DNA from: Thermococcus siculi
GTDB lineage: Archaea; Methanobacteriota_B; Thermococci; Thermococcales; Thermococcaceae
Length of the DNA: 64,000 nucleotides
Direction of reading: 5' to 3'
NCBI RefSeq assembly: GCF_002214505.1
Contig: NZ_CP015103.1
Coordinates: 1,550,001 to 1,614,000 of the forward strand
Made by a program: the position numbers and the translations under genes
The notes under the pieces: model-generated
What the model was told of the DNA's origin: nothing
Database searches by the model: none
What the model saw: the letters and a program-made list of their open reading frames with translations, nothing else
Part shown: positions 1 through 64,000 of the stretch, in pieces
Layout: every line of letters starts with the position of its first letter
Position numbering within the stretch: position 1 is the first letter of the stretch

Positions 1-1225
1 TCTGGGTTATCAGCTCGAGGAGGCTCGTTTTTCCACCGCTGTTTGCGCCGGTGAGGATGACGACCTTCTCATCCCTGATGGCTTCTGAACCCGGCGTATC
101 AAACCCCCTCGGTTTTCTCCCGACGGCGTAGCTCACCGGCTGCGGGTTCTCTATGAAGAGGTGCCTGCCCCCGACGAACGCTATTCCGCCTTCCCATATC
201 TCCGGAAAAGCGAAGCCCTCGGTGAATGTCTTAACCGCCTGAAGGAAATCCAGCTCGTAAACCCTCGAAAGTTCTTCCTTGAGCCTGGGAAGCAGGGGCA
301 TTACTCTATCGAGAACCTCCCTGCTCTTCAGGTAAAACTCAACCTTGAGTTCCCTCTCAAGCTCCTCGTGGAGCATCTCGACCCTCTCCGGCGGAACCGA
401 GATGGGGTAGAGTTCTTCCCGGGAAAAGAGTTCAACCGTTACCCCAAACCTCTCGCTCAGTTCGTTTTCGGCATCGTTTATCAGGTCGAGGATCTCGCCC
501 TCAACTTCGCCGAAGTGCGAGAAAATCGCCTCGTAGTTGCCCGTCTTAAGCTCGTTCAGGAAGTCGAGGAGTTCCTTTCCGCTCAGGGTGAGGCTGAATT
601 TTTCGAGTCTTTCCGATATCTTCTCGTTCAGCTCGCGCTCCTTACCGGCTATTATCTCGTCGAGGTCCTCGAGGAGTTTTCTCCGCCCCATTACCTCTCC
701 CAGGGCTTCGAGGCCCTTTAAAATCTCCCCCGCAACGCTCTCCCTTCCGGTGAGTTCCCCTATTCTGGCGAGGGCCTCAAGGGTCTCGCGGTTCTCCCAG
801 AGGGGAAGGACGTAGAGTTCCGGGGCGATTTGGGAGGGAGTTATCTCGACGTCCATCCCGTAACCCACAGTACTGAGAACGATGGGATACCCTTCGGCGT
901 CCTCGATGTTCGTGGAGACCTCGCAGAGGCCGAGACTTTCGGCTTTCCCCAGCTCGGACTCATCAACGATCAGAACCCTGTCGTGGAGGAAGTCCCTCCT
1001 GAACTTTATGGGTTTGACTCTGGAGAGATACTCCCTCAACTCCGGCCTTATCCCGGAAAGGTTCTCGCGGAGGTAAGCCTGCCTGCCGAGGATTTCGGCC
1101 CGGTCGGATACCGGTGCGAAGTTCTCCAGAAAACGGGCGCTCTCAGAGAGGACTAACCTCTTCTTTATCTCCTCCTGAATCGACCTGTATATTGACCTGG
1201 CTTCCAGGTTGAGCTTGAGAGTCAT
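1..1225 (-). CDS. MutS-family ATPase, 3' end cut by window edge
   Basis: A long minus-strand reading frame starts at the ATG at 1225 and runs off the window after 408 codons. Near the cut edge it reads VVILTGANSGGKTSLLELI, a Walker A motif of the MutS type (GxNxxGKT), preceded by the ENPQPVSYAVG-like stretch typical just upstream of the MutS ATPase core. The N-terminal part is helical and charged, with no mismatch-recognition domain I can recognise. This fits the archaeal MutS2/MutS5-like proteins rather than bacterial MutS1. The rest of the ATPase domain lies outside the window. A T-rich TATA-like element about 25 bases upstream suggests a leaderless transcript. The substrate is unknown; these proteins are generally linked to recombination or branched DNA. 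Confidence 0.85.
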   Translation of the reverse strand, partial: MTLKLNLEARSIYRSIQEEIKKRLVLSESARFLENFAPVSDRAEILGRQAYLRENLSGIRPELREYLSRVKPIKFRRDFLHDRVLIVDESELGKAESLGLCEVSTNIEDAEGYPIVLSTVGYGMDVEITPSQIAPELYVLPLWENRETLEALARIGELTGRESVAGEILKGLEALGEVMGRRKLLEDLDEIIAGKERELNEKISERLEKFSLTLSGKELLDFLNELKTGNYEAIFSHFGEVEGEILDLINDAENELSERFGVTVELFSREELYPISVPPERVEMLHEELERELKVEFYLKSREVLDRVMPLLPRLKEELSRVYELDFLQAVKTFTEGFAFPEIWEGGIAFVGGRHLFIENPQPVSYAVGRKPRGFDTPGSEAIRDEKVVILTGANSGGKTSLLELITQ

Positions 1226-1290
1226 CGTTTAAGGAACGGGAAAGGGCCTAAAAAACTTACCTGCATTTGCCCGCGGGGGAACGGGCAATC

Positions 1291-1298
1291 TTTATAAA
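1291..1298 (+). promoter_or_regulatory. TATA box for the gene at 1337
   Basis: The palindrome TTTATAAA lies 39 bases upstream of the ATG at 1337, which would give a transcript start near 1320 and a short leader containing GGGAGTGGG. Confidence 0.5.
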
Positions 1299-1336
1299 GC
1301 TTTGAAGTAATTTCAACACGACGGGAGTGGGTTTGG

Positions 1337-1843
1337 ATGATAGTGGAGAGGTTGCTCCACCCACCCTACACGGTCCTCGTTATGGACTTGAAGAAGTTCG
1401 AGCGGGATAAGATTATTGAGGGATTCCGGAGGAGGGGTGCCCACGTCTGGAAATTCAGCGGCGATCTCGATCCAGAGCTGGAGGTTGAATCGTTCATCGC
1501 TTCGACCTACGGGGGATACGTCTACGTCCTCCGGTTCAAGGGCGAGACGTATCTGGCGAGGGCCGAGGAGAGAATAAGGGGAAAGGACTGGGGCGAGCCA
1601 GGTTCGTACTTCGTGAGGGACGAGAACGGCCTAAAGCGATTCCTCCTCCGCGAGCTGTCCCTGAAGTCAAAGCTCCTTCTCGATATCCCCTCCGCCTTGA
1701 TCTGGATGGCCATAGGCCTCGGAATCATGAGCCGAATCGAAGAAAATCCGGTGGGCAGCTTCCTGCTCATATTCCTCGGATTTTTCTTCAACGACATTGC
1801 AAAGGTTCTCGAATACCTGATACTCGGCTACTGCAAGGCCTGA
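1337..1843 (+). CDS. hypothetical protein with C-terminal membrane anchor
   Basis: This 168-residue protein is not recognised. The first 110 residues are soluble and mixed alpha/beta, with a [21 protein letters not shown] strand-rich section. The last 50 residues hold two hydrophobic segments (around 118-132 and 138-160), so it is probably a small membrane-anchored protein with a cytoplasmic N-terminus. It has its own TATA box at 1291. It converges with moaC, and the two coding regions overlap by 16 bases at their 3' ends. No function can be assigned from sequence or context. Confidence 0.7.
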
Positions 1844-2304
1844 CCCTTCACCTTCTCGACGACGTGAATCCCCTCTATCCTCGTGAACGGATACTGCCCG
1901 TTTTCGTCCTTCTCAACGGCCTTCACCATGTCCCATATCGTCAGCAGCGCAACGCTGACCCCGGTTAGCGCCTCCATCTCTACGCCCGTCTTGTAAAAGG
2001 CCCTAACCTCGCAGGTGGCCTCGATGTAGTCCTCCCCGAACTCGAAGGAGATGTCGACGCCCGTGAGGGGTATCGGGTGGCAGAGCGGGATCAGCTCCGG
2101 GGTTTTCTTCACAGCCAGAATGCCCGCTATCTGGGCAGTGGCTATCACGTTCCCCTTCTTCGTCTTACCTGCCTTTATCAGCTCTATCGTCTCGGGCTTC
2201 AGCCTTATCCTGCCCTTCGCGACCGCCCTCCTGAAAACCTCCCTCTTGTGCCCGACTTCAACCATCTTAACGCCCTTCTCGTCGACGTGGGTTAGCCCCT
2301 TCAT
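1828..2304 (-). CDS. moaC: cyclic pyranopterin monophosphate synthase MoaC
   Basis: MoaC acts in molybdopterin/tungstopterin synthesis, converting the 8-cyclo-GTP product of MoaA into cyclic pyranopterin monophosphate. The 158-residue length is normal for the family. Diagnostic motifs are visible: [17 protein letters not shown] in the middle and [19 protein letters not shown] towards the C-terminus, which contain the family's active-site His, Lys and Asp residues. The start at 2304 begins [11 protein letters not shown], the usual MoaC N-terminus; the upstream in-frame extension does not look like protein. A TTTAAAA box at about 2334 lies 30 bases before the start. The cofactor is needed by tungsten enzymes such as the AOR at 58160; a MoaD/ThiS-like protein lies at 61502. 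Confidence 0.93.
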
Positions 2305-2401
2305 TTCAATCCCCCGACGAGTTAGGGGGCAAAGTTTAAAACCCTGACCCCCAACTACACTCGGAATTAGCAGAATTTTACCATCAAATGGGGTGCTCGA
2401 T

Positions 2402-3331
2402 ATGTCCACTCCAGCAATACTGGTTGAGAACCTCAGAAAGTCGTACGGCCGCTTCCGGGCCGTCGATGATCTTACCTTCGATGTCCGAGAGGGCGAAGTC
2501 TTCGGCTTTCTGGGGCCGAACGGGGCCGGCAAGACCACCACGATCCTCAGCATGCTCGGCATCATAATCCCCGACGGCGGGAGGATAGAGATACTCGGCA
2601 TGGAGATGGCCAGGGAGCCTATAAAAATCAAGGAGAGAATCGGTTATCTGCCCGAAAACGCAACGATCTATGGAGAACTTACCGCCTGGAAGAACCTGGA
2701 GTTCTTCGCCAACTTCTACAGGATGAGCAACGCCGAGAGGGAGAGGAGGATATCCGAACTGTTAAAAAGGGTCGGCCTCTGGGAAGTTCGCTACCGGAAG
2801 GCCAAGACCTTCTCTAAGGGCATGAAGCAGCGCCTCCTCATTGCCCAGACCCTCATCAACGACCCAGAACTTCTAATCCTCGACGAACCGACGAGCGGCC
2901 TCGATCCCGAGGGAGCACACCTCGTCAAGGAAGTCATCCGCGGGGCGAAGGCCGATGGAAGAACCGTCTTCTTCTCGAGCCACGTCCTCAGCGAGGTCGA
3001 GGAGCTGAGCGACAGGGTCGGCATAATCGTCCGCGGAAAGCTCAAGGCGGTAGGCCCGATAGGGGAGATAAAGCGCCGGTTCATGGAGCTGGAGGGTTAC
3101 GAGATAAAGGTGGAGACGAAGGAGCCGATACCTGAGATAGAACACGACTCCATAACCCGCATTGAGCGCCTCGCGCCCAACAGGCTCATCATCTTCGCCC
3201 GTTCGGACATAAGGGAGTGGCTCTCGCAGTATCTCACCTCAAAAGGCGTCACGATACTCAGCCTTGAGATAGAGGAACCGAGCCTCGAAGATGTTTTCCT
3301 GAAGACGATCTACGGGAGGGAGGAAGAATGA
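2402..3331 (+). CDS. ABC transporter ATP-binding protein
   Basis: This is the ATPase of an ABC-2 type exporter or membrane-remodelling transporter. The 309-residue protein shows Walker [10 protein letters not shown] (about residue 40), an atypical signature FSKGMKQR in place of LSGGQ (about 138), Walker [16 protein letters not shown] and an [12 protein letters not shown]-loop. A C-terminal extension of about 80 residues follows, as in the CcmA/NatA subfamily. The ATG at 2402 is preferred because GGGGTG lies 6 bases upstream; a GTG nine bases earlier is also possible. The stop overlaps the next start by four bases. Together with the surface protein and the permease this forms one operon. Confidence 0.92.
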
Positions 3332-5454
3332 GGAAGAGTGCCGTTTTTCTGCTGTTTCTGCTTTTCCTCCTGCCCCTGGCCAGCGCCCAGCCCTACGTAA
3401 CCGTCTTTGAGGGCCGTCTGGCACCGGGGCACGCCATAACCGTCGGCGACTACACGGTGACGATAGTCAAGTCCGCCGGGGGAGAACCCTACGTCATGCT
3501 GAGGAACGGGAGCCGGATACTGGAACTCAGGCCGTTTGTCTTTGGCACAGAGATAGAGCGCGACGACATCAGGATAATCGCGGGAAGCTACACTCCCCAG
3601 GGCGGATTTCTCGTGGTTTCGCTCAAGCCGAGGTTCGTTGCGTCCATTGAACCCAAGAAGGGTGAGAGAGTTTCCTTCAACGGCACTACAGTGGAAGTTA
3701 TCGCTGTTGGCAACAGGACTGTTGACGTCTCGGTCAACGGCGTAGCCAGGACGCTCGAAGTCAACGGGAGTACCGTAGTTGATCTGGTAGCCCTCGAATA
3801 CGACGGAAAGGAGATCAGGGTTTACGCGGCAGAGCCGGCATCTGAGATAATAAACACGGACTACACCGTCTTCTACCCCTACGGAAAGGTGAAAAGCTCT
3901 GGCCCGGTTGATCTGCCCATAACCATCGCCAGCTCCAGCGACGCCGAGCTGAGCCTGAAGCTCGGTGTTGTCTCCCTGCCCTCCGGCTGGAGGGCGAGCT
4001 TCATCTACGGCGGCGTGGAGATCGGGGAGATAACGGTTCCCCCGATGGGAACGGTCAGCTTGACCCTTCACATCGAGCCGGCCGGAAGCGGGATCATAAA
4101 ATTCGCCGTGGGGAACTTTACCGGTAGCCTCGAAGTGGAAAGCGCGGGGATAGACGTTTCACTCTCCTACCTGAGCGTGGAAGCCGAAGCAGGAACGAGC
4201 CTGAGCATACCGGTTTCTTTCTCCGGAACCGGAAAGGTGGAGTTTGCCCCGGGGGATGTTCCCTCCGGATGGGACCTCTACCTTACCGACGGGAGGTACA
4301 GGCTGAGGAGTTTTGAGGTTGACGGGAGCTTCACCGCGAACCTGGTTGTCGGGATACCGAGAAACGCCACCCTCGGGAACCATAGGATTGAGTTCACGGT
4401 AAACGGAAGGAGCTACGGCCTGGACGTCTACGTTTACAAAACCTACCTCGGTCAGCCGGCTAGGCTTACCGTCATCCTCACCGACGAGAGCGGCAATCCC
4501 ATTAAGGGCTGGGTCTCCGTTGGCGGGGAAAACGTTACTGTATCCCCTGCAGGATCTGCAACCTTCGAACTCAAGCCCGGAGAATACACCGTTACCGCCG
4601 GCGCGGAGGGTTCATCCCCAGTCAAAGAGGACGTCAAACTCTCCGATGGGGAGGAGAAAACCCTGACACTCAAGCTCAAACGCGCGGAATACTACTTCAA
4701 AGCCTCCCTTGAGAGGGACGCACTGGTAATAACCGCCGGAAACGGCGAAAGCGTCGCAATAACCGTCCAGAACCTCGGCTCAAAGGACGACGAGTACAGG
4801 GTAACCGTCGAGAACCTCCCCGAGGGCTGGAACTACATCCTGAGCCAGGACCCCAACGGCGCTGTTCCAATAGGCAGTCTGAAGGTTCCGAGCGGGGGAA
4901 GCGGGAGCGCCTATCTGGCAATCTTCCCGCCGTTCAACGTCGAGTCCGGCGATATCAACCTGAAAGTGGTTGTTTCCGGTTCGGGATCCAGGGTTGAGCT
5001 TCCCCTCAAGGTCCACGTTGAGAACCAGGCCTCACTGACGATAAACGTTGACAACCCGTCGCTCGTCGTCAAAGCCGGAGGAACAACGGCAACTAACCTG
5101 TGGCTCGATTCAGTCGGCACGGTGACCAACATCAAGTTCACCGCACAGGCACCGAGCGGCTGGGAGGTTGAGATCGTCCCACCGACCATAAGGCGCGTTG
5201 GACCCCAGTCATACGGCAACGTTGTAAACTACCCCGGTCCAACTCAGGCCGAGGTGAGGATACGCGTTCCAAAGTCAGCCCCTGCGGGAACCTACACCAT
5301 AACGGTTACAGCCGCCGGCGACCAGGCCAAGGCCGAGACGGTTATAACCGTCAGGGTAACCCAAGGCTCCAGCGGCACCTGGATCGGCGTCCTGCTCCTC
5401 GTGGTTGCCTTCGGCGTGGTGATATGGCTCATGAGGAGGGTCGGCAGGAGATGA
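3328..5454 (+). CDS. secreted, C-terminally anchored multidomain surface protein of the ABC operon
   Basis: This 708-residue protein starts with a clear signal peptide ([20 protein letters not shown]) and ends with a single transmembrane segment (GVLLLVVAFGVVIWLM) followed by a short basic tail. The long region between is beta-rich and would face outside. It contains at least two NEW3-like Ig-type domains, marked by VTVENLPEGWNY near residue 490 and TAQAPSGWEVEIVPP near 610, and a carboxypeptidase-regulatory-like domain near 385-440 (VILTDESGNPIKGWVSV). It lies between the ATPase and the permease with ATGA overlaps on both sides, so the three proteins are very likely made together. It may be an extracellular accessory of the transporter; the substrate is unknown. 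Confidence 0.85.
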   Translation: MRKSAVFLLFLLFLLPLASAQPYVTVFEGRLAPGHAITVGDYTVTIVKSAGGEPYVMLRNGSRILELRPFVFGTEIERDDIRIIAGSYTPQGGFLVVSLKPRFVASIEPKKGERVSFNGTTVEVIAVGNRTVDVSVNGVARTLEVNGSTVVDLVALEYDGKEIRVYAAEPASEIINTDYTVFYPYGKVKSSGPVDLPITIASSSDAELSLKLGVVSLPSGWRASFIYGGVEIGEITVPPMGTVSLTLHIEPAGSGIIKFAVGNFTGSLEVESAGIDVSLSYLSVEAEAGTSLSIPVSFSGTGKVEFAPGDVPSGWDLYLTDGRYRLRSFEVDGSFTANLVVGIPRNATLGNHRIEFTVNGRSYGLDVYVYKTYLGQPARLTVILTDESGNPIKGWVSVGGENVTVSPAGSATFELKPGEYTVTAGAEGSSPVKEDVKLSDGEEKTLTLKLKRAEYYFKASLERDALVITAGNGESVAITVQNLGSKDDEYRVTVENLPEGWNYILSQDPNGAVPIGSLKVPSGGSGSAYLAIFPPFNVESGDINLKVVVSGSGSRVELPLKVHVENQASLTINVDNPSLVVKAGGTTATNLWLDSVGTVTNIKFTAQAPSGWEVEIVPPTIRRVGPQSYGNVVNYPGPTQAEVRIRVPKSAPAGTYTITVTAAGDQAKAETVITVRVTQGSSGTWIGVLLLVVAFGVVIWLMRRVGRR

Positions 5455-6377
5455 ATCCCGTCTGGAACATAGCCCTCAAGGAGCTATACGTCTCGGTGAA
5501 GAGCAGGCGCTTCATCGTCATCGTCTCCATCTACCTCCTGATTTTTGGACTGGCGGTCTACGCCATCAAGGACTACCTGATGCAGATGGGCGTTCCGAGC
5601 GTTGAATCCAACGAGCTTGGCCTTTGGGGCGTCAGCGCTGAGATTTACACCACACCGTTCGCGATACTCTTCACCATCAACATGATGATAATAACCGTCC
5701 TCGGTGCTGTCCTGGGAACCGCGCTTGGAGCCGACGCGATAAACAGGGAGGTGGAGAACGGAACGGCCAAGGTACTTCTGGGACATCCTGTCTACCGCGA
5801 CGAGGTCATAAACGGCAAGTTCCTGGGCATAGGAGCGCTGATAGCCGTTACATACCTCGTATCCTACGTTGTCATGGTGGCGGTGATGCTCATCCTCGGC
5901 ATCCCGCTCGACGGCGACTCGCTGATCAGGGGCTTCATGGCGATTCTCGTGACGATACTCTACACCCTCGTCTTCCTCTCCCTCGGTGTTCTCCTCTCAA
6001 CGCTCTCCAAGCGGCCGGAAACGTCGATGCTCGCCGCCGTCGGTCTGGCAATATTCCTCACGGTGTTCTACGGCATCGTGGTCGAGATAGTCGCCCCAAA
6101 AATAGTCGGCCCCGCACCCCCGTGGGGCACCGGGGCCCACGAAGTGTGGCAGGAAAACCTGAACCTCTGGATGGCCAGGCTCCACTCGATAAACCCCGCC
6201 CACCACTACGTTCAGCTCGTCAGCTACATCTTCGCCGGCGACAGGTTCTTCAACTACTACATTCCCCTGGCAGATTCCTTCAACTATGGCTTCAACAGCC
6301 TCGCGGCCCTGCTGGTGATGCTGCTCCTGCCCTTTGCGCTCGCCTACGCCAGATTCCTGACGAGCGACCTCAATTAA
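5451..6377 (+). CDS. ABC-2 type transporter permease
   Basis: This integral membrane protein of 308 residues has about six hydrophobic segments: around 23-40, 75-105, 140-165, 172-195, 202-225 and a final one near 285-300. The N-terminus WNIALKELYVSVKSRRF is the usual opening of ABC-2 permeases (NatB/NosY-like), and INREVENGTAKVLLGHPVYRDE is the conserved cytoplasmic loop after the second helix. The start at 5451 overlaps the previous stop as ATGA and has GGAG just upstream. It is the membrane partner of the ATPase at 2402. A large loop between the last helices (about 215-270) would face outside and could contact the surface protein at 3328. Confidence 0.9.
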   Translation: MNPVWNIALKELYVSVKSRRFIVIVSIYLLIFGLAVYAIKDYLMQMGVPSVESNELGLWGVSAEIYTTPFAILFTINMMIITVLGAVLGTALGADAINREVENGTAKVLLGHPVYRDEVINGKFLGIGALIAVTYLVSYVVMVAVMLILGIPLDGDSLIRGFMAILVTILYTLVFLSLGVLLSTLSKRPETSMLAAVGLAIFLTVFYGIVVEIVAPKIVGPAPPWGTGAHEVWQENLNLWMARLHSINPAHHYVQLVSYIFAGDRFFNYYIPLADSFNYGFNSLAALLVMLLLPFALAYARFLTSDLN

Positions 6378-6380
6378 TCC

Positions 6381-6407
6381 TTTCTTTTTGCAGGAAAGTC
6401 AAAAAAA
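6381..6407. terminator. back-to-back pyrimidine-tract terminators
   Basis: Two convergent genes meet here. The plus strand has a T-rich tract at 6381-6389 for the ABC operon, and the minus strand has seven consecutive T residues (A7 at 6401-6407 on the plus strand) for rtcB. Archaeal transcription commonly ends at such U tracts. Confidence 0.55.
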
Positions 6408-6426
6408 GAGGGGTTAGAAAGGGAGA

Positions 6427-9309
6427 TCAGCCCTTCGCAACGCCCATCGGCCTCATTCTTGCCACGAGGTTCGCTATGCCGGCCTGATGAACGACGTTGA
6501 CAACGTTGTCCACGCTCTTGTAGGCACCAGGTGCCTCCTCGGCAACAACGCGGAGGGAAGCGGCCCTAACGTAGATGCCCCTCTGGGCCAGCTCGTTCCT
6601 CAACCTGTCACCGCGGTACTGCCTGGTTGCGGCCTTCCTGCTGAGCAGTCTTCCAGCGCCGTGGCAGGTCGAACCGAAGGTTTCCCTCATTGAGCCTTCG
6701 GCTCCAGCGAGGACGTAGCTTGCGGTACCCATTGAACCTGGTATCAGGACGGGCTGGCCGACGTCGCGGTAAGCCCTAGGAACGTCCGGGTGGCCCGCTG
6801 GAAACGCCCTCGTCGCTCCCTTCCTGTGAACAACGACCTTGACCCTCTTTCCGTCCACCTCGTGCTCCTCAAGCTTCGCTATGTTGTGGGCGACGTCGTA
6901 GACGATCTCCATCTCCATGTCCTCGGCCTTCCTCTTGAAGACCTCCTCGAAGCTCTCCCTGACCCAGTGGGTTATCATCTGCCTGTTGGCCCAGGCGAAG
7001 TTGGCGGCGGCCTTCATAGCGCTAAAGTACCTCTGCCCTTCCTCACTCTGGAACGGAACGCTGACGAGTTCTCTGTCCGGCCAGGGGATTCCGTACTTCC
7101 TGTTGGCTTTCTCCATTATCCTGAGGTAGTCGCTCGCCACCTGGTGGCCAAGGCCGCGAGAACCTGTGTGGACCATCACAACTACCTGCCCCTCGAAGAG
7201 GCCGTAGGCCTTCGCGATTTTCTCGTCGAAGATCTTATCGACCACCTGAATCTCAAGGAAGTGGTTTCCAGAACCGAGGGAGCCGAGCTGTGGCGCCCCC
7301 CTCTGCTTCGCCTTCTGGCTTACCGCTCCCGGATTTGCTCCCTCCATCCTTCCGCCTTCCTCAAGGTGCTCCAGATCCTCCTTCCAGCCGTAGCCGTTGT
7401 CAACGGCCCACTTGGCACCGTCGGCGAGAACGTCATCGAGCTGGGTCCAGTGGAGCCTCACTCTTCCCTTGCTCCCCAGGCCCGAGGGAACGTTCTTGAA
7501 GAGCGTGTCAACCAGCTCCTTTATCTTCGGCCTCACTTCCTTTTCGGTGAGGTTGGTCCTGATGAGCCTGACGCCGCAGTTGTGGACGACGACACCGTTG
7601 GCTATGAAGTTGTGGGCCTCGTGATAGACACCGATGTCGTAGAACCTGTCGTATTCTGGCTTAACGTGGTCCACCTTAACGACCCTTTCAGCCACGAATC
7701 CGCCCTCGTAGCCCCTCTCCCCGGCGAACTCCTCAAAGGTCGGGAAGTCCTTCGGAACCCTCGGCTCTCTATTCCCCTCGTAAATCGTTCTCTCAACGAA
7801 GCGCCTGTTGACGGTATCTTTAACCTTGAGGTAGGCGAGCCCTACACTTCCCGTCTCCTCATAGACTCTTCTGGCGGTTTCCATCGCCCGCTTTCTCTCT
7901 TCCTTCACGTGTTCTTTGAACTTCAGGTAGGCATATGCTATCAGTCCCTTCGCCTTCTTCTCAAGGTCGTACTCGTAGTTGACCTTGCCTAGGAAGTTCC
8001 TGATGCTCTCTTCTCCGACAAGGGCCAGGCGGTAGGTAACGCCCTTCTTTGACTTAACCTTGTAAACCGTGCTCTTAATTCCGAACTCCTCAAGGAGCCT
8101 AGCGACATCGCTCATAAACTCCAGTAGGCTCTCTCCAAGTTCCTCCGCCCTAGACTGGGTCAGGTTTATCGGGAGCGGGGTTACTCCCTTGAACTCCACG
8201 ATGCTTCCGTCCGCCGCGAAGAGTCCTGCCAAGAAGTTTCTCTTGACCCAGAGTGGGGCCTCCATTATCCACTCCGGGGCGCGGTAGCTCTTCTTGGTCT
8301 TGTCTCCGCGCGGCATTCCAAGCTTCTCAAGTAGAAGGGCAAAGCTTCTGGAAGCAACCCTGAGTTCCGCTGAGAGGCTTTTGCCACTGTATTGTCCGCT
8401 CACGGTCTCTATAGTGTAGTCTCTCTCGCGGACGTAGAGGTTGGCGCTGATGCCGAGCATCTCAAGGTCTTTCTTGAGTTCCCTCAGCGTTTCTTCTTTT
8501 CCGTAGAAGCTCAGGGTGAGCCTTCCGCTCATCTCGCCAAGGTGCCCGTCTCCCAGGGCAAAGCCGAGTATCCTCGCCAGCTTTCCGATCTTCGGGTCAT
8601 CCCAGCGGAGGGGAATGAGCTTCCTCTCACGGAGGAACTTTATCACCTGCGGATCCTCGTCTTCAAAGGCGCTCTCATCTAGGAGAAGGCTCTTTCTTTC
8701 CTCGTAGGGGACGCCGTCAAATGGGTATACCAAGATGTAATCGCCTTCCCTGATGTTCCCAAGGTAAACATAACCCTCCGGAGTCAAAACTGGATGGTCC
8801 TCGCTTCCCTCTATGACTGTGCCGTTCTCGGTGATTATCCTGACGGCCTTTTCACCTTCCTCAACCTCCCTCTCGGCCACGAAGGCGACCCTTGAGAAGT
8901 CGTTGTGCCCCTCATCCGTGTTGTAAACCCTCAGCCCCTGAAGCTTGAACTTCTGAGGCATTTCTTCGATTTTCAGCCAGTATCCATGCTCCGTGAGGAC
9001 TTTAGTGCCCGGAGCAAGGCAGTTGATATCATAGCCCACACCTCCGGGGCTTATTACGCCCTCCCTTGCGTCAAAGGCGGCCACTCCACCGATTGGGAAG
9101 CCGTACCCCTGGTGTCCGTCCGGCATTACGATGGAGTACTTGTAGATGCCCGGAAGCATGGCAACGTTGGAGGCCTGCTCCAGCGTCCTGTCGTTTCTCA
9201 TCTTCTCGATTAGAGCATCGTCGGCGTAGACCCTTCCAGGGACGCGCATCCGCCTGTCGAACTTCGGTATCTCCCAGCGGATCTTGTCTATCCTCTTAAG
9301 CGGGACCAT
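6427..9309 (-). CDS. rtcB: RNA-splicing ligase RtcB with in-frame intein
   Basis: RtcB is the GTP- and Mn-dependent ligase that joins tRNA halves and other RNAs bearing 2',3'-cyclic phosphate and 5'-OH ends. The open frame is 960 codons; removing the 481-residue intein leaves a normal 479-residue ligase. The N-extein ends [11 protein letters not shown] and the C-extein begins [10 protein letters not shown], so the split falls exactly before the metal-binding active-site Cys (Cys98 in the P. horikoshii enzyme, residue 97 here). The C-extein keeps [21 protein letters not shown] and the HGAGR motif that carries the guanylylated His. The ATG at 9309 follows GGAGGGGGTGA. The cofactor protein archease is encoded at 10774. 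Confidence 0.96.
7579..9021 (-). mobile_element. RtcB intein with LAGLIDADG homing endonuclease
   Basis: The intein begins [15 protein letters not shown] (block A, Cys1) and ends [12 protein letters not shown] (blocks F/G with His-Asn), followed by the +1 Cys of the C-extein, so all standard splicing residues are present. Block B appears as GSEDHPVLT (TxxH type). Two dodecapeptide motifs of a LAGLIDADG endonuclease are visible: [11 protein letters not shown] and [11 protein letters not shown]. The endonuclease therefore looks intact. It is 481 residues long. Inteins at this catalytic site of RtcB are known in Pyrococcus. Confidence 0.93.
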
Positions 9310-9373
9310 CCTCTCACCCCCTCCTTAGGTCGCCCTAAAATTATTTTAACCTTTCGAGGACGGAAATGGGAAG

Positions 9374-9832
9374 TTAGAGGTCGAGCCTCAGCCTCCTATC
9401 ACCGGGCACGTAGTTTATCAGCCTGCCCTCCTTAGCCTTCGCGGAGCCGAGGAAGTAGGAGCGCCACTTCACTATCACCCAGCCGTGGAGGTTTTCATCG
9501 ATCTCCACGCTCTCCCCGGCGAGATAGCGCCTCGCCCGCTCATCGTCCAGCTCCACCACGTTCTTGGTTGCCTTCGGCCCAACCAAAAAGCTCCCCTCGA
9601 TGCTGAGCCTTATCCCGTCGCTCTCAACCCTTCCAAAGTAAACCCCCTGCCTGTCCGGTCCCTTAACCTCCAGAGAACAGGGCTTCCAGGCGTAGACCTT
9701 GTGGTACCTTCCCCGTATCTCGTAGGTTAGGTCTGGCGCGTAGCCGTAGCCCTCGATGAGGAGCCTCTTCACCAGCTCCGTATCGTTCGTCTTCCCAACC
9801 TCCTCGCGGGGGTTGGATTTTACCTCGCTCAT
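9374..9832 (-). CDS. PUA-like RNA-binding protein (RsmF C-terminal domain type)
   Basis: This 152-residue protein starts at 9832 with ATGA overlap to the m5C methyltransferase upstream. The segments VYFGRVESDGIRLSIEGSFL and NLHGWVIVKWRSYFLGSAKA resemble the PUA-like domain that in bacterial RsmF/YebU is fused to the C-terminus of the methyltransferase. Here it is a separate protein translated in tandem with its partner. The likely role is binding the RNA substrate for the methyltransferase at 9829. The domain identification is from pattern recognition; the pairing is inferred from the overlap. Confidence 0.75.
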   Translation of the reverse strand: MSEVKSNPREEVGKTNDTELVKRLLIEGYGYAPDLTYEIRGRYHKVYAWKPCSLEVKGPDRQGVYFGRVESDGIRLSIEGSFLVGPKATKNVVELDDERARRYLAGESVEIDENLHGWVIVKWRSYFLGSAKAKEGRLINYVPGDRRLRLDL

Positions 9833-10764
9833 TCTCCTCCCTCCGGCTTGGCTATCTTCGCTATGAAGAAGGCCTCTGTGTCGTTGTCGTTGGGATGAAT
9901 CCTGAGAGCCTTCCTCAGCTCCTCCGAGTAGGTTCTGCCCTCCCACTCAAGGACCGGCTCGCTCGTCTTCACTGGAAGGTCGATTTTTTCGAGCCGTGCC
10001 TCCGTCTTCCGCAGGAGGTAATCAACGACCTCCTCGTTCTCCAGAGGGTCTATTGTACAGGTGGAGTAAACCAGCGTTCCACCGGGCTTCAATGCGTCGT
10101 ATGCCGCCCTGATGAGCCTTTTCTGGATGTTCATGTATTTGATGACCCCTTTCAGGCGCCACTCTTCGAGAAAGCGCCACTTCTTCCGTATCATTCCAAC
10201 CGAGGAGCATGGAGCATCGAGGAGAATTCTATCAAAGGTGTTCTCAAAGCGGGCGAAGTAGGCGCCGTCCCTGGTTGTCACTCTCGCGTTTAGAACCCCC
10301 ATCCTGTTGAGGTTCGCTATGAGGACGTTCGCCCTGCTGAGCTTGGGGTCGTTCGCTATTATGCACCCCTCGTTTTTCATATACTGGGCCACCTGTCCCG
10401 TCTTCGAACCCGGCGCCGCCGCCATGTCGAGAACCAGTTCGCCAGGCTTCGGGCCGAGGACAACGGGCGGTATCATAGAGCTGGCCTCCTGGCCGAAGAT
10501 GAGGCCGAGGCCGTGCTCCGGAACCTTCGCGAGGTTGTCGACGTTTATGAAGAAGCCCTCGCGAACCCAGGGAATCTGCTCGAGTTCGAACTCCTCCCTG
10601 AGTCGCTCAACGACCACTTCGAGCGGCGCCTTCAGCGTGTTCACCCTTATGCTCTGTCTGAGCGGCCTCACCAGGAACTCCCAGAACTCGTCGCTGTCCT
10701 CCAGCTGGGAATACCTCTCGTAGAAGGCAGGGTTTGCTTCCCTAACAACGTCTCTCGCGCTCAT
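9829..10764 (-). CDS. NOL1/NOP2/Sun family RNA cytosine-5 methyltransferase
   Basis: This SAM-dependent RNA m5C methyltransferase of 311 residues shows the family motifs in order: DMAAAPGSKTGQVAQYM (SAM binding, about 120), LLDAPCSSVGMIRKK with the motif IV Cys (about 185) and VYSTCTIDPLENEEVV with the catalytic motif VI Cys (about 240). In Pyrococcus abyssi the archease gene is adjacent to, and archease controls the tRNA specificity of, a methyltransferase of this family (PAB1946/PAB1947). The same arrangement here, with archease nine bases upstream, supports a tRNA m5C (Trm4-like) enzyme. The start at 10764 follows GAGGTG. Confidence 0.93.
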   Translation of the reverse strand: MSARDVVREANPAFYERYSQLEDSDEFWEFLVRPLRQSIRVNTLKAPLEVVVERLREEFELEQIPWVREGFFINVDNLAKVPEHGLGLIFGQEASSMIPPVVLGPKPGELVLDMAAAPGSKTGQVAQYMKNEGCIIANDPKLSRANVLIANLNRMGVLNARVTTRDGAYFARFENTFDRILLDAPCSSVGMIRKKWRFLEEWRLKGVIKYMNIQKRLIRAAYDALKPGGTLVYSTCTIDPLENEEVVDYLLRKTEARLEKIDLPVKTSEPVLEWEGRTYSEELRKALRIHPNDNDTEAFFIAKIAKPEGGE

Positions 10765-10773
10765 CTCAACACC

Positions 10774-11202
10774 TCACAGGTCCGGAACGAACTGGGCCAT
10801 CCATCTCCCGTCAGGGAGGTTCTTAATCTCCATCTCGTGATAGGTTATGGCTTTAACTTCCTCCTTTGGTTCGTGCTTCTCTAGGTTTAAGGGTTCACCG
10901 CAGGCCTTCGCCTTGAGTATGTAGCCATTATCGGTCTTTTCTATCTGAACTTTCACATCACCAAAAACCAGACTTTCCATATCGTGGAGAATCAAAAGCT
11001 CCTCAAGGAAGCTGTAGAGGAGCGCCTCGAGGTCTTCTTCTTCGACTTCCACTTCTCTGCACTCCCTCGGCTCAACATTCCCCACGTTCACCATGACGTC
11101 AAAGAGACCAAGGGCAACGGCCTCGAAGGCCTCTTCGAGCGTTGAACCGTAACCTCGAACGCCTATATCAGCCGTGTGCTCGTAGTGCTCCCATTCTCTC
11201 AC
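10774..11202 (-). CDS. archease
   Basis: Archease is a small chaperone-like protein that activates RtcB for guanylylation and multiple turnover, and that shapes the specificity of the neighbouring tRNA m5C methyltransferase. The protein opens [18 protein letters not shown] and contains the acidic strand [20 protein letters not shown], both characteristic. I choose the GTG at 11202, giving 142 residues, because GGAGGTGA sits five bases upstream; a TTG at 11217 would add five residues but lies within that binding site. The Shine-Dalgarno sequence is inside the end of vapC. rtcB itself lies 1.5 kb downstream on the same strand. Confidence 0.93.
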
Positions 11203-11203
11203 C

Positions 11204-11665
11204 TTACTCACCTCCAAGGAGATTTGAGTTCAATCCCTCGTTTAGAGCCGCATTGTGAAGCCTCTTGTCGGCAGTGTAAAACTCTGAGGCATCTGCTCGC
11301 TTTGCGGAAACTATCTGGAGAGCGTCCGCCTGGTAAATGTGGTACTTTTCGATTAGCTTCCATGAATCAGCCAGCAGGAGAGAATGAACTGGGACTATCT
11401 CAAGGACTCCAAGACGGGTGAAGCGCTTCACTTCTGCCAGGAAAGCAGTCTTAAGGAACTGATACTCCTTAGGATCAAGCGTGCCACGCCTAAGTCTTTT
11501 GTCAAAGATGCCAAGAACTTCCCCAATGTTCCAGAAGCTGAAGGCGAGCTTCACTTCCCCTCGGTAAGCTGATTTGAATATATCCTTCACGATCTCGCTG
11601 TATTCGTCGTTCAGGTACCTCTTCAGGATGGCACTACTGTCCAAGTAGACGCTTTTCCCTCTCAT
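11204..11665 (-). CDS. vapC: VapC-type PIN-domain toxin
   Basis: This 153-residue PIN-domain ribonuclease is the toxin of a VapBC pair. It has the N-terminal acidic motif [11 protein letters not shown], a central Glu in [12 protein letters not shown], and the C-terminal acidic pair in ADALQIVSA and FYTADKRL, which together would hold Mg2+. The start overlaps the end of the antitoxin gene by 32 bases, suggesting translational coupling. The gene ends one base before the archease start. VapC toxins usually cut tRNA or rRNA; the target here is unknown. Confidence 0.87.
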
Positions 11666-11894
11666 CCCGCATCTCCCTCACGAGCTTTCCACTGTCCTCC
11701 CTGGGAACGTCCAGAGGCTCAAACCACAGGGGGATTTTTGAGTCATCAACGTCCTTGAGCACTTCGTTTATTAGATAGTTCATAAGAGACTCCTCAAGAA
11801 GTTTGCTCACCTCGCTGTTCTCCCTCCGGGCAAGCTCTTTAAACTCCTTCCACAGCTCCTCATCTATGTATACACTCGTTTTGACCTTACCCAT
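11634..11894 (-). CDS. vapB: VapB-type ribbon-helix-helix antitoxin
   Basis: This 86-residue protein opens VKTSVYIDEELWKEFKELARR, a classic ribbon-helix-helix DNA-binding segment. The charged C-terminal part ([19 protein letters not shown]) would wrap the PIN toxin. It precedes and overlaps vapC, as in typical VapBC modules. Two direct repeats and a TATA box just upstream (11901-11935) are the likely autoregulatory operator. Confidence 0.85.
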   Translation of the reverse strand: MGKVKTSVYIDEELWKEFKELARRENSEVSKLLEESLMNYLINEVLKDVDDSKIPLWFEPLDVPREDSGKLVREMRDEREKRLLGQ

Positions 11895-11900
11895 AATCCC

Positions 11901-11935
11901 ACCTATCGGTATTTACCTACGTCGGTATATATAAA
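11901..11935 (-). promoter_or_regulatory. vapBC promoter with direct-repeat operator
   Basis: On the plus strand ACCTATCGGTAT (11901-11912) is followed by ACCTACGTCGGTAT (11915-11928) and then TATATATAAA (11926-11935). The box is about 32-40 bases upstream of vapB, and the repeats lie between it and the start codon, the usual place for a VapB operator. Confidence 0.5.
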
Positions 11936-11985
11936 CCCATCGAAACCGTTAATTAGACCGCCGTCGAAATGAGAGGGGTGGTGAC

Positions 11986-12840
11986 ATGAGGGAGATAACG
12001 CCGAGAAGGGTAATTGAGATGAAGGGTAGAGAGAAGATAGCGATGGTGACCGCTTACGACTATCCCTCCGCGCTGATAGCGGACAAAGCGGGAATGGACA
12101 TAATCTTCATCGGTGACTCCCTGGGAATGGTCGTCTATGGGGAGGAGAACACCCTCAACGTCAGCATGGAGCAGATGGTCTTCCACACGAGGGCCGTCGC
12201 GAAGGCCGTGAAGAGGGCGCTGGTTCTCGCGGACATGCCATTCGGGAGTTACGAGATAGACACCGACGATGGCCTGAGGAACGCAGTAAAGCTAATTCAG
12301 GCCGGCGCCGATGCGGTGAAGATAGAGGGCGGCTACGACCACAGGAAGCTCGTGAGGAAGCTGGTCAGGATGGGCATTCCGGTGATGGGCCATACGGGAC
12401 TAACGCCGCAGCGCTATCTTCGCCTTGGCGGCTACAGGCTGATGGGCGAGACCGAGGAGGAGATCGAGGAGATCCTGCGCGATGCCAAGGCCCTTGAAAA
12501 GGCGGGCGCTTTTGCCGTTGTCCTTGAGTTCACGCTGGCAGATGTGGCGAAGCTCGTAACCGAGGAGATTTCAATCCCCACAATTGGCATAGGCTCCGGC
12601 CCGTGGGTTGACGGCCAGGTCCTCGTCTGGCACGACCTCCTGGGAATCTACGAGGAGGTCCCGCCGTTTGTCAAGAAGTACGCGGACATCGGCGGGATGA
12701 TGAGGATTGCCCTTGAGGAGTACAGGGAAGAGGTCAAGGGCGGTTCATTCCCGGGCAAAGAGCACTACTGGGAGTTTCTGGACAAAGACGACTTCGTCAG
12801 AAAGGCCCAGAAAGCCCTTGAGAGGCTGGAGGATGACTGA
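11986..12840 (+). CDS. panB: 3-methyl-2-oxobutanoate hydroxymethyltransferase
   Basis: PanB makes ketopantoate from 2-oxoisovalerate and methylene-tetrahydropterin, the first committed step towards coenzyme A. The 284-residue length matches the family. Recognisable motifs are [31 protein letters not shown] (Mg-binding Asp), [15 protein letters not shown] and [13 protein letters not shown], followed by the catalytic Glu region AVVLEF and [15 protein letters not shown]. The ATG at 11986 follows GAGGGGTGGTGAC. A glycosyltransferase gene follows directly (TGAATG), so the two are probably cotranscribed although their functions are unrelated. Confidence 0.96.
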
Positions 12841-13509
12841 ATGCTCAACGGACTGAAGATAAGCGTTATCATTCCCGCGTACAACGAAGGGGACAGACTC
12901 CCAGGGGTTCTCGCCAGTATACCTGACTTCATTGATGAGGTAATCGTGGTGGATGACGGCTCTGCTGACGAAACCTACAACGTTGCCCGGGCTTTCTCAG
13001 AGAGGGATACGAGGGTAAAGGCGGTTCGCCTGGAGAAGAACTGTGGAAAGGGCTGTGCGATGCGCGAGGGGGTGAGGCAGTCCACGGGGGACGTGATAGT
13101 CTTTATGGATGCCGATGGCCAGCACAGGCCCGAGGACATAATCAAGCTCGTCGAGCCAATAGTGGACGGCGAAGCGGATATGGTCATAGGGGCGAGGAAG
13201 TTCGAGAGGGTGGGAAAGAGGCCCCTCCACAGAAGATTAAGCAACGTAATGAGCACCAGACTGATACGGCTGAAGCTCAGAATGTACGTCTACGATACTC
13301 AGAGTGGGTTCAGGGCTTTTAGGAGGGAGTTTCTGCCGGAGATAGAGAGCGACCGCTACGAGGTCGAGACCGAGATGCTTTTCAAGGCCGCGAAGAGGGG
13401 GGCGAGGATAAAGGAGGTGCCCGTCGACATGATATACGATCCCAACAGGGAAGAGCGCTTCGGTCTCATGGACATCATCCGCTTCATACGTGCCTATTTC
13501 AAGTTCTAA
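12841..13509 (+). CDS. family 2 glycosyltransferase (dolichol-phosphate sugar transferase-like)
   Basis: This 222-residue GT-A fold glycosyltransferase opens ISVIIPAYNEGDRLPGVL, with VIVVDDGSADETYNVA, the metal-binding FMDADGQHRPEDI and a C-terminal DTQSGFRAFRREFL segment. The short length without membrane helices resembles dolichol-phosphate mannose or glucose synthases, which charge the lipid carrier used for protein or lipid glycosylation. The start immediately follows the panB stop. The end overlaps the convergent permease gene by 11 bases. Confidence 0.88.
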   Translation: MLNGLKISVIIPAYNEGDRLPGVLASIPDFIDEVIVVDDGSADETYNVARAFSERDTRVKAVRLEKNCGKGCAMREGVRQSTGDVIVFMDADGQHRPEDIIKLVEPIVDGEADMVIGARKFERVGKRPLHRRLSNVMSTRLIRLKLRMYVYDTQSGFRAFRREFLPEIESDRYEVETEMLFKAAKRGARIKEVPVDMIYDPNREERFGLMDIIRFIRAYFKF

Positions 13510-14341
13510 GCTCGCTTTCCACCTTTACCGTCCCAAGGGTTCCCAGGACTATCAGCAGGAAGCCCAGGGCGTGATAATATGTGAACGTCTCCCCCATCAG
13601 GACGCCGAGGGCGATGGCCACCGCCGGGGCGGGGGTTATTATGGCAGTCGCCTTCGAGAGGTTTATGCGCTTTATGGAGCCGTACCAGACCACCTGGCCG
13701 AGGGCTATTATCGCTCCCTCCACGATTACCAAGGGCGAAAACTCGGCCCCCGTTAGAAGGGCCAGCGGGAGGAGGAGCAGAAAGCCGAAGGTGTTTCTGA
13801 GGGCCGCTATGGTGGTCGGCGAGTAGGGGAGTCCCTTAGCCATGACATGGCCCACCTGCCAGAACAGCGGAACGAGCAGGAGGAGCAGGTCACCCAAATG
13901 GGGTTCCACGGCACGGCCCTGGGTTATGACGAGTACCAGGCCCGCCAGAATGATGAAAGAATAACCCACAAGACGCTTTGTTATCCGCTCTCCGAGAAAG
14001 ATTCCCGCCAGGAGGAACGACCATAGAACCTCACTGCGCGTGATCAAAGCGGCGTTTATGGCGGTGCTCATCCTCGCCCCTAAGGAATAGGCCAGATACG
14101 CGAGGGCCGTTCCGAAGAGTCCGACGAAGAACGCCCTCTTTAGCCCTGAGGGTTCAGCCTTGAACTCGGTACCCTTACCTTCCAGGAGGAGTATAATCCA
14201 GAGAATGATGGACGCAAAGAGGGCCGAAAACGTGGCAAAACTAACCGGATTGGACTCGTTTGACTTTATCACGACAGGTTCAAGACCGTACAGCAGCATT
14301 CCCGCAAGCGCCAGGAGGGTTCCCAGGGATTCCCGCCGCAT
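13499..14341 (-). CDS. EamA/DMT-family transporter
   Basis: This 280-residue integral membrane protein has about ten hydrophobic helices in two repeated EamA halves, as in drug/metabolite transporters. The second half contains the typical stretch GQVVWYGSIKRINLSKATAI followed by PAPAVAIALGVLMGETFTYYHALG. The start MRRESLGT at 14341 is chosen because AAGGTGAGC lies directly upstream; a TTTATAAG box about 20-30 bases further upstream supports it. The substrate cannot be told from sequence. Confidence 0.9.
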   Translation of the reverse strand: MRRESLGTLLALAGMLLYGLEPVVIKSNESNPVSFATFSALFASIILWIILLLEGKGTEFKAEPSGLKRAFFVGLFGTALAYLAYSLGARMSTAINAALITRSEVLWSFLLAGIFLGERITKRLVGYSFIILAGLVLVITQGRAVEPHLGDLLLLLVPLFWQVGHVMAKGLPYSPTTIAALRNTFGFLLLLPLALLTGAEFSPLVIVEGAIIALGQVVWYGSIKRINLSKATAIITPAPAVAIALGVLMGETFTYYHALGFLLIVLGTLGTVKVESELRT

Positions 14342-14468
14342 GCTCACCTTTTTGTTCCCCAACTTATAAACCTCGCCTCCGGATCCACCCGATGGATAGG
14401 TATTCCTGCAAATCGATTGCATCGTCCACAAGTCGCTATCGAATCTTCAAGATTACGGCCATTCTGTG

Positions 14469-14545
14469 ATTGTATGTGACAATACACAAATTTTTGATAA
14501 CATGACTGGGATAATTTTAAATATTGTCATAACCAACAGTACAAT
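14469..14545 (+). promoter_or_regulatory. promoter and ATTGT/ACAAT inverted repeats
   Basis: ATTGT and ACAAT are arranged as an inverted repeat at 14469-14483 (5-base centre) and again, more widely spaced, at 14523-14545. The second copy begins within the TATA-like TTTTAAATAT upstream of the gene at 14561, so a dimeric repressor could act here. Confidence 0.4.
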
Positions 14546-14560
14546 AAGGGGGAACAGAGT

Positions 14561-14995
14561 ATGACCACCATAACAATGCGGCCCCATATGCTCAGGAAAC
14601 TGGAAGCCCTTGGATTCACGTTTACCGTTGTGTTAGCTGTGGTTCTGGCTCTGGCACTGATGGCGACATCCTCCAGCATCCGCGATGACGTCATTATAAC
14701 CCCCGGAGAATACAGGATCTATGAGCTTGAAGGAAACCCGTGGAGCACCGTACATTTCTCAATAGACTCAACGGAGCCGGTTACCGTCTGCATCACTGAC
14801 GATACTGGAATAAGCCTGCTGAAATCCGGAGAGGGGGCACTCTGCTTCTTCAAGGCTGAGGGAGTCACCCACATCGAAAAAATATGGAGGTTCCCGAAGG
14901 GGGGTCCCCTCTACCTTGTGGTGATAGGTAACTCCCCCGAAGAACCGGCAGAGGTGTCCCTCAGGTTATCCAGCGGTCTTGTGATGTGGTGGTGA
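14561..14995 (+). CDS. hypothetical membrane-anchored extracytoplasmic protein
   Basis: This 144-residue protein has one N-terminal hydrophobic segment (FTVVLAVVLALALMA, residues about 20-36) and then a beta-rich soluble domain of about 105 residues with two Cys (in VTVCITDD and ALCFF) that could form a disulphide outside the cell. The domain (ITPGEYRIYELEGNPWSTVHFSI) looks like a small beta sandwich. No family is recognised. GGGGGA precedes the ATG by seven bases. The upstream inverted repeats suggest regulated expression. Confidence 0.65.
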   Translation: MTTITMRPHMLRKLEALGFTFTVVLAVVLALALMATSSSIRDDVIITPGEYRIYELEGNPWSTVHFSIDSTEPVTVCITDDTGISLLKSGEGALCFFKAEGVTHIEKIWRFPKGGPLYLVVIGNSPEEPAEVSLRLSSGLVMWW

Positions 14996-15053
14996 GAACC
15001 CTCCAGTTACGAATTCTGGGCCAACTTCCTTCAGAAAATGCAATGAAGAATTG

Positions 15054-15130
15054 TGGAGCCGGGACCGGGATTTGAACCCGGGACCTGCGGATTACGAGTC
15101 CGCCGCCCTGCCGAGCTAGGCTACCCCGGC
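15054..15130 (-). tRNA. tRNA-Thr (anticodon CGT), CCA encoded
   Basis: On the minus strand the sequence folds as a full cloverleaf: 5' acceptor GCCGGGG pairs with TCCCGGC, the anticodon stem GCGGA/TCCGC encloses loop CTCGTAA, and the T arm has loop TTCAAAT. The anticodon CGT reads ACG (Thr). The discriminator base is T, as usual for archaeal tRNA-Thr, and CCA is encoded. No intron is seen. Confidence 0.93.
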
Positions 15131-15156
15131 ACCCGATGTTAGAGAGCCGGAGGGAG

Positions 15157-15164
15157 TTTATAAG
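15157..15164 (-). promoter_or_regulatory. TATA box of the tRNA-Thr gene
   Basis: CTTATAAA on the minus strand lies 27-34 bases upstream of the tRNA 5' end, the expected distance for archaeal tRNA promoters. It lies just beyond the stop codon of the PAP2 gene. Confidence 0.7.
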
Positions 15165-15170
15165 CTTTTC

Positions 15171-15986
15171 TCAGGGTGCCCCGAGCATGCCCCCGAGTAC
15201 CTCCAAGGCCCTCTCGGGGTTGGCCGCTATTATCAGGACTATAATTCCCAGAAGGAAGTTGAAGACCGTGACCCTCTGGAGGGACGACACTTCGAGCTGG
15301 TAGATCCTCCCAGAGAGTGTGGCGCTCCATCCCCACGAGAATCTGGACACGAGGGCACCGAGGGCTATTCCCGCGAGGACGTCGTAGACCCAGTGGTGAC
15401 CGAGGAACACCGTGGCAAAGGGTATCAGGGTGTTGATGAATATCAGCGCCTTTCCTCCCAGCCTCTTCCGGTACCGCCACAGCGTGATGATGTTTATCGT
15501 GATGAAGGTGTTGTGCAGGGACGGAAGGACGAACTCCTGTCTGGTGAGCAGGGTGTTCTCCGAGGTGTAGCCCGGGAGGTTGTAGACTATGTGGGGGGCG
15601 TAGATGTGGGCGACGAGATATATCGTCCCGGCAATACCGTATGCGAGGAGGTACCTCGCCAGCAGCTGGTCAGAGGACTCCAGATCCCTGCGGTACAGGA
15701 GGAGATAGATCACAACGAGCGCTATCGAGCCTGCAAATCCGAGGTAGTAGACGGTGGTGAACAGGCTGTAAAGCGGGGGTATACTTTTGGTGAACTCAAC
15801 CAGACCGACAACGAGTTCCCGGGATGTGAAAGGCAGCCGGAGGAACTGCTGGGTGAGGTCCACGCTCCACCGTCCCAAAGTCCCATAGGCCACGCCAAAA
15901 ATCACCCATCCAAAGTAGCTAAGGAAGAAGGCGTTCAGTCTTATCAGCACGTCCGGGTCTCTGAGGCGCTCGTGGAGCAGGTTCAT
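15171..15986 (-). CDS. PAP2-family membrane phosphatase
   Basis: This 271-residue polytopic membrane protein has about six helices and the last two motifs of the PAP2/acid phosphatase superfamily: LPSLHNTF (usually PSxH, about residue 165) and GHHWVYDVLAG (usually SxHxxxD, about 200). The first motif (KxxxxxxRP) is not obvious. It probably removes a phosphate from a lipid or polyprenyl phosphate at the outer face of the membrane. The ATG at 15986 (MNLLHERL) has GGAGGT seven bases upstream; the in-frame TTG five codons earlier overlaps that site. Confidence 0.85.
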   Translation of the reverse strand: MNLLHERLRDPDVLIRLNAFFLSYFGWVIFGVAYGTLGRWSVDLTQQFLRLPFTSRELVVGLVEFTKSIPPLYSLFTTVYYLGFAGSIALVVIYLLLYRRDLESSDQLLARYLLAYGIAGTIYLVAHIYAPHIVYNLPGYTSENTLLTRQEFVLPSLHNTFITINIITLWRYRKRLGGKALIFINTLIPFATVFLGHHWVYDVLAGIALGALVSRFSWGWSATLSGRIYQLEVSSLQRVTVFNFLLGIIVLIIAANPERALEVLGGMLGAP

Positions 15987-16093
15987 GGCTTTTACCTCCA
16001 AGTAGTCAGAGGTTTAACTCCGGCCTCTTGGATATGTAGGGAGTCGACTCCAAGCCTTAAAAACTTTACACCCGGAGTGACTACGGTGATAAC

Positions 16094-16540
16094 ATGGAGA
16101 TTCCGAACTACGGAAAGCTGGAGTTTAAGGCTGTCCTCTTCGACCTCAACGGCACCCTCGGGGAGAGCGGCAGGATGGGTGAGGAGGTGAGGCATCTTCT
16201 CGAGCGCCTGGCCGATAGGTACACGGTTGTCGTCCTGAGCGCCGACACATTCGGGACCCTTGAGGAGGAACTGAAGGGCCTGCCTGTGAGGATAGAGCGC
16301 GTTTCCAGTGGGGTTGAGAAGGCAGAGATAGCGAGGGGTTACGCCCCCTACGCCGCCGTCGGCAACGGCAACAACGACGTGGCGATGCTCGAGGGGGCGG
16401 AGCTGGCCTTCTGCGTCATCGGAAGGGAAGGGGCGACGGTGGAGGCCCTCCTGGCCAGCGATATCGTCGTTACGGACGTCAAAGATGCCATAGCCATGCT
16501 TCTCGACGAGAGGAAGCTGATGGCAACTCTAAGAGGGTGA
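16094..16540 (+). CDS. HAD-superfamily protein with altered nucleophile motif
   Basis: This 148-residue protein is a minimal HAD fold without an obvious cap: motif I is VLFDLNGTLGE, motif II VVVLSAD, and motif IV GNGNNDVAMLEGA. The family motif I is DxDxT; here the second Asp, the general acid/base of phosphatases, is Asn. That change usually reduces phosphatase activity, and motif IV has NND where GDxxND is usual, although its second Asp is kept. It might act as a slow phosphatase or a binding protein. Its stop is nine bases before the IMPACT gene, suggesting cotranscription. Confidence 0.85.
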   Translation: MEIPNYGKLEFKAVLFDLNGTLGESGRMGEEVRHLLERLADRYTVVVLSADTFGTLEEELKGLPVRIERVSSGVEKAEIARGYAPYAAVGNGNNDVAMLEGAELAFCVIGREGATVEALLASDIVVTDVKDAIAMLLDERKLMATLRG

Positions 16541-16549
16541 GGTGGGAGC

Positions 16550-17167
16550 TTGGACTACAAAACCCTCAAGGGAGTAGGAACGGCCGAGCTGGTGGTTAAA
16601 AAGTCAGTCTTCATCGGCTACGCTTCCCCGGCCAACACCGAAGGGGAAGCGAAGGAGTTCATAGATAAGATAAAGACCCACCACAGCGACGCGACCCACA
16701 ACGTTTCAGCCTACGTCATCAACGACGGAAGGAACTTTGCGGTTCGCTACGATGACGATGGAGAGCCAAAAGGCTCCGCAGGAAAGCCTGTCCTCAAGGT
16801 TATCCAGAACAAAGGCCTCAGCAACGTCGTTATCGTCGTTACCCGCTACTTCGGGGGCATAAAGCTCGGCTACGGTGGGCTTGTCAAGGCCTACAGCGAC
16901 GCCGCCAGTCTGGCGATAGAGAACGCCGGCATAGTTGAGGTTTATGAAACGGAGCGCTTCGAGGTGACCTTTCCCTACAACCTCTTCCACGCGGTTAGGG
17001 AGACCATCGAGAAGGCCGGGGCAAAGGTGGTTGGTGAGGAGTACGGAGAGCTTGTAACGTTCACCGTGGAGACGAGGAAGGGCGAAGCGGAGCCGCTTAT
17101 GGCTCTCCTGACCGAGAAGACCAGAGGCAGGGTGAGGCTGCGGCCGCTTTTTATGAGGGCGGTGTGA
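16550..17167 (+). CDS. IMPACT/YigZ family protein (UPF0029)
   Basis: This 205-residue protein has the family pattern VVKKSVFIGYASP, then THNVSAYVINDG, DDDGEPKGSAGKPVL and VVVTRYFGGIKLGYGGLVKAYSDA, which marks the YigZ/IMPACT N-terminal domain. The C-terminal 60 residues form the ferredoxin-like second domain. Eukaryotic IMPACT regulates Gcn2; the archaeal role is not established. The start is taken as the TTG at 16550, with GGTGGGAGC directly upstream. Confidence 0.9.
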   Translation: MDYKTLKGVGTAELVVKKSVFIGYASPANTEGEAKEFIDKIKTHHSDATHNVSAYVINDGRNFAVRYDDDGEPKGSAGKPVLKVIQNKGLSNVVIVVTRYFGGIKLGYGGLVKAYSDAASLAIENAGIVEVYETERFEVTFPYNLFHAVRETIEKAGAKVVGEEYGELVTFTVETRKGEAEPLMALLTEKTRGRVRLRPLFMRAV

Positions 17168-17229
17168 TTTTTTACACCCCTGTCTTTTACATACCATGTG
17201 ATTTACATGGGGTGTAAAAATTGCAGAGG

Positions 17230-19917
17230 CTATTCTTCCTTCTCAGCTCTCAGAATCCTTTCCCAAACCCTTATCGCGGCCCACTTGTCTAAAAACTCGT
17301 TGAAGGTGCCGCACTTCGGTGAGAGAACGCAGACGGGACAGCCGTCCCTGCAGGAGCAGCCCTTAAGGTGCTCGAGGCTCTTCTCCATCAGCTTCTCCAC
17401 GTTCTCGTAGATTATCTCCGCCAGGCCCGCTCCTCCCTCGTTGCCGTCGTAGATGAACACGACCGGTTTTCCGGAGTAGGGTTCTCCCGGAAAGCTCGCG
17501 TAGCTGTAGCCGCCAAGTTCCCTTGAATCCACGTAGGTGAAGATCGGCGCTATCTTTATCATGTTGTGCTCAATCGCGTGTAGCGCGCTCCCTATACCGT
17601 CCTTGCTGTCGACCATCTTCTTCACCGCGAAGGCCAGCTCCTCATCCTTAATTCCGGCCCTCTGGAAGGCCTCACCGATGGTTTTCTTTATGATGAAGCT
17701 CGTGCTCCCGAGGTAGAGCGGGAAGAGCTTCCTTCTGTCGAGGTTCTCGTAGAGGTGAAAGGCGATGTCCTCGAACCCCTTTTCGGCCGCGTTTCCGAAG
17801 AATTTCTCAAACTCCTCGCCCGAAACTTCCCTTACAGAATCTGGAAAGACGAGCCAAATTCCCTCGGTTTCGAACTCCCTCACGTACGGCTCCTCGAACT
17901 CGACCCTGGCAAAGCGCTCCCAGTTGAGTATGGAGAAGTCTTCCTCCGCATCAACCCTCTCCCCGGTAACCGGTGAGAAGATTTCTCCCCGGAGGACCCC
18001 AGCCTCTCTGAGCATAGCCAGTTCGTTCACGTAGTTCCCAGTGTCCAGGCCTTTGACGGCGAAACCGGTGTAGACGTGCCTGACTCTAAGCCTTCCGAGG
18101 CCTATCTCGATTCCTTTGTAGGTTTTTCTGGCCATTTCTTCGAGGATTTCAACCTCCTCGCGCTTGCTGGCGAAGGTCTCGACGTCCCAGAGGCGGTTCA
18201 GTTGCTTGGCAAAGACGAAGTGGAAGTTCCCGACGCTGAAGCGCTCCTTCGCCATATAGAGTTCTCCCCTCGAGAAGTAGGCCATTCCGGGCAAAAGCGA
18301 GCGGTGGTACTCGTTTTCATCCACTTCCTCTATGACGTAGCCCTTCAGCTTGAGCCAGTTGATGAAGTTGAGAAGCTCCCTGAGAGAGGCCTTTTCCATC
18401 AACCTCGCCCTTATCCACGGCTCGTCCTTCACGAGGAAGAAGCTCTCGTCGCTGGCAGTTCTCAGTGAGGAGTAGCTGAAAGCAGGCCTCCTGAGGCGTA
18501 GCTCAAGCTTCCCGGTTATCGGGTTCTTTTTGAGGTCGGCCTTCCTCTCGATTACGAGCTTTTCAGCAACCTTTCTCTCAAATTCGTTCAACTCGTCCCA
18601 CTCCATTATTCCAATCTCCGTCAGCATGTAATGGAGGTGCTTCCCGGCTATGCGTTCGTTGTCTACCTTGACCGGCATGTATTCGATTATGCCCTTCTCG
18701 AGCCTCTCCACGAGTTCATCGAAGTGCTCGCGGTAGTAGTAGTCCAGCCCGTTTTTCCTGAGGACGACACCGTTCAAAGCTTCTCTCTCTGCACTTCTTC
18801 CGGCCCTTCCGAAGCGCTGTATGAGCGAGAAAAGACCGTCCGGGGGGATGCCGTAGTTTACCACCGCGTCCAGGTCGCCTATATCGATTCCAAGCTCGAG
18901 GGCGTTGGTGGTGAGCAGGGCCAAGAGCTTCCCCTCCCTGAAGTCCCTCTCTATCTCCCAGCGAACGTTCTTTGGGAGGGTGCCCTTGTAGGTGGTCACC
19001 TTCGAGAATACCGGCGAGCTGAGGAGGAAGCGGAGGGTCTTTTCCGTACCCCTCCGGGAATCGAAGAAAACAAGGGTCTTGATTCCTTCGGAGACGAGCC
19101 TCTCAACGACCGCCCTCAAAAGCTGCCTCTCCTCAAGGTTCCTCGGCTCGAAGAGCACCAGGTACCTCCTCGGGAAGGGGTTGGTTGCCCTCTTAACCTC
19201 CTCGAACTCACTCCTGAATAGCCTCTCCGCGAACTCCTTCGGGTTTCTAAGCGTCGCCGAGAGGGCTATTATCTGGGGTTTAACCCCGAGGCGTTTGAGC
19301 CTGAGGAGTAAACGCCTGAAGAGCCACGCCGCGTTGCTCCCGAAGACGCCGCGGTAAACGTGCAGCTCGTCCACTACGAGGTACCTAAGGTTCCGGAGAA
19401 GCCACTCGTAGTCCCTCCATCTGCGCAGGATGTTGTAGTGGAGCATGTCGGGGGTTGTGAAGACCACGCGCGGCCTCTCGCGGATTAAGTTTTTCCTCTC
19501 GCTCCAGGGGACGTCTCCGGTCAGGATTCTCGCGCTCACCGATTTTCCCGTGAGCCGGTAGAACGCGAGGTTTTGAAGGGTGAACTTCTCGTACTGATTG
19601 TTGATGAGTGCCCGCGTGGGGTAAACGAGGAGGTAAGTCTTTCGCGGATCGGAGAGGTAGGAGTCGAAGATGGCCAGCCGGAAAACCTCACTCTTCCCGC
19701 TTGCCGTGGGGGTCGTTACAACGATATTCTTTCGGGAGTAAAGCTTCTCCAAAGCTTCAACCTGGTGGCGGTAGAGTCTGAACCCCAGTTCGTCGAGGAG
19801 GGCGTTTATCTCGGGGTTGTTGAAGGTGAACTCTCCAAACTCCCCTTCGCTCGGCGGAAAGACGTGGACGCGGGCTATCTCGGACTTGAGGGGTTTGAGG
19901 GCTTCGAAGAGAGACAT
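17230..19917 (-). CDS. DEAD/DEAH-box helicase with C-terminal DUF1998 four-Cys domain
   Basis: This large superfamily 2 helicase of 895 residues shows TTPTASGKSEVF (Walker A, about 75), VVDELHVYRG (motif II, DELH), ALSATLRNP (motif III), and ATTNALELGIDIGDLDAVV with IQRFGRAGR (motifs V/VI). The C-terminus has CSCRDGCPVCVLSPKCG, the four-Cys cluster of DUF1998 proteins such as bacterial MrfA, which repairs mitomycin adducts. A role in DNA repair is a family-based guess. I choose the ATG at 19917 (MSLFEALKPL); an in-frame extension to 20028 exists, but it crosses a TATA-like element 26 bases upstream of this start. Confidence 0.9.
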   Translation of the reverse strand: MSLFEALKPLKSEIARVHVFPPSEGEFGEFTFNNPEINALLDELGFRLYRHQVEALEKLYSRKNIVVTTPTASGKSEVFRLAIFDSYLSDPRKTYLLVYPTRALINNQYEKFTLQNLAFYRLTGKSVSARILTGDVPWSERKNLIRERPRVVFTTPDMLHYNILRRWRDYEWLLRNLRYLVVDELHVYRGVFGSNAAWLFRRLLLRLKRLGVKPQIIALSATLRNPKEFAERLFRSEFEEVKRATNPFPRRYLVLFEPRNLEERQLLRAVVERLVSEGIKTLVFFDSRRGTEKTLRFLLSSPVFSKVTTYKGTLPKNVRWEIERDFREGKLLALLTTNALELGIDIGDLDAVVNYGIPPDGLFSLIQRFGRAGRSAEREALNGVVLRKNGLDYYYREHFDELVERLEKGIIEYMPVKVDNERIAGKHLHYMLTEIGIMEWDELNEFERKVAEKLVIERKADLKKNPITGKLELRLRRPAFSYSSLRTASDESFFLVKDEPWIRARLMEKASLRELLNFINWLKLKGYVIEEVDENEYHRSLLPGMAYFSRGELYMAKERFSVGNFHFVFAKQLNRLWDVETFASKREEVEILEEMARKTYKGIEIGLGRLRVRHVYTGFAVKGLDTGNYVNELAMLREAGVLRGEIFSPVTGERVDAEEDFSILNWERFARVEFEEPYVREFETEGIWLVFPDSVREVSGEEFEKFFGNAAEKGFEDIAFHLYENLDRRKLFPLYLGSTSFIIKKTIGEAFQRAGIKDEELAFAVKKMVDSKDGIGSALHAIEHNMIKIAPIFTYVDSRELGGYSYASFPGEPYSGKPVVFIYDGNEGGAGLAEIIYENVEKLMEKSLEHLKGCSCRDGCPVCVLSPKCGTFNEFLDKWAAIRVWERILRAEKEE

Positions 19918-20071
19918 AGAAAAGGATAGGGGATGGGAGCTAAAAAGCTTATCAACCATCGACACTGGAACCGACGCCATCACCCCGGAGTTATCCCATT
20001 TCTCTGGGGTCTTTTCAGCTTTGGCCACGGGAATATCAAGCTTTATATGTTTTGGAGCTTTATTTTAGGGG

Positions 20072-21187
20072 ATGACTCTGGAGGAAGACGTCTCGATCAT
20101 AGGGGTCATCGAGAGAAACCACTACCAGGGGGATGCCTTCATAGTAACCGGTGATAGGGCTGAGATTTACCGGTTCACCCCCTTTCCGAGGGTCAGTATT
20201 CTGCCCGCGGAGGGGGCCGTTGAGGGGCTAAGAGATACATCCGCCGTTTACTACCGCTCCACGCTGGCCCCGGCGCCCGCCGTAGCGGAGTTCAGGGCCG
20301 CTCTCCAGGTTCTCGTCGAGGCCGCCCTGAACGGCACCGTAATGGCCCTGAGGGCATTCGCCGAGAAGTTCCCCGAATCGAACAGTCCAGAAGAAGTTGC
20401 GGCGTTTCTAAGAGGCCCCACGGGCTTTTCAATAGTTGCCATGGGGGTCCAGTTGCCCGCGTTCTTCCTCCATGTCCTTGAAAGGTACGGACTGAACAAC
20501 ATCGGGACGAAGGCTGAAATGCGTGATGCCGGAGACCCCGACGACTTCGATGCCAGCGATCTAATGGAAGTTCTCCGGCTCGTGAGGGAGAGGAGGATAA
20601 AAACCGTGCCTCCCAGGTCCAGGGAGCCTCCTGGGGTGGAGAGCTACACGGGAATTCACCTCGGGTTCGATAGGGCCGAGCTTGTCATAGCCTATCCGGA
20701 TGGGAGCTTCGTTGTTTACAGGATTGGCTACTTCCCGAGGGTCGAAAGACTCTCGCCATCAGAGGGGGAGAGATTTCTGGAGGAAGAGGTAATCCCGAGG
20801 GGGAGCAGGTGGGGCTTCATCCCCCTGAACGAGAACACCCTGCCCCTGGTAAAGTCGATGTTCACTAAAGCCCACAGGAAAATCACCGAGTGGGTCAACT
20901 GGATACTCAAGAGATTTTTCGAGGAAGCGTGCCCCATGGCATGGTGGTTTCCGGAGAGGGTTAGAGATGAGGTTCAGAGGCGTCTTAAAACGAGCCTGGC
21001 GGCAGATATAACGTTGCTCCCCCTATGGGAGCTGAAGAGCATCATACCCCTGGACGAAATGGTCAGGGCCGAATTCGACCATCTAACGCAAGGCCGCCCG
21101 AGTGGGATTACGGACCTGGAGTTTGAAGAGATAATGGCCCGCTGTGAGGAGGGCGAGTGGAGGGATATCACGCAAGGTTCCGACTAA
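20072..21187 (+). CDS. hypothetical protein with internal duplication
   Basis: This 371-residue soluble protein is not recognised. Two segments resemble each other: RAEIYRFTPFPRVSILPAEG near residues 30-50 and FVVYRIGYFPRVERLSPSEG near 218-238. Each is followed by an acidic stretch, so the protein probably consists of two related halves. There are no membrane segments and no catalytic motif I know. A TTTATAT box about 29 bases before the ATG suggests a leaderless transcript. Orthologues would be expected mainly in Thermococcales. Confidence 0.7.
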   Translation: MTLEEDVSIIGVIERNHYQGDAFIVTGDRAEIYRFTPFPRVSILPAEGAVEGLRDTSAVYYRSTLAPAPAVAEFRAALQVLVEAALNGTVMALRAFAEKFPESNSPEEVAAFLRGPTGFSIVAMGVQLPAFFLHVLERYGLNNIGTKAEMRDAGDPDDFDASDLMEVLRLVRERRIKTVPPRSREPPGVESYTGIHLGFDRAELVIAYPDGSFVVYRIGYFPRVERLSPSEGERFLEEEVIPRGSRWGFIPLNENTLPLVKSMFTKAHRKITEWVNWILKRFFEEACPMAWWFPERVRDEVQRRLKTSLAADITLLPLWELKSIIPLDEMVRAEFDHLTQGRPSGITDLEFEEIMARCEEGEWRDITQGSD

Positions 21188-21429
21188 TTATGCCGGAGAT
21201 CGGGAGGCCTGTTTTCCCTATCCCCCTCCCCTCTTATTACAAAGGGGGCACTCCGTGTTGGGCCCGGGGACTTTTGGTCCTCAGGTTCGGCCTCTTCTTG
21301 CCCTATGCCGCGCTAAATTCCGGAGGAGTTTCTGAAACGGCGGAATAGGGAGAAAAGGTTTGAGTTCATAAATTTTGGGAACTGTTTGATAGTAGAGTTT
21401 CACGGATGAGTAGTAAAAAGAGGGAATTT
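21188..21429. other. intergenic gap before the CRISPR region
   Basis: No convincing gene is seen in these 240 bases. There is a short inverted repeat (ATTCCG at 21317-21322, CGGAAT at 21341-21346). At the right end a minus-strand T5 tract just past the csx1 stop may terminate the csx1 transcript. Confidence 0.4.
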
Positions 21430-22929
21430 TCAGCACTTCTCAAGCTCCTCAAGCCTGTCGAGCCTCGTCTCAAGCGCGCCGATGCACAGCTTCATGAGGA
21501 GTTCCCTGTCACCGTAGAACCAATAAACCTTCCCCTCAGTCTTATCGTAGCGGACGTGGGTTATGTTGAATTCAAATCCGGAGTGGGCTATGAAGTTCCT
21601 GAGGCATACGTTCTTGTTTATACCCCCGCCTGAAGAGGCCTTCATCCGGACGAGGTCTTGGGCCCTGCTGTAAGGTGCCCCCTTCTTTGAAGAAACTTCC
21701 CTGGCGATCTCCCCCAGAGCGCCCCAGTACTTTCCACGGCTCAGCCTGTCTATAAGGCCCTTCCTGTGATACGGACCGTGTTCGCCGTAAACGGTTTCGC
21801 CGCGTTCAAAGGCCTTCATCTCCTCAAGCTGTCTGCAGGTCACGGCCCCTATCCTGGGCATCTTCCTGAAGAGAAGGCGGGTTATTTCAAACATCTCATC
21901 AAGGGTTGCCTCCCTCTTAGGATAGCCCCTGAACTTTTGATTGAGGACTCTGAGGAGGTAGAAAAGCTTGATCTCCGTCCTGAAGTCCTCGGAGAGGTTC
22001 GAGTTCCTCCTTATGTAGACCTTCCTGACCCCCATCTCATCTTCGCTCATCTTCACCTCAATGGAATCCAGGAACTCTGAGTATCTCCCCTTGATTTCAT
22101 TCCGCACCTCGTCAATTTTTGGGTAGAACGTCACGAAGGCCAGAGGGAAGCCGTTCGTCACGGAGCTTATGAAGGCCGACCACTCAGGCTTTTCGGGTAT
22201 GAGCGAGTACAGGGGTTTTGGCCTCACAGGGGAGCTTTCCACGAGGCGCATGTGGAGGACGCTCTTTTTGACAGCCTCCCTGGCCCACTCAGGGCTTCCC
22301 TGAGGATAGGGTTCCGAGTTGAGGACGTGGAAGCTAACTTCGTTGATGTAGGCAGAGAGGCCGAGGAGGTTCTTGAGGGCACGGTAGGCCAGAACTGGCA
22401 TGAAGTTTATACCATGGGTTAGGTCAAGGAACACCTCGGCGTCTCCCCCCGGGAGCCTCTGGCTCAGCTCGAAGAGGGTGAAACCGTAAAAGTCCAGCAT
22501 GTCTCCGGAGACGCTGGCGTTGTCGAACTCGCCGAGACCAGGCCCGACCAGTATCTCCACCCTGTCAAGCTCCCTCTCGACTTCTTCGCTCTTAACTAGG
22601 GGCTTTACCCTCTCCTCGATGAACCACCTAACGCGCTCCTCAACGTCCTTCCTGACTTCAGCGTAGTCGGATAGCTCCTTGGCTTCCAAATCCGGTTCGT
22701 ACGTGCTGTCCCCCCTCCTTATCCTGATGTTGGCGAGGGTATCCAGGGCGAGTATTATGGCCCTGTCCGGTTTTAACGCCTCGATGAGCACCGGCAGGGT
22801 GCTCATGTTTTTCATCTCAACGTCCCGGCAGTTTTCCAGTCCAAGCCGGTCACACTCCACGCGGTACCTTATGGGCCTCCACTGGAACGGATTTCCCCAG
22901 GTAGCCACGAGAACCCTCTCTCGTCCCAT
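21430..22929 (-). CDS. csx1: Csx1, CARF-HEPN ribonuclease
   Basis: Csx1 is the ancillary RNase of type III systems, activated by the cyclic oligoadenylate made by Cas10. This 499-residue protein has an N-terminal CARF domain (VLVATWGNPFQW at the first strand, VFLDLTHGINFMPVL near residue 170) and a C-terminal HEPN domain with the catalytic R-x4-H motif in LRNFIAH (Arg444, His449). Length and motifs match Csx1 of P. furiosus, where the gene lies inside the cmr operon; here it is downstream of cas1, four bases away, on the same strand. GGTGGTGATGGT precedes the ATG. Confidence 0.93.
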   Translation of the reverse strand: MGRERVLVATWGNPFQWRPIRYRVECDRLGLENCRDVEMKNMSTLPVLIEALKPDRAIILALDTLANIRIRRGDSTYEPDLEAKELSDYAEVRKDVEERVRWFIEERVKPLVKSEEVERELDRVEILVGPGLGEFDNASVSGDMLDFYGFTLFELSQRLPGGDAEVFLDLTHGINFMPVLAYRALKNLLGLSAYINEVSFHVLNSEPYPQGSPEWAREAVKKSVLHMRLVESSPVRPKPLYSLIPEKPEWSAFISSVTNGFPLAFVTFYPKIDEVRNEIKGRYSEFLDSIEVKMSEDEMGVRKVYIRRNSNLSEDFRTEIKLFYLLRVLNQKFRGYPKREATLDEMFEITRLLFRKMPRIGAVTCRQLEEMKAFERGETVYGEHGPYHRKGLIDRLSRGKYWGALGEIAREVSSKKGAPYSRAQDLVRMKASSGGGINKNVCLRNFIAHSGFEFNITHVRYDKTEGKVYWFYGDRELLMKLCIGALETRLDRLEELEKC

Positions 22930-22933
22930 ACCA

Positions 22934-23884
22934 TCACCACCAGGGAGCGAATGCGCGGTAGGCTGACCTTCCGAGGAGGTGCCTCTTCAGCTTTCTCGCC
23001 TCGTAATCCATCATAAAGCGGTAGGTCATGCTCCTCTTCCAGGGCTTGTAATAGACGGTCCTCCTTAATGTGTCGGTTAGAGCCGAGAGGAGCTTCCTCT
23101 TACCCTCGCGAGAGAGGTAGACGGCGTTTCCTTTCTTCACGAAGTCAGACTTTGAAAAGATGTCCTCCTGAAGGGCTTCTTTGACCGTCGAGAAGACGTA
23201 GAGGGGCTTGAAGATGTCCGCAAGATCCAACGGAAGGGAGTGCCTCCTGTCGCTCACCGAGTGGAGGTAGCCTATCGACGGGTCGAGACCGGCCTTGATC
23301 GCTGAGGAGAACGCCAGGCCGTAGGTTACGGCGTTCGCGTAGCTTATGAGCGCATTGACCTCGTCCTCCGGCGGCCTTCGGGTTCTCCTGAAGTCCTCAA
23401 CGCCTATGGATTTCCCGAAGTAGCGGTAGTAGTGCCCCCAGAGCTCGGCCTCCTTTCCCATGATTTCATCAATGGTTTTGCCATCAACCTTAACCGAGTT
23501 CAGCTTGATAGGGTTAATTCCCCAGCGGGAGAGGGTGAAGGCCATAGTGTTCTGAATCCCTTTTACAATCTCCCTCGCTATGTGGAGCCTCTTTTCAGGG
23601 TTGAGGTGGTGTTCAGCCTGAGCCAGGTGGAGCTTCCCCCGCGGAGAGGCGTCGTTGATAAAGGAACCCTTGTAGTCGCCCTTCGTCGTGTAGAAGTGAA
23701 CGGGAATACCTTTCTCGCTCAACAGGTCAATCGCCCCGCTCGTGAGAGAGACCCTTGAAAGGCAGTGTATCTCCTCCACCTGGGCGAGGGGTATGGCCCT
23801 CTTAACGAGCTCGCCGACGAAGAAGAGAGCGTTTTCCTCCCTCTCGAACTTCCCGTGCTGGGTGATGAAGAGGGGATACTTCAT
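22934..23884 (-). CDS. cas1: Cas1 integrase
   Basis: Cas1 is the metal-dependent integrase that inserts new spacers with Cas2. The protein has 316 residues. The likely metal ligands are visible: Glu145 in GKEAELWGHYYRYFG, His208 in GYLHSVSDRRHS and Asp220/Asp223 in LPLDLADIFKP. The start MKYPLFITQHGKF at 23884 has GGGTG upstream; the in-frame extension to 24061 runs into CRISPR repeats and is not coding. The gene lies immediately leader-distal of array 1 on the same strand, so read-through from the array leader could add to its own weak promoter near 23957. No cas4 is adjacent. Confidence 0.95.
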   Translation of the reverse strand: MKYPLFITQHGKFEREENALFFVGELVKRAIPLAQVEEIHCLSRVSLTSGAIDLLSEKGIPVHFYTTKGDYKGSFINDASPRGKLHLAQAEHHLNPEKRLHIAREIVKGIQNTMAFTLSRWGINPIKLNSVKVDGKTIDEIMGKEAELWGHYYRYFGKSIGVEDFRRTRRPPEDEVNALISYANAVTYGLAFSSAIKAGLDPSIGYLHSVSDRRHSLPLDLADIFKPLYVFSTVKEALQEDIFSKSDFVKKGNAVYLSREGKRKLLSALTDTLRRTVYYKPWKRSMTYRFMMDYEARKLKRHLLGRSAYRAFAPWW

Positions 23885-23977
23885 CGGCGACACCCAGGAA
23901 TGTACGCATTCCAAGATAAAAAGATTTTCGGTTAGGGAACAAGAGGGCAGGCCCAATAAATCGAGAGTAACGGGGAA

Positions 23978-24997
23978 CGTTCCAAAGCTTATGCTGGTTC
24001 TGAAACATATGAGGGAACACGGTCTCCTTACTCCCCTCGTAGGGCTGGGTTCGGTTTCCAAAGCTTATGCTGGTTCTGAAACATAAATGAGAAGGTGGTC
24101 GAGTTCACGGTTAGCGTTGATGTCGGAGCGTTTCCAAAGCTTATGCTGGTTCTGAAACCCATTAGGCGGCAAAGAAGCGAAGGCCCTATCAGTACTGGCT
24201 GACATCGTTTCCAAAGCTTATGCTGGTTCTGAAACTTTTGATAATCTTGAAGGTGAATCCAATAGCACACACCCCTACAGGTTTCCAAAGCTTATGCTGG
24301 TTCTGAAACCTTACCGTTATGCTCCACGTAAATCTTGTAAATCGTGAACTTAGGGGTTTCCAAAGCTTATGCTGGTTCTGAAACACCGCTGCGAACTACA
24401 ACATAAGAGCCAAAAACAAAGACATCAGGGCAGCGTTGAGGTTTCCAAAGCTTATGCTGGTTCTGAAACCTGGTAGTTCCGCTAGATTTCGAGTACATTA
24501 AAGATGTTGTGGAGTTTCCAAAGCTTATGCTGGTTCTGAAACGAAGCCGTTTGTGGAGATAGAGGTCGTTGGCCTTGAGACCAAGTTTCCAAAGCTTATG
24601 CTGGTTCTGAAACCAGAATCAAGCACCTGCCAGTCAAGAAGTTCAGGAAAGTTCTCACGTTTCCAAAGCTTATGCTGGTTCTGAAACGGAAACACCATAA
24701 TAGCTAGAAACAAGGACATCCGAGCGTTCCTTAGGCACATAAGCTAGTTTCCAAAGCTTATGCTGGTTCTGAAACTTTGGAGGTGATATGAGATGTCGAA
24801 GTACATGCTGATTGGAAAACAAGTTGTTTCCAAAGCTTATGCTGGTTCTGAAACGATTGAGATGGAGGCAGGAACAGGGTACCCTTGTATGAGCATGTTT
24901 CCAAAGCTTATGCTGGTTCTGAAACCTTTGATCGGAGGTGAAGGATATGGAAGAGGTGTATGTTGGAGGTTTCCAAAGCTTATGCTGGTTCTGAAAC
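23978..24997 (-). CRISPR. CRISPR array 1: 14 repeats, 13 spacers
   Basis: A 29-base repeat occurs 14 times; on the plus strand it begins GTTTCCAAAG and ends GTTCTGAAAC, with TATG at the centre (T at position 15). Spacers are 42-59 bases. Repeat starts: 23978, 24054, 24130, 24207, 24281, 24356, 24441, 24514, 24585, 24659, 24747, 24826, 24897, 24969. The repeat at 23978 differs at its first two bases, marking the old, leader-distal end. The leader is on the right, so transcription runs leftwards (minus strand). Most spacers read as open coding sequence on the plus strand. Confidence 0.98.
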
Positions 24998-25075
24998 GGT
25001 TCACTTTTTCGCTCCTTTTGGCGAATAAAATAACGATCTTCCTCCTTATAAGTTTTTCGATTAGCTCAGGCCTCA
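24998..25075 (-). promoter_or_regulatory. leader of CRISPR array 1
   Basis: This A+T-rich stretch directly follows the last repeat and is nearly identical to the sequence at 35801. Read on the minus strand it has the TATA box CTTATAAG about 50 bases before the first repeat, then a region with GCCAAAAGG before the repeat. Its conservation in two arrays marks it as the leader that drives transcription and spacer insertion. Confidence 0.9.
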
Positions 25076-25234
25076 AAAAACGACCCTTATCTACTCTTCT
25101 CCCGAACCACAGACGGTAGTAGAAAATCAAACGGAGAACTATCAAAAGAGGAATCCGACAGTGAAATCAATAAAAACGCCTGACACCAATATTAACACTT
25201 TAAACAGCATTAATCCAAAAATCCAGCCCAATCC

Positions 25235-25640
25235 TCAAAAATCACTCCACGTAAAACTCACGAGAACGCTTCATTAACCAAGGGGAGCCACCAGAACCCG
25301 TGGATTAAGACCGACTTCAAAGTAGTTGGATTTCGCCTCTTTTTGACAGAACAATATTTTCAATCCTCCTCAAGCTTAAACGAACCATATTAGCAGATTT
25401 TTGTTTCTGGGATTTAAATTTTTACTCTCGGGAATTGCAAAACTGAAAAGCGCGGAGACGGTTCAATTCGGCCAAAACAGCCGCGTCGTCAAAAATCGCT
25501 TCACCTATCTCCCCTGTCCTTTCTCCATTTTTGTCCAGGGGTAACCATAAACCTTCCCTGGAACCCGAATTCAAAATAGTTAGATTTTGGATTTTCTGAT
25601 TAACAGGCGCCTAATGTACTCTTGACAAACCAATGCGACC
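25235..25640. repeat. noncoding repeat region flanking leader 1 (two diverged units)
   Basis: This gene-free stretch is clearly homologous to 36030-36460 beside leader 2. Each holds two units about 250 bases apart. A unit starts with AAAAATCRCTYCAC (25241 and 25491) and ends with TTCAAARTAGTTRGATTT (25314 and 25568). It contains no credible gene. The 160 bases between it and the leader are not shared with the second locus. Confidence 0.75.
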
Positions 25641-25670
25641 AAAAAACAAATGGACACAATTAACAAAGCC

Positions 25671-25940
25671 CTAAATGACGTTATCAAACTTATCGGGCGG
25701 CCTCCCAATGTGGAAGCTGTGGATCACCTTCTCGCTGGGTAGCCTGTAGAAGAGCACGGAATCTTCCTCCTCGTTGATGACCGCGCTCAGCTTCCGCATC
25801 AGCTCGGTGAGTTCTTCCTCCCTAAGCCAGCCCTCGAAGACGCTCCTCTGCCTCCACTGGAGGTACTCCCTGAGTATTTTGTGCACCTTGGCAACGCGCT
25901 TCTCGTTTATGTCGTAGACGACGATGTAGTAGCCCACCAT
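25671..25940 (-). CDS. cas2: Cas2
   Basis: Cas2 is the structural partner of Cas1 in spacer acquisition. This 89-residue ferredoxin-like protein opens MVGYYIVVYDINEKRVAKVHKI, with the conserved Asp after the first strand, and continues LREYLQWRQRSVFEGWL, the family's characteristic R-x-Q-x-S-V-F-E-G segment. The ATG at 25940 has GGTGG upstream. It follows cmr6 by 45 bases, but a T7 tract lies between. A T6 tract on the minus strand at about 25635 is a probable terminator. Confidence 0.95.
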   Translation of the reverse strand: MVGYYIVVYDINEKRVAKVHKILREYLQWRQRSVFEGWLREEELTELMRKLSAVINEEEDSVLFYRLPSEKVIHSFHIGRPPDKFDNVI

Positions 25941-25952
25941 CACAACCACCGG

Positions 25953-25959
25953 AAAAAAA
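25953..25959 (-). terminator. T7 tract between cmr6 and cas2
   Basis: Seven T residues on the minus strand, preceded by CCCCCTC, lie between the cmr6 stop and the cas2 start. The tract could partly terminate the cmr transcript before cas2. Confidence 0.45.
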
Positions 25960-25985
25960 GAGGGGGAACCAAAGGGCCGCTTTTG

Positions 25986-27077
25986 TTACACTTCCACGAA
26001 CCTTCCATAGCCGAGGCTCGTCTTTGCCCCGACGCCGTGCTCCTTCAGGGCCAGCTTGAGGATCCTTGCTGCCTTATCGACGAGCTGGGGATTCTTGCAG
26101 GCCTTTGACCTGCCGACGGCGAAGATGAACTCAACCCCTTCTTTCACTGTTAGAAACAGCACTGGCACAGGGTCGTACCAGTCGCCGGGCGGGTTTGAGT
26201 TACCCTCCCCTTGGTAGTACTGTCCGTAGTGGGGGTTCATTATGTCGAACTCGAAGATTTCTCCCCCTAGTCCCTCCAGTGCCTCCTGGAGGAGCAAGGC
26301 ATCGAAGAAAACCACTGAACCTTCCTTCTCCGTTGTCCCGAACATCATGACGGCGGTTTCCGCCATCTTTCTCACAGGGATTTCCTCCGGGATTGGCTCT
26401 CTAAGGAAGATCCTGAGGAACTCTTCAAGCTGTTTTGATATATTTTCTACCCCGACCTTTTCGGGGAAGTTACCCACTGCCCCACCGTTAAGCCACTCCT
26501 GAACATTTCCAGCACACTCAAAGAAGTCGTTGCATAGGTCGGAGTGCTCGGTCAGAAGTTCTGCCAGCATTTCAATTGTGTATGCCTTCGTGACTCCTTT
26601 CAAGGCTGTGCCCGGAATGTAGGGGACACTGTAATTCCTCATTAGTCGGATACTCACTTCATATACGCTCTCGTCGCCAAGGCCAACGACGAGCCTTGAG
26701 GTGGTTTTCATAGTGAAACTGGTCGCATTCAGGTCTTTGAGCATCACAGTATATAACCCAAAGAATTTCCCATAGAGTTTCAGAATGTTGTTCTCCAGCT
26801 TGAGGCTATTATGGAGGTCTTTCAGTGATGCCTTGCGGGAACCTTTCTTGTCCAGGGCAAAGGGGGCATACTTTTCCAGCTTGAGAGAGAGGTTCTCGAT
26901 GCTTCTCAGCGGATTGGGGAGTAGCTTCCGTGTCTCTCCGGGAATGAGGTACATCGGAGGTTTTCTCTCTCCGTGCTTCCCTTTTGAATCGCCTTTTTTC
27001 TTTGGAGGATAACCTCTGTTCCCCTCATTGCCGTAACTGTGACGGTGTTCTCGCCCACTTTTTCGCTGCCCGTACAT
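25986..27077 (-). CDS. cmr6: Cmr6, RAMP-family subunit of the type III-B complex
   Basis: Cmr6 is the RAMP subunit that with Cmr1 caps the head of the Cmr filament opposite Cmr2-Cmr3. The protein has 363 residues. It shows a basic, low-complexity N-terminus (about 45 residues rich in Lys, Arg and Gly), then IPGTALKGVTKAYTIEML, the RAMP glycine-rich segment, and a C-terminal GVGAKTSLGYGRF typical of Cmr6. The ATG at 27077 (MYGQRK) overlaps the ribosome-binding region at the cmr5 stop. It is the last gene of the cmr run. Confidence 0.93.
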   Translation of the reverse strand: MYGQRKSGREHRHSYGNEGNRGYPPKKKGDSKGKHGERKPPMYLIPGETRKLLPNPLRSIENLSLKLEKYAPFALDKKGSRKASLKDLHNSLKLENNILKLYGKFFGLYTVMLKDLNATSFTMKTTSRLVVGLGDESVYEVSIRLMRNYSVPYIPGTALKGVTKAYTIEMLAELLTEHSDLCNDFFECAGNVQEWLNGGAVGNFPEKVGVENISKQLEEFLRIFLREPIPEEIPVRKMAETAVMMFGTTEKEGSVVFFDALLLQEALEGLGGEIFEFDIMNPHYGQYYQGEGNSNPPGDWYDPVPVLFLTVKEGVEFIFAVGRSKACKNPQLVDKAARILKLALKEHGVGAKTSLGYGRFVEV

Positions 27078-27078
27078 A

Positions 27079-27528
27079 TCAACCACCGGCGGTCTTATCC
27101 TCTTCGAGCATCGCCCTTGCGAACTTCTTGAGCCAGTTGAGGAAGGCTATTGCCTCCTCGGTTAAGAGAATGGCGTCCATTCCGGATTTTTTTATGTAAT
27201 ACTGCAGGGGATCTTCACCGCCGGTAACCTCTTTGACGAGCCACTCGCTCAAGTGCCTGTAGAGGTAGGCATAGGCCTTGCTCTCCGCTTTGGTGAAGTC
27301 CTCGGGATTTATATCCTTGTAGAATACATTGACGGGTTTCTCAAGCTTCGAGAGGTAAAACGCCAGCGTCTGCCCGAGGCCGTTGGTGAGTATCATTATT
27401 GGAGCGCTCTCCACGTAGGATCTGTACCTGCTCTGAGTTTTGGTATCCTTCTCGTTCTCCTTTTTGACTTTTAGGACTTTTTTATAGGCGAACTTCGCCC
27501 TCTCCTGCTCGATGCTCCTCAGGTCCAT
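27079..27528 (-). CDS. cmr5: Cmr5, small subunit of the type III-B complex
   Basis: Cmr5 is the small helical subunit lining the inner face of the Cmr complex. The 149-residue protein is almost all helix. It opens MDLRSIEQERAKFAYKKVL and contains YRSYVESAPIMILTNGLGQTLAFYL, the conserved family segment. It starts four bases after cmr4 and ends one base before cmr6. Confidence 0.93.
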   Translation of the reverse strand: MDLRSIEQERAKFAYKKVLKVKKENEKDTKTQSRYRSYVESAPIMILTNGLGQTLAFYLSKLEKPVNVFYKDINPEDFTKAESKAYAYLYRHLSEWLVKEVTGGEDPLQYYIKKSGMDAILLTEEAIAFLNWLKKFARAMLEEDKTAGG

Positions 27529-27532
27529 GCTC

Positions 27533-28408
27533 TCACCCCAGCTTTATCTTCACGAAGCCCTTGCCCACCGTCTCGTCACCGCCGAGCTGGAGGAACCCGC
27601 CGTCAAAGGTTTCGACGAGAGTGTTCGTTATCCCTCCCACGGTGGCGTTTGAGTCACTCTTCCTCGGCTTCGCCACGGCCACCACGGAGTACATCACCGT
27701 ATCCCTCGGGAGGAACTCCTCGTACCAGAGGCCGCCCCTCCTTACCGTGCCGGTTTCAGCATTGATAGCAACCCTGGCTACTACCTCGGTGGAGAGCTTT
27801 ACGAAGGCCGAGAACACGTCATCGGGAACTATAGCGAGCCTCTTGAGAAGCTCTCCTTCCGCCAGGGGAACCACACCTGAGATGGCCCTCGCAAGATCGG
27901 AGAGTTCTCTGGGATTCGTGGCCAGGGAGACCTCCTCGAGGACGACCGCTCCGTCGGGGAGGCGGAGTTCGGAGGTGGTGTGAACGACCGCGCTGGCTTT
28001 ACCCGGATCCGGAATTTTCATTTCGCCGATGTTCTTCCCGGCTAGCTCCATGTCCCTCACAAATCTTTCGAGCACCAGCGGTGAGGTTACATAAGCAAAT
28101 ACGCCCCTGGCGCTCCTGACCGGGAAGAGGAGAACCTTGGCATCGCCGACGGCTATCGCTCCTGCGTGCTCGTGGGCCTTCTTCGCCTCTGGATCAGGTC
28201 CGAATATGACCGACTCAAGCTCCATGTCTCCATTCAGCTCTCTGAAGGCGCTCCTGAGGGCACCTTTGAGGCTCTGTCCCCATATTACCGGGAATCCCGT
28301 GTGCCTCTCCCTCTGGATGGGAAGGTCTATCACGCTGACCTCTGAGCCGCTCCCCGCGTGAAGCGGGGTCACCGTGTAGATTCCCAAAACAAGTTTTTTC
28401 CCGTACAT
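27533..28408 (-). CDS. cmr4: Cmr4, backbone RNase subunit of the type III-B complex
   Basis: Cmr4 forms the backbone of the Cmr filament and cuts target RNA at six-base intervals. The protein has 291 residues. The catalytic Asp of Cmr4 corresponds to Asp28 in VIDLPIQRERHTGFP. The RAMP glycine-rich segment IWGQSLKGALRSAF follows, and the C-terminus has GGDETVGKGFVKIKL. The length is normal. The start abuts the stop of the small gene at 28409. Confidence 0.95.
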   Translation of the reverse strand: MYGKKLVLGIYTVTPLHAGSGSEVSVIDLPIQRERHTGFPVIWGQSLKGALRSAFRELNGDMELESVIFGPDPEAKKAHEHAGAIAVGDAKVLLFPVRSARGVFAYVTSPLVLERFVRDMELAGKNIGEMKIPDPGKASAVVHTTSELRLPDGAVVLEEVSLATNPRELSDLARAISGVVPLAEGELLKRLAIVPDDVFSAFVKLSTEVVARVAINAETGTVRRGGLWYEEFLPRDTVMYSVVAVAKPRKSDSNATVGGITNTLVETFDGGFLQLGGDETVGKGFVKIKLG

Positions 28409-28561
28409 TTACTCCACCTCCTTCAGGGGTATCACGTCTCCCGGCTCGAAACCGGGATAATCAGGGGGTTTGAGCTCTCTTAACGTGGAGGGCTCAAGAA
28501 TTTCCCCCGTTTTAAAGTGAATGAGTGCGTATTCTGGGGTTTCGGAGAGCTTGGACATCAT
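28409..28561 (-). CDS. small unknown protein encoded inside the cmr operon
   Basis: This 50-residue gene fits between cmr3 and cmr4. It begins 11 bases after the cmr3 stop with GGGGGT upstream, and its stop directly touches the cmr4 ATG. The protein is acidic and proline-rich (ALIHFKTGEILEPSTLRELK, then PPDYPGFEPGDVIPL). It has no Cys and no membrane segment. In P. furiosus csx1 occupies this position. No family is recognised. Tight packing and an intact frame argue that it is real; it might be a complex-associated regulator or an anti-toxin-like factor, but that is a guess. Confidence 0.7.
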   Translation of the reverse strand: MMSKLSETPEYALIHFKTGEILEPSTLRELKPPDYPGFEPGDVIPLKEVE

Positions 28562-28572
28562 CGAAAACCCCC

Positions 28573-29622
28573 TTAATGGAGCTTGCCCACCAAGACGAGC
28601 CCGTATCCGAGTTCCTTCATTTCGCCAAGCTTTGACGGGATGTTGACGTTCCCCTTGGCTTCCATCCACACAACGGTTCCAGCGGGAAGGGCCCACCTGA
28701 TGGGTTTCGGCATCCTTTTCACCATGTCCCAGCCGGTAACAGGGAGGGGCCTGTCCGTGAAGATCCTGAGAACCCTGGCTCCTTTCACCTCTTCCTCGAA
28801 GAACTCGGTCACGCTGTTTCCTTTGACCACTACGGGGGTTGCAAGGTAAAGCCTGAACCTTTTTCCCCCCTTAATATTCACTCTCTCTTTTATCTCAATT
28901 GGAAAGTCCCTTTCCAAAAACTCAAAACCGGCAAACCGGGACTCACCGCCAAGTTTCAGCACCCCTGAATCGCCCATGGCCTTTCTCAGTTCTTCCTCGT
29001 TCTTTTCGATGTAGAGGTCGATACCCGCCCCTTTCTTCAGCCGTAGGGTGGTTATGCGGTACAGCAGGCCCTCTCTCGTTGTTTTTGAGGCCTCAAGCCC
29101 AATCCCTGTCCTGGTTTCCCTCTCGTAAATCTCTTCCGGCTTAACGATGTTCCTGTGCCCCCCCGTATTCCTCTGAAGGTCCCCAGGTGTTAGAGTCCCC
29201 TCGAGATACTCCCTCAAAGTGTTCGCATCCAAAAAGCCCCTCGTGGGGCCGAAGTGGAGCGTTCTTTCATCTCCTCTAACCGCAACCAGGAAGTCCTTAC
29301 CCATTGAGGTTTCATGGGGCTCCAGGAGCGCCGGCTCATCGTTGAACTCCACGACGTCCATCGGGATTCTGAAGAGTGTCTTGCTATCTAAATCAAAGAA
29401 CGCTCCCAGCACCGAAAAGCCAGGTGCCCATTCTTGGGGATTTTTGATTTTGATCTCTAGATTAATAAGGTCAGTCCGTCCTTTCTCAAAGAGAATACCC
29501 ATCAAAGCACCGGCGATGGTGTGAGGCATCGGCTCTATGCTCTCTGCCACGTGATTCTCCCCGGCCGAAAAGTCCCTGCTCTCCCTGAAGAAGAGAACGT
29601 CGTAGGGTGTTATCCTTATCAT
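28573..29622 (-). CDS. cmr3: Cmr3, RAMP subunit of the type III-B complex
   Basis: Cmr3 pairs with Cmr2 at the foot of the complex and holds the 5' tag of the crRNA. The 349-residue protein opens IRITPYDVLFFRESRDFSAGEN and continues MPHTIAGALMGILFE, both typical. The C-terminus includes GYGLVLVGKLH, the RAMP glycine-rich end. The ATG at 29622 overlaps the cmr2 stop as ATGA, which decides the start against a longer in-frame extension. Confidence 0.94.
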   Translation of the reverse strand: MIRITPYDVLFFRESRDFSAGENHVAESIEPMPHTIAGALMGILFEKGRTDLINLEIKIKNPQEWAPGFSVLGAFFDLDSKTLFRIPMDVVEFNDEPALLEPHETSMGKDFLVAVRGDERTLHFGPTRGFLDANTLREYLEGTLTPGDLQRNTGGHRNIVKPEEIYERETRTGIGLEASKTTREGLLYRITTLRLKKGAGIDLYIEKNEEELRKAMGDSGVLKLGGESRFAGFEFLERDFPIEIKERVNIKGGKRFRLYLATPVVVKGNSVTEFFEEEVKGARVLRIFTDRPLPVTGWDMVKRMPKPIRWALPAGTVVWMEAKGNVNIPSKLGEMKELGYGLVLVGKLH

Positions 29623-32507
29623 GAACTCACCCCCATCTCCCTGAGGACTTTCAGGAGATGTGCCGCCCCCCTGAGCTGTTTTCTCAGGACAACTCCGGCA
29701 AGTTTTTTGGAAACTTCCTCGGAAACGATGTCCCTGAATTGGTTCTTCAGTTCCATGAACCACAGGGATTCACTGCTGTCTGTGAGGAATTTCTTTAGCT
29801 CTGCTTCGATCTTGACATATTCGTCGCTGGGCTCTTTATTTTCAGGGTCATCAACGATAATCTTTTCGATTGTCCTGTTCAGCCTTTTGAGAACTTTTTC
29901 CGAGGCCAATTCCTTCAAACCGGCAGCCCTGAGGTCTCCCTCCGAGAGAGTAACCCTTACGTTTCTGGCTACCCACAGGAACTCGGCGAGCCTCTTGAAG
30001 ACCTCTTGAGCTTTTTTGTCATTTCTGTAGTTCGAGTGCCTCTCGATCTCGTACTTGAGAAGGTTAACAACGGCCCCGGGATCGTTGGGCCAGACCTCGA
30101 TTCCCTCAGCTATCTCATAGACTATCCTGTTGCTGAGCCCGCTGTTCTCCTCCCCGAGCTCTCTCAGGAGGTTCCGGAGCGGCTCCCCAAAGACCCACCA
30201 GTTAAGGGAAACATTGTAGTAGGAGCCGCTGTGCTTGAGGTAGCCTATAGCAAGGGCGTTCCTACCGCTGCCTTTGGCCAGGTGCTCAAGCTCGTTAACG
30301 CGCCTCACAGCAGAGTACAGGGGTTCCTTGTAGTAAACAAAGAGAATACCCGCACTCATGCTCCTTGTCCTGCCCTGTAGGGGCTTAAAATCCCTCCACT
30401 CCTCTCTGAAGTTTTCCTGAAGTTTGTGGGCGAGTGAAACAGCAGTATCGGCTGGAACCAGGGCGAAAACATCATCTCCACCCGCGTATAGCAGTTCCGC
30501 TCTATAGATCTCACTCAGTCCCGGGACGATATTAACGGCGAAGTTGCTGAGGGAGCGGGTTATAGCTATGTGAATCGTGGGAGTAACAGGCCTCGTTATG
30601 CCCGGGATCTGATTGGTGACAGAACCGTGAGCGTACTCCTTGAGGCTTTTCACAGCCTTTGTTCCGCTTATGACCTTCCCCATGTTATCCCCATCCATCT
30701 TGAGGATGGCGTAGTACTTAGGCGGCTCCCCCATAAGGTCTGAAAGCTTTTCAACCCAAACCCGAATAGCATCAACGCTTACCCTCCTTAGCCGGTCATC
30801 GTTTTCATTGGTGCCATATATTTTCGCTAGGGACTTTAGATCACTCAGATTTTCGACGTAAAAGATCTCACTGTTAGGGGCGAGCTCATTAAAAGGAATG
30901 GATAACGCATCCTTAAGCTTGTCAATGGCTTCTTTGAGCTCTTTCGCGCGAGTGCCACCAAACTCATGCTTTGGCTCATTGTTTATCCTGAGTTCTATTT
31001 GGATTTCCTCGTAGATATCTGCCCAGCTAACCGGACGAGTTTTTTTATTTGAATCCTTAACGTAGAGCTCCCCGGTTTTCGCGAGTTTTATCGCGTTCTC
31101 CGTTGGTCTGGCCATCGCAACCTCGCTGACGGATCTGAATGACCTTTTGTGCCCTACAACATAGTTGCTACTGTGAACAACCGAGTAGTTGTTCTTCCAC
31201 AGCTCATAGAACCTGGGATAAAACCTCTTCGCCAGGCAGAGGGGGCAGAGCCGCTCTCCAATCTTTATGTCGTAGATGCCCCTATTGTGAAGGGACTCAA
31301 CGAACCCCTTCCATTTTTGCCTAACGTTGGAATGATCATCGTTCCCACCAATTGCCAAGTGCTCACCGCAGAGAGTGCACTTGAAGCCCATGGGTTCTTC
31401 CGGACGGATGTAATCCCTTGACTTGAAGTCAGTGGCTTGGTCCAGAAGGAGGAAGAGCTCAGAGTAAGAGTGAATAGGGTGTTCAACCTCGTTGGGAATT
31501 GCCTTCAGGTAGTCTTGGAGAACACCACTGATAACTTCTTCGGGTTTTAGTGATACCAAAGGAATTTCCTCTACGGTTATTGAGAAGTGTCTCTTCACTA
31601 ACTCCTTGTACCTCCCCAAGTCCTCTTTGAGGCGTTCATTGACATTGTAGAACTTCCACGCCCCTTCCACCAGTCTTTCAAGGAAGTTCGTTATCTCATC
31701 TTTCACTTCATTCTCAAGCTCTCCAATGTCCACATCTCTTGGAACTATGGCCAGAACCTTGTTTGGCATGTTTCCTATCCGGAGTTTTTCCGTATCATAG
31801 AGAATCCCTAGTTCGTGCTCGAAAAAGGGCTGTCCCCTTAGGTGGGGGAAGACCACCGCGTTCGGCCCGAACTTTCTCCAGATTACTGAGATAGTCAGGT
31901 ACGTGAGAAGGCTGAGCAGGTGACTTCCGGCCCAGAGGTCCCGCTCCGTCCTCGCGTTGCCTATGAAACCCTGAACTGGGGAAAGCTTGAAGCGAAGGAG
32001 TCTGGCTCCATCCGATTTAAGGGCCGCATAGACGTCGAGCCTGCTGAGCCAGTCGTGGTCTGGCATAAGAGGATCGGCTGGGAGATGGACCAGCTCATCG
32101 GCAAGATCAGGGGGGAACCCGTTACTCCTCAACGCCTGTTTGTATCCTTTCTGGAGATCTTCCGGGAGGTTGTTCCAGAGCCTAGCAAACTCTTCCACAG
32201 AGTTTGCATGCTCAATTCTGTCGGCCACTACTTTCTCCGCCCCCTCGAGGACCTTGAGGAACTTGTCGATCTTCTCTTTAGAGGCGTTTCTTAGAAACTC
32301 CGTGAGCTTTTCGAGGGACTTCTCCTCAGTGCTTATTGGGTGTTTGAGAACGAGCTCGATTTTTTCGTTCTTCGGTTGGTTTACGACGGGATAACTCGAG
32401 AGCTGTCTCCATTTGAGAGGGGACTCTTTGTCATCTATAAGGCTATCCAGAATCTTTGAAGGTGCAGCCTCGAGGAGAGAAGTTGCATAGAGGTGTGATA
32501 TCTTCAT
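29619..32507 (-). CDS. cmr2: Cmr2 (Cas10), cyclic oligoadenylate synthase subunit
   Basis: Cmr2 is the Cas10 large subunit that senses target RNA and makes cyclic oligoadenylate. This 962-residue protein has PADPLMPDH and SPVQGFIGNARTERDLWAGS near 145-195, zinc-ribbon pairs CTLC (377/380) and CPLC (421/424), a first palm segment LKMDGDNMG (602-610) and the second palm with the catalytic GGDD at 676-679. The N-terminal 100 residues contain no HD pair that I can see, unlike Cas10 proteins with DNase activity. The gene overlaps cmr1 and cmr3 as ATGA. Its product signal fits the nearby Csx1. Confidence 0.95.
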   Translation of the reverse strand: MKISHLYATSLLEAAPSKILDSLIDDKESPLKWRQLSSYPVVNQPKNEKIELVLKHPISTEEKSLEKLTEFLRNASKEKIDKFLKVLEGAEKVVADRIEHANSVEEFARLWNNLPEDLQKGYKQALRSNGFPPDLADELVHLPADPLMPDHDWLSRLDVYAALKSDGARLLRFKLSPVQGFIGNARTERDLWAGSHLLSLLTYLTISVIWRKFGPNAVVFPHLRGQPFFEHELGILYDTEKLRIGNMPNKVLAIVPRDVDIGELENEVKDEITNFLERLVEGAWKFYNVNERLKEDLGRYKELVKRHFSITVEEIPLVSLKPEEVISGVLQDYLKAIPNEVEHPIHSYSELFLLLDQATDFKSRDYIRPEEPMGFKCTLCGEHLAIGGNDDHSNVRQKWKGFVESLHNRGIYDIKIGERLCPLCLAKRFYPRFYELWKNNYSVVHSSNYVVGHKRSFRSVSEVAMARPTENAIKLAKTGELYVKDSNKKTRPVSWADIYEEIQIELRINNEPKHEFGGTRAKELKEAIDKLKDALSIPFNELAPNSEIFYVENLSDLKSLAKIYGTNENDDRLRRVSVDAIRVWVEKLSDLMGEPPKYYAILKMDGDNMGKVISGTKAVKSLKEYAHGSVTNQIPGITRPVTPTIHIAITRSLSNFAVNIVPGLSEIYRAELLYAGGDDVFALVPADTAVSLAHKLQENFREEWRDFKPLQGRTRSMSAGILFVYYKEPLYSAVRRVNELEHLAKGSGRNALAIGYLKHSGSYYNVSLNWWVFGEPLRNLLRELGEENSGLSNRIVYEIAEGIEVWPNDPGAVVNLLKYEIERHSNYRNDKKAQEVFKRLAEFLWVARNVRVTLSEGDLRAAGLKELASEKVLKRLNRTIEKIIVDDPENKEPSDEYVKIEAELKKFLTDSSESLWFMELKNQFRDIVSEEVSKKLAGVVLRKQLRGAAHLLKVLREMGVSS

Positions 32508-33832
32508 TGACCCACACCCTCCCCGTAAATTGCTTCAAAATTTTCGAATAGAGAGTCATAGAGGTCCCTATAAAATGAGGTATATGCCAATAGGGGCTCT
32601 TCGTTCTTTTTGAGTATGAACAGGGCACCTCCAGCCGAAGCCAGCTGTTCTTTCCTCTTACCTATTTTCTTGTAAACTCCTCCTCTATACCTTACGGGCC
32701 CGTGATAATCCGGGAAAAATTCATAAAAAAATCCAGTCACTATAGGATAGTAGTGTCTTCCAACCCGGTTAAGGGAAAACCAGAGGCCTGACGCTCTCCT
32801 GTTGGTCTTCTTACTGGTCTTCTTATCGGCATTCCAGTGATCCACTGTAAACTGGACGAATTCGTCCTCGGAGAATGACTTGTAAAACTGAATTGGGAAC
32901 CCAAGGTACGGCCTTCTCTCTGAGTACGCTGCAAGGCTTTTTATTGATTTTTTGCCTTGGCTGAACTGATCGTATATCCTGTGTGGGATCCTGCGATCAG
33001 CTCTCTGGGACTGGAATCTGAATCCCCCATCAAACCGCCCGTTCTCATCCGGAGTTCCCAGATACCATTTACCAACTTCTTCGATTGCAGAGGTGGGGTC
33101 TTCATGAACATCTCCTAAGAAAACAAACGAGTACCTCTCATGCAAGATTGGGAACTTTGGTGGATTAGAAGGGGCGCCTCCTTTAAAACCCATCTTGGAC
33201 AGCAGGTTCTTCACAGTGGAAGCAACATAAGATATGCCTCTCTCTTGTTTATCATTGTCATTTTTTCTATAGAACATCTTAATCCCATCTTCCCCCTGTC
33301 CGGGGACAAACTTTAAACCCAGGCTTACATCGGAGTCTGGTTCCCGGGTAAAACTCAGAGATCCTCCAAACTTCCTAGCCCTCGAACCAAAGCCCCCAAG
33401 ATGAACGGCAGCCCACAGGGAAAGCATAGCGATTTTTAGATACGCCTCCTCATGACTCCTGAGAGTGATCTCAAACGTCGTCCCAGGGGGGATGTAACTC
33501 TTTGTATATCTGCCCACCTGAGAGAACCAGAAGTACCTTGAGTAGTCATCCAGGGGAAAACTCTTATTGGACTCCTCCAGGATGTCAACATCAACGATCA
33601 CCCGGCTCCTTCTTGTTCCCGTCTTTCCTGCGGAGCCGAAAATCAAACTCTCCGCACTCCTCAGCGCAGTCATGGCTTTAGGGGTACCCCCAAGGTGGCG
33701 CCCGGCCAGCGCCCGGAACCACCAGCGCATCACTCCCTTGACGCTGGCCGGGCGGAACTCGGCCTTTCTCTGGTCGGCACCGCGCATGAAGAGCGGCGTT
33801 ATGGCCTCAAGCTCAAAAGTGGCCTCATACAT
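32504..33832 (-). CDS. cmr1: Cmr1, RAMP subunit of the type III-B complex
   Basis: Cmr1 is the RAMP subunit at the head of the complex near the crRNA 3' end. The 442-residue protein opens MYEATFELEAITPLFMRGAD, the family signature, followed by RPASVKGVMRWWFRALAG and FGSAGKTGTRRSRVIV. The start at 33832 has GGAGGGATACAG upstream. It is the first gene of the six-subunit operon; its TATA boxes lie at 33898-33922. The orphan leader-repeat at 34021 lies further upstream on the same strand. Confidence 0.94.
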   Translation of the reverse strand: MYEATFELEAITPLFMRGADQRKAEFRPASVKGVMRWWFRALAGRHLGGTPKAMTALRSAESLIFGSAGKTGTRRSRVIVDVDILEESNKSFPLDDYSRYFWFSQVGRYTKSYIPPGTTFEITLRSHEEAYLKIAMLSLWAAVHLGGFGSRARKFGGSLSFTREPDSDVSLGLKFVPGQGEDGIKMFYRKNDNDKQERGISYVASTVKNLLSKMGFKGGAPSNPPKFPILHERYSFVFLGDVHEDPTSAIEEVGKWYLGTPDENGRFDGGFRFQSQRADRRIPHRIYDQFSQGKKSIKSLAAYSERRPYLGFPIQFYKSFSEDEFVQFTVDHWNADKKTSKKTNRRASGLWFSLNRVGRHYYPIVTGFFYEFFPDYHGPVRYRGGVYKKIGKRKEQLASAGGALFILKKNEEPLLAYTSFYRDLYDSLFENFEAIYGEGVGQ

Positions 33833-33897
33833 CTGTATCCCTCCAGCGAGAACAGACCGGTGAAGTCGCATGATGCATCCTCATGTTCACCAATGCC

Positions 33898-33922
33898 ATA
33901 TAAAGGCTCCCGAATTATAAAA
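33898..33922 (-). promoter_or_regulatory. cmr operon promoter (two TATA boxes)
   Basis: Two TATA-like boxes are seen on the minus strand, CTTTATATG (33897-33905) and CTTTTATAAT (33914-33923). They are 65-90 bases before the cmr1 ATG, giving a leader of roughly 40-60 bases with the GGAGGGA ribosome binding site. Confidence 0.55.
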
Positions 33923-34020
33923 GCCTTTCGTTGGACTGTTCCCATATGAAAGGATACGCCACCGAGAACTCACTATGAGAACCCGGGAAAACTGGGGCAA
34001 GTTACAAGCGGGTAAAACAG

Positions 34021-34118
34021 GTTTCCAAAGCTTAAGCTTGTTCTGAAACGGTTCTTCTTTTTTGCTTCTTTTGATCAATATAATAACGAACTCACTCCTT
34101 ATCAGTTTTCTTCCAGTT
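34021..34118 (-). repeat. orphan CRISPR repeat with degenerate leader
   Basis: A single 29-base repeat (34021-34049) differs from the array 2 repeat at one base (T for G at position 19). It is followed at 34050-34118 by a diverged copy of the leader, still recognisable in GGTTC, GCTTCTTTTGATCAATA, ATAACGA and CTCCTTAT. The leader TATA box CTTATAAG is altered to CTGATAAG. No second repeat or spacer follows. The unit is co-oriented with the cmr operon, 190 bases upstream of cmr1. Confidence 0.85.
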
Positions 34119-34176
34119 AGAGCCGCTAAAAGATTTAAGAACATCGAAAATTCTCCCACAATTTCCCCTGATTGGC

Positions 34177-34458
34177 TCAGCCCCTGTACGCGCTCTCCCT
34201 CTGCTTCAAATCTGTTACGACGATGACCTTCTCGTCCCAGTAAACGGTGTAGAAGACCCTATAATCCCCGATTCTAAGGCGGTAGGTGTTGGTTTTCTTT
34301 GTTTTCTCCCCTTTAACGGGCTTCAGATCGTAGGGAGGCTTCGGGTAGGGGTTCTCCTTTAAGGCCTCGATGAACTCGGCCAGCTTACTGCGCTGGGCAG
34401 GCTTGAGGTACTTTCTGGCCTTCTTGACGACACTCCTGTCCACGATGACGGTGTACAC
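34177..34458 (-). CDS. RelE/ParE-family toxin
   Basis: This 93-residue protein has the RelE-like fold pattern: VIVDRSVVKKARKYLK at the N-terminus, then PPYDLKPVKGEKTKKTNTYRLRIGDYRVFYTVYWDEKVIVV, with the basic residues and the RIGDYRVFY strand typical of RelE mRNA interferases. The antitoxin gene lies nine bases upstream on the same strand. The pair sits between the orphan leader-repeat and array 2. Confidence 0.88.
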   Translation of the reverse strand: MYTVIVDRSVVKKARKYLKPAQRSKLAEFIEALKENPYPKPPYDLKPVKGEKTKKTNTYRLRIGDYRVFYTVYWDEKVIVVTDLKQRESAYRG

Positions 34459-34467
34459 TTTCCCACC

Positions 34468-34689
34468 TTAGCCCAGGAGTTCCCGGATGGCCTCCTCGGC
34501 GCTCAGTCCCTCGGAGGGGTTGTTCTTCAGGCGTTCGGCTTTTTTCACCAGCTCCTGGTATTCCTCCTCGGGGATCACTTCGGCTTCCTCCCTCCCAGCC
34601 TGGAGCTTCAGGAGTTCCCTCTTGACCTCTTCAAGCTCCCTTTCAATCTTCTCAATGCGGTCAACGATGACCTGAACGCTCTCAACCAT
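34468..34689 (-). CDS. RelB-like antitoxin
   Basis: This 73-residue acidic protein is mostly helical. It has a heptad-rich segment near the N-terminus (VDRIEKIERELEEVKRELLK) that could form a coiled-coil dimer, and a C-terminal SAEEAIRELLG tail. Small size, position just before a RelE-type toxin and charge suggest the antitoxin. A TATA-like CCTTTTTAG lies about 30-40 bases upstream. Confidence 0.78.
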   Translation of the reverse strand: MVESVQVIVDRIEKIERELEEVKRELLKLQAGREEAEVIPEEEYQELVKKAERLKNNPSEGLSAEEAIRELLG

Positions 34690-34772
34690 TCTTTGCCCCC
34701 AGACAAAGTTGGCTATAACCGCTAAAAAGGTTTGCGAATTTGATAGGCGAAGGGTCGCTTTGAAGAAACGGG

Positions 34773-35800
34773 AACTTCAGAGCATGAGCTGGTTCTGAAA
34801 CACAACGGCATCATTGAAGCAGATATTGAAGAGGCAGTCTCAGTGGTTTCCAAAGCTTAAGCTGGTTCTGAAACTTGGGAGCAGTTGTGAAAGGAGTAGT
34901 AAAGGCTAAGGGAGACGAGCCCAAGCAGCCCAAGTTTCCAAAGCTTAAGCTGGTTCTGAAACGTAAATATGGTGATGCTTTGTGGAAAGGGAAAAGGTTA
35001 AGGTGAGTTTCCAAAGCTTAAGCTGGTTCTGAAACTTCCCTATTGACTTCTCTAACTTCCCGGATTTCTCCGTTAAGTTTCCAAAGCTTAAGCTGGTTCT
35101 GAAACTACGGCCTCAATTTTGGCAGGAGTAGGTTATGCCCTCTCCTTTGGAGCTAACGCCAGTTTCCAAAGCTTAAGCTGGTTCTGAAACTGAGTAGTGA
35201 ATAATTCTTCGGCCAGGGGGTGTGTGACGGGGAGGTTTCCAAAGCTTAAGCTGGTTCTGAAACGGTGAAAACATACGAAAACTGGTTCATGCTCGAACTC
35301 ACGGTTTCCAAAGCTTAAGCTGGTTCTGAAACGACCAGGACCTCGCGGCAGGAGCAACCATATACGTCTACGTTTACGACTCCGGGTTTCCAAAGCTTAA
35401 GCTGGTTCTGAAACCCAATAACGATAAATTCAGATGGTGATGTTGTGGTAAATGGTTTCCAAAGCTTAAGCTGGTTCTGAAACGTTTCCATCGCGTTGTA
35501 AGTGTATCCGAACAGGGATTTCATGCTTTCAGGTTTCCAAAGCTTAAGCTGGTTCTGAAACCAAAGAAGTACTTGCTGAAATACTCTCGTCGATTATGGA
35601 AGAAACATGTCCAGAATTCAGCAGTTTCCAAAGCTTAAGCTGGTTCTGAAACGATTGTATACAAAAATTCACGAAATTTTGGTCCGGGGGCGGGGATGTT
35701 TCCAAAGCTTAAGCTGGTTCTGAAACTCTTTGTTGTGGCGGACATCACAGTATTGTTTTCATCAACTGCGAGTTTCCAAAGCTTAAGCTGGTTCTGAAAC
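34773..35800 (-). CRISPR. CRISPR array 2: 14 repeats, 13 spacers
   Basis: The 29-base repeat differs from array 1 only at the central position 15 (A instead of T), giving the palindrome AGCTTAAGCT. Repeat starts: 34773, 34846, 34934, 35007, 35077, 35162, 35235, 35304, 35386, 35455, 35533, 35624, 35698, 35772. The repeat at 34773 is strongly degenerate in its left half, the leader-distal end. Spacers are 40-62 bases. The leader is on the right, so it is transcribed leftwards. No cas gene touches it. Confidence 0.98.
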
Positions 35801-35875
35801 GGTTCACTTTTTCGCCCCTTTTGGCGAATAAAATAATGTTCTCCCTCCTTATAAGTTTTTCGATTAGCTGGGGCC
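35801..35875 (-). promoter_or_regulatory. leader of CRISPR array 2
   Basis: The sequence is nearly identical to leader 1, including GGCGAATAAAATAA and CTCCTTATAAGTTTTTCGATTAGCT. The TATA box CTTATAAG is intact on the minus strand, so this array should be expressed. Confidence 0.9.
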
Positions 35876-36029
35876 TTAGAAAATAAGACGAAAACGGGCT
35901 TGGTTTAAACTATTCATAATTGTAAAAGCCCAAACTGGGGCTAGAGCGAGCTTCAAACCCAGAATAAAAGCTGTGGAATCGTGAAGATTTCAATAATCGA
36001 AACTCTATGTCGGCTTCGGGAATTTAAGG

Positions 36030-36460
36030 CTCCTTCATCAAAAATCGCTCCACGTAAAACCCACGATAAGGCCCCATTGCCCAAGAGAAGCCACCACAAT
36101 CCTCCATTCAAGACCGATTTCAAAGTAGTTGGATCTCGCCTCTCTTTGACAAAACAGGATTTTCAGGCCTTTTTGGACTTAAGTCAACTGAATCAGTCGA
36201 TTTTTGTTTTCAGAGTTTAAATTTTTACCCTCAGAAATTGCAAAATGGAAAAGCGCGGAAAACGCTCGATTCAGTCAAAACAGTCATATCGCAGAAAATC
36301 GCTCCACCTATCTTCTCCCATCTTACCCTAATCTCCTCCAGGGGCAACCACAAACCTCCCCCAGAACTAGAATTCAAAGTAGTTGGATTTTGGCTTTTCC
36401 AGTTAACTGGCACGTACAGTACTCTCAAGGGGCCAATGCGACCAAAAGATGGACGAAGGC
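36030..36460. repeat. noncoding repeat region flanking leader 2 (two diverged units)
   Basis: This is homologous over about 420 bases to 25235-25640, with units starting AAAAATCGCTCCAC (36034 and 36294) and ending TTCAAAGTAGTTGGATYT (36117 and 36372). Homology includes GATTTTTGTTT and TTTAAATTTTTACYCTC between the units. Short frames within it are not conserved between the two copies, so I do not call genes. Confidence 0.75.
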
Positions 36461-36596
36461 TACCAATGAGACCATACATTAACCTATTCGGGTTGTTTAT
36501 TTCATCTCCGCTGGTATCCTTGGGCAGGAGACGGTCGGTTCCCCCAATCCGTCCCTGGAGAAAAGCTTTTCTATTCCGGCAACGTTATTATCCTCC

Positions 36597-37319
36597 ATGC
36601 GAATCAAGATCGAGCTTAACTCGGACGAGAGGTTTCCGGAGTGGGCGATAGGGAAGCACACCATACAGGCGATGATATACACCCACCTCAACGGCACCCC
36701 CTACCAGGAGCTTCACGAGAGGAGGGGCTTCAAGTTCTTTGCCTTCTCCGACATCTTCCCCAGCGGCCCCTTCGGGCCTGAGAAGAAGACCCTCCTCATC
36801 AGTTCACCCGACGAGGACTTCATCGAAACCCTCTACGAGAAGCTCCTGCCCGATGAAAAGCTCTACCTCGGCAAGCATGCCCTCAACGTCCTCTCCATCA
36901 AGAAGTTCAGGCTGAGGCCGAAAAAAGCCTTCATAACCGGCTCCCCGGTTGTCCTTCGCGCGCCGGGGAACGGCCGCTTCTTCACATTCCACCACCACAA
37001 AAGTCTCGCCTACTTCATCGAGCGACTGACCGAGAACGCGGTGGAGAAGTACCAGGCCTTCACCGGCGAGTACTTCCAGCCCGATGGTCCCATCTTCACG
37101 AGACTCGTGCCCAGGATAAGGAAGAAGGGCTGGATTGACGTTTACGTTCGAGTGAACATCAGGGGCAGGTACTTCGACGTCCCCGGAACCACCTGGGAGT
37201 ACCTTGAGGCGCCCATCAACGAGTCCAACAGGGAGTTCTACGCCTTTTTAATGGACGCCGGGATTGGGGAACTCAACAGCCTCGGCTTTGGCTTCCTGAA
37301 CCCGAGGAAGGGGGCGTGA
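36597..37319 (+). CDS. cas6: Cas6 CRISPR RNA endonuclease
   Basis: Cas6 cuts the CRISPR transcript within each repeat to make crRNAs with an 8-base 5' tag. The 240-residue protein has two ferredoxin-like halves and ends with the glycine-rich loop GELNSLGFGFLNP. The triad known from P. furiosus Cas6 (Tyr31, His46, Lys52) corresponds to Tyr28, His40 and Lys46 here, so it should be active. It is encoded divergently from array 2, about 700 bases from its leader, and is the only Cas6 in the window, so it must serve both arrays. Confidence 0.95.
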   Translation: MRIKIELNSDERFPEWAIGKHTIQAMIYTHLNGTPYQELHERRGFKFFAFSDIFPSGPFGPEKKTLLISSPDEDFIETLYEKLLPDEKLYLGKHALNVLSIKKFRLRPKKAFITGSPVVLRAPGNGRFFTFHHHKSLAYFIERLTENAVEKYQAFTGEYFQPDGPIFTRLVPRIRKKGWIDVYVRVNIRGRYFDVPGTTWEYLEAPINESNREFYAFLMDAGIGELNSLGFGFLNPRKGA

Positions 37320-37363
37320 GGTGGTAGGTTGGGCGAGGAAAACCTCCGGGAAGCGCATGGTTC

Positions 37364-37471
37364 GTGCTGAACCGCTACATCGGCGGCCTCATACTCCTCA
37401 TAGCGACCCTCGTTTACCTCTCGAGACAAGAAGGGAGCTTAAACCGAGAACTGAAGGCTCAAAATCGATAA
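37364..37471 (+). CDS. possible 35-residue single-span membrane peptide
   Basis: A short frame beginning at a GTG encodes LNRYIGGLILLIATLVYLSR followed by a charged tail. The hydrophobic helix is convincing, but no good ribosome binding site precedes the start. The frame opens 45 bases after cas6, so it may be a remnant of a larger gene. Small membrane peptides next to type III loci are known, but this one has no recognised family. Confidence 0.3.
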   Translation: MLNRYIGGLILLIATLVYLSRQEGSLNRELKAQNR

Positions 37472-37809
37472 AACTCCAATAGCCCGAATTGTCCCCCACC
37501 TCTTAACGTTTAAAGCCTTCCCTTTGGAAATCACTCCACCGATCTCCTCCAAAAAGCCGAATCTCAGCTATTTCTACTTCCTTTCCAATGCACACTTTTA
37601 GAAAAGGGACCGTTTGAAGGCCTTCCTGTTAAATCCGAGAGTTTTGAACAACGTACTGGCTTAGAGAAACCGGTGCTCATTCAGAAGATCAATGTGAGGC
37701 CCTTACGGGTGTCGTTTTGGTGGGCAGTTTTTGGGCCGGAAGTACAGTATGCCCGAGAAATTCACAGAAATTTCAAAAAGGGAAGGAATGAAAAATGGAT
37801 GGGGCGGTC
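37472..37809. other. intergenic stretch between cas6 and the CARF-like pair
   Basis: No gene is seen in these 340 bases. One segment near 37527 (GAAATCACTCCACCGATCTC) recalls the start of the repeat units beside the CRISPR leaders, but the rest of the unit is not recognisable. Confidence 0.35.
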
Positions 37810-38976
37810 CTAAAGCCCCAGCCTCTCGAAGACCCGCTCAAACGCATCCCAGACGTCGGGCATCATATCGGGCGTTATGTCCCACACCTTCAGAATCTCC
37901 TCAGGCTCCCTGTCGTAGGTGTTCTGGATTGTGTACTCGGCCCGGGCGTCGCCCTTTATCGCCTCGAACATCATGGCCGCGCTCATCACCGCCGTTCCGC
38001 CGGTTATGTGGAAGAGAACCTTCTCGCTCTCCTCCTCGATCAGCCTCTGAAGCTCCTCGTGGTCTCCAAGACCCTTCTTGACCTCAAGCACGTCGTTTCC
38101 TGACCCAGCGTAGATGAACTTGACCTCTATCGTCCTGCTTCCCCTCCCAATCGTCTCCACTCCCTCCCCCGGCCAGTGAACGTTGAAAGTCGCCCCCATG
38201 CACTCGCTCGCCTTCTGGAGGAAGGTGCCCAGCCATTCCCTGACTTCGGGCTTGAACCTGGAGCCATCGTTTTCCGAGTGCATGTCGGTGTAGAGGAGGA
38301 AGACCCTCTTGAGCGTTCCCTCTCTGACGGCGTGAAGCCAGAGCGAGAGGTAGAGGGGAATGATGTTGAGCGAGAGTTTTCTCCCGTCCGGAGATTCCTT
38401 CCTGCGGTTCCTCCTCAAATCGTCGCAGTCAAACTGTCCTATTGCCTTCCATCCCCACGGGCCGCTCAGTCCATAGACGAGGGTCTCGACCGTGAGTTTT
38501 TTCTCCGTCTTAGGCCTGTAAACCCACGCGGTAACGAAAACAACCGAGAGGAGGTAGGCGATGGTTCCCACCGTCTTCAGCACGTCCCCCTCGGAGATCG
38601 CATCCGGGAGCCAGGCCGTCGTTATGACCGCCAGGAGGACGAAGAGGAAGATACCGTAGAGGGACCTCAAACCCTCGCCGAGGAGTATCCTCCCCAGAAA
38701 GTGCCTGAGGAAGTGGGATATCGGCTTTCTCCCTTCCTTTGAGGTTTCCCCCTTCGCCCCGCCCACGAAGTACCACGGGGACGCGATCACCATGGCAACC
38801 GAAACCAGGAACACGGCCAGTGATGCGAGCAGGTATGGAAAATAGCCATCATCAATGGACCTGATGATCTCAGGCGGCGATACTATGCCCTCAAGCTGGC
38901 CCGAGAGGAGCATAACGACCGGCGGTACTGATAAAACCAGGGAGGCCGTTATCTTTTTCAACGTGTCTCTTCCCAT
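37810..38976 (-). CDS. membrane protein with C-terminal CARF-like domain
   Basis: This 388-residue protein has four hydrophobic segments in its first 155 residues (around 9-24, 47-72, 106-128, 138-156). A cytoplasmic domain of about 220 residues follows, opening LVYGLSGPWGWKAIG, with RVFLLYTD and then VLFHITGGTAVMSAAMMFEA. That last motif matches the strand-4 signature of CARF domains, which bind cyclic oligoadenylates (as in Csm6/Csx1). The start MGRDTLKK at 38976 has AGGGGGTG upstream. A CARF-like gene is encoded divergently 167 bases away. I infer a membrane effector or sensor of type III signalling; no known family is named with confidence. Confidence 0.72.
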   Translation of the reverse strand: MGRDTLKKITASLVLSVPPVVMLLSGQLEGIVSPPEIIRSIDDGYFPYLLASLAVFLVSVAMVIASPWYFVGGAKGETSKEGRKPISHFLRHFLGRILLGEGLRSLYGIFLFVLLAVITTAWLPDAISEGDVLKTVGTIAYLLSVVFVTAWVYRPKTEKKLTVETLVYGLSGPWGWKAIGQFDCDDLRRNRRKESPDGRKLSLNIIPLYLSLWLHAVREGTLKRVFLLYTDMHSENDGSRFKPEVREWLGTFLQKASECMGATFNVHWPGEGVETIGRGSRTIEVKFIYAGSGNDVLEVKKGLGDHEELQRLIEEESEKVLFHITGGTAVMSAAMMFEAIKGDARAEYTIQNTYDREPEEILKVWDITPDMMPDVWDAFERVFERLGL

Positions 38977-39143
38977 GGGCACACCCCCTGTTCGAGCGGC
39001 TCTCCAATTGTATTCCCCAACAGTGTTAAAACCCTTTCTGGTACCTGTTGAAAGCAATGTATCCCGGGCACGAAAGTGGCGTTAAGCGGTATCTCCGACA
39101 GTCTTATTACTTCCTTCTTCCCAACCAGTTGGGGGTGCCAGCC
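38977..39143. promoter_or_regulatory. divergent promoter region of the CARF-like pair
   Basis: These 167 bases separate two divergent starts, each with a GGGGGTG ribosome binding site. TATA-like elements are weak: TTAAAACCC near 39025 for the left gene and TCTTATTACTT near 39102 for the right one. Confidence 0.4.
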
Positions 39144-40070
39144 ATGAGGGCCTACGTAACGGCGGTAGGAACGTCTCCTGAGGCTGTCTTCAACCCCCTC
39201 TGGTATCTGGCCGAGGCACGTTCCTGGATGCCCGACGAGGTTTACCTCTTCTGGAACGAGGGGGTTAAAAGGGAGCTTGAGAGGGTCAGAGAACTTATAG
39301 GTAGCCTGGCAGAGGCCTACGGGGTGGACGTAAAGGTCCGTGCGGACGAATCCCTGAAGTTCGACGAATCCCGTCCGGAGGAGTTCAGGGAGAAGGTCTT
39401 CTCGCTCCTCAGCAGACTCAGGGGAGGGGAGGTGGTCGTTGACATAACCCCCGGAAGGAAGTTCATGAGCGCTACGCTCTTCGGTGCGGCGGTCTCCACC
39501 GGCGCCGGGGTTACCTACCTCCACCTCTCCGACTGGAGGGATTACATGGGCAGGCTCCTTTTCGAGGTGCCGATGGCCAAGCAGAGGCTCTTCACAGGGG
39601 AGGAACTCCTCGGAAGGCGTGAAGCCGGGATCGGAGGAGGAAGGAGAGAGAAGGAAAGCCCCGGCTCCTTCACCGTCACGAGGAGGAACCTGATGGCGGT
39701 CCTGGATTCCCTCTATCTCGATGGGATTGAAAGCTTTGAGGTCTCCCTCAGAGGCAGGCCGATAGGCGAGGTAAACCTCGGGGAGGAGGCCAGGTTCTCC
39801 CTAAGGCCATACCTCGAAGTGCCCAGGGAGAACGGCGGGCACACAATGGTCAAGGAGGCCATCATATCCGGAGGAATGGCATCGTTCAGGAACTGGGAGG
39901 AGCTGAGGGATACGCTCTACACCCTCGCCGTAACCCTAGGAGAGCTGAACTTCGCCCACTACAGGATCTACGGAATATGGCATGGAAAGGACTCTGAAGA
40001 CTGGGAAGGGGAAAGGGTTAAGCTTGAGGGCTTCGAGTACGGGAGGATCCTCAAGGTTCTCCCGGGGTGA
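39144..40070 (+). CDS. CARF-like domain protein with unknown C-terminal domain
   Basis: This 308-residue soluble protein opens MRAYVTAVGTSPEAVFNPL, the first-strand loop of CARF/Rossmann sensors, with EVYLFWNEG at the second strand and VVVDITPGRKFMSATLFGAA near residue 110, the strand-4 motif. The C-terminal 145 residues (from about TRRNLMAVLDSL) have no HEPN R-x4-H motif, no nuclease motif and no membrane segment that I recognise. The start at 39144 follows GGGGGTGCC. It is divergent from the membrane CARF-like gene and 1.8 kb from cas6. It may be a cyclic-oligoadenylate sensor, ring nuclease or regulator. Confidence 0.78.
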   Translation: MRAYVTAVGTSPEAVFNPLWYLAEARSWMPDEVYLFWNEGVKRELERVRELIGSLAEAYGVDVKVRADESLKFDESRPEEFREKVFSLLSRLRGGEVVVDITPGRKFMSATLFGAAVSTGAGVTYLHLSDWRDYMGRLLFEVPMAKQRLFTGEELLGRREAGIGGGRREKESPGSFTVTRRNLMAVLDSLYLDGIESFEVSLRGRPIGEVNLGEEARFSLRPYLEVPRENGGHTMVKEAIISGGMASFRNWEELRDTLYTLAVTLGELNFAHYRIYGIWHGKDSEDWEGERVKLEGFEYGRILKVLPG

Positions 40071-40076
40071 GGGTTT

Positions 40077-41273
40077 TCACAGGGGGCACCAGATAAGTGC
40101 CAGAATCTCGAGACCGGCTCCAATCCAGAAACCGAGGAGGGCACCCCTGAGGAGTCCCAGGGTGGATATTCTCTCATCCTCCCTCGTTCCAACCGCTGTG
40201 AGAATGACCGGGGCCAGGAGGGAGAACAGGAGGGGGGCTTTTACGTCAATTCCCCGCAGAAAGTAGGCCGTGACGAGCCAGGCCACCACCAGGGAACCCC
40301 AGTGAAGCTCCCCGGGAGTTACGGTGCTCTTGCCGTGGTAGGTTATCGAGCCGTTTTCCATGAGGTACCTCGTCCAGAGGAATAGTGCCACGAGAAGCAC
40401 CAAGGCGGGAAATCCAAATTTGAAGGTCACTCCAAAGACCACCGCCAGTCCAAGGACGATTCCAGAGGCGAGGGGCAGGAAGCGCCCCCCGAAGTGGCGG
40501 AGGAGCACGTAGGCCAGAATCCCTCCAACAACCGCGGGCGCGTAGCCAGGGGCCGTTGCCCGAACGCTGGATGCGGCGAGGGCCACCGGAACGGCGGTAA
40601 CTGCAAGTGCAGGGGCCACCGGAAAGGCCCTCCCGCCCTCCACGTCCTCGATGAAGAGGAGATAGCCCGCCACGTCTCCGGTAACGTGTGGCACCACCGC
40701 CAGGGGGCCGAGAACACTGAAGATGAGAGCCGTCAGGGCAACGTCGCCGCCCATCGAGTCCTCTATGATGGCGTTCTCCGTCAAGCCGAGGGCGAGGCCA
40801 AGGGTGGCCCACACAAAGTGATCGATTGACCCCTCCGCGATGAAGGAGCCAAAGGCCACCACCAGCATCGCCAGGACGGTTCCATAGGCCTCCCTCTCCC
40901 TTTCACTCATCAGGAGGAGCAGAAACAGGCAGAGGAGGAAGAGCGAGATAAGGTCCGTGTAGTCCATACGGAAGTTTAATAGGGCCACTCCCAGTGCGAT
41001 GGAGCCAACGACGTCCTTCGGAACGAGCTTGTACCTGTAGTCGAACCAGGCCACCGCGATCAACGGGGCCAGGGAAACGGCGGTAACCGGCTGGAGGAAC
41101 GGCAGTCCGGCGGTCGCGAAGAGGAGCGAGAGGGTCCCGAAGGCCTTCCGGGCGTTTCCTACCCGAATCCGGGCAGAGAAGGAGCTTTCATCCATCGGTA
41201 TGGAAAAGGTCGATGTCTCATCGATTTCGCAGTCTTCCGCCCCTCCGGGCGGGGCATCCGGGGGCGACCGCAT
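40077..41273 (-). CDS. polytopic membrane protein, paralogue of 41403
   Basis: This 398-residue protein has about ten hydrophobic helices and a hydrophilic N-terminus of about 45 residues. No transporter family is recognised. It shares a signature with the divergently encoded neighbour: GLALGLTENAIIEDSMGGDV followed by LGPLAVVPH here, GLMLGYVENAVVEEMAEGDV followed by LGPLGFIPF there. The conserved acidic residues inside a membrane region suggest a transport or enzymatic role. The start at 41273 has no good ribosome binding site; a shorter start at the in-frame Met 27 is possible. Confidence 0.75.
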   Translation of the reverse strand: MRSPPDAPPGGAEDCEIDETSTFSIPMDESSFSARIRVGNARKAFGTLSLLFATAGLPFLQPVTAVSLAPLIAVAWFDYRYKLVPKDVVGSIALGVALLNFRMDYTDLISLFLLCLFLLLLMSEREREAYGTVLAMLVVAFGSFIAEGSIDHFVWATLGLALGLTENAIIEDSMGGDVALTALIFSVLGPLAVVPHVTGDVAGYLLFIEDVEGGRAFPVAPALAVTAVPVALAASSVRATAPGYAPAVVGGILAYVLLRHFGGRFLPLASGIVLGLAVVFGVTFKFGFPALVLLVALFLWTRYLMENGSITYHGKSTVTPGELHWGSLVVAWLVTAYFLRGIDVKAPLLFSLLAPVILTAVGTREDERISTLGLLRGALLGFWIGAGLEILALIWCPL

Positions 41274-41402
41274 TGGGAGGTTTTAATTTTTGAGGAATAA
41301 AAATCTTTCGATCGAGGATAAACTCATTTCCGTCGATGGGTCGGAGGGTTCCAAACACCGAAAAGGATTTTTAGTTCAACATCGTTGGTAACGAGGGTAA
41401 CG

Positions 41403-42653
41403 ATGGAGTGGGTTGGGGTCTTCAACGGCTTCCGGAAGGGGCTGGGGTTCGTTCTACTGCTCTCGGCAAGCCTGTACTTCCTGGCAGACGTTGCAAGCAC
41501 TGATGGGTGGAGCTTCGTCCAGGTTCTCGGGCTGATTCTTCTCCTCTTCGCATGGACCGACTACATGTCCCTCATCATTTACCCTGCCTTCGGAATGGTG
41601 GCCCTTGGAGCCTTCTTCCTCGGCAACCTCGACGGCCTCTTCTCCTCCCTTCCGATGCTCGCCCTCTTCACGCTCTTCGCGGCTTTGCTATCCACCGACA
41701 GGGAGAGGTGGGCCTTCCGCGTCTTCCTTCTTTCAATCCCGGTGGCCTTCATCAGCTCATACCTCTGGGAGGAGAGCAGCCCGGTATCTTGGGCAATGGT
41801 CGGTCTGATGCTCGGCTACGTGGAGAACGCCGTCGTGGAGGAGATGGCCGAGGGCGACGTCTACATCCTGGCGCTCTACTTCATGGCCCTCGGCCCTCTC
41901 GGCTTTATCCCCTTCGCCCTCCAGCGGCCCCTCGGGATTCTCCTGTACTCAATTGAGACAGAGGAGGGTATCCTCTACCCCGTCGGCCCCGGAACCTTCG
42001 TGGTTTCGGTTCCGATCCTAGTGACCATAAAGTCCCTGGTTTCCTCGGGTTCACTGCCGGGGTGGCTCTTCTTCGCCCACCAGCAGGGAATACCCAACTC
42101 CACCGCGGTGCTCATCGGAGGGGCCATAGGCCTCTACATAGCGACCCACTACTTCCTCGACGTTGAGAGCCTCCTCGGGGCCATGGCCGGCCTCTCCGTT
42201 GGAATAATAACCTTCGTTCTCATAGGACTCATCGCCCTCTTCCTCGGTGATCACGGGCACACCATTGCCAGCATCGTTCTGTTTATCTTTGCGTTTTTTT
42301 ATAGTATCGGAGCAGCCTACTGGGCCTTCGATGCCTTTTCGAAGCTCCACTACCATGGGGGAAGCTCCATAGACCCCATGATGATGGCCTTCGGCTCGCT
42401 GGCCGGTGCGATAGCCCTTGCGATGCTCTTCATGCTCCTTTCCTGGGGCCTCTTCCAGTCAGTCCCCGGGGTGATCCCATCCACCACAGGACTGGCCATC
42501 GTGGGGATGCTCTATCTTTACACAGGGAGAAAGCTGATAGTGGATGAAAATGGAAAAACAAACTGGATGTGGTCCTCACTTTACGTCCTTGCCGGGTTCC
42601 TCGCGGGCTTTCTGGCCGGAATTCCGCTCGGGGTTTTTCTGGAGTGGCTGTGA
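41403..42653 (+). CDS. polytopic membrane protein, paralogue of 40077
   Basis: This 416-residue protein has about eleven hydrophobic helices. It shares the ENAVVEEMAEGD segment and the following LGPLGFIPF helix with its divergent neighbour, so the pair arose by duplication. The ATG at 41403 has GAGGGTAACG upstream, and TTTTTAG lies about 30 bases further up. The loop DENGKTNW near the C-terminus is probably cytoplasmic. Function unknown. Confidence 0.78.
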   Translation: MEWVGVFNGFRKGLGFVLLLSASLYFLADVASTDGWSFVQVLGLILLLFAWTDYMSLIIYPAFGMVALGAFFLGNLDGLFSSLPMLALFTLFAALLSTDRERWAFRVFLLSIPVAFISSYLWEESSPVSWAMVGLMLGYVENAVVEEMAEGDVYILALYFMALGPLGFIPFALQRPLGILLYSIETEEGILYPVGPGTFVVSVPILVTIKSLVSSGSLPGWLFFAHQQGIPNSTAVLIGGAIGLYIATHYFLDVESLLGAMAGLSVGIITFVLIGLIALFLGDHGHTIASIVLFIFAFFYSIGAAYWAFDAFSKLHYHGGSSIDPMMMAFGSLAGAIALAMLFMLLSWGLFQSVPGVIPSTTGLAIVGMLYLYTGRKLIVDENGKTNWMWSSLYVLAGFLAGFLAGIPLGVFLEWL

Positions 42654-42749
42654 TGTAAGACTCCGGGGTTGGCCCGCCCACGGGATGGAATCACCGCGAT
42701 TCCCGCAACCCTTTAAAAGCCCTCCCCAAAGCCTAACCCGGTGGTGAGA

Positions 42750-44528
42750 ATGAGCAGGATAGCGGTCATCGATTACGATAAGTGCAACCCCGACAAGTGC
42801 GGGCACTTCCTGTGCGAGCGCGTCTGCCCCGTCAATCGAATGGGCGGCGAGGCGATAATAATCGACGAGGAGAACTACAGACCGATCATTCAGGAGGCGA
42901 GCTGTACCGGTTGCGGAATCTGCGTCCACAAGTGCCCCTTCAACGCGATAACCATAGTGAACCTTCCGGAGCAGCTCGACGAGGACTGCGTTCACAGGTA
43001 CGGAATAAACGCCTTCGTGCTTTACAGGCTGCCGATAGTCAAGGACGGCATGGTCGTGGGAATCCTCGGTCCGAACGGAACGGGTAAGACGACCGCCGTT
43101 AAAATCCTCTCCGGTCAGATACTGCCGAACCTCTGCGGGGACAACGACTCCTGGGACAACGTCATAAGGGCCTTCCGCGGAAACGAGCTTCAGAACTACT
43201 TCGAGAGCCTCAAGAATCGCGAGATAAGGCCCGTCGTCAAGCCGCAGTACGTTGACCTGATTCCGAAGGCGGTTAAGGGGAAGGTTCGCGACCTGCTCAA
43301 GAAGGCCGATGAAACAGGAAGGTTCGACGAGGTCGTCAGGGAGCTTGAGCTTGAGAACGTGCTGGACAGGGACATAAAACACCTCTCCGGCGGTGAGCTT
43401 CAGAGGGTCGCCATAGCGGCAGCCATACTCCGCGATGCACACTTCTACTTCTTCGATGAGCCATCGAGCTACCTTGACATAAGGCAGCGCCTCAAGGTTG
43501 CGAGGATCATAAGGCACCTCGCCGACTCGGGGAAGGCCGTTCTCACGGTCGAGCACGATTTAGCTGTCCTCGATTACCTCAGCGACGTCATCCACGTCGT
43601 CTACGGTAAACCCGGTGCCTACGGTATATTCTCCCAGCCGAAGTCAACGAGGAACGGCATAAACGAGTTCCTCCGCGGATACCTCCGGGACGAGAACGTC
43701 CGCTTCAGGCCCTACGAGATACGCTTCACCAAGTCGAGCGAGAGGAAGAGCCAGGCGAGCGACATCCTTGTGGAGTACCCGCGCCTCGTGAAGGACTACG
43801 GCGGCTTTAAGCTTGAGGCGGAGCCGGGAACGCTCTACATGGGTGAGGTGGTGAGCATAGTCGGCCCGAACGGCATCGGTAAGACCACTTTCGTGAAGAT
43901 GCTCGCCGGCGTTGAAAAGCCGACGGAGGGCGAGATAGACTGGGAGCTGAAGGTCTCCTACAAGCCCCAGTACATCAAGGCCGATTACGAGGGAACCGTA
44001 TTCGACCTGCTCAGCAAGATAGATGCCGCCAAGCTCATGAACAGCTTCTACAAGACGGAACTCCTCAACCCGCTTGGCATTCCCGAGCTGTACGACAAGC
44101 AGGTGAACGAGCTTTCCGGCGGTGAGTTGCAGAGGGTCGCCATAACCGCCGCACTCATTAGAGAGGCAGACCTCTACCTCCTCGACGAGCCTTCAGCTTA
44201 TCTCGACGTCGAGCAGAGGCTTGCAGTCTCCAGGGCCATAAGGCACCTCATGGAGAAGGAATCCAAGACAGCCCTCGTCGTCGAGCACGACGTCCTCATG
44301 ATAGACTACATCAGCGACAGGATAATGGTCTTCGAGGGTGAGCCTGGAAAGCACGGTAAGGCACTGCCACCGACGGGAATGCGCGAGGGTATGAACAGGT
44401 TCCTCTCCAGTGTCGGCATAACCTTCAGGCGCGATCCCGACACCGGAAGGCCGAGGGCCAACAAGGAAAACAGCGTGAAGGACAGGGAGCAGAAGGAGAT
44501 GGGTGAGTACTACTACGTCGCCCCATGA
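42750..44528 (+). CDS. abce1: ABCE1/RLI, ribosome recycling ATPase
   Basis: ABCE1 splits ribosomes after termination. The 592-residue protein has an N-terminal iron-sulphur domain (CNPDKCGHFLCERVC and CTGCGICVHKCPF, eight Cys for two 4Fe-4S clusters) and two ABC domains, with GPNGTGKTT and GPNGIGKTT as Walker A and LSGGELQRVAI in both halves. Hinge regions and length match the archaeal family. The ATG at 42750 follows GGTGGTGAGA; the GTG at 42741 would lie inside that site. A TTTAAAAG box at about 42712 is its promoter. Confidence 0.98.
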   Translation: MSRIAVIDYDKCNPDKCGHFLCERVCPVNRMGGEAIIIDEENYRPIIQEASCTGCGICVHKCPFNAITIVNLPEQLDEDCVHRYGINAFVLYRLPIVKDGMVVGILGPNGTGKTTAVKILSGQILPNLCGDNDSWDNVIRAFRGNELQNYFESLKNREIRPVVKPQYVDLIPKAVKGKVRDLLKKADETGRFDEVVRELELENVLDRDIKHLSGGELQRVAIAAAILRDAHFYFFDEPSSYLDIRQRLKVARIIRHLADSGKAVLTVEHDLAVLDYLSDVIHVVYGKPGAYGIFSQPKSTRNGINEFLRGYLRDENVRFRPYEIRFTKSSERKSQASDILVEYPRLVKDYGGFKLEAEPGTLYMGEVVSIVGPNGIGKTTFVKMLAGVEKPTEGEIDWELKVSYKPQYIKADYEGTVFDLLSKIDAAKLMNSFYKTELLNPLGIPELYDKQVNELSGGELQRVAITAALIREADLYLLDEPSAYLDVEQRLAVSRAIRHLMEKESKTALVVEHDVLMIDYISDRIMVFEGEPGKHGKALPPTGMREGMNRFLSSVGITFRRDPDTGRPRANKENSVKDREQKEMGEYYYVAP

Positions 44529-44771
44529 TTTTCCTTTCCGTTCTTACATCTTCTATCGTTTAACAGACCAGATTTCTCGGGTCTTTGGACATAATGTGAC
44601 TTTAGAGGTCCCCGTAAACTCAAATAAACGTTGCCTAACGTTGTTTAACGGTAAAATCGTGGAACTGCCTGAAAATAGCCCCTCTGTGAACAAAAGCAAA
44701 TCTAAGGATACGATTTCGTGAAAAAGGCTTAAATAGTGGTTCTTTCATAGAGAAAGTCGAGGTGAAGGGCC
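44529..44771 (+). promoter_or_regulatory. intergenic region with promoter of the secreted protein at 44772
   Basis: No gene is seen. Near the right end CTTAAATAG (about 44728) is a TATA box some 40 bases before the ATG, followed by GAGGTGAAGG as ribosome binding site. The left part holds T-rich stretches where the ABCE1 transcript may end. Confidence 0.5.
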
Positions 44772-45965
44772 ATGGTGTGGAAAAAAGGCATGGCATTGCT
44801 CTTTGGTTTGATGTTGATAACGGCCGGCCTGGCCTTTGGAAAGGCCGCGGCTGCAGAGACCAGTGTGACGGTGATACTCGTCAGCGACAACGAGGCGGAT
44901 TCCGCACTCGCGTACTACCTGGCCAACCTGACGGGTGCGATAGTCGTTATGACCGCCTGGGGCGTTTACGATGCGAACGTTACCGCCGAGGTTATGAACT
45001 ACGCGCCCGACCAGGTGATCATAATAGGCGGTCCCGATGCGGTGGTCGAGCAGTACGTCAGCGATCTCAAGGATCTCAACATAACGGTGGAGCGCTGGTG
45101 GGGCGAGAACAGGTACAGGACAAACCTGGCAGTCATAGGCAACGCCACCCTTAAGCTCAATATAAAGTTCGAGAACAGCGTCGTGGTCGTTCCCGGAAAC
45201 GACACGGGTGCCATAAGGGAGGCCCTCAGGAGGGCCGTTAAGGTTCACGGGATAGTACTCTTCGCCAACAACACCACCGACCCGATCAGGGTCATGGCCA
45301 AGTTCCAGATAACGCCGAAGAACATCACGGTCATCCACAGCAGGGTAATGAAGGGAGCCATGGTGGGACTCGTGAGGAAGCTGAAGGGAAGCGACGGGCT
45401 GAGGGCCAACCTCACGGAGATGGAGGTCAACGTTACACCGGAGATGGCAATGGAGGCCATAAACACCAGCGAGGAACGCATAGCGACCGCCGAGGAGATG
45501 CTCGCGAACGTCACGCTTCCGCCGCAGATGGAGAGGGTCGCCGAGAGGATGCTCCTGCTCGCGAAAAAACAGCTCAACGTCTCAAAGAAGGCCTACGAGG
45601 AGGGTAACTACGGTAAAGCCTACGGACAGGCGATAGCGGCAAAGGCCCACGCGGAGTTCGTCATAAGGGTGGCCTCGAAGGAGTGGCAGATGAAGGTTCG
45701 CTTCGATCCGGCGATGAGGGCCACAATGTTCCTCCACCGCGTCGAGATACAGCTAAAGGTAATGGAGAAGGCCGGTGTGAACGTCACGGAAGTGAGGGAG
45801 CTGGTGGAGCAGCTGAAGGTGGCCATAAAGAACAAGGACTACGATACCATTGACGCCCTGATGTGGCAGATACAGCACAAGCTCCTCGAGCTTTACACCC
45901 ACGGAAGGGGCAAGTTCAGGGAGCACATCGTGTTCCCGGCCAGGGGAAGGCATGGAATGCCGTGA
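44772..45965 (+). CDS. secreted protein with cell-wall-binding-repeat-2-like domain
   Basis: This 397-residue protein has a signal peptide (GMALLFGLMLITAGLAFG, cleavage near AAAAETS). The N-terminal 180 residues resemble a CWB2 (Pfam CW_binding_2) module: VTVILVSDNEADSALAYYLA, then VIIIGGPDAVVEQYV and ERWWGENRYRTNLAVI. The C-terminal half is helical and charged, with heptad-like segments such as EMLANVTLPPQMERVAERML, and could pack against the S-layer or another surface protein. Several N-x-S/T sites suggest glycosylation. No membrane anchor is seen at the C-terminus. Confidence 0.8.
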   Translation: MVWKKGMALLFGLMLITAGLAFGKAAAAETSVTVILVSDNEADSALAYYLANLTGAIVVMTAWGVYDANVTAEVMNYAPDQVIIIGGPDAVVEQYVSDLKDLNITVERWWGENRYRTNLAVIGNATLKLNIKFENSVVVVPGNDTGAIREALRRAVKVHGIVLFANNTTDPIRVMAKFQITPKNITVIHSRVMKGAMVGLVRKLKGSDGLRANLTEMEVNVTPEMAMEAINTSEERIATAEEMLANVTLPPQMERVAERMLLLAKKQLNVSKKAYEEGNYGKAYGQAIAAKAHAEFVIRVASKEWQMKVRFDPAMRATMFLHRVEIQLKVMEKAGVNVTEVRELVEQLKVAIKNKDYDTIDALMWQIQHKLLELYTHGRGKFREHIVFPARGRHGMP

Positions 45966-46107
45966 ACCCCGATCTTTTCTTTCCCTTTTCCACTTTCCTC
46001 CAGCGTCTTCCGGCGGGCTTTGAAAGGTACGCTTCTCCAGAAACCCATTTAAAGGTTCCCGGCTTTCATGTCCCGGGGATGGAAAAAGCGACGATCCGGT
46101 GATACCC

Positions 46108-47100
46108 ATGCTGCCGCCCGGTAAGATACCTCCAGAGAAGCTCAAGGAGCTTGTTTTCAACCGCCTCGGTGCACCCGGAGAGAGGGTTCTAATAGGGGCG
46201 GGCCTCGGCGTCGATGCAGCGGCCATAGATTTTGGAGAGAGGATTCTGGTTGCCTCAACGGACCCGATAACCGGGGCCGAGGAGGGCATAGGCTTCTACG
46301 CGGTCAATGTCAACGCCAACGATGTCGCGACGTTTGGGGCGAGGCCGAAGTGGTTCCTCGTGAGCATTCTCCTCCCCGAGAACTCGGACGAGGGGCTGCT
46401 CTCTCGGATAATGGGGGATCTCCACGAAAGCGCCTCAAGGCTCGGGATAGCCATTGTCGGCGGCCACACCGAGGTTACTCCCGGTCTCAAAAAGCCGATA
46501 GTCGTTGGAACGATGCTCGGGGAGGTGGAGAGGGAGAAGCTCGTCACCTCGAACGGTGCAAAGGCTGGAGACGCGATAATCCTGACCAAGTGGGCCGGCC
46601 TGGAGGGAACGGCGATAATCGCGAGCGAGAGGGGGGAAGAGCTGGAGAGGGAGTTCGGCAGGGAGTTCGTGGAGAGGGCGAAGTCCTTCATAGAGATGAT
46701 AAGCGTCGTAGAGGATGCCCTCACCGCCAACGAGATAGGTGTTCACGCCATGCATGACCCGACGGAGGGCGGAATCGCCAACGGCCTCCACGAGATGGCT
46801 GATGCAGCGGGCCTCGGCTTCGTTGTCCGTGGGAATAAAATCCCCGTAAGGGAGGAAACGGCGAAGATATGCGAGTTCTACGGCCTGAACCCGCTCGCGC
46901 TGATAAGCTCCGGGACGCTGATGATAGCGGCCCCACAGGAGAAAGCCAGGGATGTGGTAAGTGCCCTCACCGAGAAGGGGATAAACGCCTCCATTGTCGG
47001 GGAGTTCGTGGAGGACCCGGAGACGAGGGTAATCATTGAGAACGACGGGGAGAGACCCCTTGAGAGGCCCGAGAGCGACGAGCTGTGGAAGGTGGTCTAA
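46108..47100 (+). CDS. AIR synthase-related protein (PurM/HypE/ThiL superfamily)
   Basis: This 330-residue protein has the ATP-binding pattern of the PurM superfamily: GAGLGVDAAAIDFGERILVASTD, then VNVNANDVATFGARPKWF, IVGGHTEVT and MHDPTEGGIANGLHEMAD, ending with LISSGTLMIAAP. It is close to HypE but lacks the C-terminal PRIC of HypE, so cyanide-ligand synthesis is unlikely. The reaction is unknown. The ATG at 46108 has CCGGTGAT upstream. Confidence 0.87.
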   Translation: MLPPGKIPPEKLKELVFNRLGAPGERVLIGAGLGVDAAAIDFGERILVASTDPITGAEEGIGFYAVNVNANDVATFGARPKWFLVSILLPENSDEGLLSRIMGDLHESASRLGIAIVGGHTEVTPGLKKPIVVGTMLGEVEREKLVTSNGAKAGDAIILTKWAGLEGTAIIASERGEELEREFGREFVERAKSFIEMISVVEDALTANEIGVHAMHDPTEGGIANGLHEMADAAGLGFVVRGNKIPVREETAKICEFYGLNPLALISSGTLMIAAPQEKARDVVSALTEKGINASIVGEFVEDPETRVIIENDGERPLERPESDELWKVV

Positions 47101-47978
47101 ATCTCCACGGATATCCTCAGCTTTTCTTCCTCCTCCAGCCTCTTGAGGGCTTCGAGGGCGGTCTGGGGGGCGAGGGGTATCCTCTTCACCTGCTCGTAGG
47201 CCTTCATGACCTCCTCCCCCTTTCTGCCGGGGTAGCGCTTCGCGAGGTAGAGGAGAACCGCAAGGAGGACGCCCCTCATGCTCTGCTCCGGTAGCGGGAC
47301 GAGCTTCCAGCCGTTGTCATAAACGTACGCCGCCCTGGGGGTCTCGCTTCCGGTGAGTTCAAACACGGGGACCGTGCTCGAGCCTTTCCTCGACGTCAGG
47401 TAGGAGATGAGAACATCCTCGGAATAGCCCTCCCTTCTGAGGCCCGAAAAGCTGAGTTCGAGGGCCTTGAGGAGGGATGAGAGCCTCTCAATGTCCGTTA
47501 TCCTCGACTTGGAGAGGAACGACAGCTTGAGGGCGGCCCTGTCCGGCGATTCCTCCACCAGGTTCACCACCAGAAGGATGCGGTCCTTCAGGGAGGAACC
47601 CTCCTCAAAGGCCTTAACCGCTATCCAGACGGCCCCGTTGGTCAAAATGCCATACTTAACCCCCGAGTTGAAGCAGTAGCGCGCCAGCTGGCGGAGTGGT
47701 TCGTCTCGCTTGACTATGTTCACGCCCAGGTTTTTGGCCTCGACGTAGGCAAACACGGAGCCGTTGAGAATCAGCGCGTAGTCCGCCCTTCCATCCTCCG
47801 TCCTCTCCTCAGGGCGAACCTCCTCCGGGTTATTCCAGTCCCAGCCGAGGGCGAGGAATATCTCCCCTATGAGGTGCTGCTTTACCGCCTCCTCGTTCTT
47901 CTCGTAGAGCTTCCTGTGGGAGGATATCTTACCCTTAACGCTGAGCACTGCCTTCATGAGGGCCTCCATGTTCACCAT
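47097..47978 (-). CDS. nuclease-like protein of the type I restriction HsdR N-terminal family
   Basis: This 293-residue protein shows EEAVKQHLIGEIFLALGWDW followed by RADYALILNGSVFAYVEAKNLG, a PD-(D/E)xK core of the HSDR_N type (Asp in the AD strand, then ExK). The C-terminal half is helical, without a helicase motor. No methyltransferase or specificity subunit is nearby, so this is not a complete restriction system. The ATG at 47978 or that at 47969 could be the start; a TATA-like CTTTTAGG lies 30-40 bases upstream. It converges with the gene at 46108, overlapping by four bases. Confidence 0.72.
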   Translation of the reverse strand: MVNMEALMKAVLSVKGKISSHRKLYEKNEEAVKQHLIGEIFLALGWDWNNPEEVRPEERTEDGRADYALILNGSVFAYVEAKNLGVNIVKRDEPLRQLARYCFNSGVKYGILTNGAVWIAVKAFEEGSSLKDRILLVVNLVEESPDRAALKLSFLSKSRITDIERLSSLLKALELSFSGLRREGYSEDVLISYLTSRKGSSTVPVFELTGSETPRAAYVYDNGWKLVPLPEQSMRGVLLAVLLYLAKRYPGRKGEEVMKAYEQVKRIPLAPQTALEALKRLEEEEKLRISVEI

Positions 47979-48053
47979 CCTCTTCCGGTTATTTCCCCCG
48001 CGAGACCTAAAAGCTTTTGGGGACCGGGGCACAATGTATAACGGTGGAACCCA

Positions 48054-48854
48054 ATGTGCCGCGTTCTGTTTGCCGTTGGAAACGGAGAAGAGATGATTCC
48101 CCTCGTGGATGCATTCGTCCGGGCCTCCGAAAGAGACCCTTACAAAGAAGCCAGAGGAAAGAAGCCCTATCATGGCGATGGCTGGGGCTACGTTCTGGTG
48201 ACTGGCGGCAGTGCCAGGCACTACCGTTCGGTCAGGCCGGTGTTCGTGGAGAACCGCGCCGTTGAGGTCCTGAAGTCCAGTCTTGAGGGCTTTACGGTCC
48301 TGATGATGCACTCCCGGGCGGCCTCCCAGGGGGACAAAAGCCTCATCAACGTCCAGCCCTTTGCGTTTACAACGAGGAGGGGCTTTTCCTTCTGGCTCTA
48401 CCACAACGGGGACCTTAAGAAGGACAAAATCATAGAGATGGCCGAGTTCGAGGAGAGGGATCTGGAAAACGTGTCCGACAGCTACACGATGGGTGCCTAC
48501 ATGTGCCGCAGGCTGGCCTCCTACGAACCGGAGGAACTCCTGACCCACTACTCCAGGATGATGGGCGCCACCAACACGAGCCTGAACACAGGAACGCTCT
48601 TCCTCGGGCCGAAGGGCGAGATGGCCGGCTTCGTAACGGCATATTCCAGACCCGAGCACATAATGAACCCGAAGAACTGGGACTACGTCAGGCAGATAAC
48701 GGTTCAACGGAAGGATTTCTTCGCCGTCGCATCCTCCACCCTCGAGCTGTACCTCAATCTGGAATGGAAGCCCGTGGTAAACGGAACGGCGTTCTATCTG
48801 AACATTGACCCAGAGGGGGAGGAATTCGAGGTTGAGACACTCACGATGGGGTGA
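48054..48854 (+). CDS. class II glutamine amidotransferase-like protein
   Basis: This 266-residue Ntn-hydrolase starts MCRVLFAVG, with Cys2 as the expected catalytic nucleophile after Met removal. It has PYHGDGWGYVL, VLMMHSRAAS and WLYHNGDL, the glutaminase fold motifs. It lacks a synthase domain, so it is either a stand-alone amidotransferase (YafJ-like) or an N-terminal hydrolase with another substrate. Its stop is close to the CBS gene downstream, suggesting an operon with the CBS protein and the phosphoesterase. Confidence 0.87.
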   Translation: MCRVLFAVGNGEEMIPLVDAFVRASERDPYKEARGKKPYHGDGWGYVLVTGGSARHYRSVRPVFVENRAVEVLKSSLEGFTVLMMHSRAASQGDKSLINVQPFAFTTRRGFSFWLYHNGDLKKDKIIEMAEFEERDLENVSDSYTMGAYMCRRLASYEPEELLTHYSRMMGATNTSLNTGTLFLGPKGEMAGFVTAYSRPEHIMNPKNWDYVRQITVQRKDFFAVASSTLELYLNLEWKPVVNGTAFYLNIDPEGEEFEVETLTMG

Positions 48855-48859
48855 CCCGG

Positions 48860-49267
48860 ATGGATGTAAACGCCCCGGTTAAGGTCTACATGACCCGGAA
48901 GCTGATAGGTGTGAGTCCGGACGACAGCGTGAAGCGCGCCTGCGAGGTCATGGTCGAGTTCGACATAGGCTCCCTAGTTGTGGTTGAGAAGAACCGCGTG
49001 GTGGGTTTCTTCACGAAGAGCGATATAATAAGGCGCGTCGTTATCCCGGGGCTTCCCAACGACACCCCCGTCAGGGAGATAATGAGCGGCGAGCTGATAA
49101 CCGTCGATGCCAACACCCCAGTGCGGGAGGTCCTCGACCTAATGGCCAAGAAAAGCATCAAGCACATGCTCATCGAAGAGGACGGGGAGATAGTCGGCAT
49201 CTTCAGCCTGAGCGACCTCCTGACCGCGAGCAGGAGGAGGCTTGAGACAGCGATAGCGGCCGAGTGA
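48860..49267 (+). CDS. CBS-domain pair protein
   Basis: This 135-residue protein consists of two CBS motifs: VYMTRKLIGVSPDDSVKRA through VVGFFTKSDIIRR, and IMSGELITVDANTPVREVL through IVGIFSLSDLL. Such pairs bind adenine nucleotides and sense energy state. The ATG at 48860 (MDVNAPVKVY) follows GGGGTGACCCGG, part of the previous gene's end. It is separated by six bases from the phosphoesterase gene. Confidence 0.93.
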   Translation: MDVNAPVKVYMTRKLIGVSPDDSVKRACEVMVEFDIGSLVVVEKNRVVGFFTKSDIIRRVVIPGLPNDTPVREIMSGELITVDANTPVREVLDLMAKKSIKHMLIEEDGEIVGIFSLSDLLTASRRRLETAIAAE

Positions 49268-49273
49268 TGGCCT

Positions 49274-50785
49274 ATGATAAGGATAGCCCACATAAGCGAC
49301 ACCCACATAACCGGCGAGAGCGCCTACAAGGGCTACGCCTACGACCTGATAGTCAACGACGTCAACAGGGGTAACTTCGACTTCGTCATCCACACAGGCG
49401 ACGTCACCAACCAGGGACTTCGCGAGGAGTACGAGAGGGCCAGTTATGAGCTGAAGAAGATCCAGAAGCCCCTGGTCGTTATCCCGGGAAATCACGACGT
49501 GAGGAACGTTGGCTACACCCTGTTTGAGAAGTTCATAGGACCCCTCAACGGCGTTTATGAGTTCAAAGACGGGGTCGTCATCTGGGTGGACTCTACGATA
49601 CCGGACCTGAGCGACGGAAGGATAGGCGGCCACAAGTTCCGCTGGCTCAAGGCGAAGCTGGAGGAGTACTCCGACAGGAAGTTCAAGATAGTCGCTTCCC
49701 ACCACCACCTCGTCCCGCTTCCCGATACGGGGAGGGAGAGGAACGTACTCTACAACGCCGGGGACGTTCTCGACCTCCTCCTGAGGCACGAGGTCAACCT
49801 CTACACCTGCGGCCACAAGCACGTCCCCAACGTCTACCGCGTGGAGGATCTGGTGGTGGACAACGCCGGCTGCACCTCCTGCAGAAAGACGAGGAAGGGG
49901 GACGTCAACAGCTACAACGTAATAACCCTCCACGACGACGGCCGCGTCGAGGTGAGGATAAGACGCGTTACCGGCGACGAACTGAGAAAGGAGCACCAGC
50001 CCATTAAGCCGAAGATCTTCGTCCCAACGGGAAAACGCCTTCTGAGGATAGTCCAGATGAGCGAGAGCAACATCTCCGACAGGATATACTTCAGGAGGAA
50101 GATTCTGGAGAACGTCGTGAGGACGATAAACGAGAAGCTGAAGCCGGACCTGGTGATTCACAACGGCGACGTCGTTGATATGGGCATCGAGCGGTACTAC
50201 GAGAGGGCCTACGAGTTCTACGAGAGAATAAAGGCCCCGAAGCTCGTCGTTCCGGGCCACAACGACATAACCTACCTCGGCTACGATCTCTTCCTCGAGT
50301 ACTTCGGGGAGCCGGAGATCATCGAGACGAGGGGCTTCACGTTCATCCCCGTCATAAGCGCCCAGTACGAGACCCCAATAGGTGTCGTGGGAAGGATAGG
50401 ACAGAGGAAGTTGGCGGAGCGCCTCGAGGATTACAGGGAGAGCTTCACCGTCGTTGTCCTTCACCACAACATCGTCCCCATACCCAGGAGCAGAGAGGTG
50501 GGCTTCCTGGAGGACGCGGGGGACGTACTGAGGACACTGACGGCGGGCGAGGCGAACCTCGTGCTCACCGGTCACGGCGGCAACTCCTTCGGCGTTAAAG
50601 TCGAGAAAACGCCAATCGTCAACGCGGGTGCGGTGAGCTGGGAGCTTCACAGGAACCCCTTCGGAAACAGCTTCAACCTCATCGAGGTCTACCGGGACAT
50701 GGTGGTGGTCTTTGAGGTACAGGCCACGTGGGGCAGCGGAAGGTTGCTCGGGATATGGAAGATAAAGGGACCATTCAGCCCCTAG
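49274..50785 (+). CDS. tandem calcineurin-like metallophosphoesterase
   Basis: This 503-residue protein holds two homologous phosphoesterase domains. The first (1-250) has a full metal set: [27 protein letters not shown] and CGHKHVPN. The second (about 256-503) keeps HNGDVVD and LHHNIV, but its first motif is SESNISD (no D-x-H), the third is PGHNDITY, with His and Asn in swapped order, and the last is TGHGGNSF. The second domain is therefore probably structural or regulatory. The start follows the CBS gene closely; coexpression is likely. The substrate is unknown. Confidence 0.9.
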
Positions 50786-51665
50786 TTTCTCCCCCCAGTT
50801 CTTCCATCAGTCTGTTCATGATGTCCTCCATTATGGTGTTCACGGTCCTTTCAAGCTCTATGTTGGTTATCACGGGGATTCCGTGCTCCTTTGCCATGTC
50901 CTCGATGAAGCCCTGTATCTCCATGATGGCGTCGATGTGCTGGAGGTAGTAGTCGGCCGGTCTCTTGCTGTACCGTGCCCTCTCGTAAAACCTGGCTTCG
51001 AGGTCCCCCTTGTTCCTCACCTTTATAACGTACATGAAGTCCCTCTCCTGGAGTTCTATATAGCCGGGGACGAGGTGTATGCCCTCTATAACCGTGTTGA
51101 AGCCCTCCCTGTGCGCCCTCTCAAGGACCGCGTTCACCCCGACCGCCACGTGCCTGACCTGTTCCTCAAACCCCCTTATAAGGGGGGAACCGTTCCCCCT
51201 GACGGGCCTCGAAGCCTTCCATGCTAAGAAGGAGGAGGTATGGAGCGACGGAAGCAACTCGGGGGCGATTATCTTCCTCATGACTTCCCTTATGGTGTCG
51301 GTGCCTATGACGCTCCTTATGCCGAGGCGGAAGGCAAGCTCGGTCGCTATCGTCGACTTGCCAACCCCGGTGGCACCGCCGAGGAGTATCGTTATCGGTA
51401 CCTTGAGCCTGCGGAGCTGGCGCCAGAAGAGGTAACGCTTCGCCGCCTCCTTCAACCCGTGTTGAATCAGTCTTTCGTAAGTCAGCCTCCGTATCTCCTC
51501 CGTCGTGACAAACCGCACCCGTTTCTCCTCAAGCTCCTTCTGAACCTCCGTGGCTATTATGTAAGCTATACCGACATCCACCCCCGCGAGGGTTATTGAG
51601 CGGGTCAGGATTCCCCTCGAGAACGGGAGCCTCACCTTCTTCTCGGGATCCGTCACGATTATCAT
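50775..51665 (-). CDS. 2-phosphoglycerate kinase
   Basis: This enzyme makes 2,3-diphosphoglycerate, the precursor of the thermoprotectant cyclic 2,3-diphosphoglycerate. The 296-residue protein has an N-terminal ATP-cone-like region ([20 protein letters not shown]) and a P-loop kinase core with [28 protein letters not shown] and [11 protein letters not shown]. The start overlaps the stop of the cyclase gene as ATGA, so the two enzymes are translationally coupled. The end overlaps the convergent phosphoesterase gene. Confidence 0.93.
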
Positions 51666-52966
51666 CCGCGTCCCCCCAGTACCGAGCGGCCGAGCTTGAG
51701 AACGGCCTCCCTCAGGCTCTTTCCGTCGATGTTCACCGGCTCGTTGTCCAGGTAGATCACCTCGATTCCCCTCTCGAGCGCCCACCTTGTCACAACGTCC
51801 ACGGCCGCGGCCTTGAGTTCCACGGCAACGGTGTCTACGTCCCCGAACCGTTCAAGGTCCTTTCTCAGGGCCGGCCTCCGTGAGAGGTTGCTCGACGTGC
51901 GGACAACATCTGCACCGAGGTCCTCCAGATGCCGGGAAGCTCCCTCGAGGGCCAGCTCCGACGTCATAACAAGGCCGACCCGCTTTCCCCTAACCTCGCC
52001 GAGCGGTCTCGGTCTGAATGCGGTAAAGTGCACGTCCGCCGAGGGGTTTATCTCCCCGATGATCTCCCGCAGAGTGTCTCTCCTTTCCTCGCCCACGAGA
52101 TCGGCCATCGTAACCACGACAACGTCCGCCAGCGAGAGCCTGAAGGGGCCGAAGTAACCCCCGATGAAGTCCTGTTTTTGAATGGCGTTCACAGTCACGA
52201 TGTAGCCGTCCGCCCTGTAGGCCGGAAAGGTCGCCCCGCTCCCTTCCAGGATTATCAAATCGTTGGGAAGAGTCTCGGCCAGCCTGACCCCCTCATCGAC
52301 GACGTCGAAGAAGGGAAAGCCTGCCATCCCACCTCCACAGCGACGGCAGCCGATGGTCGTCACGCGGGACGTTAGTGCGTCCTCGAAGTGGTCGGAGGCG
52401 GCGTGTTTTCCGCTCTCTGCCAGCCTGACCAGAAACTCGGGGGTTATTTCGAACTCCTCTCCCTCTATGAGCTCCGGCTCCTCCGGGCCGCCCCGGCCCA
52501 TGGTTACTATCACCGGATTGGCAATCCCCTTCAGAGTCCTCGCAACGAATCCGCTGACCGCGGTCTTTCCCACCCGCTTTCCGGTGCCGATTATGGCTAT
52601 GCTCGGCTTTTTCGTCCTTTTTAGGGGCTTCGGCCGGAACTCGAAGTCGGCCCCCCTGTAGGTTACCCCGTGGAGCATGCAGAGGGAGGCGATTTTAAAC
52701 CGATCCTCATAATTAAGCACCGGCTCGTCGCTCAGGTCAACTACCTCATCGACCTCGTTCTCTTTGAGGGCACGGGACAGGGCCTCGATATAGTTTCTCC
52801 CGAGGTATATGGGAACCCCTATCTTTTCCTCAATCTCGCCGATGTTTCCGACCTTCTCACTTCCCCCGAGGAAGACGGCACAGCAGACATCCCCGAGCCG
52901 CTTCACGGCCCAGGCGGTAACGTCCGGATAGTGCTCGCCATCGATGAGGACGAGCCTCTTTTTCAT
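51662..52966 (-). CDS. cyclic 2,3-diphosphoglycerate synthetase
   Basis: This enzyme closes 2,3-diphosphoglycerate to the cyclic anhydride using ATP. The 434-residue protein has an N-terminal Rossmann-like region ([20 protein letters not shown]), then a P-loop [20 protein letters not shown], and [14 protein letters not shown] with two Cys. The start at 52966 follows GGTGGTGTT. With the kinase at 50775 it forms the complete two-step pathway from 2-phosphoglycerate, first defined in Methanothermus. Confidence 0.92.
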
Positions 52967-53091
52967 AACACCACCATTAACCACTACTCACCAGGAGGAT
53001 TTAACCTTTTGCCGTAGTCCCCATCGTGAGGCCGGCATATTTTAGAGGGAAGACCGTGAACCCTGAAAACTGACGAACGTCGCAGGAAAGG

Positions 53092-53139
53092 TTATAAACC
53101 CCGAAGAGGTAAGACTATTGGCGGCCGCCCAAAGCGGCC
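53092..53139 (+). promoter_or_regulatory. promoter and 5'-leader hairpin of the DUF1931 gene
   Basis: TTATAAA (53092-53098) would place the transcript start near 53118-53122. A GC-only hairpin, GGCCGC (53123-53128) with GCGGCC (53134-53139) around a five-base loop, would lie at the very 5' end of the mRNA, ahead of the AGGAGGTG site. Confidence 0.55.
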
Positions 53140-53161
53140 CCCCTGAAAGGAGGTGTGTGAA

Positions 53162-53341
53162 ATGGCTGAGATGATAGTTAAGAGCAAGGTTAAGGAGGCC
53201 ATTAAGGCCATAGACCCCGAGATGAGGGTCAACCCGGAGTTCTACGACGCCCTTGAGGCCGAGCTTAAGGTTCTCGTCGAGAAGGCCGTCAAGAGGGCCA
53301 AGGACGAGGGCAAGAAGACCCTCTACCCGAGGCACGTCTGA
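53162..53341 (+). CDS. DUF1931 family small histone-fold-like protein
   Basis: This 59-residue protein opens MAEMIVKSKVKEAIKAIDPE and continues with a long amphipathic helix (EFYDALEAELKVLVEKAVKR) and KTLYPRHV, the pattern of the DUF1931/histone-fold-like proteins of archaea and thermophilic bacteria. It is shorter and differs from the classical archaeal histone. The ATG at 53162 has AGGAGGTG upstream; strong signals and a structured leader suggest high expression. DNA binding is inferred from the fold. Confidence 0.82.
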   Translation: MAEMIVKSKVKEAIKAIDPEMRVNPEFYDALEAELKVLVEKAVKRAKDEGKKTLYPRHV

Positions 53342-53423
53342 TGCCTCTTTCCCGCTTTTTCTACTTTCGTTTAATCCATCGATGCCCTTTTATCCTTGAG
53401 TGCCAATCTTCTACGGTGGTAAC

Positions 53424-54302
53424 ATGGCGCTTAGGAAACTCGGCGATTCGGCTTTTCTATATCCCGGCAGTCCCTCAACCCTCATCCGGGTTCTCGACGG
53501 AGAGGCCGTTCTGGTCGACCCCGGGCACGGTAGCGGGCGGCATAAGGATCTGAGGAGAGAGGTCAAAAAACTGGGACTTGAGATCAAGGCCCAACTGGCA
53601 ACCCACGGACACGCGGACCACATATCCGTTGCCCCTAAGATTGATGCCCCGCTCTTCATGCACCGCTTCGAGTTCTCGATAGCGGAGAGTCCGCTGAACA
53701 GGGAACTCCTCACCTTTGGCTCCAAGGCGCCGGAGGGCTTTCTCGTCTTCCAGTTCCAGGAGGAGGTAAAGGTTCACGCCGTCTTTGAGTGGGAGGACGA
53801 GCTTTTTGGGATGAAGGCGATAAAACTCAACGGCCACTCCCCGGGAATGACGGGCTTCCTTGATGATGAGAACGGCCTTCTCTACGCTGGAGACTCCTTC
53901 TTCGGCGAGAGGGTCATCAATTCCGTCGGTCTGCCCTACCTCGTCGACCCAGAATTGTATAACGCTTCAATTAAGGAATTGCAGAATTATGCGGAGAGCG
54001 GCTACCTGCTGATACCATCCCACGGAAAGCCTGTTGAGGATGAGGAGGCACTCGAACTGCTGGAGTTTAACCTCAGACGGGTGGAAGAAACCGAATCGCT
54101 GATCCTGGAGCTTCTTGAAAAGCCAATGCGCATGGACGAGCTGGCGTTCAGGATAATGGAACACTACGGCGTCGAAGTCACTCCCCAGAAGCTCGCCCTC
54201 AACCTAGTTCCAGTTAGGGCCTTCATAGCGGAACTGTACAACGAAGGAAAAATAGAGGCAGACGTTGATAGAGGGCTCAAGTGGAGGGTAAGAAGGGACT
54301 GA
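53424..54302 (+). CDS. MBL-fold metallohydrolase
   Basis: This 292-residue metallo-beta-lactamase-fold enzyme has the signature LATHGHADHISVAP (HxHxDH), LNGHSPGM, LYAGDSFFGE and PSHGKPV, all metal-binding motifs of the glyoxalase II group. The C-terminal 80 residues (LLEKPMRMDELAFRIMEHYG) resemble a winged-helix tail found in MBL proteins related to LACTB2. The ATG at 53424 has GGTGGTAAC upstream. The substrate is unknown. Confidence 0.9.
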   Translation: MALRKLGDSAFLYPGSPSTLIRVLDGEAVLVDPGHGSGRHKDLRREVKKLGLEIKAQLATHGHADHISVAPKIDAPLFMHRFEFSIAESPLNRELLTFGSKAPEGFLVFQFQEEVKVHAVFEWEDELFGMKAIKLNGHSPGMTGFLDDENGLLYAGDSFFGERVINSVGLPYLVDPELYNASIKELQNYAESGYLLIPSHGKPVEDEEALELLEFNLRRVEETESLILELLEKPMRMDELAFRIMEHYGVEVTPQKLALNLVPVRAFIAELYNEGKIEADVDRGLKWRVRRD

Positions 54303-55569
54303 GCCCCTTCATCAGGAACTCCCATAAGGGAAGGATTTCAATTTCAACACCGTCTACGGTCTTCTTCTCCTTTTCCTCCCATGTGACCACGAGGGCCTTC
54401 TTTGACCGAAGAAATTTAGAGACCCTCACAAGGTTTTCAATTTCTCTTGCATGTGCGTCTTCAAGGGAGAAAGTCACCTGGATGGGAAGCAAGGCGCGGG
54501 ACAACCGAACTACGAAGTCCACCTCTCCCTTATCGTCCCTCCAGTAATAGACTTCCCCAGGGATAAAAGAGTAGCTCAGCGAACGCTTGATTTCGAGGAA
54601 CACCGCCAGCTCCATGAGCTTTCCCCTCTCGGGATGGGCCTTCAGGGAGAGCGTCTTTGCAATGCCTGTGTCTACAGGATAGACCTTTCTAGGGGCCAGC
54701 AGCTGGCCTTTGGGCTTGAAAGAAAAGCGCATCAGCGTGAAGATTAGGTAAGCCTCTTCCAGGTATGAAACGTAATCCCTGACTGTATGGACGTCCCTTA
54801 GGCCAACTATCGAGCCCAGCCGGGAGTATGTGAACTCGGAGGAATAGTTCGAAATCAGGTACCTCGCGAGTTCCCTTAGAGCCTCCCGGTGCCTCACATT
54901 GTGCCTCATTATCACGTCCCTTTCCACTAAATCGCGGTATATCTGGTTCAGGTACAGTTTTCCGAACTTCCCGACTTCGGGGAACCCCCCCATTTCAAGG
55001 TACTCACCGAGGGCACGTTTTACCTCCGCCAGCTTTCTGTCAGAGTGCTCCCAGTTCTCCCCGAGCTCGACCCCGCGAAGCTTTAGGAACTCTCTAAATG
55101 AGAACGGAAAGAGCGTTAGCTCAACGTGTCTCCCGGTCAGGTAGGTGGACATCTCCCCCGAGAGGAGCTTCGAGGATGAGCCGGTGACGATGACCTTTTT
55201 GTTTACCCTCATACGAGAGACAAACTTCTGCCAGCCCTCCACTTCCTGAACCTCATCCAGGACGATGGTAGCGGGCTCCCCCCAGAGTTCCCGTGCGGCG
55301 CTGAGGAGCCTCTCAAAGTCTCCGCTTTTGAAGTCGATCAATCTCTCATCGAAGAAGTTGACGTAAAGGGCGTCTTTCCCAGCGAGGCGCCACGATATAA
55401 CTGACTTTCCAGAACGCCGCACGCCGAGTATGGCGAGCACGTTGGGGAAGGAAAGGAACTCCCTAGCGCTTCGCTCGACGTCCCTCTCCACGAGTCGCTC
55501 CCTGCTCACGAAATCCAGAAGTTCTTCCCTCTGAGAGATCAGAACGTTTTTGAGTTCCTCGACCTTCAT
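54277..55569 (-). CDS. AAA+ ATPase with DUF4143 domain
   Basis: This 430-residue P-loop protein has AILGVRRSGKSVISWRLA (Walker A, about 49), TIVLDEVQEVEGWQKFV (Walker B) and IVTGSSSKLLSGEMSTYLTGRH (sensor), then a C-terminal domain with EVYYWRDDKGEVDFVV, the nuclease-like core of DUF4143 ATPases. Such genes are numerous in Thermococcales and of unknown function. Three phased palindromes lie upstream of its start, and TATA-like AGTTTAAGG is 23-31 bases before the ATG. Confidence 0.9.
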   Translation of the reverse strand: MKVEELKNVLISQREELLDFVSRERLVERDVERSAREFLSFPNVLAILGVRRSGKSVISWRLAGKDALYVNFFDERLIDFKSGDFERLLSAARELWGEPATIVLDEVQEVEGWQKFVSRMRVNKKVIVTGSSSKLLSGEMSTYLTGRHVELTLFPFSFREFLKLRGVELGENWEHSDRKLAEVKRALGEYLEMGGFPEVGKFGKLYLNQIYRDLVERDVIMRHNVRHREALRELARYLISNYSSEFTYSRLGSIVGLRDVHTVRDYVSYLEEAYLIFTLMRFSFKPKGQLLAPRKVYPVDTGIAKTLSLKAHPERGKLMELAVFLEIKRSLSYSFIPGEVYYWRDDKGEVDFVVRLSRALLPIQVTFSLEDAHAREIENLVRVSKFLRSKKALVVTWEEKEKKTVDGVEIEILPLWEFLMKGLSPFLPST

Positions 55570-55598
55570 GCTTAACCATTCTCTACAATGTCCTTAAA

Positions 55599-55689
55599 CT
55601 TTGCGGTTACAAACCACAAAGTTTGCCCAAAATTATGTGGTTACCAACCGCAAAGATTGAGCCTATCTTTGTGGTTGATAACCACAGAC
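55599..55689. promoter_or_regulatory. three phased palindromes upstream of the AAA+ ATPase
   Basis: Three 23-base imperfect palindromes of consensus CTTTGYGGTT-nnn-AACCRCAAAG lie at 55599-55621, 55633-55655 and 55667-55689. Their centres (55610, 55644, 55678) are exactly 34 bases apart. The first overlaps the likely TATA box of the ATPase gene; the last ends at the base before the stop codon of the Cas4-like gene. Confidence 0.8.
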
Positions 55690-56331
55690 TCACTCATCCC
55701 CATCAGGATAGCACAGGTAACGGTACGGACAGAACTTGCACATGTAGGAGTACTCGCCCTTCGGCGGTTTCCCCCTTTCATAGGCCTTCTTGACGGAGTA
55801 GAAGTGTCTCAGGGTCTCCTTGAAGAGCCTGTTGTCGTAGGGAATTTCGAATGCCCTGAAGTTCGGCCCCTTGACGATGGGGAACCGCGAGAAGTCGATC
55901 TTTCTTATCACCTTCATCGGCTCATCGTGGAGCTTGATGTAGTAGAGGTAGCCGTACTCCGCCTCAGCCCAGCGCATATAGATGTTGAGCTGGGCCATGT
56001 GGTAGTCGTAGGGCTTGCTCGGGAGGCTGGTCTTGCCCTTGATTTCGATGGGAAAGTCGCCGATGGCGTCTATCCTTCCGTGTATTTCAAATCCCAACCT
56101 GGTCGAGCGGAGGACGAGGTGCTTCTCAAGTTCGAAGCCGAAGCGCTTCTGCAGAATCTCCCCGAGGACGTTGTGGGTGTTTATGCCCTGATTCAGGCGA
56201 ACCTTCACGAACTCGGGCCATTTCTCGGGATAACCCTTCAGGCGGAAGTATATCCTCCTCGGGCAGGTTAGGGCCTCGCTCGCGTAGAACTCCAGGAATC
56301 CGTCGTTTTCATTGCTCCCATTGTTGCTCAT
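55690..56331 (-). CDS. Cas4-like RecB-family exonuclease
   Basis: This 213-residue protein has the RecB-type nuclease core GRIDAIGDFPIEIKGKTS (D...ExK) followed by QLNIYM. One Cys (CPRR) near the N-terminus and three (CKFCPYRYLC) near the C-terminus would hold a 4Fe-4S cluster, as in Cas4. The start MSNNGSNEND at 56331 follows GGAGGGAAAGCC. It lies 18 kb from cas6 and more than 30 kb from cas1, so it may be a solo Cas4 with a general DNA role rather than a CRISPR adaptation protein. Confidence 0.85.
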   Translation of the reverse strand: MSNNGSNENDGFLEFYASEALTCPRRIYFRLKGYPEKWPEFVKVRLNQGINTHNVLGEILQKRFGFELEKHLVLRSTRLGFEIHGRIDAIGDFPIEIKGKTSLPSKPYDYHMAQLNIYMRWAEAEYGYLYYIKLHDEPMKVIRKIDFSRFPIVKGPNFRAFEIPYDNRLFKETLRHFYSVKKAYERGKPPKGEYSYMCKFCPYRYLCYPDGDE

Positions 56332-56385
56332 GGCTTTCCCTCCAGGAACGGGGCGGGTCATCGGCCCGCGAACCTCACCGCCCCT

Positions 56386-56441
56386 GCGTCAGCTAATACC
56401 GACGTCATCACCCATCAGACTGGGCAAGGGTCGTCATCCGC
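56386..56441 (-). ncRNA. candidate C/D-box guide sRNA
   Basis: On the minus strand this reads stem GCG, C box ATGACGA (one change from RTGATGA), a 12-base guide, D' box CTGA, a 3-base spacer, C' box GTGATGA, a 12-base guide, D box CTGA, and stem CGC. Spacing is exactly that of archaeal C/D sRNAs. TTTAAATG at 56466-56473 lies about 25 bases upstream of the predicted 5' end. The guides could direct 2'-O-methylation of rRNA or tRNA; the targets were not identified. Confidence 0.72.
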
Positions 56442-56504
56442 TTGGAGAGTTAAGCCTAACCCGACATTTAAACCTTTGGGAGAAGTGAAGTGAAAGGGGA
56501 GGGG

Positions 56505-56849
56505 TCAGAGAACGGTTCCCCTCTTCCTCTTGAGCGAGTAGCTCAGCCCATAAGCCGGCCAGAGGCTTGGAGGCTGCTCGTAGTGGTGCAGGTTGCGGAG
56601 TATCTTTTCGGCGGTCTTCCTGTTCTTCGCCTTAACGCGCAGAACTCCCTCCTCAAGCTCTACGGTGCCATCGGAGAGCCGGACCATGAGCTTTGAACCC
56701 TTAACCTCGGGCCTGGCCCTCATCAAAAGCGTTCTGTAGTCCTCGTACGCCTCCCTGCTGAGCTTCTGCTCAAGAAGGGCGGGTTTTTCACGTGGTTTAA
56801 ACAGGCGGGAGAACCAACTACTTGATGGTTCATCATCCATACCCTTCAT
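56505..56849 (-). CDS. hypothetical protein
   Basis: This 114-residue basic protein is not recognised. After a Ser-rich N-terminus it has SREAYEDYRTLLMRARPEV, two beta strands (KLMVRLSDGTVELEEGVLRV) and the helix KNRKTAEKILRNLHHY. The pattern might be a small nucleic-acid-binding fold, but no motif confirms that. The start at 56849 has CCGGAGGTAG upstream. It is divergent from taw2. Confidence 0.7.
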   Translation of the reverse strand: MKGMDDEPSSSWFSRLFKPREKPALLEQKLSREAYEDYRTLLMRARPEVKGSKLMVRLSDGTVELEEGVLRVKAKNRKTAEKILRNLHHYEQPPSLWPAYGLSYSLKRKRGTVL

Positions 56850-56967
56850 CTACCTCCGGGGCATTTCTCGCTTTAATCTCTGTCTTTCGGTTTTTAAGGC
56901 TTTCTCCTCGCTTTTTGACGAAATGACGGGAGGAACGCTTTTAAGGCCTCCAGCCTGAGTAAAGCCG

Positions 56968-57816
56968 ATGTCCCGGAGGAGCAAGACCCAGCTTATAAAA
57001 CCACGCATAAGGGAAATCCTCTCACGGGAACTCCCCCCTGAGTTAGTTGATATGCTCCCCAAGCACTGGGTTCAGATAGGGGACGTTCTGATCCTCCCCC
57101 TCCGGCCGGAGCTCGAACCCTATAAGAACCGCATCGCCGAGGTCTACGCCCGGGTAATCGGCGCCAAGACCGTTCTCAAGAAAGGCCGCATTGGGGGCGA
57201 GTTCAGAGAGACCAACTACGAGGTTCTCTACGGCAGCGACACGGTGACGGTTCACGTGGAGAACGGGATAAAATACAAGCTCGACGTGGCTAAAGTAATG
57301 TTCTCCCCGGCCAACGTCAAGGAGAGGGTTAGAATGGCCAAGGTCGCGAAGCCCGGCGAGCTGGTCGTTGACATGTTCGCCGGCATCGGGCATCTCAGCC
57401 TCCCGATGGCCGTCCACGGAAAGGCGAGGGTTATAGCTATAGAGAAGAGTCCGTACACGTTCCAGTTCCTCGTCGAGAATATTGAGCTGAATAAAGTCCA
57501 GGACAGAATGACGGCCTACAACATCGATAACCGCGACTTCCCGGGCGAGAACATCGCCGATAGGGTTCTGATGGGATACGTGGTGACAACCCACGAGTTC
57601 ATACCGAAGGCCCTGAGCATAGCAAAGGATGAAGCGATAATCCACTATCACAACACCATCCCGGAAAAGTTGATGCCCGAGGAGCCTTTTGCAACTTTCA
57701 AGAGAATAGCGCGTGAGCACGGCTATGAGACTGAGAAGCTCAACGAGCTGATTATCAAGCGCTACGCTCCTGGAGTTTGGCACGTCGTTATCGATGTGAG
57801 AGTTTTCAAAAAATGA
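56968..57816 (+). CDS. taw2: tRNA wybutosine-pathway enzyme Taw2
   Basis: Taw2 transfers the aminocarboxypropyl group of SAM to 4-demethylwyosine at position 37 of tRNA-Phe. The 282-residue protein has the Trm5/Tyw2 N-terminal region and the SAM-binding site VVDMFAGIGHLSLPMAV near 132. The motif that is NPPY in Trm5 is here VLMGYVVTTHEF, which distinguishes Taw2 from the Trm5 methyltransferases. It closely resembles the P. horikoshii enzyme. It starts directly after a GGAG-poor region with a TATA-like element, so it may be leaderless. Confidence 0.9.
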   Translation: MSRRSKTQLIKPRIREILSRELPPELVDMLPKHWVQIGDVLILPLRPELEPYKNRIAEVYARVIGAKTVLKKGRIGGEFRETNYEVLYGSDTVTVHVENGIKYKLDVAKVMFSPANVKERVRMAKVAKPGELVVDMFAGIGHLSLPMAVHGKARVIAIEKSPYTFQFLVENIELNKVQDRMTAYNIDNRDFPGENIADRVLMGYVVTTHEFIPKALSIAKDEAIIHYHNTIPEKLMPEEPFATFKRIAREHGYETEKLNELIIKRYAPGVWHVVIDVRVFKK

Positions 57817-57834
57817 GTGTGAATTCGGAAGCCG

Positions 57835-57975
57835 CTACTCCTTTCCCCACAGAGGATCCCAGTCATCGCAGACGAAGTTTGCGTGGACGGTCTTCATGTG
57901 CTTTCTGCACAGTCCGTGACCGGGGATACCGGAATCTATAATCCCAAACCACTTGCAGGTTTTGCAGGTCCTCAT
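57835..57975 (-). CDS. 46-residue four-Cys protein
   Basis: A short minus-strand frame encodes MRTCKTCKWFGIIDSG, then HGLCRKHMKTVHANF and VCDDWDP. Four Cys (CxxC, then two single Cys) and several His make a small metal-binding domain likely. It would start at the ATG at 57975, or at a TTG at 57987 with GGTGA upstream. It is not antisense to any gene and lies in a gap between taw2 and the AOR gene. Similar small CxxC-W proteins occur in archaea, but no function is known to me. Confidence 0.6.
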   Translation of the reverse strand: MRTCKTCKWFGIIDSGIPGHGLCRKHMKTVHANFVCDDWDPLWGKE

Positions 57976-58159
57976 CACGTTATCCAATCTGTTCACCGGG
58001 GAAAATTTAGGTTCATCCTGATAAAGTTTCGGGCAGTCCTGCGGTTCAACGTTCGCCGGTGGTTAACGAATGAACTTAACCCCAAACGTCCTGTGAAACG
58101 CTTCCTTTTGCGAAGACCTTATATCCTTCGGCCCGAAAATCCTTCGAGGTGATTCTGAC

Positions 58160-60061
58160 ATGGAGGCTAAAGGTGGATACTGGGGCAGGATTCTGAGGGT
58201 TAACCTGACTACCAAGGAGGCCAAGGTAGAGCCCCTCCCGGAGGAGTTCCCGAGGAAGTACCTCGGCGGCGTCGGTTTTGGAACGAGAGTTCTCTACGAC
58301 GAGGTTCCAAAGGGTGCCGACCCGCTCGGACCCGAGAACAAGATGATAATAACTCCAGGTCTCTTCGTGGACACTGGAATAGGAACCGGCTCGAAGACGG
58401 CCTTCAACTTCAAGAGTCCGCTGACTGGAGGTTACGGCAGGGCCATGGCCGGTGCCGAGCTCGGCGTCCAGCTCAAGAGGGCCGGCTACGACATGCTCAT
58501 CATAGAGGGCCAGAGCGAGGAGCCAGTTCTCCTCGTCATCGAGGATGAGGAGGTCAAAATCGTCCCGGCCGACGGCTACTGGGGTCTGACAACCGGCGAG
58601 GCGAGGAGCAAGGCGAAGGAGGAGTACCCAGGCTACGCGACCGCCTTCATAGGTCCGGCCGGTGAGAGGCTAAGCCTCATCTCGATCATCGAGACCGACG
58701 ACAGGCAGGCCGCCAGAGGTGGCCCAGGTGCCGTCCTTGGAAGCAAGAAGCTCAAGGGAATACTCGTCAAGGGAAGCAAGAAGGTCCCGATCGCCAACCC
58801 GCAGAAGCTCCGCGAGCTCATCAAGGAGTGGGCCATGGTGTTCAAGGACCACCCGGCAACCAAGGCGGACATGGACTACGGAAGCGGTGAATTCCTCGAC
58901 TGGATGAACCGCGAGAGGGGCACCTTCCCGGTCAGGAACTGGCAGATGGGCTTCTTCAAGAAGGCCTACGAGAAGGCCAAGGAGGAGGGAAGGGAGCACA
59001 TCGGCATCGACCCGTACTTCTGGGCACCGAAGTACCGCGCCGGAAGGAGGCCGTGCCCGCTCTGTAACAAGCCGTGCAGCCAGTACGTCAAAGTTGACAG
59101 CGAGAAGTGGGGCACCTTCATGGTCGACGGCCCAGAGTACGAGACCCTCTACTCCTTCGGCGGTGTCCTCGAGCTGGACGACTTCGAGACCGTTGCCTAC
59201 CTCAACTACCTCGCCGACCAGCTCGGCCTCGACACCATTTCGGCCGGTGTAACCATTGCCTGGGCCATGGAGGCCTACGAGAGAGGTCTCCTCACCAAGG
59301 AGGACACCGACGGCATAGAACTCACCTTCGGCAACGGCGAGGCGGCCGTCGAGGCCCTCAGGAAGATGGCTTTCCGCGAGGGCAACCTCGGAAAGCTCCT
59401 CGCCGATGGCGTCAAGAGGGCCAGCGAGAGGCTTGGAAAGGAGAGCTGGAAGTTCGCCATGCACGTCAAGGGAATGGAGCCACCCGCTTACGACGTCCGC
59501 GGTATAAAGGGAATGGCACTCGCCTTCGCCGTCAGCGTCCGCGGTGCGGACCACCTCACGGCTGGAGCCTACGGAACCGAGCTCGTCGGCAAGTGGTGGA
59601 AGTTCGAGGGCGTTGACAGGACCAAGGGCGAGAACAAAGGATTCGAGATAGCCTTCCACGAGAACCTCATGGCGGTCTACGACGCCACAGGAACGTGCAA
59701 GTTCTCAAGGCACATGTACTTCCTTGAGGGCTTCCCGCCGCTGATCGAGGCCATAACCGGCATGAACATAGGCGAGGCTGAGCTGATGGTCATAGGTGAG
59801 AGGATAATGAACATCGCAAGGGCCTTCAACGTCAGGGAGGGCTTCAGCAGGAAGGACGACACGCTCCCGTACAGGGTTATGTGGGAGCCGATCCCGGAGG
59901 GCGTCAGCAAGGGCCTCCACGTCCCGCCGTGGGAGCTTGACAGGATGCTCGACGAATACTACCAGGCCCGCGGCTGGAGCAGGGACGGAATCCCGACCAA
60001 GGTCAAACTCATCGCCCTCGACCTCCCGGACATCGCGGAGGATATTGGGGCTGGGATTTGA
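58160..60061 (+). CDS. aldehyde ferredoxin oxidoreductase family tungsten enzyme
   Basis: These enzymes oxidise aldehydes and reduce ferredoxin using a tungstopterin and a 4Fe-4S cluster. The 633-residue protein opens GGYWGRILRVNLTTKEAKVE, with the family segments KSPLTGGYGRAMAG and AARGGPGAVLGSKKLK. The cluster ligands are visible as CPLCNKPC (C-x2-C-x3-C, near 300) and the fourth Cys in TGTCKFSRH near 513. P. furiosus has five paralogues (AOR, FOR, GAPOR, WOR4, WOR5); I cannot say which this is. A TTATAT box near 58121 and GAGGTGATTC precede the ATG. Codon use is strongly biased, suggesting high expression. Confidence 0.93.
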   Translation: MEAKGGYWGRILRVNLTTKEAKVEPLPEEFPRKYLGGVGFGTRVLYDEVPKGADPLGPENKMIITPGLFVDTGIGTGSKTAFNFKSPLTGGYGRAMAGAELGVQLKRAGYDMLIIEGQSEEPVLLVIEDEEVKIVPADGYWGLTTGEARSKAKEEYPGYATAFIGPAGERLSLISIIETDDRQAARGGPGAVLGSKKLKGILVKGSKKVPIANPQKLRELIKEWAMVFKDHPATKADMDYGSGEFLDWMNRERGTFPVRNWQMGFFKKAYEKAKEEGREHIGIDPYFWAPKYRAGRRPCPLCNKPCSQYVKVDSEKWGTFMVDGPEYETLYSFGGVLELDDFETVAYLNYLADQLGLDTISAGVTIAWAMEAYERGLLTKEDTDGIELTFGNGEAAVEALRKMAFREGNLGKLLADGVKRASERLGKESWKFAMHVKGMEPPAYDVRGIKGMALAFAVSVRGADHLTAGAYGTELVGKWWKFEGVDRTKGENKGFEIAFHENLMAVYDATGTCKFSRHMYFLEGFPPLIEAITGMNIGEAELMVIGERIMNIARAFNVREGFSRKDDTLPYRVMWEPIPEGVSKGLHVPPWELDRMLDEYYQARGWSRDGIPTKVKLIALDLPDIAEDIGAGI

Positions 60062-60127
60062 GCTTTCTCATTTCTTTTTTACCAAATATTTTGTCAATTA
60101 CACCTGGAGTTAATTGTAAGAACGATT

Positions 60128-60241
60128 TCTTAGAGGCGCCCGCGGCTGGGACGAAAAGGGTATCCGAAGAAGGAGACTCTCCAGAATCTCGGCCTCGAAA
60201 AGGTCATCCCAGAGCTGAAGAAAGTTATCAAGCTCGAGTGA
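60128..60241 (+). pseudogene. C-terminal remnant of a second AOR-family gene, frameshifted
   Basis: Downstream of the intact AOR gene the sequence reads LRGARGWDEKG in one frame and, after a one-base shift, GYPKKETLQNLGLEKVIPEL through KLE and a stop in another. This matches the C-terminal end of AOR-family enzymes (compare ARGWSRDGIPTKVKL at the end of the intact protein). The rest of the gene is absent. Confidence 0.65.
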
Positions 60242-60269
60242 CTTTGTTTTTAATTTGTTTTTAACAGGT

Positions 60270-60548
60270 CTAAGTTTGTTCTTTGAATTTTTCATCAATC
60301 AAGGCAGATGTTCCAGTGATGAAGAATAACCCCCCTATTATCCAAACTGCGTCGGAGTACAAGGGAAGTGTTTCCCACGCATTTTTAAGCAAATGTCCAA
60401 ACAGTCCATAAGTTAAGATGGCTATTCCAACTGAGGCGGCTCTTGCGTACAAAAGAGTGTTTGATATCGGAGATAATATCCTCTTTGATATGAGATATAC
60501 TGCCACTGCGAGGGAAGCTCCGAAAAAGAATAAAATCAGGGTACTCAT
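60270..60548 (-). CDS. small three-helix membrane protein, possible immunity protein
   Basis: This 92-residue protein has three hydrophobic segments (around 2-24, 35-56 and 66-86) and a short charged tail. The start MSTLILFF overlaps the stop of the Cys-rich protein gene as ATGA, with GGGGGGATATGCC upstream. Such a gene directly following a candidate bacteriocin often encodes immunity or export; the sequence itself shows only that it is a membrane protein. Not recognised otherwise. Confidence 0.7.
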   Translation of the reverse strand: MSTLILFFFGASLAVAVYLISKRILSPISNTLLYARAASVGIAILTYGLFGHLLKNAWETLPLYSDAVWIIGGLFFITGTSALIDEKFKEQT

Positions 60549-61279
60549 GGCATATCCCCCCAATCTATGCAATATGATCCAATCTCACCACAGCATCCAG
60601 AGCTCAATGCTAGGCATATTGGACAGGATACGGCCACACATGCGGCGACACAGGGAGGTGAACCGCCACATGTCACTAAACATGCTACTCCTGCTAGTCC
60701 ACAACAATCCGCAAGACAATCTGAAGTAAAGTGGTAGTAACAGCAGTACTCGTTGCAGCTTGCGAAGTAACCGCAATCATCACCTGAAGTGCACTCATGG
60801 GAGCAGCTGCTAGTGGGGGTATACGCCCCATTTGTAGTCATTGCCTTGGTTTTAATCGTGGCATTTCCGATATTGTCCCCTTGTACTTCCAGCAAAAAGC
60901 TTCTCACTTTTACTCCCTGCACTGGCTTTGAGAACTCGTAGAGTGCTATGACGTGCTTCTTGTCTTTGAGTGGGATTCCCATGGCGAGCATTGTTGTTTT
61001 CTCTCCATTGTACTCAATAACATGTTTAGCTACTTTTACGTGAGAATAATCAACATCCCACGGCTTTGCCAGCTTCCAGAAGTCCCTGCTAGTTGCGAGT
61101 TTGAAGAAGATGTGGGCTTTGGACCAGTTTTCTAGGGTTCTGCTCACTGGTTTTGTAACTGCAAATGGGTTCACGCAACCCTTGACTTCTGGATACTTGG
61201 GATAGCTGACCACGTAGGCACCGTACGCTCCTACAATGAGGAGGGCCACAAATACGGCCAGCAGTGCACGCCTCCGCAT
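60545..61279 (-). CDS. secreted protein with C-terminal Cys-rich domain, halocin C8-like precursor candidate
   Basis: This 244-residue protein has a basic N-terminus and a signal or anchor helix (RRRALLAVFVALLIVGAYGA), then a soluble domain of about 130 residues. The last 87 residues hold 18 Cys, in segments such as CNEYCCYY, CLADCCGLAGVACLV, CVAVSCPIC and GCCGEIGSYC. Halocin C8 of haloarchaea is made as a precursor of similar length whose hydrophobic Cys-rich C-terminus is released as the antimicrobial peptide while the N-terminal part gives immunity. The layout here is the same, though Cys number differs. A TTATATATG box is about 50 bases upstream, with GGGGGGGGT before the ATG at 61279. 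Confidence 0.7.
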   Translation of the reverse strand: MRRRALLAVFVALLIVGAYGAYVVSYPKYPEVKGCVNPFAVTKPVSRTLENWSKAHIFFKLATSRDFWKLAKPWDVDYSHVKVAKHVIEYNGEKTTMLAMGIPLKDKKHVIALYEFSKPVQGVKVRSFLLEVQGDNIGNATIKTKAMTTNGAYTPTSSCSHECTSGDDCGYFASCNEYCCYYHFTSDCLADCCGLAGVACLVTCGGSPPCVAACVAVSCPICLALSSGCCGEIGSYCIDWGDMP

Positions 61280-61501
61280 CGACCCCCCCCAACGGAGATC
61301 TTTTGCATTACATTTGTTTTCATTCATCATATATAACACTTTCGCTTGAAAAATGTTAAGGATGATCAAGTTTTAATTAGCTTATTGAAGAATTTAGTAA
61401 TATGTGACTCGTTCTTTATTTCGAGCACCATCAAAAACCTCAAAAGACTTTTATACATCCTACTGAAACCACCAAATGAACAACTACGAACAGCGGTGCT
61501 C

Positions 61502-61726
61502 ATGGTCAGGATAAGACTCATGGGGGGCTTTCGCTCACTTTGCAGGCCGAGGCGGCTCGTGGTAAAGGTGGACGGCAAAAAGACCGTGGACGAACTTCTC
61601 CGTGAAATTATCCCGAGGTACGATGAGTTCCACGACAAGATAATTATGATAAACGGCCAGCCGGGGGACGCCGAGGTCGAGGACACCGACGAGATCAAAG
61701 TCATGCCTGTTTTGAGCGGGGGATGA
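61502..61726 (+). CDS. MoaD/ThiS-family ubiquitin-like sulphur carrier
   Basis: This 74-residue beta-grasp protein opens MVRIRLMGGFRSL and ends PVLSGG, with the C-terminal Gly-Gly that is adenylated and thiocarboxylated in MoaD/ThiS and archaeal SAMP proteins. It could supply sulphur for molybdopterin (compare moaC at 1828), for tRNA thiolation, or act as a protein tag. The start at 61502 has GCGGTGCTC upstream, and TTTATAC at about 61450 is the promoter. Confidence 0.87.
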   Translation: MVRIRLMGGFRSLCRPRRLVVKVDGKKTVDELLREIIPRYDEFHDKIIMINGQPGDAEVEDTDEIKVMPVLSGG

Positions 61727-61913
61727 GGTTTTCGTTTCTTTGCTCTGGAGTCCAATCTTCGAAACATTAACCATTACCCTGCTTATAGTTAAAATGCTGG
61801 GTGAGACGTGATTGTGCTCCAGTACAATGAGGTGAAACATTTAAAAACAGGCGATTTGAACTGGAAAACCACTTGGAAAATCACAAGTTCAAAAAAGACA
61901 TACAAACTTTGAT

Positions 61914-61937
61914 CAAACTTTGCGCAGGCAAAGTTTG
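61914..61937 (-). terminator. 10-bp perfect hairpin downstream of tRNA-Ser
   Basis: CAAACTTTGC (61914-61923) and GCAAAGTTTG (61928-61937) form a perfect stem around a four-base loop, two bases after the tRNA CCA end. A third copy of CAAACTTTG lies at 61903-61911, and a T6 tract on the minus strand follows at about 61890-61896. This fits a terminator for the EF-1alpha - uS10 - tRNA-Ser transcript. Confidence 0.6.
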
Positions 61938-61939
61938 AA

Positions 61940-62026
61940 TGGCGCCGGGGCAGGGATTTGAACCCTGGTGGGCTAACGCCCACGGACTCTCCAGGCCCGC
62001 GCCTTCCCAGGCTAGGCTACCCCGGC
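61940..62026 (-). tRNA. tRNA-Ser (anticodon GGA), CCA encoded
   Basis: On the minus strand the acceptor GCCGGGG pairs with CCCCGGC. The anticodon stem CGGGC/GTCCG encloses the loop CTGGAGA (anticodon GGA, codon TCC), and there is a long variable arm TGGGC-GTTA-GCCCA as in class II tRNAs. The discriminator is G and CCA is encoded. It begins 16 bases after the uS10 stop and has no clear TATA box of its own, so it is probably cotranscribed with tuf and rps10. Confidence 0.95.
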
Positions 62027-62042
62027 GCATAAATGAGAGGAA

Positions 62043-62351
62043 TCAGGAGATGAGCTCGATCTCGATGGTGACGTCTTCCGGAACGCGGATGCGCATAATC
62101 TGGCGCATGGCCCTTTCGTCGGCCTCGATGTCGACGAGCCTCTTGTGAACGCGGAGCTCGAACTTGTCGAAGGTGGCAGTGCCCTCTCCGTCGGGGCTCT
62201 TCCTGGTGGTGATCCTAATCCTCTTGGTCGGGAGCGGTATCGGGCCGCTCATTCTGACGCCGGTCCTCTCGGCGATCTGCTTGATCTGGTCGGTGACCTC
62301 GTTGAGGGCCTTAATGTTGGTGCTCGCGAGCTTAATCCTTGCCTTCTGCAT
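62043..62351 (-). CDS. rps10: ribosomal protein uS10
   Basis: This 102-residue small-subunit protein has the uS10 pattern [39 protein letters not shown] and [14 protein letters not shown]. Gene order EF-1alpha, uS10, tRNA-Ser is known from other archaea. The start is at 62351, 52 bases after the tuf stop, with GGAGGGACGG upstream. Confidence 0.97.
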
Positions 62352-62403
62352 TTCCGTCCCTCCTAAAAGTTCCAGGAAGTAAAGGAAAGGTCAGAGAAGG
62401 CCT

Positions 62404-63690
62404 TCACTCGGCCTTCTGGATGGATATGACCATACCCGCAGCGACGGTCTGGCCCATGTCACGGATGGCGAACCTGCCCATCTGCGGGATCTCCTTGACC
62501 GGCTCGATGACCATCGGCTTGGTCGGCCTGAGGACGACGATGGCCGAGTCACCGGTCTTGATGAACTGCGGGTTCTCCTCGACGATGTTTCCAGTCCTCG
62601 GGTCGAGCTTGGCGAGGAGCTGCTCGAACCTGACGGCGACCTGGAGGGTGTGCGCGTGGAGGACCGGGGTGTAGCCGACGGTGATGGCGGTCGGGTGGTT
62701 GAGGACGATGATCTGGGCCTTGAAGGTGTCCTTCGGCCTGACGACGGTCGGCGGGTTGGTGGTGTGTCCGGCAACGTCACCGCGCTTTATGTCGTTCTTA
62801 CCAACGCCACGGACGTTGAATCCGATGTTGTCACCCGGAAGGGCCTCCTGCATGGCCTCGTGGTGCATCTCGATGCTCTTGACCTCACCCTGGATCGGCT
62901 TGTGGAAGATGGTGCTGGCCGGCTCGAAGATGACGACGTCACCGACCTTGAGCCTACCGGTCTCAACACGGCCGACCGGGACGGTACCGACACCCTTGAT
63001 GGAGTAAACGTCCTGGATCGGGATGCGGAGCGGCTTGTCGACCGGCTTCGGCGGCTCCGGTATCTGATCGAGGGCCTCGAAGAGGGTCGGGCCGTTGTAC
63101 CAGGGCATCTTGTCGCTCTTGTGGACGATGTTATCGCCCTCCCAGGCGCTGGTCGGGATGATCGGGAAGTCCTTGTAGCCGAGCATCATGAGGAGCTTCT
63201 TGACCTGGTTGGCGACCTGCTCGAACTTCTTCTGGTCATAGTTGACCATGTCCATCTTGTTGACGCTGACGATGATGTGGTTGATACCGAGGGTCTTGGC
63301 GAGGAAGGCGTGCTCCTTGGTCTGCGGCATGATACCGTCGGTGACGGCGACGACGAGGACTGCAGCGTCGGCCTGGCTGGCACCGGTGATCATGTTCTTA
63401 ACGAAGTCCCTGTGGCCCGGAGCGTCGATGATGGTGATGTACCTGTGCGGGGTGTCGAACTTGGTGTGGGCGACGTCGATGGTGATACCCCTCTCGCGCT
63501 CCTCCTTGAGCCTGTCCATGACCCAGGCGAACTTGAAGGACTTACCCTTCTCACCCATCTGCTCGAACTTCTGGATAATGTTCTCCGGAATGTTCTGGCT
63601 GTCGAACAGGAGCCTTCCAACGGTGGTGCTCTTTCCGTGGTCGACGTGTCCGATAAAGACTATGTTAACGTGCGGCTTCTCCTTAGCCAT
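62404..63690 (-). CDS. tuf: translation elongation factor EF-1alpha
   Basis: This GTPase delivers aminoacyl-tRNA to the ribosome. The 428-residue protein has [10 protein letters not shown] (P-loop), [12 protein letters not shown] (G3), NKMDM (G4) and the usual three-domain length. The start [14 protein letters not shown] at 63690 has GGAGGTGTTTGAAA upstream; an in-frame TTG two codons earlier is less likely. Codon use is strongly biased to CC/AG-ending codons, as expected for a highly expressed gene. Confidence 0.98.
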
Positions 63691-64000
63691 TTTCAAACAC
63701 CTCCAAACTTTGGTCTAGTCCGATTGACTAGGATGGCTTTTTAAATCTTTCGAACCTCGGCCCCCTCGGGCGGGAAACCCGCCGTTTCTCGGGGAGGCCT
63801 CATGAGTTCCGTCCTTAACTTGCGGAGCGGGTTTAAAAACTTAACTGCACGGGTTTTCGGCAAAAACCTGTCAAAACTGGCGACAATTGACGGGATCGAA
63901 AAATCTGAAGGATTTAAGGAATCCGGCTGGATTTTGGAGCTGATTTCACGCACCAGTATCTCCAAACCCAGAAAAGTCGATAGAAGTGTAAAAACAGCAG
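63691..64000 (-). promoter_or_regulatory. upstream region of the tuf operon
   Basis: The minus-strand TATA box GATTTAAAAAG (about 63737-63747) lies 48 bases before the tuf ATG, giving a leader of about 25 bases. Beyond it, to the window end, I see no credible gene; a second A/T-rich element (TTTAAAAAC near 63832) may belong to a neighbouring promoter. Confidence 0.5.

Follow-up and report, generated by a model that had tools for sequence, protein, structure and literature searches.

What does a gene for a cysteine-rich precursor do when a small membrane protein gene overlaps its stop codon in a hyperthermophilic archaeon? In the window (the whole stretch of 64,000 nucleotides of Thermococcus siculi DNA analysed here), the original prediction took such a pair for an archaeocin on the plan of halocin C8. 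To our knowledge, archaeocins come from haloarchaea and Sulfolobus, and our literature search found no paper on an archaeocin from Thermococcales or on this cassette. Makarova and co-workers (mBio 2019) reportedly surveyed archaeal polymorphic toxins and archaeocins and also listed candidate analogous systems; that survey lay outside our search, and the cassette family may already be a listed candidate there. We consider it probable (about 0.77) that the locus is a two-gene archaeocin-like polymorphic toxin-immunity cassette, with a cysteine-rich tail and a cognate membrane immunity protein, aimed at competing Thermococcaceae. If true, it would be a little-known weapon system of hyperthermophiles, open to testing.

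The locus in the window

The features of the locus are as follows:

60545..61279, minus strand: precursor gene, 244 aa, ATG start; hydrophobic helix at the N-terminus, followed by a conserved domain and a tail rich in Cys
61205..61279, minus strand: residues 1-25, RRR followed by a hydrophobic stretch predicted to be helical at 2-25; putative signal peptide or anchor in the membrane
60806..61204, minus strand: residues 26-158, conserved, mostly beta domain and linker; identity between loci drops at about residue 128; invariant Asn150-Gly151
60548..60805, minus strand: residues 159-244, predicted toxin tail with 18 Cys, made up of a shared module with six Cys (159-180) and a variable one with 12 (181-244)
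60270..60548, minus strand: gene for a membrane protein of 92 aa, predicted to confer immunity; its start and the precursor stop overlap (ATGA)
61328..61345, minus strand: promoter-like element GCGAAAGTGTTATATATG (BRE and TATA), conserved, upstream of the precursor (29 upstream regions, by eye)
61280..61295, minus strand: conserved Shine-Dalgarno region CCGTTGGGGGGGGTCG (upstream comparison of 29 homologues)

The predicted precursor of 244 residues with signal helix, central domain and 18-Cys tail was borne out, except that the tail, counted from Cys159, has 86 residues and not 87; it holds 18 of the 19 Cys of the precursor, the remaining one being at residue 35. The ATG of the membrane gene at 60548 overlaps the precursor TGA as ATGA and the gene ends at 60270, so the overlap with the stop stood; the three helices claimed for its product did not fully stand, as a hydropathy scan gave two strong membrane segments in the 92 aa protein, with a weaker third segment in mid-protein being plausible and three helices possible. 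A 100-aa version of the membrane protein with a TTG start was judged less likely than the ATG version, and a 274-aa precursor from a longer TTG start was rejected because the upstream conservation looks like a promoter and ribosome site and the frame is not kept. Indeed, the upstream regions of all 29 homologues, compared by eye, carry a BRE/TATA-like element together with a strong site for ribosome binding. The homologues, these conserved upstream signals and purifying selection between close pairs confirm that precursor and membrane gene are real, beyond chance. The GC content of the cassette region (0.42-0.48) is below that of its surroundings. Two plus-strand genes flank the cassette, one for an aldehyde ferredoxin oxidoreductase and one for a ThiS/MoaD-like protein.

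The Asn-Gly pair at 60827-60832 of the window (precursor residues 150-151) is invariant in all 29 homologues. As this bond is heat-labile, such invariance is unusual in a hyperthermophile protein. The pair could be a site of self-cleavage or processing, but it is placed between two predicted strands, so that a hairpin turn is simpler and probably the explanation, and the cleavage site was set aside.

Tail and membrane protein vary together

We compared 29 intact loci, in which the membrane ORF was picked by hand as the hydrophobic ORF after the precursor. The first ~123-128 residues of the precursors align well across these loci, the tails split into many types, and a small membrane ORF follows each tail type. 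The pairwise normalised similarity of the variable tail module followed that of the membrane protein (r = 0.81, 29 loci), whereas the N-domain followed neither the tail module (r = 0.06) nor the membrane protein (r = 0.09), and the partial Mantel correlation of membrane protein and tail given the N-domain was 0.81 (p = 0.0001, 9999 permutations). Linkage alone would couple the N-domain to the tail too, and no such coupling was found. Moreover, 15 unrelated membrane-protein families (phmmer grouping, two orphan-defined relatives included) accompany one N-domain family. The covariation has exceptions: the tail of L009 resembles the tails of L027 and L030 while the partners are unrelated, and likewise for L005 and L006. 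The membrane genes encode 54-136 aa with 1-4 predicted membrane segments, mostly 3-4, and the variable tail modules are hydrophobic, acidic or neutral.

The check proposed with the original prediction, whether tails vary over a conserved N-terminal part and in step with the membrane gene, was thus strongly positive. Two features of polymorphic toxins are present in these loci: a constant N-terminal region with an exchangeable C-terminal domain, and a downstream gene, here the putative immunity gene, matched to the tail type. Immunity most likely resides in this separate membrane gene and not in the N-domain of the precursor, because the membrane protein covaries with the tail and the N-domain does not.

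Block exchange and insertion sites

Judged from sequence identity along two pairs of loci, tail and membrane gene are swapped as one block. Between G036 and G012, which belong to different genera, identity is ~80-86% over most of tldD and 91-100% over the promoter and the start of the N-domain, falls below ~50% from ~400 bases into the precursor gene (about codon 128) through the tail and the membrane gene, and is back to 90% once the cupin gene beyond the cassette is reached. G017 and G039, whose contexts differ, match over only ~400 bases of N-domain and ribosome site (92%).

In two genera, one of them the window's, the usual site adjoins tldD (with tldE), which is transcribed divergently, and in the genus of the window a cupin gene comes after the site; about 15 cassette-free genomes have a tldD-cupin gap of ~130 bases. 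In the genome of the window this site is vacant and the cassette lies at another place, and many other cassettes also lie away from tldD, which itself occurs in 88 of 94 genomes, cassette present or not. At L046 (3095-5859), and at the equivalent positions of other loci, tldE-tldD is divergent from the cassette at the usual site. E. coli uses TldD/E to trim the leader of microcin B17 (PMC5810440), and the adjacency possibly reflects a maturation link, or possibly a conserved address only. We set it aside as evidence for a maturation role and treat TldD/E as no more than a lead, since almost all of these genomes have tldD and many cassettes lie elsewhere. In another genome, a tail remnant and membrane genes (L125/L149; G015, near position 425000 of the contig) adjoin a ThiS-like gene, as the window cassette does, and this neighbourhood is a possible second insertion address.

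Orphan membrane genes and arrays

Occupied sites carry one to several membrane genes of types known elsewhere as partners, behind an active pair or a truncated precursor (arrays in G059, G014, G016, G023, G013 and G037, and at another site in G060). Where a precursor is truncated, what is left of the tail end mostly fits the type of the next membrane gene (L052, L072, L073, L074, L075, L082, L104, L106, L125, L126). A concatenated membrane-protein query matched in 50 of 94 genomes, ten of which have no precursor match (G004, G008, G013, G015, G021, G023, G037, G064, G072, G093); a more sensitive profile search found short precursor remnants in G015, G023 and G072. Among 23 sampled loci of three membrane-protein families (some of them active pairs), 21 frames were open, with pN/pS of 0.41-0.45 among the open ones, and the orphan membrane genes appear to be mostly intact and under purifying selection. 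A further feature of polymorphic toxins, orphan immunity genes or displaced toxin remnants, is therefore found in these genomes. The Thermococcaceae arrays fit the pattern described for V. cholerae, where effectors are displaced and orphan immunity arrays occur (PMC5361080).

Cysteines, predicted structure and database searches

The Cys count is even in 29 of 29 intact tails (14, 16, 18 or 20), which argues for disulphides; by a rough estimate, the chance of all-even tails if parity were random per type is about 2 to the minus 15. Two Cys present in L027 are missing from the related L030, which has lost them together. A six-Cys module at the tail start is common to nearly all types, and a type-specific module comes after it. 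AlphaFold modelled the whole precursor with moderate scores (pLDDT 78, pTM 0.72) as an N-terminal helix, a beta-rich domain and a tail of strand, helices and strand, and the tail alone as strand-helix-helix-strand (pTM 0.44); Foldseek gave no credible match of the whole model or the tail to a known fold.

The precursor had no significant match in Pfam, NCBIfam, PHROGs or PADLOC, and the membrane proteins had a single sub-threshold match in the family databases (DUF2065 on L005, 20 residues). A PDB sequence search returned omwaprin and a vicilin peptide alone (E 0.17-0.39), which were taken as chance or convergent Cys spacing. Apart from its hydrophobic N-terminal helix, the N-terminal domain matched no known trafficking or secretion system in Pfam, NCBIfam, PHROG or PDB. 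Nor did the loci compared reveal a dedicated transporter or protease gene travelling with the cassette, and the cassette proteins resembled neither a toxin family nor a fold or export machine already known. The TIGR04449 model of the halocin C8 domain, which does match in control genomes, did not hit the window precursor even with E values up to 10 allowed, nor anything in its genome, and it is absent from the matches listed when the 29 homologues are searched with an E limit of 1. Comparisons by hhalign of precursor or mature peptide with halocin C8-like proteins gave probabilities of 0.2 and 0.1 percent; the halocin profiles comprise 3-4 sequences only, so that a very remote relationship is possible.

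Alternative explanations

These searches bear on the halocin C8 plan of the original prediction, which placed immunity inside the precursor. The likeness is one of gross plan: an archaeal precursor with a signal, a middle domain and a hydrophobic Cys-rich C-terminal peptide, and a small downstream gene. In a true relative, the N-domain would be the immunity part released from the precursor, the tail the halocin C8-like peptide and the downstream gene an accessory, which we regard as very improbable, given that neither TIGR04449 nor hhalign (probability <1%) connected the two and that the N-domain does not covary with the tail. Moreover, the cassette precursor has a Sec-like helix where halocin C8 has a twin-arginine start, the cassette tails have 14-20 Cys, a shared six-Cys module and many types, and immunity most likely lies in a separate membrane protein. 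Model and profile searches did not detect membership of the cassette in the halocin C8 family. The halocin C8 part of the prediction was therefore dropped, and an archaeocin-like system, in keeping with the covariation of tail and membrane gene, was retained as the best reading.

A secreted or anchored N-terminus, strong diversification and co-exchange with a membrane gene would also suit a surface antigen or adhesin varying to escape viruses, with the membrane protein as its dedicated anchor, chaperone or export partner and hence changing jointly. Thermococcales do have other hypervariable surface modules, the VARTIG (PMC8416519), which resemble the cassette in being secreted, restricted to Thermococcales and variable at the C-terminus; however, VARTIG are large Ig-domain proteins and the cassette is two genes with a membrane partner, and the 244-aa precursor had no Ig family match and does not belong to them. 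We think a surface antigen unlikely, since the partner should vanish with it, yet the membrane genes persist alone, mostly intact, under purifying selection and in multi-type arrays. An intracellular toxin-antitoxin pair, or a metal or redox protein with a Cys-rich tail, would account for a Cys-rich protein with a small adjoining gene, but hardly for the N-terminal hydrophobic helix, the membrane-embedded partner, the even Cys parity of all tails, the metal-site spacing that is not fixed, or one domain with 15 partner families, and we give this explanation almost no weight.

Proposed mechanism and relation to known systems

For the toxin-immunity cassette, we infer secretion, cleavage, toxicity, membrane target and immunity from the sequences compared. 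The N-terminal helix would send the precursor to the membrane or outside, the conserved domain would be a common carrier for export and folding, and the Cys-rich tail would fold as a compact disulphide-bonded helical hairpin. If release occurs, as we assume, the tail would probably be freed by proteolysis near residues 150-158 and could then damage the membrane of competing Thermococcaceae; membrane damage is suggested because the tail is hydrophobic and disulphide-rich and the partner is membrane-embedded. The small membrane protein from the overlapping gene would shield the producing cell from the type of tail it makes, specificity would switch when tail and membrane gene are replaced as one block, and old membrane genes retained as an array would protect against relatives still making the old toxin. 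The predicted archaeocin-like function is well supported by the evolutionary evidence. More doubtful, and offered tentatively, is a self-contained kin-discrimination weapon with ~15 tail-immunity specificities, disulphide-packed membrane-active peptides of new fold working above 80 C, orphan arrays beside tldD-tldE, and a TldD/E protease that may release the peptide as for microcin B17.

Covariation, block exchange and orphan arrays are the signature by which bacterial antagonistic systems are recognised. CDI, Rhs and T6SS effectors share with the cassette a constant N-terminal part, an exchangeable C-terminal toxin, a cognate immunity gene, orphan immunity arrays and block recombination, whereas the cassette precursor is small (about 240 aa), has a Cys-rich tail and no known delivery machine or toxin domain, and belongs to an archaeal hyperthermophile. 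Sulfolobicins are comparable as membrane-associated proteinaceous antimicrobials of thermophilic archaea (PMC4609331). They come from a different archaeal order and were compared by description. We know of no tail-immunity polymorphism in sulfolobicins. The cassette pattern makes archaeal kin competition directly testable, and the peptides would be unusually heat-stable disulphide-rich scaffolds with ready specificity variants and matching antidotes.

Distribution of the precursor family

Precursor matches occur in 42 of 94 Thermococcaceae genomes, ~30 of the 42 being apparently intact, and cover several genera and dozens of species at 41-82% identity. A profile search matched 48 of 115 genomes of the phylum, and outside Thermococcaceae gave nothing beyond two weak matches of ~40 residues. 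A wide scan of genome contigs, whose patterns reach close relatives only, had matches in Thermococcus or Thermococcaceae-type metagenome bins only. Plasmids, phages and viral contigs were searched and held no precursor relative, so nothing points to carriage by a plasmid or virus. In metagenome bins (L003/L032, L042, L043, L044), several contigs stop within or just beside the precursor gene, as would be expected if several cassette variants coexist within one population and break the assembly. In addition, an in-frame stop or frameshift, possibly a sequencing error, interrupts the precursor at L056 (G087), L004 (G066) and L050 (G029), and the broken precursors of L056 and L004 still have a membrane gene downstream.
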